Source of the DNA: Lachnospiraceae bacterium
GTDB lineage: Bacteria > Bacillota > Clostridia > Lachnospirales > Lachnospiraceae
Assembly: GCA_016281335.1 (NCBI GenBank)
Contig: JAEEIK010000105.1
Location: 1-43,006, forward strand
Length of the DNA stretch: 43,006 nt
Direction: 5' to 3'
In this document: positions 1-43,006 of the stretch, piece by piece
Numbering within the stretch: the first letter of the stretch is position 1
Layout: each line of letters opens with the position of its first letter
Made by a program: the position numbers and the translations under genes
Notes under the pieces: model-generated
What the model saw: only the letters and a program-made list of their open reading frames with translations
Told to the model about the DNA's origin: nothing
Databases searched by the model: none

Positions 1-3000
1 GACGGTGAAGCTGTAAACATCTGGGATGAAGTGGAAAGCGAACTGAAGAAGGATCCGCTGTATGCCGATGCCGATAACGAAACAATAAGAAGCTTTATCA
101 GACCGGTTATTCTACGCGCCATGATGGATAATGATGCAAACTTATCCTTTGAAAACGGTGAGAAAAGTGTCAGGAATATTTACGCCGAAGCAGCTCCCGA
201 GCTGTTTCCCGAAGATAAAGCAGGTAATGAAGGACCTGAGGATGATTTTCTGCCACATGCATATGAAGAGGATGAGTTTATCAATCCTTTTGAGAACGGG
301 CCTGTAATCTATAAGACGGAAGAAGAAAAACCGGAAGAGAAAAAAGAAGAGAATAAGACTGAAGAGAATAAAACCGAAGAGAATAAAACGGAAGATGATC
401 CTTATGAAATCCCCGACATAGAGAAGTATGATCTCGACAAGCTGCTGGATTCTTTGCAGGAAGGTGAGAAAGAGCTTCCTGAAGACAGAGACGGCTTCCC
501 TGAAGACATAGGGCAGAGTGAGATTCCCGGGGCATATTCCGAAGACGAAAAAACTATTCAGGAAAATCCCTTTGCGGGGGTCGGTGAATTCGGCACCACA
601 GCAGGCCCTTACGCTGAAGATGCGGAAGTGGTTCAGGAAAACCCTTTTGCGGGCAGTGATGTCGATGCCATCGGAAATGCAATGTATACCGAGGCTGCAC
701 TGGCAGCTAAAGAGAACGAAATGCTCTTTAAGGAACCTGAGACCGAAGAGACCTATGCGGCTCAGAGAAATACCGAAGAGAAGCTGTGGTTTACCGCATT
801 CTATCTTGCAAAAGACCATGCACTGAATGATGTAAACAGAAGTTACACCGAAGCAGAAGAACAGAAAAAGAGCGAGATAGTCGCCGATGCGATCTTTGAC
901 GAAAAATCCCTGAGGGATGCATTTAATACTCTTGCTGCCATAGAGATCAAGACGGAAGTTGCCATCGGTGAGGAGGCTGCTGATCTTGAGAAACGTCTTA
1001 ATATGCTGGGCGATAAGAAGAGCGCAGCCGATTATCTTACAAAAGGCGGATCTTCCAAGGCAATACAGCTGGGAAGAGGCTGCTTTGAACTGGAATTCCT
1101 GATGAGAGAGAGGCTGAACGAGCTTAAGGAAGCGCAGCCGGAGCATTTCGGAAATATTGATTTTGATGCCGAATTAGAGGATGCCCGCAACAGATTCAAG
1201 GCAAACAGACTGAAAGAAGCTGACAGGCCTGCATATGAAAGAGGTAAGCTGATCTATGAGGCCGATGAGATTGCAAGACCTAAAGACGCGCTTCCTCCGA
1301 TCAAGCACGGCAGAGATATAGAAGAATTTGACAGAGTGCTCCATGCCCTGAAGCCGGTAAGCGTAGCGCCTCTGGATAAGATACAGGATATATTCGATAA
1401 GGGAGGCCGTTCCGAGTTACCGACCAATTTTGTCAATACATATTATAAGGAGCCGGAGGCACTAAGAAAACTGCTTCCCGCTGCGGAAAAGATAAGGAAG
1501 ACCATAAGGGGCGACAGAAATTTCTACAACAATAACCGTTATGCCCTGGGAAATGTGAATGATCTTGTTGATGATCTGACTGCATATTTCACAAAGGGTG
1601 AGAACAGCGCAGAGTATCCGACATTGGATGCTGATATGCTGCTGAGACTTCGCGGCAGATACACCCGCAATATCGATATGATAAAGGATCTGCGGGAAAA
1701 GTATGAACGGAACGAAAACCGGAAATACATAGAACGCAACAGTACGAAGCGTGTTGCGCCAAAAGATCTGAAACCCTTCAACGATGCATTGAAGCTGCTC
1801 TCGGAAGACCTGATGGCGGTAGACAAGGCATTTAAGGCAAGACAGAAGACCACGCTGCCCCTTGCTTTCTTCAAGCATTCAAAGGAACTTGAAAAAATAA
1901 ATTATGTACATGGCGTATTCAAACATCCGGGACTCGTGGAATACAGCAGGATATTTGCAAGAAGCAATATGACGCCCGAAAAGATCAGGAAACGCTTTGT
2001 CCAGACTCCTCCGAATCAGATCGAGAGCGAATATAAAACTGCGCTTGCGGAGAATCCCTGGCTTTCCGAATATCTGCCTAAAGACAATAAGATACCTGCG
2101 CGTATCGAGAATACATCGGATGTTAAGCAGATAGAAGAATATATGCAGAGAAATGATCTGATTCTTACCGATCAGGAGAAGGCGCATCTTAAGAATCATA
2201 TCAATTCTTCAAACCGCGCAGAGCTTATCAATACTGCTGCGGATAATTGTTTTGAAAATCTGGAAGACTATTACGATGATGGAAAACATAAGCCGGGAGT
2301 CATCATAACAGGTGAAGATGCTGCCGAGCTTGATGTGCATCAGGATGAATGGCAGAGCAGTTTCAACGGCTGCTGGTCAGTGGCCGGAGCTATGATGGTG
2401 AACAGTCTTGGCGGACAGAGGTCTGTAAAGCAGGAAGATATCAGGAATTACAGGCCTAAGCTTGCGGAAGGCGAAGTCTTTGACAAAAACGGAAGGATGG
2501 ACAGTGCCTATACCGAGGACAGAGGCAAGAACATGATGGATATGGGAGATTCCATCCTGCGCTTTGCGCCGAGCAAGATGATGAGGCAGCTGGATATCGT
2601 GCCCTTCGATTCTGAGATAGAGAAAAAAGGCATATCTCAGGATGAGTATCTTGCCAATGCCGGGAAGCTTTTCAAAAAGCAGGTACTGCATACCATATTG
2701 GTTGATAAGTGTCCGATGTCATTCCTGAAAGGTGACCATTACATCACGATCACCGGAATTGACGGTGACACGATCAAGTACAAGGACAGCAACGAAGAGA
2801 CAGCAAAGAGGCTGGGTGTGGGACCTGACCATACCTACAGCATTTCGGTAAAAGAGCTTATCGGTCCCAATCTGATAGGACCGCAGAAGAGCAGAAGACC
2901 GGTGCAGCTGACCTGGCTTTCGGATATAAAACTGAGCAAAGATTATAAGAGTATCTTCGGTGTGCCCAGCAAATATGCGAGGGTTGAAACTGACGGCTCG

Positions 3001-6000
3001 ATCCTTGGCGCGCCTGACGCTGTTTCGGGAATGGCCGATATGGATAATTCCGTTGCCAACAGGGAGGGCGTAAGATACTACCGTCTGGGCGGTGATGAAG
3101 AGAATAATAAGAACGATACAAAGGATAAGGATCTGTTAACAGACGGCGGTGTCATCAAATTAGAGAAGGCATATCTGCCCAAGCAGGTCAACTTAAACTA
3201 TCTGATGCATGAAGCCGAAAAGAGAAGCCCCGAAGAGGAGAGAAGGCTGAATGAAGACGATATCGAAATGCTCGGCATAGACAGGAACTTTGCATATAAT
3301 GTCGAGCATATTATGGATGTCGAGGAACATGATGACGTAGTTGATGATCTGCCTGATGTACCGGATAACAGTCTGGATGATGATGCGCCCTCTAAGGGAG
3401 GAAGCAAGGGTGGTCAAGGTGGATCTGCAGGGGAAGCTGCTCCTGAAGATAAAAAGACAGCCATGCTTAAGAAGATCAGCAAAGCGGCAGAGGAGCTTGG
3501 TAAAAAGCTTAAAGATTCAACGCCCTGGTATGTCAACGGAGTCAGCGATTTCTTCAGGATAACAAATACAAGTGAGGAATTTGATGATCTGAAGGATAAT
3601 ATCAAGATGCTTAAGCAGCTTACGGATGCTGCGCTTAAAAAGGATCCGAAGGATATAAGCGATAATGAAATTAAGGATATCATAAAGGGACTGGAGTATT
3701 CGGCAAATGCTTCCACGAATTATCTGCAGTATAAATCCGAGCAGTTCAGCGCGGACTCTTCCAGAAAGGACAGTAAGTCCAAATCCGGAACCGAGCAGAA
3801 AAGAATACGCGCGGCTGTTGATTCATATGAGGTGCTGTCCGGGCTCAAAGCCGATATGAATGCAGCCTTCAGCAATAAGAGCGAGACATACACCAATCTT
3901 GAAAAGAAGAAGTCCGACAGCAATGTTAAGGACTATAATGATCTGCTCATATCAAACCTCGGCAAGAACATGCAGAAGATGCAGGATGAGAGCTTCAGGA
4001 ACAGAACGGATATTCCGGAAAAGCACATGAGAAGACTTACGAGACTGGAAGCCGTATTCGGGAAGAAGCCCGAATTCCTTGAGGAGTTTCAGGATAAGTA
4101 CAGGATCAAATACATTGATGTAACGAAGAACGGCAAGACCGAGAAGGTATCAGCATTTACGCAGCTCACTGAGATCAATGAAGAATTTAAGGGCATAGGT
4201 CCTGCGGGAGAAAACAGTAAGCTCTCCGATAAGGACTTTGTGGCTATCGCGGTAGCAGAGACTACGGATAAGGAGATATTCAGAGCTGAGTACAACAAGC
4301 TTAAAGGCTATAAAGCCTTCGAGGGTCTGAGTTTTGAAACCATAGCCAATAACTATGCAGCTCATACCTATGACTGCTTCTGTTCGGAACTGCTGGATAA
4401 GCTTACGGATGCGATACCCTTTGCAGAGAGAGCAAGACAGAAGGCTGTACAGGATCTGAAGGCATATGAAAACGGTGATAAGAAGCCTCTTGCGCGCGTG
4501 ATCGCCAACAGTCTCAATAAGATGACCAAAAAATGGGAAGCAAATACCCATGCCCTTTTGGACAGCGGCGGAGAATATCTGATCAATTCGGAGATCGGCC
4601 AGCGTATGTACAGAATGCTGGAGCGCGATCCGGAACTAATGATGCTCGCTAAAAGAGAGGGACTTAAGCCGGAGACTTATTTCAATCTGAAAGCTATGGA
4701 GAAGCAGGGCAGGAATGCCATGCTGGGTAATGATCTTTCTAATGATACACTGAAGAAAGATGCGGTTGAAAAAGATAAGCTCTGGGAAGATCAGGATATC
4801 AAAGAAGAACGCTTTGCAGAGATGCTGATGCGTGAGGCGATCATACAAGAGGATCAGAAGGCTGAGAAAAGAAAAGACAAAATTGATGAAATAAGGGAAT
4901 ATAACCAGAATTCCGACAATGAATTCGCCGAAAGGCTAAGGGTAGCTACGGCCAGAAAGACCCAGGCAATGATAAGGGCTTACGGTGACAGACCTGATTT
5001 CAAAAAGATCGCAGATGCTTATAACAAGCGCTTTAAGGAGGCGGGCCTCACTGATAAGGATACCGTGGACAACAGCGAAAAACTGGTAAACGTCCTCTCT
5101 GAGTTTAACGGAGACGTGGCTCTGTACATTGATAATAAAAAGGATAATCTTAACAGGCTTGAGCTGGAGCTGATGGCATATTACAAGGATGAGATCGACG
5201 CTATTGAGGCGCAGAGACGAGCTGATGGAAAGCTCAAGGTCTTTGGCGATATGGGCAGACTGGATTATGCATTAAGGGAGTCGAAAAAATACATACTTGA
5301 ATGTGAAAGGAAAACAACGTCCGGGACACAGCTTACACCGGATGAGGACGAGAAGTATAAGTACCTTAAGGATATCATGGACAGGTATGCTTCTCTTAGC
5401 TCGGATACGAGAAAATTCAGCGAATTAGAAGGGCAGAAGCAGGCCGAATCTTCATATGTCAAGTTAAGGCAGATCATTGTTGATTACGATATGAAGCTGA
5501 AATATGTGGATCAGAACCTGATTTCCGAGAAGCTCAATGATGTAAGCGGATATGAGGATCTGAAGGACCGGCTTAAAGTCTACATGAAATATAAGGGTCT
5601 TGATAAGCTGAATCCGCTTGAATTTGCACAGAAGCTTAATACACATTCCGAGGAGATAGGACGGAATCTGATCGGTGATCTGAGAAAGTTCGAGAAGGAT
5701 GTGGAAGCCGGTAAGATCAAGCTTGATGAGCAGCCGCAGATACAGGCGGAAGAAGTGAAACTTCCCGAAGCCGATAAGGAAAAAGCAAAAGAGCCTGTTA
5801 AGGAAGAAAAGGCCGCAGAGCCTGAAAAGCCCAGGGAGAAGAAAGAATTTAACGAAGAAATAAAGAACTTCCTGATGACTAAGAATAAACATGCCAGCAG
5901 GCTGTGGGAGACTCTTGATCCTATAAGCGAATACTTTGGCTGTAACGGATATTCGAAACTCAGCGATGACCTCAGTGAACTGTCCGATGCCCTGAGTGAT

Positions 6001-6894
6001 CTTTCCGATAAGGTGGAAGAAGAAGCAGAGGATGAACTTAAGGCTGCATATGATAAGGTATATGCCTGCATGGAGAAGGTTCTGTTCACCAAATATCAGC
6101 ATGAAGACGGAGGAGAAGAAAAGACCGGCTTTGAAATGCTGCTTTCTAAGAACCATGAAGGAGTAAAGTTTTATGAAATATACTCAAGCAGCTATAAGTC
6201 ATTGAATAAGCTGTGCGAGCAATTCGGTTTATCGGAGTACCTGAGCGTAAGCGATGAAATGAGAAAGGAGATGGGAGACAAAGTCATCACCGCAGTAGAC
6301 AAGCTGAGGGAAAGCTTTGATAAGATAAAGAATGAAGAGGCAGATAAGCTTACTCCCGAGGTCAAGGAAGCCTTTGATAAACTGTATGAAAAGATATCTC
6401 CGGATCATACGGGGAATATCAAGGAGATAAAGGGCGCAATAAAGGAGCTGGAGCAGAAGCTTGAGGGTAACGATGTCAGAGAGATATCCACGGCTGTTAA
6501 CGTGTTCGATTCAGAGCTTAAATACGTAACCCAGGGAATGTCCTTCTTAGACAAGGTTTCACTTGATCGGATCAAGGAGAACGGGCCTCTTAATAAAGTG
6601 AAGGAAGATAAGGAGGCTGAGAAGCAGAAAGAAGCCGAAAAAGAGAAAGAACCCGAAAAGCAGAAAAATGACGATAAGGTTACGGCAAAGGATCTGCTTG
6701 ATGTCAAGATAGGTCTCGATGACAAAAAGGAGTCGGGTGCTGACAGAAAGAGTGTCCGTATCACCATCGGCGATCTTAAGAATAAGGACGATGCCGCTTC
6801 CGGGAAAAATAATACCGAAGATAAAAAGACAGGCAGCAGTTCTTCGAAAAACAAAACCGAGGAGAAAAAGAAGACCACTCTGTTACTTAACTGA
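1..6894 (+). CDS. Giant charged protein with internal papain/C39-like cysteine peptidase domain (5' partial)
   Basis: The reading frame is open from base 1 (DGEAVNIWDEV...), so the GTG at 31 is probably internal and the true start lies upstream. Numbered from that GTG it has 2287 residues and is very rich in Lys, Glu and Asp, with long helical, coiled-coil-like stretches. Near the N-terminus are three imperfect copies of a Y-E-D...NPF motif (bases about 256-298, 532-585, 606-660) and a short TEENK repeat. A globular island has Cys781 in NGCWSVAGAMM, His903 in GDHYITITG and Asp919/Asn921 in KYKDSN. This order and spacing fit a papain/C39-like cysteine peptidase. No signal peptide is visible because the start is missing, and I see no membrane segment. 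The Lys/Glu-rich C-terminus ends with TTLLLN. Function unknown; effector, autoprocessed polyprotein or structural roles are all possible. The peptidase call is moderate, the CDS call very strong. Confidence 0.9.
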   Translation, partial: DGEAVNIWDEVESELKKDPLYADADNETIRSFIRPVILRAMMDNDANLSFENGEKSVRNIYAEAAPELFPEDKAGNEGPEDDFLPHAYEEDEFINPFENGPVIYKTEEEKPEEKKEENKTEENKTEENKTEDDPYEIPDIEKYDLDKLLDSLQEGEKELPEDRDGFPEDIGQSEIPGAYSEDEKTIQENPFAGVGEFGTTAGPYAEDAEVVQENPFAGSDVDAIGNAMYTEAALAAKENEMLFKEPETEETYAAQRNTEEKLWFTAFYLAKDHALNDVNRSYTEAEEQKKSEIVADAIFDEKSLRDAFNTLAAIEIKTEVAIGEEAADLEKRLNMLGDKKSAADYLTKGGSSKAIQLGRGCFELEFLMRERLNELKEAQPEHFGNIDFDAELEDARNRFKANRLKEADRPAYERGKLIYEADEIARPKDALPPIKHGRDIEEFDRVLHALKPVSVAPLDKIQDIFDKGGRSELPTNFVNTYYKEPEALRKLLPAAEKIRKTIRGDRNFYNNNRYALGNVNDLVDDLTAYFTKGENSAEYPTLDADMLLRLRGRYTRNIDMIKDLREKYERNENRKYIERNSTKRVAPKDLKPFNDALKLLSEDLMAVDKAFKARQKTTLPLAFFKHSKELEKINYVHGVFKHPGLVEYSRIFARSNMTPEKIRKRFVQTPPNQIESEYKTALAENPWLSEYLPKDNKIPARIENTSDVKQIEEYMQRNDLILTDQEKAHLKNHINSSNRAELINTAADNCFENLEDYYDDGKHKPGVIITGEDAAELDVHQDEWQSSFNGCWSVAGAMMVNSLGGQRSVKQEDIRNYRPKLAEGEVFDKNGRMDSAYTEDRGKNMMDMGDSILRFAPSKMMRQLDIVPFDSEIEKKGISQDEYLANAGKLFKKQVLHTILVDKCPMSFLKGDHYITITGIDGDTIKYKDSNEETAKRLGVGPDHTYSISVKELIGPNLIGPQKSRRPVQLTWLSDIKLSKDYKSIFGVPSKYARVETDGSILGAPDAVSGMADMDNSVANREGVRYYRLGGDEENNKNDTKDKDLLTDGGVIKLEKAYLPKQVNLNYLMHEAEKRSPEEERRLNEDDIEMLGIDRNFAYNVEHIMDVEEHDDVVDDLPDVPDNSLDDDAPSKGGSKGGQGGSAGEAAPEDKKTAMLKKISKAAEELGKKLKDSTPWYVNGVSDFFRITNTSEEFDDLKDNIKMLKQLTDAALKKDPKDISDNEIKDIIKGLEYSANASTNYLQYKSEQFSADSSRKDSKSKSGTEQKRIRAAVDSYEVLSGLKADMNAAFSNKSETYTNLEKKKSDSNVKDYNDLLISNLGKNMQKMQDESFRNRTDIPEKHMRRLTRLEAVFGKKPEFLEEFQDKYRIKYIDVTKNGKTEKVSAFTQLTEINEEFKGIGPAGENSKLSDKDFVAIAVAETTDKEIFRAEYNKLKGYKAFEGLSFETIANNYAAHTYDCFCSELLDKLTDAIPFAERARQKAVQDLKAYENGDKKPLARVIANSLNKMTKKWEANTHALLDSGGEYLINSEIGQRMYRMLERDPELMMLAKREGLKPETYFNLKAMEKQGRNAMLGNDLSNDTLKKDAVEKDKLWEDQDIKEERFAEMLMREAIIQEDQKAEKRKDKIDEIREYNQNSDNEFAERLRVATARKTQAMIRAYGDRPDFKKIADAYNKRFKEAGLTDKDTVDNSEKLVNVLSEFNGDVALYIDNKKDNLNRLELELMAYYKDEIDAIEAQRRADGKLKVFGDMGRLDYALRESKKYILECERKTTSGTQLTPDEDEKYKYLKDIMDRYASLSSDTRKFSELEGQKQAESSYVKLRQIIVDYDMKLKYVDQNLISEKLNDVSGYEDLKDRLKVYMKYKGLDKLNPLEFAQKLNTHSEEIGRNLIGDLRKFEKDVEAGKIKLDEQPQIQAEEVKLPEADKEKAKEPVKEEKAAEPEKPREKKEFNEEIKNFLMTKNKHASRLWETLDPISEYFGCNGYSKLSDDLSELSDALSDLSDKVEEEAEDELKAAYDKVYACMEKVLFTKYQHEDGGEEKTGFEMLLSKNHEGVKFYEIYSSSYKSLNKLCEQFGLSEYLSVSDEMRKEMGDKVITAVDKLRESFDKIKNEEADKLTPEVKEAFDKLYEKISPDHTGNIKEIKGAIKELEQKLEGNDVREISTAVNVFDSELKYVTQGMSFLDKVSLDRIKENGPLNKVKEDKEAEKQKEAEKEKEPEKQKNDDKVTAKDLLDVKIGLDDKKESGADRKSVRITIGDLKNKDDAASGKNNTEDKKTGSSSSKNKTEEKKKTTLLLN

Positions 6895-6900
6895 CAGCTG

Positions 6901-6929
6901 TTGACTTTAGCTTTTTTGTGAGTGATAAT
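6901..6929 (+). promoter_or_regulatory. Putative sigma-A promoter for the Pro-rich protein
   Basis: TTGACT (6901-6906) and GATAAT (6924-6929) are separated by 17 bases, just after the stop of the giant gene and 36 bases before the next start codon. The small Pro-rich gene can therefore be transcribed on its own. Confidence 0.5.
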
Positions 6930-6965
6930 CTTTCAGTAGGGAATAAACTGTATAGGGTCTGAAAA

Positions 6966-7718
6966 ATGGAAACGGTATTGGAGAAAGCCATAAAAATAGC
7001 AAACAGACTTGCGGATGACAAAAACCGGGAGAAATATGATCCCAGTTGCATGAATCTTGCGCTGTTTGATGATGATGATCCAAACAAGCCCCAGGTAAAA
7101 CCAAAGGAACCTGAGCAGCAGGAAGATGTTCCTGTTCCGGGACTGGTGGCGCCTGCGCCGGAATTCATAAGGACAAATGAAAGACCAAAGGTAAGGAACA
7201 TCAATCCGATATATCCGGAAGCGGAAGTCGGAGAAATGCCTGAACCATTGCCTGATCCGCCTATGGCCAAACCGGAACCAAAAGTAAGGAAACAGGAAGA
7301 TCCCGTAACTTTAAAGGCAAATTCGAATACCGGATACGTTAAGCCTGTTTTCAGATCAAGGTTCAGCGGGCCGGGATACAGAGAGTTTAAAGAACAGAAT
7401 GCAAAAGGCAGGGTGGCCCTTGCCGATCTGCCCATAGTAGACAGATCCCAGGCCATAAGCAGTATAGGGAAAGAGCAGGCTGAGGTTAAGAAGGTCGAGC
7501 CGGTTCCGGAGATATCAACTGATCCCAAAGAATTCTGCTATTATGTGCTGATCACACATACCAAGACCTATCCCGAACCCGGCAGTCAGATACTGATGCG
7601 TTCCTGCGATCATGAATATGTATGGACAAACAGGCAGAGCGATGACGAAAAGCCGAATCCGAAGATTTGCACCCATTGCGGGAAGAGAGTAGGATATACC
7701 GAAACGGAGATGGATTAG
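6966..7718 (+). CDS. Proline-rich protein with C-terminal zinc-ribbon-like motif, unknown function
   Basis: A 250-residue protein that I do not recognise. After a short helical N-terminus come about 150 residues rich in Pro, Glu and Lys (repeated PEP/PDP/KPE), likely unstructured. The C-terminal 65 residues look folded, with C214-x-H216 followed by C235-x2-C238 (CTHCGKRVGYTE), a possible zinc site. There is no signal peptide or membrane segment. An AGGG lies 9 bases before the ATG. It follows the giant peptidase-containing gene by 71 bases on the same strand and is closed by an intrinsic terminator, so the two probably form one functional unit. A partner or adaptor for the giant protein is only inference from adjacency. 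Confidence 0.85.
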   Translation: METVLEKAIKIANRLADDKNREKYDPSCMNLALFDDDDPNKPQVKPKEPEQQEDVPVPGLVAPAPEFIRTNERPKVRNINPIYPEAEVGEMPEPLPDPPMAKPEPKVRKQEDPVTLKANSNTGYVKPVFRSRFSGPGYREFKEQNAKGRVALADLPIVDRSQAISSIGKEQAEVKKVEPVPEISTDPKEFCYYVLITHTKTYPEPGSQILMRSCDHEYVWTNRQSDDEKPNPKICTHCGKRVGYTETEMD

Positions 7719-7727
7719 ATTAAGAAG

Positions 7728-7757
7728 ACGGTCACATATCATATGTGGCCGTTTTTT
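7728..7757 (+). terminator. Intrinsic terminator
   Basis: A 12-base arm starting ACGGTCACATAT pairs with ATATGTGGCCGT (one G-U wobble), directly followed by TTTTTT. It ends the first gene block. Confidence 0.85.
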
Positions 7758-7784
7758 GTTTGTGGCGCTTAAATATGGTATAAT
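7756..7784 (+). promoter_or_regulatory. Sigma-A promoter for the macrodomain gene cluster
   Basis: TTGTTT (7756-7761), a 17-base spacer and a perfect TATAAT (7779-7784). It lies 39 bases before the macrodomain start codon and abuts the preceding terminator, so it marks the start of a new transcription unit. Confidence 0.7.
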
Positions 7785-7823
7785 CATCCGGTAGGTTAAA
7801 GCTTGCAAAAGGAAAGGATTATC

Positions 7824-8927
7824 ATGGCTTTTAAGATCATCAGAAATGATATAACAAAGGTAAGCGCGGATGCGATAGTCAATACCGCAAATCCGGAGCC
7901 GGTCTATGGCGGGGGCACTGATACCGCGATCTATAAGGCGGCAGGTGAAGAAGAACTTTTAGAAGAAAGGCGAAAGATCGGAAGTCTGGAGCCGGGGCAG
8001 GCTGCAGTGACGCCGGCTTTTAAACTTGATGCAAAATATATCATCCATACTGTAGGACCGGTATGGATCGACGGTGAACACGGAGAGAAGGAAAAAGTAA
8101 GGAGCTGTTATGAAAACAGTCTTAAGCTTGCTAAGGAACGGGAATGTGAGAGCATCGCATTTCCGCTGATATCGACGGGAACCTACGGCTTCCCCAAGGC
8201 AGAGGCTTTGCAGATCGCAGTCGCCGTCTTCGGTGAGTTTCTTGCGGAGAATGAGATGGAGATCACACTGGTCGTCTTTGACGAGAAGTCCTTTGTGCTT
8301 TCGGATAAGATATTCGCCGGGGTAGACGCATATATAGATGAAAACTACGTTTCCGAGACGCTGGAATACGAATATGCTGCCGATGAGCAGTCTGTGGCAT
8401 TATTCGGAAGAACTCCGGATGGGGAAAGCAAGCCAAGAAGACGTTCGTTGTTTGGTCGCTCTGAGGCTGATAATACCAGCTTCTACATGGATTCCATGGT
8501 TGCTCCGACTGCTGCAGCCATGCCGATGGCCGGAGCTGCTATGGCGGCAAAGTCCGCAAGGAGTCTTGACGAACTGATGAGCCATGTGGGTGAAAGCTGG
8601 CAGCAGAGCCTCTTAAGACTTATAGACGAGAAGGGTTACACTGACACCGAAGTATATAAGAGGGCTAACGTTGACAGAAAGCTGTTTTCAAAGATAAGGA
8701 GCAATGCGGCATATCAGCCGAAGAAGATAACGGCTGTAGCCTTTGCACTTGCTTTGAGACTGAGTCTTGATGAAACAAAGGATCTGCTGGGAAGGGCAGG
8801 CTATGCGCTGTCTCCGAGCAGCAAGTTTGATCTTATCATTGAATATTTCATAGAGCAGGAGGTTTATGACAGCTATACGATAAACCTTGCATTGTTTGAA
8901 CATGAACAGCCTCTGCTCGGAGAATAA
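7824..8927 (+). CDS. Macrodomain (ADP-ribose-binding/hydrolase) protein with C-terminal HTH-like domain
   Basis: 367 residues from the ATG at 7824, chosen because AAAGG precedes it; a TTG at 7803 would add seven residues. Residues 1-155 are a MacroD-type macrodomain: IVNTANPEPVYGGGTDTAIYKAAG covers the ADP-ribose-binding Asn and glycine loop, and ISTGTYGFP the phosphate loop. Such domains bind ADP-ribose or remove it from proteins or O-acetyl-ADP-ribose. An Ala/Met-rich linker leads to a helical domain at about 250-335 (SLLRLIDEKGYTDTEVYKRANVDRKLFSKI...), which reads like a Cro/XRE-type fold and could bind DNA or protein. It is the first gene of a run that also carries a WYL regulator and a PARG-family gene. 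The macrodomain call is strong. Catalysis and the role of the HTH-like domain are inferred. Confidence 0.9.
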   Translation: MAFKIIRNDITKVSADAIVNTANPEPVYGGGTDTAIYKAAGEEELLEERRKIGSLEPGQAAVTPAFKLDAKYIIHTVGPVWIDGEHGEKEKVRSCYENSLKLAKERECESIAFPLISTGTYGFPKAEALQIAVAVFGEFLAENEMEITLVVFDEKSFVLSDKIFAGVDAYIDENYVSETLEYEYAADEQSVALFGRTPDGESKPRRRSLFGRSEADNTSFYMDSMVAPTAAAMPMAGAAMAAKSARSLDELMSHVGESWQQSLLRLIDEKGYTDTEVYKRANVDRKLFSKIRSNAAYQPKKITAVAFALALRLSLDETKDLLGRAGYALSPSSKFDLIIEYFIEQEVYDSYTINLALFEHEQPLLGE

Positions 8928-8957
8928 AAAGCACAGAAAAATAAGGGGGAGTAAGCA

Positions 8958-9602
8958 ATGGAATTTACTGCAGATGAGAAAGGCCTGTTTGCAAAAAAAC
9001 TTTTTAAGAAGATCACGATAGCATATGAGGATATCGAATCCATCACTGCGCTGAGCGCGCAGAAGACTCTGATCAGAACAAAGAACGGAGACGAATATAC
9101 GGATGAGGAAGGCAGCCAGGGACTGACTCAGCGCTTTCCGGCAGTCTTTGACATGATCGTAAGGCATAATATCGCATACAAATATCAGGGCATGGTGGAA
9201 GCAAACATAATCGGCGTGATGGACAGGGCCGGTGTCGATGAATACGTGGACAGGTTCATTGATGAGATAAATCCTCAGCTAAGAGGAGTAATAAAGGAAA
9301 AGCTCGGTGAAGAGTTTTCGCCTGAATTCATAGTAAGGGAAGTGCATCAGGAGACAATGCTGTATATAAAGCTGCTTAAAAACGGCGAAGTCATAAGTGT
9401 AAACGGCAAGACCTTTGATGATCCCGAAGCGGATATGACTGATGTATTCGACTTTGCCATGCTGGCATATCTCGGTTTATGGAATAACGAAACAAAAAGC
9501 GGAAAATATGTGGTGCTTGATGAAACGGATGAGATACTTGAAGGAGCAGAGATACATTGCGAAGAATGTTACAAACGCCTTGTCCGTGACGGGCTTATCT
9601 GA
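8958..9602 (+). CDS. Unknown protein, paralogue of the gene at 14073
   Basis: 214 residues preceded by a strong GGGGGAG site. I recognise no family. It is clearly homologous along its length to the product of 14073-14714: both start M-x-F-x-ADEKG, continue with LFKKITI-Y--I-SI, and share EFIV-x-H-ET, ADMTDVFDF/AGVTEVFNF, MLAYL/MLSYL and KYVVLDE/RYVVLDE. The N-terminal 60 residues alternate short strands (KITIAYEDIESI, TLIRTKNGDEY) like a bacterial PH-type domain, which is only a guess. It is soluble, with no signal peptide. It sits between the macrodomain and WYL genes with short gaps, so is probably co-transcribed. Confidence 0.85.
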   Translation: MEFTADEKGLFAKKLFKKITIAYEDIESITALSAQKTLIRTKNGDEYTDEEGSQGLTQRFPAVFDMIVRHNIAYKYQGMVEANIIGVMDRAGVDEYVDRFIDEINPQLRGVIKEKLGEEFSPEFIVREVHQETMLYIKLLKNGEVISVNGKTFDDPEADMTDVFDFAMLAYLGLWNNETKSGKYVVLDETDEILEGAEIHCEECYKRLVRDGLI

Positions 9603-9621
9603 TTTTTAGGAGGTACATATC

Positions 9622-10611
9622 ATGCCTAAGGGAAGGAATCAGAAACTGAAACTCTATTATCTGAGCCGTATCATGCTGGAAAGAACAGATGATGAACATG
9701 CGCTGACTATGCCGCAGATACAGAAGGCGCTTGAGGAGTATGACGTGAGCGCGGACCGCAAGAGTCTGTACGATGATCTGGAAGCTCTTAAATTCATGGG
9801 CATGGATGTGATAGGAGAAAAGCAGGGACGCAGCTTCGTTTATCATGTGGGACAGAAACATTTTGAGATCGCGGAACTGAAACTGCTGGTGGATGCGATA
9901 CAGTCTTCGAAATTCATCTCGGAAAACAAATCAAGAGATCTGATAAAAAAACTGACTGCTCTTGTCAGTAATTATGAAGCTTCACAGCTGAAACGACAGG
10001 TGGTGGTGCAGGGACGCATCAAGACCATGAATGAGAGCATCTATTACATCATCGATGATATCCACAACGCCATAAGTAACAACAAACAGATACGTTTCGA
10101 ATATCTTCAGTGGGATCTGGAGAAAAAGATGGTGCGCAGGAAGGACAAGATATATGAGATAAGTCCCTGGGCACTGAGCTGGAATGATGAGAACTATTAT
10201 CTGATCGCTTATGATGCGGATGATGAGAAGATAAAGCATTACCGCGTGGACAAGATGCGAAATATCGAGGTGTCGGAAAAAAGCCGTGAAGGAAGAGGAC
10301 ATTTTCAGAAAATAGATATGGCTGCATATGCGAGAATAAACTTCGGCATGTTCGGCGGTGAGGAAGTAAGGGTAAGACTGCAGTTTAAGAATGATATCGT
10401 AGGCGTACTGATCGACCGTTTCGGCAAAGACATACCCATATACCGTTCCGAGAAAAACGGCTGGTCGGAAACGAAAGTTGACGTGGCGCTCAGTGATCAG
10501 TTCTTAGGCTGGATATTCTCACTCGGCACAAAGATAAAGATAGTCGGACCTGATGAAGTGGCAGAGAGATTCGCAAAGGAACTGAAGGAAATAAGAAAGG
10601 CATATAAATAA
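9622..10611 (+). CDS. WYL-domain transcriptional regulator
   Basis: 329 residues; GGAGG lies 7 bases before the ATG. Residues about 8-75 form a winged helix (YYLSRIMLERTDDEHALTMP, then SADRKSLYDDLEALKFMG), as in HTH_11/DeoR-like regulators. Residues about 150-215 are a WYL domain (IRFEYLQWDLEKKM, EISPWALSWNDENYYLIAYD, HYRVDKM), with YYL in the signature position. A C-terminal extension of the WCX type follows. WYL proteins are ligand- or nucleic-acid-responsive regulators, known from DNA-damage and phage-defence loci such as BrxR/CapW. Its place inside the cluster suggests it controls the cluster, but I found no clear palindromic operator. Its stop is three bases from the next start. Confidence 0.92.
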   Translation: MPKGRNQKLKLYYLSRIMLERTDDEHALTMPQIQKALEEYDVSADRKSLYDDLEALKFMGMDVIGEKQGRSFVYHVGQKHFEIAELKLLVDAIQSSKFISENKSRDLIKKLTALVSNYEASQLKRQVVVQGRIKTMNESIYYIIDDIHNAISNNKQIRFEYLQWDLEKKMVRRKDKIYEISPWALSWNDENYYLIAYDADDEKIKHYRVDKMRNIEVSEKSREGRGHFQKIDMAAYARINFGMFGGEEVRVRLQFKNDIVGVLIDRFGKDIPIYRSEKNGWSETKVDVALSDQFLGWIFSLGTKIKIVGPDEVAERFAKELKEIRKAYK

Positions 10612-10613
10612 AT

Positions 10614-11255
10614 ATGGAGCCGAAATACAGGGAGAATTCGAAAAAATATTGGGAGGATGTACATCAGAGCTACGACAGCACGAAGATCAAAGTTGATGAC
10701 TGGCTGGAGCGATTTGATGATATCATAATGGCTTCAACGAGGCCGATAATGGATCTTGGCTGCGGCGGCGGCAATGATACCAAGTATCTTACGGAGAAGG
10801 GAAAACAGGTGATAGCCTGCGACGGCTCGGAACATGCCATTGCAAATCTTAAAGCTAATTTCCCGGATATCAGAGAAGCAAGATGCATGGATATGCTGGA
10901 GGGTTTTGATTTTGAGGATGAGAGTTTTGAAGTGATCATCGCAGACCTCTGCCTGCATTATTTCGGAGAGAAGGATACGGAGATGATAATCTCGGAACTA
11001 AAGCGCATACTTCTTCCGGGAGGACATATAATCCTGCGAGTCAATTCGATCAATGACGTTAACCACGGCGCAGGACAGGGTAAGGAGATAGAGTACCATG
11101 TTTTTGAAAGCAGTCAGGGAACGATGAAACGTTTCTTTGACGAGGCGGATATACGGAAGTTTTTTAAAGAGTTTGAGATCGAATATCTGAAGGAAGAGAT
11201 CATGAGCAGATACAGGCTGGAAAAAAGACTGTACAGGGTATGTGTGAGGAAATGA
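10614..11255 (+). CDS. Class I SAM-dependent methyltransferase
   Basis: 213 residues. The start codon lies two bases after the WYL gene stop and has only a weak AAAGG 13 bases upstream, suggesting translational coupling. SAM-binding motif I is DLGCGGGND (about 43-51), an acidic residue ends the next strand (IACDGSEHA), and a motif II/III-like IIADLCLHYFGE and LLPGGHIILRVNS follow. The layout matches small-molecule methyltransferases of the TehB/UbiE type. The substrate cannot be read from sequence. The last bases overlap the start region of the next lipoprotein gene. Confidence 0.9.
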   Translation: MEPKYRENSKKYWEDVHQSYDSTKIKVDDWLERFDDIIMASTRPIMDLGCGGGNDTKYLTEKGKQVIACDGSEHAIANLKANFPDIREARCMDMLEGFDFEDESFEVIIADLCLHYFGEKDTEMIISELKRILLPGGHIILRVNSINDVNHGAGQGKEIEYHVFESSQGTMKRFFDEADIRKFFKEFEIEYLKEEIMSRYRLEKRLYRVCVRK

Positions 11256-11257
11256 AT

Positions 11258-12127
11258 ATGAAGAAGATCGTAACGGCTCTGATACTGTGTGTTATGATGC
11301 TCAGTCTGGCCGCATGCGGACATACGAAGAGCGCCAACAAGCTTATCCGTGAAGCCAAGCGCGCCCACGGGTCTGCTACAGTGGTTTCCAAAACCGAGGA
11401 TCCTGACGGCGCCACAGTCGTCCTGCATGATAAGCTGCAGGATTTTGATTACAGGGTTACCAGTTACATGGATGCCTTTATCATGGATGGCGAAGAATTC
11501 GGCAGCATGCCGGGGGCCTCGGATGATTTTCAATATGCTCTTGTGGATAAGATAAAAGCAGATCAGCAGACAGAGATCAGTAATATAGAGCAAAAGTATG
11601 GGGCGACTTTCAGTACTGACCTGGGACCGACAGTCTATGCGGGCGATCCTAACTCGGCCAAACAGGCAGCTATTGAGATCGCAGATATATATCAGAAGAA
11701 CAATCTGAAGCACAGACTGGATAACTTAGTCATCATGGCCTATGCTCAAAGCAGCTATTATCATGACCGTACGGGATACTACGGCAGAGATGAAGAAGTG
11801 GCGGGACATATCATTCTTCCGAAGCTGGAGTGGTCGGGCGCGGACCAGGCAATGATCGAGGAGTATACTTACAAGGCAAAAGAAATAGATGCGGATGCGG
11901 AATATTTAAGGAGCGAGATCGTGACTTTTGCGGAGACCGGTTTTGATCTTGAACAGGTGACGGCTACCGGAGACTGCCCGAGAAGTGAGGACGCGCCGGT
12001 AACGCTTTATTATTTCAAGGCTTCTGACGGAGGAGAATTCTATATTGCGGATTTCTGCATAAATGATGAAATACGTCCGAGTGAATTCGACAATGCCAAT
12101 AACTATGTTAACAGGACTTATCCTTGA
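11258..12127 (+). CDS. Lipoprotein of unknown function
   Basis: 289 residues from the ATG at 11258, with AGGA 7 bases upstream. ATGs at 11240 and 11252 would overlap the methyltransferase gene and extend the signal peptide; the 11252 one forms an ATGA overlap. The N-terminus is a lipoprotein signal: MKK, a hydrophobic core and lipobox LAAC with Cys20. The mature part has no domain I recognise. It is mixed alpha/beta with a YY-rich centre (SSYYHDRTGYYGRDEE) and two Cys, and ends NNYVNRTYP. Expected to be anchored outside the membrane. The next gene also encodes a lipoprotein. Confidence 0.85.
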   Translation: MKKIVTALILCVMMLSLAACGHTKSANKLIREAKRAHGSATVVSKTEDPDGATVVLHDKLQDFDYRVTSYMDAFIMDGEEFGSMPGASDDFQYALVDKIKADQQTEISNIEQKYGATFSTDLGPTVYAGDPNSAKQAAIEIADIYQKNNLKHRLDNLVIMAYAQSSYYHDRTGYYGRDEEVAGHIILPKLEWSGADQAMIEEYTYKAKEIDADAEYLRSEIVTFAETGFDLEQVTATGDCPRSEDAPVTLYYFKASDGGEFYIADFCINDEIRPSEFDNANNYVNRTYP

Positions 12128-12178
12128 TAAACATGTAGTGTAAAGTGAGATATGATTCATGAAGAGAAGGGGCTGCAT

Positions 12179-13243
12179 ATGAGAAAAAAGAGAACATATC
12201 TTTTGTTAATGGTGATGATACTGGCCGGAATGCTTATGATAAGCTGTGGCGCGGATGAGCCGGAGGAGGAGCAGACTTCGCGTAAAAGAAGGGAAGATAA
12301 GAGCAGTGAAAGTGTTGTGACAGAGACTCCGACACCGACAGAGATCGAGACGGTGCCCGAACCTGAACCTGAACCCGAGCAGGAGCCCGAACCCGAAGCT
12401 GAATTAACAGGCAGGGAGATATTCACGAATGTAAGCAGTGATGTGTTTAGAGAAGTAGAGAACAAGCTTAACAGCGGAAGCTACTACGGCTTCATGGGCT
12501 GTATATTTTCTGATCCGAGAGACATATACTGGGATGAAGTGTTCTATGACGGCGCGGGATTTGACATGGGCTATCCTTCCGCAAAGATAAAGAATGCTTA
12601 TCTGAAGGAGAGCGGAGAGGATGAGATATATACGGATCTCACCGTGATAGCCGGCGATGATGTAAGAGCTTTTGTTAAAGAGACTACGGGTTATGAATAT
12701 TCGGATATGAATAATCCGCTGACTTTTGTTTATCTCAAGGGCTATGATCTGTATATCAATCAGCATGGTGATACCAACCGCTTCTCGGTAGAGCTGACGG
12801 ATGTGCATTACGAGAACGGCGAGTATATCGCAACCTATGATCATTTGGACGAGAGTCGCTGCATCACTTTTGTTGATGATAACGGTAAGTACCGTTTTAT
12901 CTCAAACCTTCCGAAGTGGTTCGTTATCGATCCGACGGGCGGAGGCGATATAGATCAGAGCATGATCACCGACGGCATGATACTTCCTGACAGCGATTGG
13001 CGAAAACTCTCGGAAGACGAGCTGGAAGGACTTAATGCAAAAGAACTAAGGATCGCGCGTAACGAGATATATGCAAGACACGGAAGGATGTTTAACGATA
13101 AGGAGCTGCAGTCGTATTTTGATCAGATGGAATGGTACTATCCGATGTATGAAGCCTCGGAGTTTGATGAGGGGATACTCAATGAATATGAGCTGTATAA
13201 CCTGGAACTGATAAAACAGTTTGAGAAGAAGATAACGGAATGA
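12179..13243 (+). CDS. YARHG-domain lipoprotein
   Basis: 354 residues from the ATG at 12179, preceded by AGAAGGGG. An in-frame ATG at 12152 has no good site. The signal peptide ends in a lipobox (MISC, Cys23). A low-complexity linker rich in Thr-Pro and Pro-Glu (about 45-80) leads to a globular extracellular part. At the C-terminus ELRIARNEIYARHGRMF, with the following YF...WY residues, is a clear YARHG domain, found in extracellular or cell-wall proteins of Clostridia; its function is unknown. The gene lies between another lipoprotein gene and the PARG-like gene. Its stop overlaps the ribosome binding site of the PARG-like gene, arguing for one transcript. Confidence 0.9.
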   Translation: MRKKRTYLLLMVMILAGMLMISCGADEPEEEQTSRKRREDKSSESVVTETPTPTEIETVPEPEPEPEQEPEPEAELTGREIFTNVSSDVFREVENKLNSGSYYGFMGCIFSDPRDIYWDEVFYDGAGFDMGYPSAKIKNAYLKESGEDEIYTDLTVIAGDDVRAFVKETTGYEYSDMNNPLTFVYLKGYDLYINQHGDTNRFSVELTDVHYENGEYIATYDHLDESRCITFVDDNGKYRFISNLPKWFVIDPTGGGDIDQSMITDGMILPDSDWRKLSEDELEGLNAKELRIARNEIYARHGRMFNDKELQSYFDQMEWYYPMYEASEFDEGILNEYELYNLELIKQFEKKITE

Positions 13244-13253
13244 GGATGTATAT

Positions 13254-14057
13254 ATGAATCTGATAGCTGTAGGAAATGAAACGCTTAAGATATGTGAAAA
13301 GGCATGTTACAGCGTAAACGGGACGGAAGTAAAGTTTCCTGAGGGCAGCTTTTATGAGGCTGAGATCATCACGCCGAAGATGGGAGAGGAACTGCTTAAG
13401 AAGGAACTGTCCCTGCCGGAGAATAAGGATATGTGCAGGATAGTCATAAAGAACAGTGATTCCTACGCAGCGGCCCGGGATTACGATAAGGCACTGGTGA
13501 TGAACTTTGCAAATGCGCATAATCCCGGCGGCGGATTCCGCCTGGGTGCGACAGCCCAGGAGGAAGCTCTGTGCAGATGCAGCACACTGTATAAATCCAT
13601 AACTTCCGCCAAGGCTGCAGAGATGTATAAGTACAATAATACTCATATAAGCAGTGTGGAATCGGACTATATGATAATATCGCCTGAGGTGCTGGTATTC
13701 AGGGATGAGAAGCTGAACCTGCTTGATGAGCCTTTCATAACAGCCGTGATAACTGCTCCGGCGCCAAACAGATACGGCGCTGCAGTACTTGCTTCGCCGG
13801 CAAAGATAAAAGAGACTTTTATAAGAAGGATAAAGATAATACTTAAGGCTGCTGCAGAGAGAGGCTATAAAGAGCTGGTGCTAGGAGCCTGGGGCTGCGG
13901 CGCATTCGGAAACAAGCCTGAAGAAGTGGCCGGCTATTTCAGGGAAGCCATTATCGATGAAAAGCTCGGAGTTTTCTTTGAAGAGATATGCTTTGCCATA
14001 TACGGCAGGGAGGACGGCAAAAATATCACGGAGTTCAGAAAAGTATTTGAACAGTAA
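13254..14057 (+). CDS. Bacterial-type poly(ADP-ribose) glycohydrolase (TIGR02452 family)
   Basis: 267 residues. The signature of microbial PARG is present: FANAHNPGGGFRLGATAQEEALCR, with the triple Gly at 92-94 and catalytic QEE at 102-104. Further family marks are CRCSTLYKSI, TAPAPNRYG and LVLGAWGCGAFGNKPEEVA. Known members remove ADP-ribose, as mono- or polymer, from targets using the second Glu of QEE; all these residues are intact here. It is cytoplasmic. GAGG precedes the ATG and overlaps the stop of the lipoprotein gene. With the macrodomain protein at 7824 it gives the cluster two predicted ADP-ribose-processing enzymes. I could not identify a transferase that would place the modification. 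Confidence 0.93.
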   Translation: MNLIAVGNETLKICEKACYSVNGTEVKFPEGSFYEAEIITPKMGEELLKKELSLPENKDMCRIVIKNSDSYAAARDYDKALVMNFANAHNPGGGFRLGATAQEEALCRCSTLYKSITSAKAAEMYKYNNTHISSVESDYMIISPEVLVFRDEKLNLLDEPFITAVITAPAPNRYGAAVLASPAKIKETFIRRIKIILKAAAERGYKELVLGAWGCGAFGNKPEEVAGYFREAIIDEKLGVFFEEICFAIYGREDGKNITEFRKVFEQ

Positions 14058-14072
14058 TATCGGGGGTGACAG

Positions 14073-14714
14073 ATGAAATTCGAAGCTGATGAAAAAGGGA
14101 TATATCTGAAGAAATTATTTAAGAAGATCACTATTCCTTACGGAGAGATAAAAAGCATTATCGCAAAATCTCCACAGGTGACTTTTATCACAACAAAAGA
14201 CGGTAAGGAATACATGGATGAGGATATGATAGGTCTGCCCTTTCGGTATTTTTTCATCTTCGATAAGATATCCGAATATAACATCGGATACAGATATGAA
14301 GGTCAGGTCGAAGAGAGTATCTTCGGGATCTTTACCGGGGATAAGGTGCAGGAGTATATTGATAAGCAGGTGGAGGAAGTAAGGGATAAGGCGATAGCTG
14401 TTACCAGGAACAAGCTGGGGAATGAGTATGATCTGGAATTCATCGTTAAGACCATACATAAGGAAACCTTCCTGTTTATCAGGCTGCTGAAAGACGGACA
14501 GGTGATCAATGCATTCAATAATTCTTTAGATGATCAAGAGGCCGGAGTGACAGAGGTGTTCAATTTCACCATGCTGTCGTATCTGCATGAATGGGATGCG
14601 CATACAGGGACCGGAAGATATGTGGTACTGGATGAAAGAGCAGGCATACCCGATGAAGTCGACCTGCACTGTTCCGAGTATGATCTGGAACATAATTTCT
14701 ATCATAATATATAG
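14073..14714 (+). CDS. Unknown protein, paralogue of the gene at 8958
   Basis: 213 residues with GGGGGTGA before the ATG. It is a full-length homologue of the product of 8958-9602 (shared ADEKG, LFKKITI, KDGKEY/KNGDEY, EFIVKTIHKETFLFIRLLKDGQVI, VFNFTMLSYL, GRYVVLDE). The most conserved parts are the first 45 residues and the C-terminal half. The middle differs (FRYFFIFDKISEYNIGYRYEGQ). There is no signal peptide or membrane segment. It follows the PARG gene by 15 bases, as its paralogue follows the macrodomain gene, so each copy sits directly behind an ADP-ribose-processing gene. That pairing suggests linked function but is not proof. Confidence 0.85.
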   Translation: MKFEADEKGIYLKKLFKKITIPYGEIKSIIAKSPQVTFITTKDGKEYMDEDMIGLPFRYFFIFDKISEYNIGYRYEGQVEESIFGIFTGDKVQEYIDKQVEEVRDKAIAVTRNKLGNEYDLEFIVKTIHKETFLFIRLLKDGQVINAFNNSLDDQEAGVTEVFNFTMLSYLHEWDAHTGTGRYVVLDERAGIPDEVDLHCSEYDLEHNFYHNI

Positions 14715-14740
14715 TTAAAAGAATGAGGTAGGTATAAGTT

Positions 14741-15430
14741 ATGGCAGATATCATTGCAGTTGATCAGCATACATGGCGGATCGAGGACGGGATTGTAAGA
14801 TTTTTCGTTTTGGAAGGATCGGAAAAGGCGCTGATGATAGACAGCGGAATGAATGTACCGGATGCAAAAGCCTATGGTGAAAAGCTGAGTGATAAGCCGC
14901 TGTATCTGCTGAATACTCACGCCGACAGAGATCATATATCGGGTAACGGCGCTTTCGAAAAGATGTATATGAATCCTGCGGAAGAAGAGAATTACCGCGC
15001 TGCCGGCGGCACCGGTGAGATGGTTCCCATCGTTGACGGGGATATCATCGATCTCGGAGACAGACCTTTGGAGATAATAGAGATACCGGGACATACGCCG
15101 GGGAGCGTCGCTATACTTGATATCAACAACAGAGTTCTGTATTCCGGAGATTCGGTACAGGACGGCAATGTATTCATGTTCGGTAAATTCAGGGACATGA
15201 AGAAGTACATTCCCAGCATGGAAAAGCTGAGGACTTATGAAGAGCGCTTTGATGAGATCTTTCCTTCTCACGGCACGCTGCCTGTGAAAAAAGAATTGAT
15301 ATCGCTGTTGATCGAAGGCGCTACGGAGATCATCAACGGCAGTGTTCAGGGCAAAGAAGCTGAAATGTTCGGAAACAAATTCCTTCATTATCAGTTCCCT
15401 TATGCCGGATTCTTCGGCGAAGCGAACTGA
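14741..15430 (+). CDS. Metallo-beta-lactamase-fold hydrolase with altered metal ligands
   Basis: 229 residues with GAGGTAGG upstream. The fold is recognisable: THADRDHISGN for the first metal motif, IPGHTPGSVAILD, VLYSGDSVQDG and FPSHGTLP. The usual HxHxDH is HxDxDH here, and the position that normally follows the first strand pair as a His-Pro is Asn-Pro (MNPAEEE), so two usual ligands are replaced while the later His, Asp and His remain. It may bind one metal or a different one. Glyoxalase-II-like or other small ester/thioester hydrolases are plausible; the substrate cannot be told. It lies in the same run as the PARG gene, 26 bases after the preceding gene. Confidence 0.88.
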   Translation: MADIIAVDQHTWRIEDGIVRFFVLEGSEKALMIDSGMNVPDAKAYGEKLSDKPLYLLNTHADRDHISGNGAFEKMYMNPAEEENYRAAGGTGEMVPIVDGDIIDLGDRPLEIIEIPGHTPGSVAILDINNRVLYSGDSVQDGNVFMFGKFRDMKKYIPSMEKLRTYEERFDEIFPSHGTLPVKKELISLLIEGATEIINGSVQGKEAEMFGNKFLHYQFPYAGFFGEAN

Positions 15431-15456
15431 GGAAAGCAGAACGGGAGAGCTGATAT

Positions 15457-16293
15457 ATGAAAAAGCTGCTTAATAAGATCGCAGTAGTAACGGGGGCAAA
15501 CTCAGGAATGGGGTTTGCCACCGCCCGCGCATTTCTCGATGAAGACGCGACCGTGATCATGCTCTGCAGGGATGAGAAGCGTGGTAAAGAGGCATACAAA
15601 AAACTGTTAAGTGACGGTAACAGCCGTACATATCTGATCCTCTGCGACCTGGGGGATTATGCATCCGTCAGGGCTTTCTCAAAACAGGTGCATGAGATGT
15701 TTGATCATCTGGACATCCTGGTAAACAATGCAGGCTTTATCTCCCTTGACAGACAGGAGACTAAAGAAGGACTGGAGAAGCAGTTTGGCATCAATCATAT
15801 CGGACACTTTCTGCTGACTACGGAACTGCTTGATATGATGGGTGAGGGAGCGCGTATAGTAAATGTTGCATCAGGCGCGCATAAGACCGGGAAGATACAT
15901 TTTGATGACATTAATTTAACTAAAGGCTTTAATGTGGTGAAAGCCTACTCCCAGAGCAAGCTGGCAAATGTCCTCTTTACAAGGGAGCTGGCAAGACGTG
16001 TTGCAGACAGAGGGATAACGGTCAACTGCTGTCATCCCGGCGCAGTTGCGACCAATATAGGCATAGACAGAAAGACGGGTTTCGGCAAAACGATCACCGG
16101 CATGCTTAAACCCTTCTTCAGAACACCCGAAGAAGGCGCAAGGACTGCTATCTTCCTTGCGACTGATGATTCGGTTAAAGACATCAGCGGTGAATATTTC
16201 TATGACTGTAAGATAGCGAAATCTTCGAAAAGATCGAAGGATCCGGAGCTGGCAAAGAAGCTCTATGAGTTCAGTGAAAAGCTGCTGTCATAG
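15457..16293 (+). CDS. Short-chain dehydrogenase/reductase (retinol-dehydrogenase-like)
   Basis: 278 residues. It shows the classical SDR marks in order: nucleotide-binding TGANSGMG (about 13-20), CDLGD, NNAG (about 92-95), IVNVASGAH with the catalytic Ser, and YSQSK with catalytic Tyr and Lys. The C-terminal extension resembles the RDH/WW-domain oxidoreductase branch (HPGAVATNIG, PEEGARTAIFLATDD). It acts on an alcohol or ketone using NAD(P)H; the substrate is unknown. It is the last plus-strand gene of the run, and its stop overlaps by six bases the stop of the minus-strand lipoprotein gene. Confidence 0.92.
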   Translation: MKKLLNKIAVVTGANSGMGFATARAFLDEDATVIMLCRDEKRGKEAYKKLLSDGNSRTYLILCDLGDYASVRAFSKQVHEMFDHLDILVNNAGFISLDRQETKEGLEKQFGINHIGHFLLTTELLDMMGEGARIVNVASGAHKTGKIHFDDINLTKGFNVVKAYSQSKLANVLFTRELARRVADRGITVNCCHPGAVATNIGIDRKTGFGKTITGMLKPFFRTPEEGARTAIFLATDDSVKDISGEYFYDCKIAKSSKRSKDPELAKKLYEFSEKLLS

Positions 16294-16773
16294 TCTTCCC
16301 ATGAAGACTTCATAAGTTGCAAACGACGTACCGTCAGCGTCAAACACTTCAAGTTCCGCGCTCATGGGTCCGTCAAGTTCTTTAAGCTCCATGGAACAGC
16401 CCTCGGGGATCTCTATGGCATCTGCCGAATAATACATACTGTCATGGTCGATCACACGCAGCAGGTATTTGCCGTCTTCACTTAAATCAGATAAAGCAAC
16501 CTCAGCCGTAGCGTCCTGCGCGAGAGCCTTTATCGTCGTGCTTCCCCAGAGTGTTGTCTTCCTGTTATCCTGAGTATCGGGAATGATCCATATATCTGCT
16601 TCTTCGATCCTGCTGGTGAAAGAAAACTTTAGGGTCTCAGCTTCCGTTTCTGACAGCTCAGTGCCGGAATTATTCGTGTTCACTTCATTTTCCTGTTTCC
16701 CGCAGCCGAATAAACCTAAGAGCATGATCAGGCACCCCATATACTTTATAAGATTTTTCACTTTATTTTTCAT
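16288..16773 (-). CDS. Small lipoprotein of unknown function
   Basis: 161 residues from the ATG at 16773; an ATG at 16782 adds three. The basic N-terminus KNKVKNLIKY, the hydrophobic core MGCLIMLLGLFG and Cys24 form a lipoprotein signal (lipobox LFGC). The mature part is mainly beta (SFTSRIEEADIWIIPDT, YLLRVIDHDSMYYSADAIEIPEG) and acidic; I recognise no domain. The upstream TATAAT overlaps the 16782 start, so the expected transcript start falls near 16774 and the message would be almost leaderless, with no clear ribosome binding site. It is downstream of nadE but may have this promoter of its own. Confidence 0.8.
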   Translation of the reverse strand: MKNKVKNLIKYMGCLIMLLGLFGCGKQENEVNTNNSGTELSETEAETLKFSFTSRIEEADIWIIPDTQDNRKTTLWGSTTIKALAQDATAEVALSDLSEDGKYLLRVIDHDSMYYSADAIEIPEGCSMELKELDGPMSAELEVFDADGTSFATYEVFMGRL

Positions 16774-16780
16774 AAAGCTC

Positions 16781-16789
16781 ATTATAACA
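16781..16789 (-). promoter_or_regulatory. Extended -10 promoter at the small lipoprotein gene
   Basis: Read on the minus strand the bases are TG-T-TATAAT, a perfect extended -10 element. The -35 region (TTCGCT) is weak. The hexamer overlaps the more upstream possible start codon. Confidence 0.45.
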
Positions 16790-16812
16790 CAGGCCGGGGC
16801 AAAAGCGAAGTC

Positions 16813-18753
16813 TTACAATTCCTCAAGCCAGAGATTTACAGTCGCATCACTGGGCATGCGCCAGTCTCCTCTCGGAGAAAGAGTGACCGAACCGACTTTA
16901 GGTCCGTCGGGCAGGCAGCTTCTTTTGAACTGCTGCGAGAAAAATCTCTTAAAGAATTTCCTTCCCGCATCCCTTACTTCATCCTCTGTCAGCTCCGGAT
17001 ATGCGCTCAGGGCATAGGCTGCACATCTGGCTGGTTCGAAACCGTAACGCAGAGTGTAATAAAGGAAGAAGTCATTCAGATCGTACTTTCCTATCTTCTC
17101 CTCCGTCTTCTGTGCGATCACGCCGTCTTTGTTAGGTGTCAGTTCCGGTGTGATAGGCGTATCACAGATATCAAGCAGTACTTTCGCAAGTCCGGCGTCC
17201 CCGCAGAACTGTGCATAGGATCTGCAGATAAACTTCACCAGCGTCTTCGGCACCGATGCATTCACCGCATACATAGACATGTGATCACCGTTATAGGTGC
17301 ACCAGCCGAGAGCCAGCTCCGACAGGTCTCCGGTACCGACCACCAGCGCGTTGTTCATATTTGCCGCATCCATCAGCAGATAGGTCCTCATCCTCGCCTG
17401 GGCATTTTCATATGCAACATCCCCCTCACCCATGTAGCCCGGCTCATGTCCCAGCTGTTTTAGATGCAGGTCTACACCTTCCTTGATGGCTATCTCATAC
17501 TCCTCATCAGCTAAGAGTCTCATCAGTTTCTTTGCGTTCTCATAGGTACGGCCGGAAGTATTGCCTTCGTTCGGCATCGTATATGCCATGATGCGTATAT
17601 CTTCTATAAGCTTCTTTGCTTCCGCGCAGACTATAAGCGCAAGGGTGGAATCCAGCCCGCCCGATATTCCTATCACCAGGTTCTTTATCCCGCTTGCCCT
17701 TACTCTTGTAGCCAGCCCGTTTGCCTGTATCTTAAGTATCATTCTGCATCTTTCATCCCTTGCATTGTTATCAGCCGGTACAAAAGGATTTCTTGGGATG
17801 AAGTGATCCTGTTCTTTTATGATCGCTGCCAGTTCTCCTATGCTGCATCTGTCTTTTCCCACAGACTGTATACTTACACCGACTCTCCTGTATTCACCGG
17901 CAGGATCATTCTCATATGTATTTTGTCTTCTTCTGTTATGCATGATGCAGCCAAGATCGATCAGCGCAGTTTCAGCATGCGGATATACAGGAAAAATGCT
18001 TTCTTTCAGCACGCTGCCGTTCTGCGCGATTATACTGTGTCCGGAAAACACCATATCAGTGCTGCTCTCATTTGTTCCTGCCGAAGAATAGATATATGCG
18101 CAGTAGCAGGAGCCGCTCTGCTGTTTGACAAGTTCCCGTCTGTATTCCTGTTTGCCTATCAGTTCATCCGAAGCAGAAAGGTTCGCGATCATATTTGCGC
18201 CGGCGAGGGCAGCATGAGTACTGGGTTTATCCGGCACCCACAGATCTTCGCACAGTTCAACTCCGAGTACGGCACCGGAAATCGGATCCTCCGCAAGTAT
18301 ATCGCTTCCGAAAGGAATATCTTCATTTCCTATCTTTATAACTCTTTCCTTCAGTCCCCTTCCTGATGCAAACCAGCGGCATTCATAGAACTCGCTGTAA
18401 TTCGGCAGGAAGGATTTCGGTATGACAGCTTTTATCTTTCCCTGTGAAAGCAGGGCAGCGCAATTGTATATGCAATTATCAAAACGAAGCGGCAATCCGA
18501 CCACCGCCGTTAATGCATATTTTTCGGTTTCTTTTGCAATGTCGGACAAAGCATTTTCCGAACTCTCAAGCAGCAATTCACTTTCGAAAAGATCTGCACA
18601 GGTATATCCGGTAATACTCAGTTCCGGAAATACCACCAGTCCGCATGTTTTCAGTTCTCTTATCATTTCGATGATACGCCCGGTATTGTACTTTACATCT
18701 CCGATCCTTAACTCAGGCACTGCAGCTGCCGCTTTGATAAGCTTATTTTTCAT
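16813..18753 (-). CDS. nadE: Glutamine-dependent NAD+ synthetase
   Basis: 646 residues from the ATG at 18753; a GTG at 18762 would add three but lies only four bases after AAGG. The N-terminal nitrilase-type glutaminase domain (about 1-270) has its Glu in FPELSITGY, Lys in PKSFLPNYSEFYE and Cys in GVELCEDLW. The C-terminal synthetase has the ATP-pyrophosphatase loop GISGGLDST, then GEGDVAYENAQARMR and ALGWCTYNGDHMSMY. It makes NAD+ from deamido-NAD, ATP and glutamine in the cytoplasm. Length and order fit the bacterial two-domain enzyme. It follows the PEP/pyruvate-binding gene by about 20 bases on the minus strand, so the two are probably co-transcribed. Confidence 0.96.
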   Translation of the reverse strand: MKNKLIKAAAAVPELRIGDVKYNTGRIIEMIRELKTCGLVVFPELSITGYTCADLFESELLLESSENALSDIAKETEKYALTAVVGLPLRFDNCIYNCAALLSQGKIKAVIPKSFLPNYSEFYECRWFASGRGLKERVIKIGNEDIPFGSDILAEDPISGAVLGVELCEDLWVPDKPSTHAALAGANMIANLSASDELIGKQEYRRELVKQQSGSCYCAYIYSSAGTNESSTDMVFSGHSIIAQNGSVLKESIFPVYPHAETALIDLGCIMHNRRRQNTYENDPAGEYRRVGVSIQSVGKDRCSIGELAAIIKEQDHFIPRNPFVPADNNARDERCRMILKIQANGLATRVRASGIKNLVIGISGGLDSTLALIVCAEAKKLIEDIRIMAYTMPNEGNTSGRTYENAKKLMRLLADEEYEIAIKEGVDLHLKQLGHEPGYMGEGDVAYENAQARMRTYLLMDAANMNNALVVGTGDLSELALGWCTYNGDHMSMYAVNASVPKTLVKFICRSYAQFCGDAGLAKVLLDICDTPITPELTPNKDGVIAQKTEEKIGKYDLNDFFLYYTLRYGFEPARCAAYALSAYPELTEDEVRDAGRKFFKRFFSQQFKRSCLPDGPKVGSVTLSPRGDWRMPSDATVNLWLEEL

Positions 18754-18775
18754 TTCATTCACCCGGCCTTTCTTT

Positions 18776-21352
18776 TCACTTGGTAAAAGCGATCACTAAA
18801 TGTTCGTTTGCTATATCGTTATATACCGCACACTTGCGGCTGCTTACATCATATACATGAACGATATCCTTAAGCATTTCCTTATCCTCGAAATCTCCGA
18901 CTATATCCGGAAAAGCTTCCAGTTTTTCCGGAGAGTAATGCAGAGTTTTTTCGTTGTGGAACACAGCAGTATAGAGTATCTGCGCTTCTACCAGATCCTG
19001 GAAGATATGGCTTCCGTAAGACAGTTCCGGATTATATCCTGCCTTTGTTTCCTCAGTCTCACATATCACTTCAAAAGCGCTGATATCCGAAAAAGTTGTG
19101 GGCACTCCGAGTTCGGGTGAAGAAGTTCCCACCCTTCCCGGAACTATCAGCATCAGATGCTTGTTCATATCACGATAATGCCAGCTGATCTTTGAGATCA
19201 GTCTTGCTGCCAGATCTTTTTCCTTATAAGGCATGTTGTAATATTTCACGGGATCAACAAGAACTATGATATCAAGCTCCGTGGTCCTGCACATTCCCAT
19301 GGATGCTCCTCTGCTCTCCAGCAGTATGTCAGTATCCTTTATTCCGGCAGGAACAACGGTACCGCCCTCTGTTTTCTGTACCTGCAGGGGCCTGCACTGC
19401 AGCAGGTCTACCGAGTATTCTCCGTTCTCCAAAATGTTGATCGTAAACTCCGTATCTACCGGATACTCATATTCCTCCTGTATGCAATGAAGCATCCTTC
19501 GCATCTTTTCCATCAGTTCTTTATTCGCTACGAGTCCTTTGCAGGATATGAATTTCACCTGCCTGCTGATGCCTCTTTCGTACAGCCGATTCTCTGCTTC
19601 ATAGTCATGCTCCAGCAGTATCTTATCCAGATACTTTGGCATATCTTTTTCCAATACATCCAGCGCGAATCTTTTCAGGGAACGTTCCTGCATGTTTATC
19701 ACTTCAGCCTTTCCCTGTGAGAACTTATGCTTGTCAGCGGAAGAAGAGTAGGAGGTCTTTTCCGGCATATCCAGATTGACTATCCTCGGATATGAACCTT
19801 CGGTGCGATCTACTGCCGAGGTTCCGAGTCCCATCACCAGTCTTAACATGCCTGCAGTCGGATCACTGTCCTTCATGATCCTGTATGGACTGTAGGAATA
19901 GCCCACACCTGCGGCGCAGGGCATGTAGTTCATTCCGTAATAGGATCCGGACACACGCTGTATCAGCAGCGCCATCTGTTCATCTCTCTTGTCAAGGCCG
20001 CGTCTTTTACGATAGTCAAGGGCCGAAAGGCTCATGGAACTTGCGTATACGATCTTGATCGCGTGCTCGAATTCTTCAAGACGTTCCTCGAGACTGCCCC
20101 TGTTCACGCAGAATACCGATTCATATTTACCTGCAAAGGCATTTCCGAAACCATCTTCCAGTATAGAGCTTGAACGTATGATATAGGGATCCTGCCCATA
20201 GTATTCGATGATCCTCACGAACTGTTCACGCATGGCCTCCGAGAAGACTCCCCCCATTATCCTGTTTGCAAATTCTTCTGCAAGGGTAAAGTATCCCTCT
20301 TCGGTACGCTGCTTTATCCTGGTATCCCAGAGATTGTTGTCAACGATATATGTATAGTAAAGATCGGAGCCTACATAGAAAGAGTCGTGGGGTTCCAGCA
20401 CTTCACTGATATCAGCTTCCTTATTTCTTATGATGGCTCTGGCCAGCAGCATGCCGCAGGCCTTGCCTCCTATCATACCTGTCCCCACCATGTGATCCCT
20501 TACCGCAAAATAATCTTCAGCAGTAAAATGCTTTTTAACCATCTCACGCATTTTGGCATCCCGGGTCATCATGATATTGCACATGGATATACAGTCCTCG
20601 GTGATATCCATTCCGTTTTCTCTCATAAGCTTTACGCGGTTAAAGAAACGGTCCCAGGAATCCGAATACTGTTCCTGGGCGGAACGCTGGGCTGCTCCGA
20701 GAGTCTGATAAAACCTGCTGGATCTCACTCCGTCAAGGATCGGTCTGAACTCTCCGCTTTCCGGATCATAGGTATGCGGAAGGAACATGGTATCTGAATT
20801 TCTGTTCCATACTTTTTCGGGACGTACATAGATATTCTTTTTATCGGAATATACATCAAAGAAAAGCTGGGTGGTATTCAGTATCTTGTTGATAGCCTGT
20901 ACCGAATGCTTTCCCCTGATGATCGGAAAGAACGCCACGGTATCAAGTATAAAGAGAAAAGGACAGGTCACTCTGAAGAAATTTCCCATCATCAGGTCCG
21001 TGGCCCAGGCGGTCTGCAGTTCCGACAGGCAGTCGAAAACATAGAAGGCATCCTTTCCTTCCTTTTCTATCACATTATGGATATCAACAGTGAAGTTCTC
21101 AAAGCGATGAGAAAGAGCCACTTCAACTGTTTTTATTTCAGGCCTGTCCTCTATCAGCCGTTCGTGACTTGCGAAACGGAAGTAAATGATATTTCGTTTG
21201 TCCTCTATGGCCTGCTTTACATAGGGTTCCATGAAAAGCTTAAACTCGGACAGCTCCGACACACGCCACACCACGTTATCACCGAGCCTGATATTATCAA
21301 GGGCCGTATCCATCTCCGGTATTCCGCTCTTTACTCTGTCAAAAGCTGCCAT
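18776..21352 (-). CDS. PEP/pyruvate-binding (PPDK N-terminal) domain protein with degenerate RecA/KaiC-like N-terminus
   Basis: 858 residues from the ATG at 21352, which has GGAGG seven bases upstream. Upstream in-frame codons run through a terminator hairpin and are rejected as coding. Residues about 1-230 resemble a KaiC/RecA-like fold (KSGIPEMDTALDNIRLGDNVVWRV, AFYVFDCLSEL) but lack a GxxxxGK[ST] loop. Residues about 300-690 carry the ATP-grasp PEP/pyruvate-binding domain: GGKACGMLLARA, IIRSSSILEDGFGNAFAGKYESV, MGLGTSAVDRTEGSYPR, and closing TEFTINI...DLLQCRPLQVQ. The swivelling phosphohistidine domain and PEP-binding barrel of PEP synthase or PPDK are absent; the last 170 residues are unassigned. 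So it is unlikely to be a complete PEP synthase. It is divergent from the RelA/SpoT-like gene and leads an operon with nadE. Confidence 0.9.
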   Translation of the reverse strand: MAAFDRVKSGIPEMDTALDNIRLGDNVVWRVSELSEFKLFMEPYVKQAIEDKRNIIYFRFASHERLIEDRPEIKTVEVALSHRFENFTVDIHNVIEKEGKDAFYVFDCLSELQTAWATDLMMGNFFRVTCPFLFILDTVAFFPIIRGKHSVQAINKILNTTQLFFDVYSDKKNIYVRPEKVWNRNSDTMFLPHTYDPESGEFRPILDGVRSSRFYQTLGAAQRSAQEQYSDSWDRFFNRVKLMRENGMDITEDCISMCNIMMTRDAKMREMVKKHFTAEDYFAVRDHMVGTGMIGGKACGMLLARAIIRNKEADISEVLEPHDSFYVGSDLYYTYIVDNNLWDTRIKQRTEEGYFTLAEEFANRIMGGVFSEAMREQFVRIIEYYGQDPYIIRSSSILEDGFGNAFAGKYESVFCVNRGSLEERLEEFEHAIKIVYASSMSLSALDYRKRRGLDKRDEQMALLIQRVSGSYYGMNYMPCAAGVGYSYSPYRIMKDSDPTAGMLRLVMGLGTSAVDRTEGSYPRIVNLDMPEKTSYSSSADKHKFSQGKAEVINMQERSLKRFALDVLEKDMPKYLDKILLEHDYEAENRLYERGISRQVKFISCKGLVANKELMEKMRRMLHCIQEEYEYPVDTEFTINILENGEYSVDLLQCRPLQVQKTEGGTVVPAGIKDTDILLESRGASMGMCRTTELDIIVLVDPVKYYNMPYKEKDLAARLISKISWHYRDMNKHLMLIVPGRVGTSSPELGVPTTFSDISAFEVICETEETKAGYNPELSYGSHIFQDLVEAQILYTAVFHNEKTLHYSPEKLEAFPDIVGDFEDKEMLKDIVHVYDVSSRKCAVYNDIANEHLVIAFTK

Positions 21353-21372
21353 CACCCTGCCTCCGATCTGAC

Positions 21373-21416
21373 AAAAAAAGGGCGCTCCATCCAAACGGAT
21401 GAAACGCCTTTGCTTC
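21373..21416 (-). promoter_or_regulatory. Attenuator (terminator/antiterminator) in the leader of the PPDK-like gene
   Basis: Read on the minus strand, GGCGTTTCATCC and GGATGGAGCGCC form a hairpin (outer GGCG/CGCC, inner CATCC/GGATG) followed by CTTTTTTT, an intrinsic terminator 20 bases before the gene start. Just before it GAAGC (21412-21416) can pair with GTTTC (21401-21405) across the 5' arm, giving a competing hairpin. The same element, with a compensated base-pair change, lies in the opposite leader at 21521-21559. Confidence 0.7.
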
Positions 21417-21429
21417 ATGCTCCGATTAG

Positions 21430-21458
21430 ATACTAACATTTATCACGGCGGATTGCAA
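21430..21458 (-). promoter_or_regulatory. Putative promoter of the PPDK-like/nadE operon
   Basis: On the minus strand TTGCAA (21458-21453), a 17-base spacer and TAGTAT (21435-21430). The predicted transcript would start near 21423, giving a leader of about 70 bases that contains the attenuator. Confidence 0.5.
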
Positions 21459-21463
21459 TATCA

Positions 21464-21524
21464 GATTTACGAAATAACTTGCGTTTCGCTCGCAAAAATG
21501 ATAGGATTTATACGATTTACGAAA
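21464..21524. repeat. Direct repeat GATTTACGAAA in the divergent intergenic region
   Basis: The 11-base sequence GATTTACGAAA occurs at 21464-21474 and 21514-21524, 50 bases apart. Between the copies is an inverted repeat TTGCG/CGCAA. The repeats flank the plus-strand promoter and could be regulator sites or the remains of a local duplication. Confidence 0.6.
21479..21507 (+). promoter_or_regulatory. Putative promoter of the RelA/SpoT-like gene
   Basis: TTGCGT (21479-21484), a 17-base spacer and TAGGAT (21502-21507). Transcription would begin near 21514 and give a leader of about 65 bases, mirroring the opposite promoter in both strength and leader length. Confidence 0.45.
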
Positions 21525-21559
21525 CAAAGGCGTTTCATCTCGGAGATGGAGCGCCTTTT
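21521..21559 (+). promoter_or_regulatory. Attenuator (terminator/antiterminator) in the leader of the RelA/SpoT-like gene
   Basis: AAAGGCG pairs with CGCCTTT and, inside, CATCT pairs with AGATG; TTTT follows. GAAAC (21521-21525) can instead pair with GTTTC (21532-21536), disrupting the terminator. CAAAGGCGTTTCATC and GATGGAGCGCC are identical to the copy in the opposite leader, and the inner T-A pair here is C-G there. Confidence 0.65.
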
Positions 21560-21578
21560 GTATTATGAGGAGTTTAAA

Positions 21579-22598
21579 ATGATCTCATTAAACGATTATC
21601 TGTATTCCGGTGATACGGTGCTAAAGATACTGCTGCGTTATTCCGACGATCTGAAAAAAGAAGCGATAGGCAGCGGCAATGCCATAGACCTTGCACACAG
21701 CAACTTCCTGATCCAGATCATAGAGCAGCTGGAACATACGGATTTTCTGACCTCACAGTCCAACAGGATCAAGGAGTTTTACCTGTATATGACACAGAAG
21801 TATCCCTTCTTGGCCTTCACCTTCAAGGGCAGGATCAAGTCCCTTATACGCGCCGAGGAAAAGTTCAATGCCTATGTGCTTGAGTATATATATGAGTATT
21901 ACAGGACCAACGGAAAGTTTCCGACAGATACCGAGATCAAGAGCAATATCAACTGCTTCAGGGATCTGATCGCCTACCGCATCGTTGTCTCTTTACCGGT
22001 ATGTCATGTATCGCCGGAAGAAAGCCTTGAAGATCAGGAGACAAAATATCTTTATGAGATAGCAAACATCCTGCCCGCCTTTCTTGAAGAACGTGGCTTC
22101 ACGCCGGAACTCTCAGGACATCAGAATCCGGAATACGCCGGCGCGCTAAGTGATAGTGTCCGTCAATATTACAGAGATTACGTACGTACTCCCCGTCCTT
22201 CAGGCTACCGTTCACTCCATATCACTTTTTATGATAATCATGCGAGATGTTTTACTGAAGTGCAGCTACGTACAAAAGATATGGATGACTTCGCCGAGAT
22301 CGGCGCCGCCAATCACTTCGGTTATGAGAAAAAGCAGGAAGAACATCGTGTTAAGCGGGATATCATTCAGCCGGGTGAGTGCAGGGTTTTTGATGAAGCA
22401 TATGAGAGACTGATCAAACTGCTGGAGCTTGACCTTGCCAAAGTCAACGTCAACATGTTCAAGGCTTTCAACAACCAGCTGATCAACGACGGCTGCGGTC
22501 TGTTCCGAGGCAGACAGATACAGCCTTTCGAGCATTTATCGAGATTTCAGTATGATCCTATATCCGATTATCATCTCTCATTGACGGAAAAACAATAA
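21579..22598 (+). CDS. RelA/SpoT synthetase-domain protein (putative small alarmone synthetase)
   Basis: 339 residues from the ATG at 21579, preceded by GAGGAG; the frame is open further upstream but runs through the attenuator. A helical N-terminus of about 75 residues precedes a RelA/SpoT nucleotidyltransferase domain: FKGRIKSLIRAEEKF (about 82-96), FRDLIAYRIV with Asp129, TPRPSGYRSLHITF for the GTP-binding loop, and EVQLRTKDMDDFAEIGAANH with Glu227. These match the metal and nucleotide residues of (p)ppGpp synthetases. There is no HD hydrolase, TGS or ACT domain, so it is synthetase-only, expected to transfer pyrophosphate from ATP to GDP/GTP. The insert between Asp129 and the SGYRSLH motif is long. 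It is divergent from a nucleotide-binding PPDK-like gene and shares a leader element with it. Confidence 0.88.
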   Translation: MISLNDYLYSGDTVLKILLRYSDDLKKEAIGSGNAIDLAHSNFLIQIIEQLEHTDFLTSQSNRIKEFYLYMTQKYPFLAFTFKGRIKSLIRAEEKFNAYVLEYIYEYYRTNGKFPTDTEIKSNINCFRDLIAYRIVVSLPVCHVSPEESLEDQETKYLYEIANILPAFLEERGFTPELSGHQNPEYAGALSDSVRQYYRDYVRTPRPSGYRSLHITFYDNHARCFTEVQLRTKDMDDFAEIGAANHFGYEKKQEEHRVKRDIIQPGECRVFDEAYERLIKLLELDLAKVNVNMFKAFNNQLINDGCGLFRGRQIQPFEHLSRFQYDPISDYHLSLTEKQ

Positions 22599-22609
22599 GA
22601 TGTAATAAT
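22581..22609 (+). promoter_or_regulatory. Putative promoter of the structured RNA/84-residue gene
   Basis: TTGACG (22581-22586) lies inside the end of the RelA/SpoT-like gene. After 17 bases comes AATAAT (22604-22609), preceded by TGT, an extended -10. The predicted start near 22616 coincides with the first base of a long-range RNA stem. Confidence 0.5.
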
Positions 22610-22615
22610 GATATT

Positions 22616-22846
22616 GTTCTTGGGAAGGCGATGGAGATTCTATTTCCAAAGTGAGACTTTGACTCAGTGTCGGCTTCCGATTTTGCCTAGGGCATCGGTG
22701 CGTTTTGACTTCCAAAAGAACGAATATCCGAGTCATCACAATGGTGATATAGACGTCATCTAAAGCTCGCTATTAAATACGGGCAGTGTTGCAGGGGACC
22801 GACGAATTTGTGACATGGTGATTCATCTTCGAAAGGAGGTGAAACT
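22616..22846 (+). ncRNA. Candidate structured leader RNA or small RNA, no known family recognised
   Basis: This noncoding stretch folds on inspection into a closed domain. GTTCTT and GGAAG (22616-22627) pair with CTTCC and AAGAAC (22709-22721), enclosing AAAGT/ACTTT (22648-22660) and CCGAT..GCC/GGC..ATCGG (22677-22698). Downstream are ATCAC/GTGAT (22735-22748) and GCTCG/CGGGC (22765-22784). It ends at an excellent site, AAAGGAGGTG, seven bases from the next ATG. I could not match it to a riboswitch class, T-box, tmRNA or 6S RNA. It may be a riboswitch-like leader or an independent RNA. No poly-T terminator is seen within it. Confidence 0.4.
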
Positions 22847-23101
22847 ATGTCCAAAAGTAAAGACAATATAAGTAAAGCTATTTGTTCCAATCGTTCATAT
22901 TTGTCGCCGGAAACGAAACAATTATGGATTGTGGAAAGGGCGCCGAAAAGTATGATAAATGGCAGAAATTATGTTATTAAACATCAACATCCCGGCAGAA
23001 ATCTGCATACTCAAGCATACGCCTTATCTATCGAATCAGCTATAAAGAAAATACGTAAACATGAAGAATGGGCAATGAGACAAAAAAGAATGCAGTTGTA
23101 G
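22847..23101 (+). CDS. Small basic protein of unknown function
   Basis: 84 residues with a near-perfect ribosome binding site (AAAGGAGGTG, seven bases from the ATG), which is the main reason to accept it. It is basic and soluble, with a KHQHPGRNLHTQAYALSIESAIKKIRKHEEW core. The C-terminal half is probably one long helix. I recognise no family. Its base use is more AT-rich than the genes around it, as is that of the next gene, suggesting different origin. It sits behind the structured leader described at 22616. Confidence 0.65.
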   Translation: MSKSKDNISKAICSNRSYLSPETKQLWIVERAPKSMINGRNYVIKHQHPGRNLHTQAYALSIESAIKKIRKHEEWAMRQKRMQL

Positions 23102-23144
23102 CGGAATTTGTATCTAATAATAGTATTGGGAAAGGAGAACAAGC

Positions 23145-23525
23145 ATGATCAATATATCAAAAAATAGCATATTTAATCTTAAGCCTATTGAAATTGAAGA
23201 GATACGTTCAGAGGTGAATGGGTTATTGATTCCGGGGGAAGAGATAATAAGCGCATTTAAAACAGTAAGAGACCAAATGATCTTTACAGATAAAAGAATC
23301 ATATCTGTCGACATACAGGGACTCACCGGAACAAGAAAATCATATTCATCCTTACCCTATTCGAAAGTACAGTTTTTTGCGGTACAGACCCCCGGCCTGC
23401 TTGAGATTGTTCCTGATTCAGAATTGGTACTTTCTTTTGCTAACGGCTTTACAGCAACGTTTGAATTTAAGGGAAATACGAATATTATTGCTCTTAGTCA
23501 GGTATTAGCAAAGTATATACTGTAA
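23145..23525 (+). CDS. Bacterial PH-domain protein (bPH_1-like)
   Basis: 126 residues; AAAGGAG seven bases before the ATG. From about residue 30 it reads as a bacterial pleckstrin-homology domain: GEEIISAFKTVRDQMIFTDKRIISVDIQGLTGTRKSYSSLPYSKVQFFAVQTPG, followed by ELVLSFANGFTATFEFKG and a closing helix. DQMIFTDKRIISVD...GLTGTRK is typical of the YvbH/bPH_1 family (Pfam PF08000), cytoplasmic proteins of unknown role. Nothing in the neighbours defines its partner. AT-rich compared with its surroundings. Confidence 0.88.
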   Translation: MINISKNSIFNLKPIEIEEIRSEVNGLLIPGEEIISAFKTVRDQMIFTDKRIISVDIQGLTGTRKSYSSLPYSKVQFFAVQTPGLLEIVPDSELVLSFANGFTATFEFKGNTNIIALSQVLAKYIL

Positions 23526-23570
23526 CAATGATGCATGAATACACAAACAGTTACTTGGTAAGGGATATTT

Positions 23571-23936
23571 ATGAAACGCATCTATTTTTACACAAAGAAT
23601 ACCGGAAAAAAACAGGCAATAGAGAAACTCTGCAATGAGCAGAAGATAGAACTGTGCAGCCTTTCAGGCGGGGATGTTAACAGGACGGTGTCGGATATCT
23701 GCGGCATGCCGCTTAAGACGGCGGCTAAGCATAAGCAGGTTCCGATGCTATACGGACTTCCCGAGCTGATGTTTTTCTATGGGATCGAAGATGAAGCTTT
23801 GGAACGGTTTCTGGATGCTTATAATGAGGCAGGAATCGAAAAGATCAGGTTGAAGGCGGTGGTGACGCCCACCAATCTTAACTGGACGCTCTATGAACTT
23901 GCTGAAGAGCTTGATAAAGAAAGTGCCTTGATATGA
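23571..23936 (+). CDS. DUF3783-family protein
   Basis: 121 residues. The N-terminal half is an alpha/beta unit (RIYFYTKNTGKKQAIEKLCNEQKIEL). The C-terminal half, VPMLYGLPELMFFYGIEDEALERFLDAYNEAGIEKIRLKAVVTPTNLNWTLYELAEEL, is the DUF3783 signature known from Firmicutes; its function is unknown. It is cytoplasmic and has no catalytic residues that I can name. It has no strong ribosome binding site (GGTAAGG about 10 bases upstream). It converges on the toxin gene with a five-base gap and no visible terminator. Confidence 0.85.
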   Translation: MKRIYFYTKNTGKKQAIEKLCNEQKIELCSLSGGDVNRTVSDICGMPLKTAAKHKQVPMLYGLPELMFFYGIEDEALERFLDAYNEAGIEKIRLKAVVTPTNLNWTLYELAEELDKESALI

Positions 23937-23941
23937 GGCAT

Positions 23942-24259
23942 TTATTCTTCGATCTTTTTCCCATAATCTTCAAGGTCGTGGTAAACCCCTACGATATATA
24001 TCGTAAACTCATCGATACGGAATACTATGCGATAAGACATTCCCTGCAGAAGAGCTTCGCGATAGCCTTTGCGTGACAAGTACTGATCCTGACTCTCAGG
24101 GTAGCGGAAAGGGTTTTCCTCTAAATTACCATAAACTGCATCGAGCTCATCAACAAAACGTAATGCAGCATCGGGATTTTTCAATTTATTCTTCAGATAC
24201 GAAACAATATTATCGACAAGTTCATCTGCCCGGTCAGTGATGATCAGATCATAAACCAT
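23942..24259 (-). CDS. RelE/ParE-family toxin
   Basis: 105 residues. The helical start (YDLIITDRADELVDNIVSYLKNKLKNPDAALRFVDELDAVYGNLEENPFRYP) and the strands LLQGMSYRIVFRIDEFTIYIVGVYHDLEDYG are typical of the RelE/ParE fold, with the final His/Tyr region of this superfamily. Such toxins cut mRNA on the ribosome or block gyrase; which one applies cannot be told. It overlaps the antitoxin gene by 11 bases on the same strand, so translation is probably coupled. Confidence 0.92.
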   Translation of the reverse strand: MVYDLIITDRADELVDNIVSYLKNKLKNPDAALRFVDELDAVYGNLEENPFRYPESQDQYLSRKGYREALLQGMSYRIVFRIDEFTIYIVGVYHDLEDYGKKIEE

Positions 24260-24509
24260 ACTTCTCCCTCACTGACGCAAGAGCCTTCCTCGCATCTTTT
24301 GTCTTACCTGTTTTAATCTGTTCCTCAGACAGTTCGATATCATTATAAAGCTCCCATTTTCTGCGAGTTTTTTCAAAGAGTTCCATACTCATAAGTACCA
24401 TATCACCATATCCGTTTTTAGTAACAAAAACAGGTTCTTCCATCTTGTGACATAGTTCGGATACAGCTGCGGTATCTTTCAAATCTTTAATCGGAATGAT
24501 CTGTGGCAT
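24249..24509 (-). CDS. Phd/YefM-family antitoxin
   Basis: 86 residues from the ATG at 24509, which has AAAGGAGG five bases upstream. A longer frame to 24563 is rejected because it runs across the promoter. MPQIIPIKDLKDTAAVSELCHKMEEPVFVTKNGYGDMVLMSMELFEK is the Phd/YefM DNA-binding N-terminus, and the acidic/basic C-terminal helix would wrap the toxin. It neutralises the RelE/ParE-like toxin encoded just downstream and likely represses their shared promoter. Confidence 0.92.
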   Translation of the reverse strand: MPQIIPIKDLKDTAAVSELCHKMEEPVFVTKNGYGDMVLMSMELFEKTRRKWELYNDIELSEEQIKTGKTKDARKALASVREKYGL

Positions 24510-24534
24510 AAGCGCCTCCTTTCGTGGTGTCTTA

Positions 24535-24563
24535 ATAATACCATAATTATCCCATTCAGACAA
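24535..24563 (-). promoter_or_regulatory. Promoter of the toxin-antitoxin operon
   Basis: Minus strand TTGTCT (24563-24558), 17-base spacer, TATTAT (24540-24535) with an upstream TGG that makes it an extended -10. It lies 26 bases before the antitoxin start and fixes that start. Confidence 0.65.
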
Positions 24564-24603
24564 GGCATGCGTCAGGAAGAAAAGGAGAAGATCATGGAAA
24601 TAT

Positions 24604-24632
24604 TTGAAAAAAGGCGGCGGCTGTTGTATAGT
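24604..24632 (+). promoter_or_regulatory. Promoter of the hydrogenase operon
   Basis: TTGAAA (24604-24609), 17 bases, TATAGT (24627-24632), 42 bases before the first hydrogenase gene, which itself has GGAGG before its ATG. Confidence 0.6.
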
Positions 24633-24674
24633 ATACTGAGGTGGTTTTATATATGAAACGTAGGAGGTATACTG

Positions 24675-25160
24675 ATGGGGAAACTAAATGCCACTGCCGA
24701 AAAGCAGATCAGAGAGATCTGCGACAGATACAAAAGTGAAAAGACACCGCTGATGATGATACTCAGCGATATCCAGAACGAGTACGGGTATATTCCGCTG
24801 GAAGTCCAGGAGATAGTATCCGAAAAGACCGGGATATCGGTAGCTGAGATATATGGTGTTGTTACATTCTATTCTTTTTTCTCGCTTACTCCGAAGGGAA
24901 AATATGTTATAGGCTGCTGTCTGGGTACGGCATGCTATGTCAAAGGAGCGCAGATCGTTATAGACCGTTTCTCCGAGCTGCTGGGTATTACACCCGGACA
25001 GACTACAGAGGACGGTTTGTTTACGCTTGATGCCTTAAGATGTATAGGCGCCTGCGGTATCGCGCCGGCTGTCAGCATCAACGGCAAGGTATATCCCAAG
25101 GTTGATGTTGAAGAAGTTGAAGATATCATAGCATCTTATAAGAAGGAGGCATCGGCATGA
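24675..25160 (+). CDS. NuoE-like [2Fe-2S] subunit of NADH-dependent [FeFe]-hydrogenase (HydC type)
   Basis: 161 residues. A helical N-terminus (RYKSEKTPLMMILSDIQNEYGYIP) precedes a thioredoxin-like [2Fe-2S] domain. Its four Cys ligands are in GCCLGTACYVKG (C-x4-C) and CIGACGIAP (C-x3-C). It passes electrons between the flavin subunit and other partners in the soluble trimeric enzyme. The gene is first in a three-gene operon; its stop overlaps the next start as ATGA. Confidence 0.93.
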   Translation: MGKLNATAEKQIREICDRYKSEKTPLMMILSDIQNEYGYIPLEVQEIVSEKTGISVAEIYGVVTFYSFFSLTPKGKYVIGCCLGTACYVKGAQIVIDRFSELLGITPGQTTEDGLFTLDALRCIGACGIAPAVSINGKVYPKVDVEEVEDIIASYKKEASA

Positions 25161-27046
25161 ATAAGATCACTTCCGTAGAAGAACTTGACAGAATAAGCGC
25201 GCAGTGCGAAGAGAGCATGGAAGGAAAGCTGAAAGGCGCAGATTCCATGCGTCACATAGTGCTTTGCGGCGGAACAGGATGCCTCTCCAGCAATTCAAAA
25301 GAGATCGCAGCCAAATTCACGGAGCTGCTTGCAAAGAAGGGCCTGAACGGAAAGGCTACCGTTAATCTTGCGGGCTGTTTCGGTTTCTGTTCTCAGGGAC
25401 CTTTTGTAAAGATATATCCCGAGGATACGCTTTACAGAATGGTGACTCTTGATGATGTTGAAGAGATAGTCGATTCGGATATAGGACGCGGTGAAGTGGT
25501 AGAGCGTCTGCTCTATGTGGATCCCGTATCAAATGAAAAAGTCGCAAAGCAGGATAATATCAATTTCTATAAGAAACAGCGCCGCATAGCGCTTCACGGC
25601 TGCGGCGTCATCAATCCCGAGGATCTTAATGAAGCTCTCGGCTTCGGCGCTTTCAAAGGACTTAAGAAGGCTCTGTCAATGTCACAGAAGGATGTGGCTG
25701 ATACAGTGCTGCTCTCCGGGCTCCGCGGACGAGGAGGCGGAGGCTTCCCTGCAGGACGCAAGTGGATGTTTGCCCTTGGTTCCGAGGGAGATGAAAAATA
25801 TGTCGTATGTAACGGTGACGAGGGTGACCCCGGCGCATTCATGGACCGTTCCATACTTGAAGGAAATCCCATAGCCGTGATCGAAGGCATGATGATCGCA
25901 GGCTATGCCATAGGCGCAAAGGAAGGTTACTTCTATGTCCGCGCCGAATATCCGGTTGCAGTCGCACGTCTTAAAAAAGCTATACAGAATGCAAGGGAAG
26001 CAGGAATGCTGGGCAAGAACATACTCGGCACCGGCTTTGACTTTGACTGTCATATAAGACTCGGAGCAGGCGCCTTCGTCTGCGGTGAGGAAACGGCGCT
26101 GCTTAACTCGATAGAAGGTAAGCGCGGTATGCCGCGTCCCCGTCCTCCTTTCCCCGCAGTGAAAGGTCTCTGGGGAAAACCCACCATAGTAAATAACGTG
26201 GAGACCCTTGCCTGTGTGCCTTATATCTTAAGAGAAGGCGCAGCGGAATTTGCAAAAGTAGGTACCGAAGGTTCAAAGGGAACCAAGGTGTTCGCCCTGG
26301 GCGGTAAGGTAAACAATGTAGGTCTTGTGGAAGTGCCTATGGGAACTACTCTTCGTGAACTCATATATGATATAGGCGGCGGCATACCCAACGGCAAGAA
26401 GTTCAAGGCAATACAGACCGGCGGTCCTTCCGGCGGCTGTCTTACCGAGGAATTCCTGGATGAGCCCATTGACTTTGACAACCTGGTACAGAAGGGTTCG
26501 ATGATGGGATCCGGCGGAGCCATCGTCATGGATGAAGATAACTGTATGGTGGATGTGGCCAAGTTCTACATGGAATTCATCTGCGATGAATCCTGCGGAA
26601 AGTGTTCACCCTGCCGTATCGGTACCAAGAGGATACTTGAGATACTCACAAAGATAACTGAGGGCAAGGGTACGATGGAAGACCTTGATACTCTTGAAGA
26701 ACTCAGCAAGACCATACAGAAGAACTCACTCTGCGCTCTGGGCCAGACAGCGGCCAATCCGGTCAATTCCACACTCAGGCATTTCAGGGATGAGTATATC
26801 TCTCATATAGTTGATAAGCGCTGCCCGGCTCATGTCTGCAAGAGTCTCATGCAGTACAGGATCAATCCGGACATCTGTATCGGCTGCGGTCTCTGCGCAA
26901 GGAACTGTCCTGTCAGCTGTATATCGAGGACCGATTATATCGCCGAAGGACACAAACTCGCCTCCTTTGCGATCGATCAGAATAAGTGCGCGAAGTGCGG
27001 ACTGTGCAAGAGCAACTGTAAGTTCATGGCTATTACTAAAGAGTAG
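25157..27046 (+). CDS. NuoF-like flavoprotein subunit of [FeFe]-hydrogenase (HydB type)
   Basis: 629 residues. Order of domains: an N-terminal thioredoxin-like [2Fe-2S] part (HIVLCGGTGCLSSNS, NLAGCFGFC), the FMN/NADH module (LRGRGGGGFPAGRKW, VCNGDEGDPGAFMDR, GAGAFVCGEETALLNSIEG), the [4Fe-4S] motif ESCGKCSPCRIGTKR, and two C-terminal ferredoxin motifs (CIGCGLCARNCP, CAKCGLCKSNCK). It oxidises or reduces NAD(H) and is the site of flavin-based bifurcation in HydABC enzymes. Length and layout are standard for the family. It is translationally coupled to the preceding gene. Confidence 0.95.
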   Translation: MNKITSVEELDRISAQCEESMEGKLKGADSMRHIVLCGGTGCLSSNSKEIAAKFTELLAKKGLNGKATVNLAGCFGFCSQGPFVKIYPEDTLYRMVTLDDVEEIVDSDIGRGEVVERLLYVDPVSNEKVAKQDNINFYKKQRRIALHGCGVINPEDLNEALGFGAFKGLKKALSMSQKDVADTVLLSGLRGRGGGGFPAGRKWMFALGSEGDEKYVVCNGDEGDPGAFMDRSILEGNPIAVIEGMMIAGYAIGAKEGYFYVRAEYPVAVARLKKAIQNAREAGMLGKNILGTGFDFDCHIRLGAGAFVCGEETALLNSIEGKRGMPRPRPPFPAVKGLWGKPTIVNNVETLACVPYILREGAAEFAKVGTEGSKGTKVFALGGKVNNVGLVEVPMGTTLRELIYDIGGGIPNGKKFKAIQTGGPSGGCLTEEFLDEPIDFDNLVQKGSMMGSGGAIVMDEDNCMVDVAKFYMEFICDESCGKCSPCRIGTKRILEILTKITEGKGTMEDLDTLEELSKTIQKNSLCALGQTAANPVNSTLRHFRDEYISHIVDKRCPAHVCKSLMQYRINPDICIGCGLCARNCPVSCISRTDYIAEGHKLASFAIDQNKCAKCGLCKSNCKFMAITKE

Positions 27047-27058
27047 GAGGAGAGAAGC

Positions 27059-28828
27059 ATGGCTTTGGTAACTATTAAAATAGAAGGTGTCAGCCATCAG
27101 GTAGAGGAAGGGCTCACTATCCTGGAGGCTGCCAGAAAATGCGGATACGAGATCCCTTCTCTCTGTTCTTTTAACCACGGAGAATGTAATCAGGGATCCT
27201 GCCGTGTCTGCCTTGTTGAAGTAAAGGGCGCGAGAGGACTGGTGGCAAGCTGCGTATATCCCGTATCGGACGGAATGGAGATAACCATATCTTCACCTGC
27301 GGCAACTACCGCAAGACGTATGAGCGTAGAGCTTCTGCTGTCCAATCATAATCAGTTCTGCCAGCAGTGTGATAAGAACGGTAAGTGTGAGCTTCTGCAT
27401 GTTGCAAACGTAACCGGTGCAAGAGCCGATGTGTTCGGCGGTGTGCATTCGGAAGTTCATATCGATCAGCTGGCTCCAGGTCTGGTAAGGGATACTTCCA
27501 AGTGTATACTTTGCGGAAGATGTATAGAGAGATGCAAGAATGCTCACGGCCTGGGCATACTCGGATATGAGAACAGAGGCTTCAATACCTTTGTTTCACC
27601 GGCTCAGGACAGAGGCTTCAATGATTCACCCTGTATCCAGTGCGGACAGTGCGTCAGCGTATGTCCTACGGGTGCGCTGATGGAGCATTCGGAGATAGAG
27701 CTTATCGATGAAGCTTTTGCAAAAGGCAAGGTAGTCATCGCCCAGGCAGCGCCTGCGGTAAGGGCTGCCCTTGGCGAAGAATTCGGCTATCCCATCGGAA
27801 CAGTTGTTACCGGCAAGATGATAGCCGCAATGAGAAGACTGGGCTTCAAGAGAATATATGATGTTAACTTCGGCGCGGACTTAACGATAATGGAAGAGGG
27901 AACGGAGCTTTTGGGCCGTCTGCAGAACGGCGGAGTGCTTCCGATGATCACTTCCTGTTCGCCGGGCTGGGTCAACTATGCAGAGTATAACTACAGTGAT
28001 CTCCTGCCTCATCTTTCATCCTGTAAATCACCTCATCAGATGCAGGGCGCAGTGATCAAGTCCTACTGGGCTAAACAGCATGACATAGCTCCCGAAGATA
28101 TCTTTGTTGTATCGGTTATGCCCTGTACGGCAAAGAAATTCGAGAGACAGCGTGATCAGCTGAAAGTGAACGGCATACCTGATGTCGATGCGGTAATTAC
28201 TACAAGAGAGCTGGCAAGAATGATCAAGAGAGCCGGCATCATCTTTGAAAGACTGCCGGATGAAGGCTGGGATCAGGATATCATGGGTGATTATTCAGGC
28301 GCAGGCGTTATCTTCGGTGTGACCGGCGGTGTTATGGAAGCGGCTCTGCGTACCGTATACTACAAGCTTACGGGCGAGGAAGCAGATCCCATCACCTTCG
28401 AGACCGTACGTGGTCACGAAGCAGGTATAAGGGAAGCTTCACTGGATATCAACGGAACTACAGTGAACGTTGCCATCGCATCGGGCATGAAGTCCGCAAA
28501 GGTGCTTCTTGATGATATAAGGGCAGGTAAGTCGAAGTATCAGTTCATAGAGATAATGGGATGTCCCGGCGGCTGCATCAACGGCGGCGGACAACCTTAT
28601 GTACGTGAATTCTTCCTGCCTCACGAAGATGATGACATCATGGATACCTATAAAGAGAAGAGAGCCAAAGCGCTTTATCTGGAGGATAAGAGACAGACAC
28701 ATCGTCAGTCCCATAACAATCCGCAGATAAGGGAACTTTATGATAAATATCTGGGTGAGCCTAACAGTCACAAGGCGCACGAACTGCTGCATACCACATA
28801 TGCGGCAAGGGTAGGTTTTAACGATTAA
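27059..28828 (+). CDS. [FeFe]-hydrogenase catalytic subunit (HydA type)
   Basis: 589 residues; GGAGGAG precedes the ATG. N-terminal plant-type [2Fe-2S] domain (SLCSFNHGECNQGSCRVC), a His-ligated [4Fe-4S] motif (HNQFCQQCDKNGKCEL), two ferredoxin motifs (CILCGRCIERC, CIQCGQCVSVCP), then the H-cluster domain with all three signatures: TSCSPGWVNY, MPCTAKKFE and MGCPGGCINGGGQP. The small C-terminal region (REFFLPHEDDD...RELYDKYLGEP) is present. It makes or takes up H2; with the two preceding subunits it forms the soluble NADH/ferredoxin-linked enzyme of fermenting Clostridia. Maturation genes hydE/F/G are not in the window. Confidence 0.97.
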   Translation: MALVTIKIEGVSHQVEEGLTILEAARKCGYEIPSLCSFNHGECNQGSCRVCLVEVKGARGLVASCVYPVSDGMEITISSPAATTARRMSVELLLSNHNQFCQQCDKNGKCELLHVANVTGARADVFGGVHSEVHIDQLAPGLVRDTSKCILCGRCIERCKNAHGLGILGYENRGFNTFVSPAQDRGFNDSPCIQCGQCVSVCPTGALMEHSEIELIDEAFAKGKVVIAQAAPAVRAALGEEFGYPIGTVVTGKMIAAMRRLGFKRIYDVNFGADLTIMEEGTELLGRLQNGGVLPMITSCSPGWVNYAEYNYSDLLPHLSSCKSPHQMQGAVIKSYWAKQHDIAPEDIFVVSVMPCTAKKFERQRDQLKVNGIPDVDAVITTRELARMIKRAGIIFERLPDEGWDQDIMGDYSGAGVIFGVTGGVMEAALRTVYYKLTGEEADPITFETVRGHEAGIREASLDINGTTVNVAIASGMKSAKVLLDDIRAGKSKYQFIEIMGCPGGCINGGGQPYVREFFLPHEDDDIMDTYKEKRAKALYLEDKRQTHRQSHNNPQIRELYDKYLGEPNSHKAHELLHTTYAARVGFND

Positions 28829-28836
28829 GTAATTGA

Positions 28837-28870
28837 TCCTCGGGCTTTATGCCCGGGGATTGTTATTGTT
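28837..28870 (+). terminator. Intrinsic terminator of the hydrogenase operon
   Basis: TCCTCGGGC pairs with GCCCGGGGA (nine pairs, loop TTTAT), followed by TTGTTATTGTT. The T-tract is interrupted, so termination may be incomplete. Confidence 0.75.
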
Positions 28871-28886
28871 ATGAGGGAGGAATGAA

Positions 28887-31145
28887 ATGAGAAAGAAGCT
28901 GCTGGCAGGTCTGTTATCCTTTGTATTAATGACGGGATACATTCAGCCTGTTTTGGCAACTGAAGACGTGACCGTAAGTGAAAATGAATATACCGGTGAA
29001 GATGTTGATGTGATCGAAGAGGAGATCGCGGAAGATGATGAAGCTTTCGAGGAAGTGGCGATCTCGGAAGAAGACAGCTTAACGGAAGAGTATGCAGCCG
29101 CAGGAGCTGAGGCTTCCAAGGAGAATGTCAGAAAGATAACCTATGCATACATAGTAGCCGATCCCTATGCTATTGATGAGAAAAGCTATGATCTTATCGC
29201 TAATGTATCTTACTACAGAGTAGTAAAGCACAGCGGAAAAAAGATCAAGGCGGATAAGGATCTGTTTGCTGAAGTTAAGAGCGATGAGCTGGAGACTCTT
29301 GCAAAGGCACTGAGCGGCGCAAGCGATGCAAGTGGTCTGCTTAAATGGAAGTTCAGTGCCAAGAAAAACAAGAAGTGCAGTGATAAAGCGTACTTCATCG
29401 TTAAAGCTTCCGTGAAAAAATCCGTTGCAAAGAGCATGGGCTTAAAAGGCAAGAAGCTGAAGAAATTTAACAAAGCGCTCAGTAAGTTTAATAAAGCAGC
29501 TAAGAAAACGAAGCTGCGTTTTACCATAACTGCGGATCTTGAGAAGGAAGAGAAAGAGGAAAGTCCGGAGACTGTAGAAGTCAAGATCGATGCGGCTCAT
29601 TTTCCGGATGCCAATTTCAGGGCTGTGATATCGCAGTTTGATACAAATAAGAACGGAACGCTGGAACCGGATGAGATCAGGTATGTGATCAATATTGATT
29701 GCGAAGGAAAGAATGTCAAGTCCATAAAGGGAGTTGAGTATTTTACTGCATTACAGGGACTGTGGTGTAAGGATAATGATATATCGGAAATGGACCTGTC
29801 GCATAATAAGGCCATCACAGGTGTGTGGTGTTCGGGCAATAAGTTTACCGAGCTTGATTTTACCGGTAATCCGGAACTGCTCTGGGTATACTGCTATGAC
29901 TGCAAGATCAAATGCTTAAATGTTTCTAATAATCCGAAGCTCGCATTTATCGAATGCAATACCAATCCGCTGCCCATACTGGACGTGAGCCACAATCCGG
30001 AGCTTGAGCATCTGATGTGCGGTTCCTGTGAGCTGAAGGTGCTGAATCTGGGCAACTGTCCGAAACTGGCGCATCTTGACGCATTCAGAAATAAACTGAC
30101 GACTCTCGATGTCACCAAATGTCCTAAGATGAAACGTCTTGATATCTGGGACAATCCGGGACTTAAGAGCATTGATATAAGCAAGAATCCGGAATTGCAG
30201 TATTATAACTGCGCAGCTAACGGGGCTACAAGCGTAGATGTGAGCCATAATCCCGAATTGCTCAAGCTGGTGTGCAGCTATAATCAGGAAATAAAGACAC
30301 TGGATCTGTCACATAATCCGAAGCTTTCGGTACTTGATTGTGCAGTCAATCAGATAGCAACGCTTGATATCAGCAATAATCCTTATCTGTATTTCCTGCA
30401 GGCATTTACGAATGACTTTACGACGCTTGATATCAGTAAGAATCCTTTCCTTGTAAAGACCTATAAGGAAGGTGAGAAAGCGGATGAATCCGCCGTATGC
30501 AAGGGGCATTCATGGACCATTGATTACGGCTGGGATGATTCCACCCAGGGAGATAATAAATTCTTCCTCTGCTTTGATGATAAGGCAGCGCTGAACGCTG
30601 AAGGCGATCCTGCCATACTGCCGGAGAATGTATCGTATCAGTATTCGGATGCGGGCATAGATGAGACTGATCTGCTGAAAAGAGAAGAAGTAATGCAGAA
30701 ACTCTATGAGCTGGCAGGCAAGCCGGACGTCAGCGGACTTAAGAGCAGATTTACGGATGTGGCGGCAGGTTCCGAATATGAAGCTGCTCTGCTCTGGGGT
30801 GAAGCAAAGCATATCTGCGCAGGCTTTCCTTATGTATCTTCGGACAAGTTCGGTGTCGGTGAGTGGATCACCAGACAGGATCTGATGCTGATGCTGATGA
30901 GATATTCCGAGGCAATGAATCTGAAGAGAGCCATCGACTTCGGAAGAAGTGATGATTATATCGATTATTTCGATGTTGATTATTTCCACTGGGAAGCTGT
31001 CTGCTGGTCGGCTACCTGGCAGATAGTAGAAGGCAGGGGAGCGGAAGGCGCTCCGAAGACTGAGCAGAAGATAGATCCTTTCGGAAGGGTACAAAAAAGT
31101 GATCTGGAAAAAGCGCTTAAAAGAATGGATGAAGTGAACAGATAA
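28887..31145 (+). CDS. Secreted EF-hand and leucine-rich-repeat protein with SLH-like C-terminus
   Basis: 752 residues. An N-terminal signal peptide (MRKK, hydrophobic core, cleavage near VLAT) is followed by an acidic Glu/Val-rich stretch, then a Lys-rich domain (residues about 80-225). A canonical EF-hand loop DTNKNGTLEPDE sits at 252-263. Residues about 280-530 are roughly 12 repeats of about 21 residues with the pattern L..L.c..N.i..LDvS.NP.L, as in internalin-J-type LRRs, many with a Cys at the same place. The last 120 residues (FTDVAAGSEYEAALLWGEAKHICAGF...RQDLMLMLMR) look like S-layer-homology motifs, which would hold it to the cell wall. A surface-binding or adhesion role is likely; the ligand is unknown. 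GGGAGG precedes the ATG. Confidence 0.9.
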   Translation: MRKKLLAGLLSFVLMTGYIQPVLATEDVTVSENEYTGEDVDVIEEEIAEDDEAFEEVAISEEDSLTEEYAAAGAEASKENVRKITYAYIVADPYAIDEKSYDLIANVSYYRVVKHSGKKIKADKDLFAEVKSDELETLAKALSGASDASGLLKWKFSAKKNKKCSDKAYFIVKASVKKSVAKSMGLKGKKLKKFNKALSKFNKAAKKTKLRFTITADLEKEEKEESPETVEVKIDAAHFPDANFRAVISQFDTNKNGTLEPDEIRYVINIDCEGKNVKSIKGVEYFTALQGLWCKDNDISEMDLSHNKAITGVWCSGNKFTELDFTGNPELLWVYCYDCKIKCLNVSNNPKLAFIECNTNPLPILDVSHNPELEHLMCGSCELKVLNLGNCPKLAHLDAFRNKLTTLDVTKCPKMKRLDIWDNPGLKSIDISKNPELQYYNCAANGATSVDVSHNPELLKLVCSYNQEIKTLDLSHNPKLSVLDCAVNQIATLDISNNPYLYFLQAFTNDFTTLDISKNPFLVKTYKEGEKADESAVCKGHSWTIDYGWDDSTQGDNKFFLCFDDKAALNAEGDPAILPENVSYQYSDAGIDETDLLKREEVMQKLYELAGKPDVSGLKSRFTDVAAGSEYEAALLWGEAKHICAGFPYVSSDKFGVGEWITRQDLMLMLMRYSEAMNLKRAIDFGRSDDYIDYFDVDYFHWEAVCWSATWQIVEGRGAEGAPKTEQKIDPFGRVQKSDLEKALKRMDEVNR

Positions 31146-31154
31146 AGAAAGAAC

Positions 31155-31184
31155 AAAAGAAGCTGCTTAAAAACAGCTTCTTTT
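31155..31184 (+). terminator. Strong inverted repeat, likely terminator after the LRR gene
   Basis: AAAAGAAGCTG and CAGCTTCTTTT are perfect 11-base arms around an eight-base loop. The 3' arm itself ends in TTTT. The AGAAGG site of the next gene begins directly after it, so it could also affect expression of the MutS-like pair. Confidence 0.7.
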
Positions 31185-31197
31185 AGAAGGTAAAGAG

Positions 31198-32682
31198 ATG
31201 GATGCGGAATTCAGTATATTAAATCCCGGAATAAAAGAATTCGAACCGCTGGAGGTCGCAGCTTATTTTCAGGATCTGAACTTATTTCAGATAATAGAAA
31301 AGCTGAGCGCAAAGTGGGGGAAGAGAGTAAGGAATCACTATCGCTATCTGCCGGCAACTGCGGACGATGTGGCTTACAGGCAGGCGGTGTATGCGGATGT
31401 CAGGAAGGATGCCGTGTACAGCGCACTGCTTAAGTTTATGCAGGCGATGGAGGAAGTGGAGAGACTCAGACGCGAAAAAGAGAAAGTATCAATCTCCATA
31501 CAGAGAGTGGTGTGGCATCTGAGAGAAGTAGGCGCATACTGTAAGGTTTATGAAGAACTTGCAAAAGACCTGGAAGAAGCATGCCCTGCTTCAGAAGGCA
31601 TGCGGGAATTCCTGGGGATACTGAAAGATATATTGGAGAGCGGCGGATACAGGGAACTGGTGGAACGCACGGGAAAACTGCTGGAGCAGATACGCGGAAT
31701 ACGTTTTACGATCACTTATGATAAGGACCGTATGAGTGTTGCTCTCGGTACGGCTGAAGAATCTTCGGATTATGGTGACAGATTTAAAAAGGAACTTAAG
31801 AATCCGTTTATCGCAGATCCTTCTCTGACTGAGATGGAGAATGCCTGTCTGGATATACTGGCAAAGAAGAAGCCGGAATTCTTTGATGAACTGAAGACTA
31901 CGGCGAAGATGAACGAGGAGTACGAAAAGCCCGTACTGAAGCGTTTTGAGAGGGAAGTGATATTCTATCTTTCTTTCAGATCCCTTCAGCTTGATATGGA
32001 GAAACAGGGATATAAGTTTGCAACGCCTGCCGTTTCGGGAGATCATAAGATGGAAGCGAAAGGCTTGTATGATCTGGCTCTTGCGCTTGTGAATCTGAAT
32101 ACCGGCAAAGAAGTGGTTGCTAATGATTTCTGTTACGAAGAAGGAGAACAGTTCTTTGTGCTTACGGGACCGAACCAGGGCGGTAAGACCACCTTTGCCA
32201 GAAGTCTCGGACAGCTGGTCTATTTTGCAAGGATAGGACTGGATGTATCGGCGGCGTCGGCCGTGGTTCCGTTCTTTCCGGATATACAGACACATTTTTC
32301 CGTAGAAGAAAGTGTGGAGACAGGACGCGGCAAGCTTAAGGAAGAACTGGTGCGGCTGGCGCCGATGATGGAGGATGACAGAAAGGGAAGCTTTGTTATC
32401 ATCAATGAACTGTTTACCACTGCGGCCAGCTATGATGCAAACATAATGGGACGGAAGGTGCTGGAGCATTTTACCGGATTGGAATGCATGGGTATATATG
32501 TTACTCATCTGCAGGAACTGGTTGAAGGACAGAAGGCTGTGGTAAGCTTAAGGGCGATGCTCAATGATCAGAGGATACAAACCTTTAAGATAACGAGAGG
32601 CGAGGCTGATGACACTGCCTGCGCCGATAATCTGGTAAATAAGTACAGGCTGAACTATGAGCAGCTAAAGGAGCGTTTATGA
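31198..32682 (+). CDS. MutS-like ATPase, first of a tandem pair
   Basis: 494 residues; AGAAGG seven bases before the ATG. The C-terminal third is a MutS domain-V ATPase: Walker A TGPNQGGKTTF (323-333), FARIGLDVSAASA, FSVEESVETGRGKLKEELVRL and VTHLQEL. The N-terminal 300 residues are helical, like the MutS lever/core; mismatch-recognition domain I is absent. The Walker B segment is IINELFTTAASYDA, with Asn403 where most MutS proteins have Asp. The usual Met in GPNMGGKST is Gln. It overlaps the next gene, a diverged copy, by four bases, so the two products probably form a heterodimer. Role in mismatch repair is doubtful; DNA or chromosome clamp-like functions are possible. Confidence 0.9.
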   Translation: MDAEFSILNPGIKEFEPLEVAAYFQDLNLFQIIEKLSAKWGKRVRNHYRYLPATADDVAYRQAVYADVRKDAVYSALLKFMQAMEEVERLRREKEKVSISIQRVVWHLREVGAYCKVYEELAKDLEEACPASEGMREFLGILKDILESGGYRELVERTGKLLEQIRGIRFTITYDKDRMSVALGTAEESSDYGDRFKKELKNPFIADPSLTEMENACLDILAKKKPEFFDELKTTAKMNEEYEKPVLKRFEREVIFYLSFRSLQLDMEKQGYKFATPAVSGDHKMEAKGLYDLALALVNLNTGKEVVANDFCYEEGEQFFVLTGPNQGGKTTFARSLGQLVYFARIGLDVSAASAVVPFFPDIQTHFSVEESVETGRGKLKEELVRLAPMMEDDRKGSFVIINELFTTAASYDANIMGRKVLEHFTGLECMGIYVTHLQELVEGQKAVVSLRAMLNDQRIQTFKITRGEADDTACADNLVNKYRLNYEQLKERL

Positions 32683-34310
32683 AAGTATGTCTGCTGTATA
32701 AAGACAGGGAGAGGACCAACGAAGAGAGCTATTATGATACGGCCAGCATCATCAAGGATCTGGGGCTTAAGACACTGTTCCTTTCAGCTGCGAAAAAGCT
32801 TGTCTATGAAGCCGGAGAAGTGAAGCAGGTGGAGAAGGAAGATACTTATCTGATGGATACCATGCGGGCTGTAATGATGACACCCCTTGAATCTGAGGCA
32901 GAGATAAGATACAGGCAGGATATCATAAAGGACTGCATAGAGCATGAAGAACTGATACGCGCGCTGTATGGTATAAGCAGCAATGTGATACGTAAGTGGA
33001 ACGAGCTGGGCAGAGGGGGACGGGATAAGCTGCAGCAGAGCAATCCGGTAACGAAGCTGACTGCGGAGATAAGGGTGCTGCATCTTTTCAGTGATTCTTT
33101 ATCAGAGATAAGGACTCTGCTTTCGGAACAGGAAGGACTTAAGTCGGAAGGAATGCTCAGATTCAGGGAGCAGTTCTTTGAAGCATTTTCGGAGGAAAGA
33201 GAAGAGTATGTAAAAAAAGTGCTGGCGGATATTTCCTTCTATACTGACGGAGCTGATGAAGATGACGAAGGAAGAGACAAGGTAGTAAGGCCGCGGATAG
33301 TGATGGAAAGCGGACTCGAGGACGGACTTAAGTTCAGTTCTTTAAAGCTTAAAGAAGTTTCTTCTGCCAGTGAAAAGTTTTACAAGCCGGGAAGTACTAA
33401 AGCGAAGTTCAGGGAGTTTATGAATTCGCGCATACCGGATTCTTTTTCGACTGTTAACGATCTGAGGATAAACGAACAGGCAGGCCAGCTGGAATACGGG
33501 ATCGTAAGTTATGTAGTCGAAGGTCTTAAAGGTCTTACGGATGAGTTCCAGACTTTCTTTGACAGATTAAGATATCAGGCGGCGTTCTATCTGGCGGCGC
33601 TGCAGTTGAAACATCAGATGGAGCGAAGCGGTGATGAATGGTGTTTTCCCGAAGTATGTGGCAGAAGGGATCTGGAATTTGAGGAATTAAGAGAACTGGT
33701 AATGGGGCTGGAACGCCGCATGAGCGTCATAGGAAACAGCTGTTCCTTCAGACAGAAAGATCTGCTGATAGTGACAGGCGCGAACCAGGGGGGCAAATCC
33801 ACTTTTCTGCGAAGCATCGGAATCGCACAGGTGATGATGCAGTGCGGCCTCATGGTGATGGCAAAGTCTTATCGCGCAGGCATATTCCCCCGCATTTTTG
33901 TTCACTTTACCAGAAGAGAAGACAGCGAGATGAACAGCGGCAGGCTGGATGAGGAGTTGGGCCGTATGAATAAAATAGTAGAACAGATAGGTGATGGCTC
34001 GCTGTTGCTTCTGAATGAATCCTTTGCGACGACAACTGAGAAGGAAGGATCGGTGATAGCCTATGATATCATAAGGGCTCTTCGGGAAGCAGGGGTGAGG
34101 ATACTGACCGTTACACATCTGCTTTCATTTGCAAGACGTGTACATGAGGAGACAAAGGACGATCAGGCATCCGGAGTGGAATTCTTATCAGCTGAGAGAA
34201 AAGAAGACGGACGACGTACTTTCCGTATGATACGCCACGAACCGGAGCTTACCAGTTTCGGATTGGATCTTTATGAAGAAATAGTTGAAAACCGGTCGGA
34301 TAAACTTTAA
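32679..34310 (+). CDS. MutS-like ATPase, second of a tandem pair
   Basis: 543 residues, start coupled by ATGA to the preceding gene. Helical core (about 40-350), then the ATPase: Walker A TGANQGGKSTFLRS (366-379), MVMAKSYRAGIFPRIFVHFTRREDSEMNSGRLDEELGRM, Walker B-like LLLLNESFATTTEKEG with Asn446-Glu447, and VTHLLSFAR. As in its neighbour, Walker B Asp is Asn and the P-loop Met is Gln, so the changes are shared and not decay. There is no mismatch-binding domain and no Smr domain of MutS2. Its sequence is clearly related to the first gene but well diverged. Confidence 0.9.
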   Translation: MKVCLLYKDRERTNEESYYDTASIIKDLGLKTLFLSAAKKLVYEAGEVKQVEKEDTYLMDTMRAVMMTPLESEAEIRYRQDIIKDCIEHEELIRALYGISSNVIRKWNELGRGGRDKLQQSNPVTKLTAEIRVLHLFSDSLSEIRTLLSEQEGLKSEGMLRFREQFFEAFSEEREEYVKKVLADISFYTDGADEDDEGRDKVVRPRIVMESGLEDGLKFSSLKLKEVSSASEKFYKPGSTKAKFREFMNSRIPDSFSTVNDLRINEQAGQLEYGIVSYVVEGLKGLTDEFQTFFDRLRYQAAFYLAALQLKHQMERSGDEWCFPEVCGRRDLEFEELRELVMGLERRMSVIGNSCSFRQKDLLIVTGANQGGKSTFLRSIGIAQVMMQCGLMVMAKSYRAGIFPRIFVHFTRREDSEMNSGRLDEELGRMNKIVEQIGDGSLLLLNESFATTTEKEGSVIAYDIIRALREAGVRILTVTHLLSFARRVHEETKDDQASGVEFLSAERKEDGRRTFRMIRHEPELTSFGLDLYEEIVENRSDKL

Positions 34311-34341
34311 GAGTTTCTTAAAGATTTAAAAAAATGAAACA

Positions 34342-34350
34342 TGCTATGAT
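34342..34350 (+). promoter_or_regulatory. Extended -10 promoter of the ABC transporter genes
   Basis: TG-C-TATGAT at 34342-34350, 30 bases before the permease start; no convincing -35 hexamer at the usual distance. The first 40 bases after the MutS-like stop are A/T-rich. Confidence 0.4.
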
Positions 34351-34380
34351 CTCACTATCAGATATAGGAGAGATCATGGC

Positions 34381-36813
34381 ATGTTTTTTAAAATGTTGAA
34401 AAATGACCTGAAGGCACATAAAGGTCTGAATATCATACTGTTCTGCTTTATCGTGGGAGCGTCGGTCATTTCGGTGGTGGCGGCCAATCTCATGTATACG
34501 GAGATAATCGGCAGGCCTAAGACGGATAAGATCAGTAATGTGGCTAATATCGTGGTGAATACCAGTATAGGCATGGGAAGGCTTGAGGAGAAGAAGCGGG
34601 TCCTCTATGACTGGATGGATGAGAGCGCGATGATAGAAGAAGCTGAGATCAAGGAATATGGCAGGCTGACAGATGATGACGTCTGCATCAACGGAATGTA
34701 TGCCTGGGATAATAACTTTCCGGGGCATAAAGTTTTTCATCTGACGACAGCCTCATGGAGAGTAAATCTTTTATATAATGATGAGGACAAACGTTTTGCG
34801 CTTAGCTCGGGAGAGATGGCGCTCAGCTACAATCTTGCCGATATGGCCGGGATCAAAAGAGGTGATGAGGTACGCATCACCATGCAGATGGGAAACGTGT
34901 ATGCTTTCAAGGTTGCGGAAATATATAAAACACCTTTCGATGCTAACAGCGAAGAACTGATAATCTGCGATGCGGATTTTGAAAAACTTAAAAGCGAGAT
35001 GCCGCTTCGTTTTTGCAAGCTGCTGCTCAGGGCGGGGAACTTAAGCTATGCCGGGACTATACGTGATGAACTCTACGATATGCAGTTTGACGGCGAATAT
35101 CTGATAAGGGGATGTTCTTTATTTCAGTATACTCCCGAAATAGATTCAAATTTTACGGTAGTGGTTGTCATATCCTATTTTCTGACCATACTCAGCATAA
35201 TGATAATTATCATAATGATGATAACCATCAGATACATGATGATAGCTGCGATAAAACAGGAAGAAAAAGAAATAGGAATGATGCGTGCGATAGGCGTGGA
35301 TTCCTTCCGCTACCGCTGGATGTTTGCCGCCACGTATATCTCATTTGCGATCATAGGAGGTATAGCAGGGATCGCCGTGGGAGAACCGATTTCGGGATAT
35401 ATGCAGAAAAAACTCTGTAAGAACATCATATTAAGGGATCCTCTGATAATACAGAAGATAGGACTGATAGTATCCGTAAGTATAGTGGTTCTTATAATCG
35501 TTTTTGCAACGATCATGATGAGACGTATCCGGAAGATCTCGGTTGTGGAAGCCATACACGGACAAAATGTCGGTGAGCGTTTTGAAAAGTTTAATCGTAT
35601 AGATCTTTACCGTTCAAAAAAGTTTAAAGTTCCTTCGTTCCTTGCTGCGTCCGATATGGTCAACAGCTTTGCAAAATACAGTTTTCTCATTATCAGTTAT
35701 ATGCTGGCTGCAGTGATACTGCTTACGGTCTTTAATCTGAAAAGCACGCTTCACAGCAGGCAGTATCAGAAGAGTTTCCTTCAGGTGAACAGGGATTTTG
35801 TTTTCTATATAGAGGATGAACTCGCGGATTACTATTACCAGAAAGGCGGAGGTTACGAAGGGGCAGTAAACGCGTTTGTTGAGGATGCAAACAAAGAAGG
35901 TATTCCCCTGAAAGTCCGTTACATGGAAGGGCAGGATGGTGTTACCATTCTTAGCGGAGAAGGAGATGATATAGGAGCGACGCTGTGGTTCGGAGATACT
36001 TATAACGAAGGTTTTCCCTTAAGAAAAGGCGGTAAGCTTCCGCTTCATGAAAACGAGATCATGATGAGTTATTATACGGCGAAAAAGGAAGGTATAAAAA
36101 TAGGAGACAGTCTGAAGATACTTCTGACCGAATACGATGATGACAGGATAGGAACACATCAGGCAGAGAGAACATTTATCATCACAGGTTTCATGGATAT
36201 TATGGAGGAAGGCTATCCTGAGCTGGTGGCAGGTACGGAATATACCGGCGCATTTGATGCATATCACAAGTTGACCGATATAACACTGGATGCTCCGAGA
36301 TCGCAGCATGGGGCACTGATAAACAGACTGAAGGAAAGATTCGGTGAAGAGCATTTCAGAACATATGAAGAAAGCGTGGAGCGCACCTTCTCATATGTGA
36401 CCGGTACGATAGATGCGCTGAAGATCATATTTATCGTGATAATGATATTCGTGCTTGCATTAAATACAACGCTTTATACGACAGTGGACCTGACGGCAGA
36501 GACGCCGGGAATAGCGATACTTAAGTGCGTCGGCTTTTCGGAAAAGGATATAAGAAAGTGGCAGATGATAAGGATGCTGATCATCATGACGGCTGCGATA
36601 CTGCTTGGATATCTGGTTGAATTTACGCTGGTCGACAGGGTGGCGGGAAAAGTATTTGAGACCTTTGGAAACACCGGAAAGCATCTGATACCTGATCCAC
36701 TGGAAGCATTCGTGATAATCCCGGCGATGATAATACTGATAGGTGCGATAGTGATGAGGATCTGTGTGACAAAGATAAAGAGTATCAATCTGTGGAATAT
36801 AAGGGAGGACTGA
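34381..36813 (+). CDS. FtsX/MacB-type ABC transporter permease
   Basis: 810 residues; GGAGAG about ten bases before the ATG. Eight hydrophobic segments can be seen: about 17-40, 255-285, 318-338, 360-380, 437-457, 680-700, 735-755 and 780-797. A large extracellular region lies between the first and second (about 40-250) and another between the fifth and sixth (460-675). This is the duplicated FtsX layout (TM1-loop-TM2-4, twice) of the LolC/MacB/BceB-like group. Cytosolic loops include RYMMIAAIKQEEKEIGMMRAIG and CVGFSEKDIRKWQM, the usual ATPase-coupling segments. It works with the ATPase encoded next, one base after its stop. Such transporters move or sense peptides and lipids rather than import nutrients. 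Confidence 0.93.
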   Translation: MFFKMLKNDLKAHKGLNIILFCFIVGASVISVVAANLMYTEIIGRPKTDKISNVANIVVNTSIGMGRLEEKKRVLYDWMDESAMIEEAEIKEYGRLTDDDVCINGMYAWDNNFPGHKVFHLTTASWRVNLLYNDEDKRFALSSGEMALSYNLADMAGIKRGDEVRITMQMGNVYAFKVAEIYKTPFDANSEELIICDADFEKLKSEMPLRFCKLLLRAGNLSYAGTIRDELYDMQFDGEYLIRGCSLFQYTPEIDSNFTVVVVISYFLTILSIMIIIIMMITIRYMMIAAIKQEEKEIGMMRAIGVDSFRYRWMFAATYISFAIIGGIAGIAVGEPISGYMQKKLCKNIILRDPLIIQKIGLIVSVSIVVLIIVFATIMMRRIRKISVVEAIHGQNVGERFEKFNRIDLYRSKKFKVPSFLAASDMVNSFAKYSFLIISYMLAAVILLTVFNLKSTLHSRQYQKSFLQVNRDFVFYIEDELADYYYQKGGGYEGAVNAFVEDANKEGIPLKVRYMEGQDGVTILSGEGDDIGATLWFGDTYNEGFPLRKGGKLPLHENEIMMSYYTAKKEGIKIGDSLKILLTEYDDDRIGTHQAERTFIITGFMDIMEEGYPELVAGTEYTGAFDAYHKLTDITLDAPRSQHGALINRLKERFGEEHFRTYEESVERTFSYVTGTIDALKIIFIVIMIFVLALNTTLYTTVDLTAETPGIAILKCVGFSEKDIRKWQMIRMLIIMTAAILLGYLVEFTLVDRVAGKVFETFGNTGKHLIPDPLEAFVIIPAMIILIGAIVMRICVTKIKSINLWNIRED

Positions 36814-36814
36814 C

Positions 36815-37576
36815 ATGGGAACGGTCATTGAAGTAAAAGGCTTATGTAAAACTTACATAGTAAATAAATACAGCAACAATGTGCTGCGGAATATCGATTT
36901 TACTCTGGATGAAGGGGAGTTTGTTACTATCATGGGACCGTCCGGAAGCGGCAAGTCCACAATGCTTTATACGATAAGTGGTATGGACAGGGCAACGGCA
37001 GGTGATATCAGCTTTATGGGAAAAAACTATGCGGGAATGAAGGACAGCGAGATGGCTAAGATAAGGCTTGTCAGCATGGGCTTTATCTTCCAGCAGATGT
37101 ATATGATGAGGAAACTCTGTATACTTGATAATATATTGCTTCCGGGATTTCATGCCGGGCTGCAGGATAGAAAGCAGGTCAGGGAAGAAGCAGAGATGCT
37201 GATGCGAAGACTGGATATAATGGAGATCGCGGATAATGAGATAAATGAAGTTTCCGGAGGGCAGTTGCAGAGAGCGTGTTTATGCAGGGCACTGATCAAT
37301 CATCCCAAGGTATTGTTTGCCGATGAACCTACAGGGGCGCTTAATTCCAAGGCTGCAGGTGAAGTCATCAACGAGCTTGTAAAAGTAAACAGGGACGGTA
37401 CCGCGATCATGATGGTAACCCACAGCGCGAGAGTAGCAGCGGCAAGTGATAAGGTGATATATCTGATCGACGGACACATCGAAGGCTGCGTGGAACTCGG
37501 AAAACTGCAGGATGAAGCTGAACTTACACAGAGGGAGAGACAGATAAACAAGTGGCTGATGGAGCAGGGATGGTAG
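36815..37576 (+). CDS. ABC transporter ATP-binding protein (MacB/LolD type)
   Basis: 253 residues. Walker A GPSGSGKST, Q-loop IFQQMYMM, signature VSGGQLQRACLCRAL, Walker B VLFADEPTGALN and switch TH in VTHSARVA are all intact. The sequence (YIVNKYSNNVLRNIDFTLDEGEFVTIMGPSG) is of the MacB/LolD/BceA type that pairs with FtsX permeases. It drives the permease encoded immediately upstream. Its last bases precede the Ntn-hydrolase lipoprotein start by 11 bases, so one transcript is likely. Confidence 0.96.
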   Translation: MGTVIEVKGLCKTYIVNKYSNNVLRNIDFTLDEGEFVTIMGPSGSGKSTMLYTISGMDRATAGDISFMGKNYAGMKDSEMAKIRLVSMGFIFQQMYMMRKLCILDNILLPGFHAGLQDRKQVREEAEMLMRRLDIMEIADNEINEVSGGQLQRACLCRALINHPKVLFADEPTGALNSKAAGEVINELVKVNRDGTAIMMVTHSARVAAASDKVIYLIDGHIEGCVELGKLQDEAELTQRERQINKWLMEQGW

Positions 37577-37587
37577 GAGAGTCATAT

Positions 37588-38976
37588 ATGAAAAGAATTA
37601 CGATAACAATATTGATACTTGCGCTGCTTACCGGCTGCAGCGATGACATGCCGGACTTTGATGTGCCCGCGGCAGCAAACGCGGTAAGTATTCTGGAGCC
37701 GGTTGATACCACGCTTGTTTTAGACAGCTATGATGGAGAAGAAGCAAGATCCGAAGAGACGATCAAGTCATATGCTTCAAAAGACGGGCTGTGTGTTATT
37801 GAAAAGAAACCGTCATATTATGAAGTATGGCTGCACCATGACAAAGCTGAGCCTTATGAAGTAGGAAGGGCATATGCCGAAACCATAAAGGAGCTTGATG
37901 TTGATTATGCCGGAATACTGGAACCTTATCTTTACGAGAATATAAAAAACGCTTTTCCGAATCTTGATGATGATTATACTCCGGTTACAGACAGGATAAA
38001 TGAATTGGTGAAACAGATACCCGAAGCATACCTGCAGGAAATAAAAGGCCTTGCGGAAAGCTTATCTGACGGGGAGCGGGGCATGGAAGATAACGGGAAG
38101 ATGAGTTATGAAGAAGCCTTGCTTGCACAGATGGTACCCGATTGTGTAAGAGGCACCAATTGCAGCGCTCTGGCTGTATGGGGAGAAAAAAGCGCGACCG
38201 GTGGAATGTTGATCAGCAGAACACTTGACTGGCTCCAGGGCAGCGAATATCAGATGTGCACGGCCCAGGCGGTCACGCACTTTGTGATGGGGGAAGGGAA
38301 AAACAGTTATACTACCTTTGCGGTGCTGGGCATGCTGGATACGCTCACGGGACTTAACGATAAGGATGTCTTTGCGGGAATGTTGGATGCAGGCTGCGGT
38401 CATGACTATATCTGTGAAGGAAAGAAATGCTACAGCTTCGAACTGCGCTATGCTCTTGAGAACATGTCGGATGCACGCAGCATCGGTGAATACATGGTTT
38501 CGGAGAGCAAGAACTTTACTTATTCCCACAACATATTTGTGGCTGATAAAAACAACTGTTACGTGGCGGAAGACTGCGTGGATACAGGAGAAGACAACGA
38601 AGGACTGTCGATGCTGCGTGATAAGGATACGAAACTATTTGACGGCATCAGCTGGGATAATCCGGACAGTTTATGCGTGGTAAACGCATTCCAGTCCGAA
38701 GGCATGGAAGATGCACTCACTGCAAGCGGCGGCAACCTGGTACGTTTTACAAAATATAATACCTGGGTGGCTGAGAAAGATAAACTCACGGCTGCGGATA
38801 TAAAGAGCATAGTTACTCGGGAGAGCATTGAGAGAGCGCCGGTTTTTCAGGGGATATATTCCTATCTGACATATCATGTCATCGTTTATGATTATGCTGC
38901 GGGAAATCTTGACATCTGTTTCACCGGAACAGAAGGCAGTACGGATCATCCTGTCTTTACGAGAGTGGCACATTGA
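37588..38976 (+). CDS. Lipoprotein of the C45/acid-ceramidase-like Ntn-hydrolase superfamily
   Basis: 462 residues from the ATG at 37588, which has AGGAGA seven bases upstream. An in-frame ATG at 37552 lies inside the ABC gene. The lipoprotein signal MKRITITILILALLTGC has its Cys at 17. The mature part shows EVGRAYAETIKEL, then RGTNCSALAVWG with Cys192 as probable autoprocessed nucleophile, GGMLISRTLDW with the Arg and Asp of the active site, and later NIFVADKNNCYVAE and SLCVVNAF. This order fits C45 peptidase/acyltransferase-like amide hydrolases. Substrate is likely an N-acyl amide or peptide-like molecule outside the cell. Being between an ABC transporter and a two-component system, it may degrade the compound these genes respond to. 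Confidence 0.82.
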   Translation: MKRITITILILALLTGCSDDMPDFDVPAAANAVSILEPVDTTLVLDSYDGEEARSEETIKSYASKDGLCVIEKKPSYYEVWLHHDKAEPYEVGRAYAETIKELDVDYAGILEPYLYENIKNAFPNLDDDYTPVTDRINELVKQIPEAYLQEIKGLAESLSDGERGMEDNGKMSYEEALLAQMVPDCVRGTNCSALAVWGEKSATGGMLISRTLDWLQGSEYQMCTAQAVTHFVMGEGKNSYTTFAVLGMLDTLTGLNDKDVFAGMLDAGCGHDYICEGKKCYSFELRYALENMSDARSIGEYMVSESKNFTYSHNIFVADKNNCYVAEDCVDTGEDNEGLSMLRDKDTKLFDGISWDNPDSLCVVNAFQSEGMEDALTASGGNLVRFTKYNTWVAEKDKLTAADIKSIVTRESIERAPVFQGIYSYLTYHVIVYDYAAGNLDICFTGTEGSTDHPVFTRVAH

Positions 38977-38978
38977 TG

Positions 38979-39007
38979 TTGAAAAAATACAGTGGGAATG
39001 ATATCCT
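38979..39007 (+). promoter_or_regulatory. Putative promoter of the two-component genes
   Basis: TTGAAA (38979-38984), 17-base spacer, TATCCT (39002-39007). It starts two bases after the Ntn-hydrolase stop and 57 bases before the response-regulator start. Confidence 0.45.
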
Positions 39008-39064
39008 AAAACACATGGTGAGATCCTTTGAACAGCACTCCCGGAATGACATGTGAGGTTATCA

Positions 39065-39745
39065 ATGACTGACGTTCTTATAATAGAAGATGATGATGAA
39101 CTGCGCGGACTGCTCTGCGATTTTCTGGAAGTCGAGGGCTATAAGGTGAACGGAGCAGCAACGGCAGAGGAAGGTATCGAATATCTTGAACGTGAATCTG
39201 TGCGCATTATCCTTCTGGATCTGATGCTTCCGGGCATAGACGGGTTTACGGCCTGCAGTGCCATAAGAGAACACAAGGATATCCCCATAATCATGATGAG
39301 TGCGAGAGGCGACGATGAGAGCAAGCTTACCGGTTACAAGCTGGGGGCAGATGATTATCTTGAAAAGCCCGTATCCGTACCGATACTGAACGCCAAGGTA
39401 AAGGCACTGATCCACAGGAGCGAGACCGTTGCGGGTTCAGTTGAACTACTGAAGTGCGGATCTGTCTCGATAGATACCGGTAAGAGACAGGTATACAAGA
39501 ATGATAAGCCCTGTGAGATCAGAGGAAAGCTCTATGATCTTCTTCTGTTTATGATGAAGAACAGCAGAAGGCTGTTATTAAAAGAAGAGCTTTATGATGC
39601 GGTATGGGGTGATGCCTTTGTGGAACCTTCAACTCTTAACGTGCATATCAGATGGCTGAGGGAACGTCTAGAAGACGAGCCGGATTCCCCGCACATCATA
39701 AAGACAGTATGGCGCAAGGGTTATATATTTGGTGAAGACGATTGA
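39065..39745 (+). CDS. OmpR-family response regulator
   Basis: 226 residues from the ATG at 39065 (GAGG seven bases upstream; the GTG at 39053 lies next to that site). The receiver domain has the acidic pair EDDDE, phosphoacceptor Asp in ILLDLMLPG, Ser in MMSARGDD and Lys in LEKPVSVP. The C-terminal winged helix has RGKLYDLLLFMMKNSRRLL, VWGDAF and VDPSTLN-like VEPSTLNVHIRWLRERLEDEP, then IKTVWRKGYIF. It is the partner of the kinase encoded by the overlapping next gene and likely controls the neighbouring ABC genes. Confidence 0.95.
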   Translation: MTDVLIIEDDDELRGLLCDFLEVEGYKVNGAATAEEGIEYLERESVRIILLDLMLPGIDGFTACSAIREHKDIPIIMMSARGDDESKLTGYKLGADDYLEKPVSVPILNAKVKALIHRSETVAGSVELLKCGSVSIDTGKRQVYKNDKPCEIRGKLYDLLLFMMKNSRRLLLKEELYDAVWGDAFVEPSTLNVHIRWLRERLEDEPDSPHIIKTVWRKGYIFGEDD

Positions 39746-41067
39746 AGAGCATAGTCAGGCTTAGCGTTATAACAACACTTATTTTTATTGCGGCATCGCT
39801 GCTCATATTTCCTGCTATAAAAAAACATTATGACAATGAAAACGGTATGAGAAATATCGTGATGAACCGTATGCTCATAGATGCGGAAGCTGCCGTAAAT
39901 GCAGGACTTAACTATGCTGCGGATATTGAAAGCTATCGCAGAGAGTACGAGGACAGGGCTGTGCCTGATACCGTGGAGTATATCGGAATAAATGAACTGC
40001 CCTCTTATGGTGAGGAAACTAAACGGGATGCATTCGGAGCACAATTTGTATTTCAGGTAAAGGGTACTGACGGAAAACTTGAAGGTTTTCTTAAGATAAC
40101 ATATCTGTCCGGAGATGAGAAATTTACATATCTTACCGTAGCAGCAATAATGCTGCTCTCCTATCTTGTCTTAATGCTTATCGTGATAATGCTTTACAGA
40201 CTGATGGTAAAACCTTTCAATGCACTCTCGGAATATCCCGAAAAGATAGCAAAGGGCAGACTTACGGATGGTATACCTCAGAACAGATCGGGGATTTTCG
40301 GTAAATACATCTGGGGCATGAACATGCTGAAAGATGAGATGAGCCTAAAGGACAAAAACATTAATGCAATGGAGAGGGAAAAACAGACCCTGATAATCTC
40401 CATTGCTCATGGCATAAAGACTCCGCTTTCAAATATCAGACTTTATGCGGAGGCGATAGAGAAGGGTATCTATCATAAAGATAAAACACCTGATGAGAAG
40501 GATGCGGAGACTGCCGGAAAGATCCGACAGAATGTTGATAAGGTGGAAGCTCTCGTAAAAGAGATCATGGACAGCAGCGCATCAACAACAGTTGAGCACA
40601 CTAGCGTGATAAGCTCCTTCTATCTTAAGGAACTGATGGATATCGTAAAAAAAGAATATTCCGGAAGGATGGAACTGCTGCATATTCCTTTCGAGACAGT
40701 ATGCGAAAACGATCCTATCCTTTTAAGTGATAAGGACGGTTTATATAAGGTGATATCCCAGCTTCTGGATAATGCGATAAAGTACGGCTCCGGTCAGGGC
40801 ATCAGTGTGCGCATGGGCAGACAGGACGAGGATGTGATCATCAGTGTTAAGAACAAAGGCAGCGTGCTTTCTGAAGAAGAGACTGCATATGTGTTCAAGA
40901 GTTTCTGGCGCGGTTCAAATGCAAAAGGGAAAGAGGGCCAGGGCATAGGCCTGTACGTTTCCAAGAAGATCGCGGAAAAACTCGGCGGTGACATCTTTAT
41001 GAAGTGCTGGGAGTCGGAGGATACCACTGAAGTCACGCTTATAATTCCGATGGACGCAAATTCATGA
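39742..41067 (+). CDS. Sensor histidine kinase
   Basis: 441 residues from a TTG at 39742 that overlaps the response-regulator stop (TTGA). This start is needed to include the first membrane helix (LSVITTLIFIAASLLIFPAI). An extracellular region of about 100 residues follows, then a second helix (FTYLTVAAIMLLSYLVLMLIVIML). The cytoplasmic part has a HAMP-like linker, HisKA with the phospho-His in SIAHGIKTPLSNIRLYAEAI, the N box QLLDNAIKYGSG, and the ATP lid region GQGIGLYVSKKIAEKLGG. It phosphorylates the preceding regulator. The stimulus is unknown; a peptide or cell-envelope signal would suit the adjacent FtsX-type transporter. Confidence 0.93.
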   Translation: MKSIVRLSVITTLIFIAASLLIFPAIKKHYDNENGMRNIVMNRMLIDAEAAVNAGLNYAADIESYRREYEDRAVPDTVEYIGINELPSYGEETKRDAFGAQFVFQVKGTDGKLEGFLKITYLSGDEKFTYLTVAAIMLLSYLVLMLIVIMLYRLMVKPFNALSEYPEKIAKGRLTDGIPQNRSGIFGKYIWGMNMLKDEMSLKDKNINAMEREKQTLIISIAHGIKTPLSNIRLYAEAIEKGIYHKDKTPDEKDAETAGKIRQNVDKVEALVKEIMDSSASTTVEHTSVISSFYLKELMDIVKKEYSGRMELLHIPFETVCENDPILLSDKDGLYKVISQLLDNAIKYGSGQGISVRMGRQDEDVIISVKNKGSVLSEEETAYVFKSFWRGSNAKGKEGQGIGLYVSKKIAEKLGGDIFMKCWESEDTTEVTLIIPMDANS

Positions 41068-41079
41068 ATTAAAAAATCA

Positions 41080-41108
41080 TTGACAAGGCGAAGGAGCTTT
41101 GTTATGAT
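41080..41108 (+). promoter_or_regulatory. Strong sigma-A promoter of the GNAT-RsgA leader
   Basis: Consensus TTGACA (41080-41085), 17-base spacer, TATGAT (41103-41108). It is the best promoter in the window and lies 277 bases before the GNAT-RsgA start, so the transcript has a long leader. Confidence 0.85.
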
Positions 41109-41152
41109 TTGCAGGAAATATAAATTTTGAAGAAAGCGAGGTAATCATAATT

Positions 41153-41218
41153 ATGCGTGTAAACAGAACAGAGATTGCAAGTGAATATGGTATGAAGACC
41201 TCGGTTTGTGCATATTGA
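41153..41218 (+). CDS. Putative 21-residue leader peptide
   Basis: A 21-codon frame starts at ATG 41153, with GCGAGGT about ten bases upstream, begins MRVNRTEIAS and ends TSVCAY before TGA. It lies 45 bases after a strong promoter. Its last codons contain ACCTCGG (41198-41204), complementary to CCGAGGT at 41293-41299 beyond a terminator hairpin. It is too short for a recognisable domain. Layout of promoter, short ORF, terminator and then a ribosome-related gene suggests control by ribosome stalling. Its translation is unproven. Confidence 0.55.
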   Translation: MRVNRTEIASEYGMKTSVCAY

Positions 41219-41250
41219 TCTTTTGTAATATTCTTATATGATCATTTCCG

Positions 41251-41276
41251 ACCGTGGCAGCTGTCACGGTATTTTT
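41251..41276 (+). terminator. Leader terminator (attenuator) before GNAT-RsgA
   Basis: ACCGTGGC pairs with GTCACGGT (eight pairs with one G-U, loop AGCT), followed by ATTTTT. It lies between the short ORF and the main gene and is flanked by the mutually complementary ACCTCGG and CCGAGGT. A further CCCTTTT/AAAAGGG inverted repeat (41328-41356) precedes the ribosome binding site. Confidence 0.75.
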
Positions 41277-41384
41277 ATGTCCATTTTCAATCCCGAGGTT
41301 TCAGACAAAATCGTTTTATGTTTTGATCCCTTTTTATGACAGTGTGCCTAAAAGGGAAGTATGTGTTTATGATCGGAGGGAAAA

Positions 41385-42827
41385 ATGATCACAATTAAAG
41401 AATCAACATATGATGATATCAGGAATATTCAGAGTCTGTGGGCTGATGAAGATGTTATGAAGTATATCTGGCCCGGAGGCTTACATGAAACAGAGGATGC
41501 TGTACGGGGATGGCTGGACAGATTTATCAATGCAGGACCTGAGAAAAAGCATTATTCAATCTTTGAAGACGGAAAATATTGCGGAGAGACACAATATGGG
41601 ATAGATGAAGCTACACATAGCGCAGCTTTGGATATCAAACTGTTTAAGTCTGCATGGGGGCGGGGAATCGCAACCCGGGCGCTGGAACACTCTATAGATG
41701 AGGCCTTTAAAAACGGAGCGGAAACCGTGTGGGTAGATCCGCGTCCGGATAATACCAAGGCAATTGCTTTATATCGCAGGCTGGGTTTTGTCCGGAAAGA
41801 AATGCCAGAGCATGTGATCGCGCTGGGAGAGGATCCGACAGTTTTTATCTATATGGAACTGGATAAAGAAAAGACCGGAAGGATCTGCGAGGTACAGAAG
41901 AACAGCTATACAATAAAGTTTAGGGGCAGAGAACTGCCCGCAAAGCTGAATCGCAGCTTTTATAAAGAAGAGGCTGATAAACTTCCGATAGTCGGTGACT
42001 ATGTGACATTTAAGTTTAACCCGGATGGTGACAGCATGATACTTTCCGTCTGTGAAAGAAAGAATTATTTACAGAGACCGGATCAGTCCAAGACAGGCGT
42101 GATGCAGTATATGGTAGCAAACGTGGACTATTGCTTCATCGTAACATCGTTGAATGATGACTACAGTTATAACCGTATAGCGAGGTATGCAAGTGTGGCG
42201 CTGCAGGGAGGCGTGATACCTGTAGCAATACTTACAAAAGCAGATCTGTGCAATAATGTCGGCCATTATGTGAGTGAGGTGGAGACCATATCGGATAAGA
42301 TAAGAGTACATGCAATATCGGCTTTGTATGATATAGGCATGGATGAACTGAAAGAGTACCTTACACCCAGTACGACTATCTGTCTGATGGGTTCATCAGG
42401 GGCGGGTAAGTCGACACTGCTTAATTCGCTTACAGGTGAGAATATAATGAAAACTTCGGCAATAAGGGAGTCTGATTCAAAGGGACGCCATACTACTACC
42501 CACAGACAGCTGATAGAGCTTGATAACGGAGTATCGATCATCGATACTCCGGGAATGAGGGAGATAGGAATGGCAATGACGGAGGAAAGCTTAGACAATA
42601 TTTTTTCGGATATCCTTGAACTCGAGAGCCGGTGTAAATTCAGCGACTGCATGCATGACACCGAACCGGGATGTGCTATAAAGAAAGCGCTGGAAGACGG
42701 TACTTTATCGATGGAGAGATATACACTGTACAAAAGTCTTGGTGCAGAAAATCACAGGAACCATGCAATGAAGAAGCGGATATCTATATTGGTAAAACAG
42801 CGGAAGAAATACGGACTGGATGACTAA
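41385..42827 (+). CDS. GNAT acetyltransferase fused to RsgA-type ribosome GTPase
   Basis: 480 residues; GGAGGG five bases before the ATG. Residues 1-160 are a GNAT acetyltransferase with acetyl-CoA loop SAWGRGIATRAL and the tail WVDPRPDNTKAIALYRRLGF, close in style to AAC(6')-type enzymes. Residues about 165-480 are a complete RsgA: OB-fold start (GRICEVQKNSYTIKFRGREL), circularly permuted GTPase with TKAD (284-287) before P-loop GSSGAGKST (336-344), then DTPG (387-390), and the zinc motif C417-x4-C422-x-H424-x5-C430. RsgA proteins act in 30S subunit assembly. The fusion may acetylate a ribosomal component or a ribosome-targeting drug while bound to the 30S. The preceding leader suggests regulation by translation state. 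A single uninterrupted frame supports a true fusion. Confidence 0.93.
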   Translation: MITIKESTYDDIRNIQSLWADEDVMKYIWPGGLHETEDAVRGWLDRFINAGPEKKHYSIFEDGKYCGETQYGIDEATHSAALDIKLFKSAWGRGIATRALEHSIDEAFKNGAETVWVDPRPDNTKAIALYRRLGFVRKEMPEHVIALGEDPTVFIYMELDKEKTGRICEVQKNSYTIKFRGRELPAKLNRSFYKEEADKLPIVGDYVTFKFNPDGDSMILSVCERKNYLQRPDQSKTGVMQYMVANVDYCFIVTSLNDDYSYNRIARYASVALQGGVIPVAILTKADLCNNVGHYVSEVETISDKIRVHAISALYDIGMDELKEYLTPSTTICLMGSSGAGKSTLLNSLTGENIMKTSAIRESDSKGRHTTTHRQLIELDNGVSIIDTPGMREIGMAMTEESLDNIFSDILELESRCKFSDCMHDTEPGCAIKKALEDGTLSMERYTLYKSLGAENHRNHAMKKRISILVKQRKKYGLDD

Positions 42828-42861
42828 TCCGGCGCAAGTTTGGTTGGAAACGTTCTTGAGC

Positions 42862-42890
42862 TTGAAACGTACTAAGCTGTTTTGTATAAT
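42862..42890 (+). promoter_or_regulatory. Sigma-A promoter of a second leader
   Basis: TTGAAA (42862-42867), 17-base spacer, perfect TATAAT (42885-42890), 35 bases after the GNAT-RsgA stop. It drives a transcript that continues out of the window. Confidence 0.8.
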
Positions 42891-42937
42891 CGTAAACAGA
42901 TATGCAGTTTGTCAGTTAAGAAAGGAGCATAGTTTTT

Positions 42938-42967
42938 ATGACCAGAAGACTTATTATCGCTCAGTAG
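42938..42967 (+). CDS. Putative nine-residue leader peptide MTRRLIIAQ
   Basis: A nine-codon frame with AAAGGAG about ten bases before its ATG, closed by TAG. The stop codon merges with the 5' arm of a perfect inverted repeat. Strong promoter, strong ribosome site, very short ORF and hairpin is the layout of translational attenuators of macrolide or other ribosome-drug resistance genes. The regulated gene lies beyond base 43006, so this cannot be confirmed here. Confidence 0.55.
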   Translation: MTRRLIIAQ

Positions 42968-43006
42968 TCTGAGCTTAAATAAACCGAATGAATCGTAAGC
43001 TCAGAC
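42967..43006 (+). repeat. Perfect 11-base inverted repeat after the second leader ORF
   Basis: GTCTGAGCTTA (42967-42977) and TAAGCTCAGAC (42996-43006) are perfect complements around an 18-base loop. The window ends at the last base of the 3' arm, so what follows, a T-tract or a sequestered ribosome site, is unknown. Confidence 0.8.

Follow-up and report, generated by a model that had tools for sequence, protein, structure and literature searches.

Divergent single-hexaloop leaders, probably of the ANTAR antitermination type, before a RelA/SpoT-like gene and a PPDK_N–NAD synthase operon

The PPDK_N-domain gene and the RelA/SpoT-like gene (rel) that diverge in the analysed stretch of DNA (43,006 nt in all, hereafter the window) very probably belong to a nitrogen regulon and each start with an antitermination leader of the ANTAR type, which carries a single hexaloop near the transcript start; as part of the same reading, the regulon takes in both an alarmone-synthetase-like gene and an NAD-synthetase operon. 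The two leaders sit between PPDK_N (21352-18776, minus strand) and rel (21579-22598, plus strand) in a Lachnospiraceae draft genome of 3.23 Mb in 159 contigs. Soon after transcription start, the RNA could fold into a hairpin of 5-7 bp that closes a six-base loop (A at position 1, G at position 4). If this hairpin were left unheld, its 3' arm would be captured by a longer terminator hairpin and transcription would stop before the gene. Binding of an ANTAR protein to the hexaloop, most likely of one encoded beside a glutamine synthetase gene, would prevent the terminator from forming, and the PPDK_N–nadE operon and rel would be transcribed, together with glmS and asnB-glnN-amt. What sequence analysis brings out is two mutually exclusive structures, their covariation, their recurrence, the genes behind them and their co-occurrence with ANTAR genes. 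The features of the window are as follows.

16813..18762, minus strand: NAD synthase gene with a CN_hydrolase (amidase) domain, 13 nt after PPDK_N (domain scan)
18776..21352, minus strand: gene for the PPDK_N-domain protein, 858 aa (Pfam PF01326 at residues 293-662 only)
21453..21458, minus strand: -35-like box TTGCAA of the PPDK_N promoter (weak match in promoter scoring, missed by the general scan; same in L083)
21430..21435, minus strand: -10-like box TAGTAT of the PPDK_N promoter, spacer 17 (promoter scoring; missed by the general scan)
21412..21418, minus strand: 5' arm ATGAAGC of the antiterminator (P2-like) hairpin, PPDK_N leader (leader scan)
21406..21411, minus strand: hexaloop AAAGGC (A1, G4), PPDK_N leader (leader scan; loop signature from the accessible part of PMC3369931)
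21399..21405, minus strand: antiterminator 3' arm GTTTCAT, common with the terminator 5' arm, PPDK_N leader (leader scan)
21373..21408, minus strand: intrinsic terminator of the PPDK_N leader, stem-loop 21408-21381, then CTTTTTTT (folding and pattern search)
21479..21484, plus strand: -35-like box TTGCGT of the rel promoter (by eye; below the promoter-scoring cut-off; same in L083)
21502..21507, plus strand: -10-like box TAGGAT of the rel promoter, spacer 17 (by eye; below the promoter-scoring cut-off)
21521..21525, plus strand: antiterminator 5' arm GAAAC, rel leader (leader scan)
21526..21531, plus strand: hexaloop AAAGGC (A1, G4), rel leader (leader scan)
21532..21536, plus strand: antiterminator 3' arm GTTTC, common with the terminator, rel leader (leader scan)
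21529..21559, plus strand: intrinsic terminator of the rel leader, stem-loop 21529-21555, then TTTT (folding and pattern search)
21579..22598, plus strand: RelA/SpoT-like gene (rel), 339 aa (Pfam PF04607, profile positions 51-112 of 113)

Longer in-frame ORFs start upstream of both hairpins, and short ORFs, considered as possible leader peptides, cross both leaders; the ATG codons at 21352 and 21579 were taken as starts because orthologues align from there and a ribosome-binding-site-like stretch, judged by eye, precedes each. The RelA/SpoT-like protein aligns to solved Rel proteins at residues 197-252, in its C-terminal half, and the motifs GYxSxH, ExQxRT and AExGxAxH are present; in its N-terminal half, synthetase motifs were judged by eye only. 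The best named PPDK_N orthologues are mostly from rumen Lachnospiraceae. Residues 1-292 and 663-858 of the 858-aa protein gave no Pfam match.

Both hairpins predicted by the initial annotation are present (21408-21381 on the minus strand and 21529-21555 on the plus strand), and their apical stems differ as it had described (CATCT/AGATG versus CATCC/GGATG). It had placed four to seven T after them; a T tract does follow both, CTTTTTTT on the minus strand and TTTTG on the plus strand, where the tract is four T and then a G. The folding energies of -20.8 or -21.7 kcal/mol compare with shuffle means of -8.6 and -8.2 (z -4.9 and -5.6), and 0/200 shuffles folded as stably for either hairpin. The pairing foreseen for GAAAC or GAAGC holds as well: GAAGC (21416-21412, minus) and GAAAC (21521-21525, plus) can pair with GUUUC of the 5' arm and close an exact six-base loop AAAGGC, giving an alternative hairpin with a 5-7 bp stem that is built from the terminator 5' arm. 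The promoters had been put 20-70 bases upstream with boxes of the TTG-17-TA form; such boxes exist on both strands as weak matches, neither of which the general scan reports and both of which recur in the same-genus relative L083, while the distance is 13 nt on both sides, from the -10-like box to the 5-bp alternative stem. The single attenuator proposed to serve both genes was rejected, since two complete promoter–leader units were found, members of a wider leader set that belongs mainly to nitrogen-metabolism genes. The PPDK_N and rel hairpins are two separate copies of one leader type, and these are the two exact-pattern copies in the whole genome, to which a structure model adds two further clear ones. 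An Rfam element was also considered as the identity of the leaders and dropped, as no leader or riboswitch reached the gathering cut-off anywhere in the window; with E values up to 5, the region 21340-21600 gave five matches, all far below cut-off (the best, to a miRNA family, with 29.6 bits versus 171).

Covariation was assessed in two sets of sites. In the first (A2), none of 500 shuffles came up to the terminator (12 bp) or to the alternative stem (5 bp) in cells paired and in cells changed on both sides; this result is biased in favour, as A2 comprises 51 of 69 listed sites, all of which were picked for having at least 4 bp of alternative stem. On the measure that counts pairs changed on both sides, 66/500 shuffles did as well. 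Because these sites had been picked partly on the alternative stem, the test was repeated on 60 sites supplied by the covariance model R1, which scores the terminator pairs and not the alternative stem. In this second set, which keeps near-identical rows and one site (L159) that looks like a plain terminator, 272 of the 300 alternative-stem positions pair (shuffle mean 225, sd 4.2, maximum 240 in 2000 shuffles), and the stem is fully paired at 36/60 sites (shuffle mean 12.5, maximum 23). The alternative stems vary (GAAAC/GUUUC, UGAGAC/GUCUCG, UAAAGC/GCUUUG, CAGGC/GCCUG and others) while the loop stays near A-A-N-G-G-C across sites. At the model-found sites the loop has A1 in 58/60 and G4 in 60/60, with a model that itself favours AAAGGC, and the letters of the loop alone are weak evidence because the A tract of the terminator and GGC force part of it.

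These data bear on whether the hairpins regulate at all. Partial terminators, or 5' stems that protect the mRNA, could fix the expression level with the alternative stem as a by-product, in keeping with the short U tract of the plus copy (T4) and with a terminator that itself accounts for much of the sequence conservation. Such unregulated hairpins are nevertheless very improbable, given that covariation with the shared arm extends to the upstream arm, which has no part in the terminator, and that the loop size is fixed at six; on these alignments, neither feature is explained by the constraint of the terminator. Since both alternative structures covary, both look selected, which bears out the initial suggestion of terminator/antiterminator leaders under selection.

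Homologous hairpins upstream of orthologues had been named beforehand as a test of that suggestion, and they were found. Among the best 80 of 576 PPDK_N relatives, 48 loci carry a hexaloop–terminator leader under one set rule, which asks for A or G in loop position 1 and G in position 4, a stem of at least 4, an overlapping terminator of at least 7 pairs, and a distance of at most 400 nt from PPDK_N or 250 nt from a preceding rel gene; the counts for loops of 4, 5, 7 and 8 are 4, 0, 3 and 4. The upstream DNA is shorter than 150 nt at three of the 80 loci, and among the 32 misses some do carry a leader that the rule skips (L019, L007). Leaders occur in cultured species too, at L020 and L026, with Eubacterium ruminantium ATCC 17233 and Eubacterium oxidoreducens DSM 3217 as carriers. 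In the first loci, an alternative stem of at least 5 bp with a loop of six was seen at 42/89 terminators and any other single loop size at 0-13, the window pair being included twice in the 89 (via L001 and L002). With a looser 4-bp rule, loop 8 was as frequent as loop 6 (30 each in the 35 loci with a terminator within 150 nt) and loops 9 and 10 occurred at 18 and 13 loci; loop 8 here mostly represents the hexaloop hairpin minus its closing pair, and stricter rules separate the sizes. An exact-pattern search in relatives, which returned the own genome and 1/59 others, was too strict and was replaced by R1.

A rel homologue stands at 17 of the 80 PPDK_N loci, always on the PPDK_N strand and in 16 cases within 140 nt, and the divergent arrangement was seen only in the window and in G024 (L083). 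Because the leader precedes rel, the first gene, in L023, L026, L030, L036, L063, L066 and L067, and because PPDK_N and rel each have their own leader where they diverge, common control of the two genes appears to have been kept through rearrangement. Such linkage would also suit an attenuator private to the divergent pair, as the initial annotation saw it. That view is contradicted by the regulon search, which found the same leader before genes for glutamine synthetase III (GS III), Amt, glutamate synthase, asparagine synthase, CTP synthase and PurF-type and GlmS-type proteins, and we consider it scarcely credible.

The search was made with R1, a model trained mostly on PPDK_N/Rel leaders. 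In the own genome it scored PPDK_N with 56.5 bits and Rel with 55.0, followed by an asparagine-synthase gene that precedes GS III and an Amt–P-II fusion (asnB-glnN-amt, 40.1 bits) and by a GlmS-type gene (glmS, 39.4 bits); the weaker matches are plain terminators or doubtful. Two candidates, C140:12902 (30.9 bits) and L159, were rejected as leaders, having no hexaloop stem and looking like plain terminators. Across the genus, 30/34 genomes have a match at E values up to 0.02, and nitrogen genes make up 14/20 of the downstream genes scanned (29 new loci fetched), namely GS III (4), GATase_2 (4, taken as glutamate synthase starts), PurF-type (2), CTP synthase (2), and Amt or P-II, the remainder being PPDK_N, a class-III aminotransferase, a RidA-type protein, an ABC ATPase, a GDSL lipase and an AraC regulator. 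In the class, where 63/293 genomes have a match, the share is 18/22 (29 new loci), with GS III (10), Amt (5), and P-II, a glutamate synthase start or GS I, next to PPDK_N, an amino-acid permease, CP_ATPgrasp and ATP synthase A. In other Clostridia the leaders thus appear to precede nitrogen genes for the most part, among them those of glutamine synthetase III and the ammonium transporter. Glutamine-using enzymes recur behind the leaders, and the NAD synthase of the window carries the CN_hydrolase domain that is usual in glutamine-dependent NAD synthetases.

Some single sites deserve mention. The ammonium transporter of the own genome (L097:15841-17595) is fused to a C-terminal P-II domain. The CTP synthase-type leaders at L116, L123 and L124 have only a 3-bp stem, GGC[AAAGGC]GCC, a weak form of the element. 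A weak match of 21.3 bits at G000:C79:7663-7708 (L093), GAAAC[AAGGGG]GTTTC before a periplasmic-binding-protein gene, is possibly a further member of the regulon.

There are two genes for ANTAR proteins in the own genome, both of which follow directly on a glutamine synthetase gene, and a GS I-like stretch lies just upstream of the ANTAR gene in 20/20 fetched genus loci (33 matches listed). In Clostridium saccharobutylicum, the gene for the ANTAR-type GlnR likewise adjoins that for glutamine synthetase (glnA-glnR), and antitermination of nitrogen genes has been proposed. ANTAR genes occur in 54/63 model-positive and 102/230 model-negative class genomes (Fisher p 1.9e-9, a test that ignores phylogeny, as do those below), in a search that scored only 20 candidates per genome, so that model-negative genomes may be false negatives. 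In 50 of the 80 PPDK_N genomes, the same comparison gives 36/42 versus 2/8 (p 0.0013), and for the leader at PPDK_N itself no significant correlation was found in these 50 genomes (24/28 versus 14/22, p 0.099). Within the genus, a model match is present in 29/31 genomes with an ANTAR gene and in 1/3 without. Leaders also lie within 20 kb of an ANTAR gene in 16/45 class genomes (1.1 expected) and 7/29 genus genomes (1.2 expected), counted from the ANTAR positions listed rather than from all positions.

Both ANTAR proteins of the own genome (L084:1486-2028 and L085:1486-2067, minus strand) can be aligned with EutV, NasR or Rv1626, and HMMER alignments of the two place G or N opposite the receiver Asp; the phospho-acceptor column of the MAFFT alignment was out of register and was left unused. 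With G or N at this position, the input to the GlnA-linked ANTAR proteins is perhaps not phosphorylation. EutV Met172 is kept in 21/21 proteins (the own two and those of 19 genus loci), whereas Tyr164 is His in 19/21 and K143 is mostly Ala.

The same switch could have another reader of the hexaloop, such as an unrelated RNA-binding protein, glutamine synthetase or P-II, or a small ligand, with ANTAR genes merely travelling with nitrogen genes. The altered contact residues and the single rather than dual hexaloop speak for this, as do model-positive genomes in which an ANTAR gene was not detected (9 in the class and 6 of the 50 PPDK_N genomes), above all G303, which is 99% complete and has a convincing GS III leader; two ANTAR-bearing genus genomes (G004, G005) in turn gave no model match. 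We consider another reader unlikely, as the loop fits the ANTAR signature, ANTAR genes co-occur with the leaders and lie near them, and Met172 is invariant. The initial suggestion of an RNA-binding antiterminator is probably right, and the leader type resembles ANTAR targets. Under ANTAR antitermination, for which we infer the binding, the direction of control and the sensing step, our guess, which we hold to be somewhat more likely than not, is that expression would rise under nitrogen or glutamine limitation.

The leaders had at first been said to match no known element, which the analysis does not support: the accessible parts of PMC3369931 and PMC8934654 describe the P2 element of ANTAR targets as a six-base loop with A1 and G4 overlapping a terminator, and the regulons of ANTAR proteins as mostly nitrogen-related. 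Here too the hexaloop has A1 and G4, its hairpin overlaps the terminator 5' arm and excludes the terminator, the genes are mainly nitrogen genes, and the genome has two ANTAR proteins (with exceptions in other genomes). The dual-hexaloop targets described there (eut/EutV, nasF/NasR, AmiR) differ in that EutV antitermination needs both hexaloops at suitable spacing (PMC8934654), dual stem loops being described in the accessible part of PMC8164766 as well, whereas here there is one hexaloop, starting about 11-16 nt after the -10 box, and the ANTAR proteins of the own genome carry G or N in place of the receiver Asp. Up to 130 nt upstream, a further hexaloop was found in 2/45 PPDK_N/Rel leaders (shuffle mean 1.1), in neither window leader, and in 3/54 other sites (shuffle mean 0.64; the list leaves out L099, L101, L112, L118, L159 and L176), where those of L165 and of the own glmS leader (L091) appear genuine. 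In the PPDK_N/Rel leaders with a promoter-like match (40/45), the alternative stem starts a median of 16 nt after the -10 box, and in the other sites with one (43/54) a median of 11 nt after it, so near that there is little room for another upstream hairpin. The leaders thus fall outside the dual-hexaloop class on one tested feature, and the conclusion that they would work like an ANTAR antiterminator stands. The own GlmS-type leader, G000:C77:37183-37231 (L091:1464-1540), has TGTC[AATGGC]GACA and AAGGC[AAAGGC]GTCTT about 35 nt apart and by its sequence is a canonical dual ANTAR-type leader in the same genome. The RAT antiterminators of BglG/SacY are alike in that one hairpin excludes a terminator; according to the accessible part of PMC3369931 they span 29-30 nt with another sequence, compared with about 16-20 nt and a fixed hexaloop here. 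In E. coli, NtrC activates relA (accessible part of PMC4066584), so that a nitrogen regulator again acts on an alarmone synthetase gene; NtrC is an unrelated regulator and a sigma54 activator at the DNA level, whereas RNA antitermination is predicted here.

A wider proposal, whose chances we put as even, is that many Clostridia have a nitrogen/glutamine regulon under a reduced form of ANTAR antitermination, with one hexaloop at the 5' end and a GS-linked ANTAR protein lacking the phospho-acceptor, and that it includes the alarmone-synthetase-like gene and PPDK_N, coupling nitrogen status to the stringent response at the RNA level and independently of NtrC–relA. Among the matches listed in the open literature, subscription papers being mostly outside it, nothing was found on a single-hexaloop regulon, on ANTAR control in Lachnospiraceae or on an ANTAR–ppGpp link; some of these leaders may already be listed in the supplementary hit tables of PMC3369931. 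The published ANTAR searches, as far as their accessible text describes them, modelled the dual stem-loop, and a single-hexaloop regulon could therefore escape them. Why EutV needs two hexaloops was left open in the accessible EutV work, and leaders with one hexaloop near the transcription start make that need directly testable. The regulon suggests an RNA-based route from nitrogen status to alarmone synthesis in rumen and gut bacteria, and it would give the PPDK_N–Rel gene pair its first functional context.

A few further observations concern individual loci. Tandem hexaloop–terminator units about 90 nt apart occur on the minus strand at L073:1240-1379, L075:2663-2802 and L079:2660-2800. In L148, the first ORF after the leader joins N-terminal and C-terminal PPDK_N-like pieces, as if the middle of the gene were missing. 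At L031, L035, L038, L046, L047, L049, L051 and L057, another conserved element, GCATTATT...TATGCCGAGAAAGTATGCC...TTTGCNTTTATACT, lies about 80-10 nt upstream of PPDK_N in place of the hexaloop leader; no ANTAR gene was found in 7/7 of these genomes searched (L057 being outside this set), and the element may be the site of another regulator.
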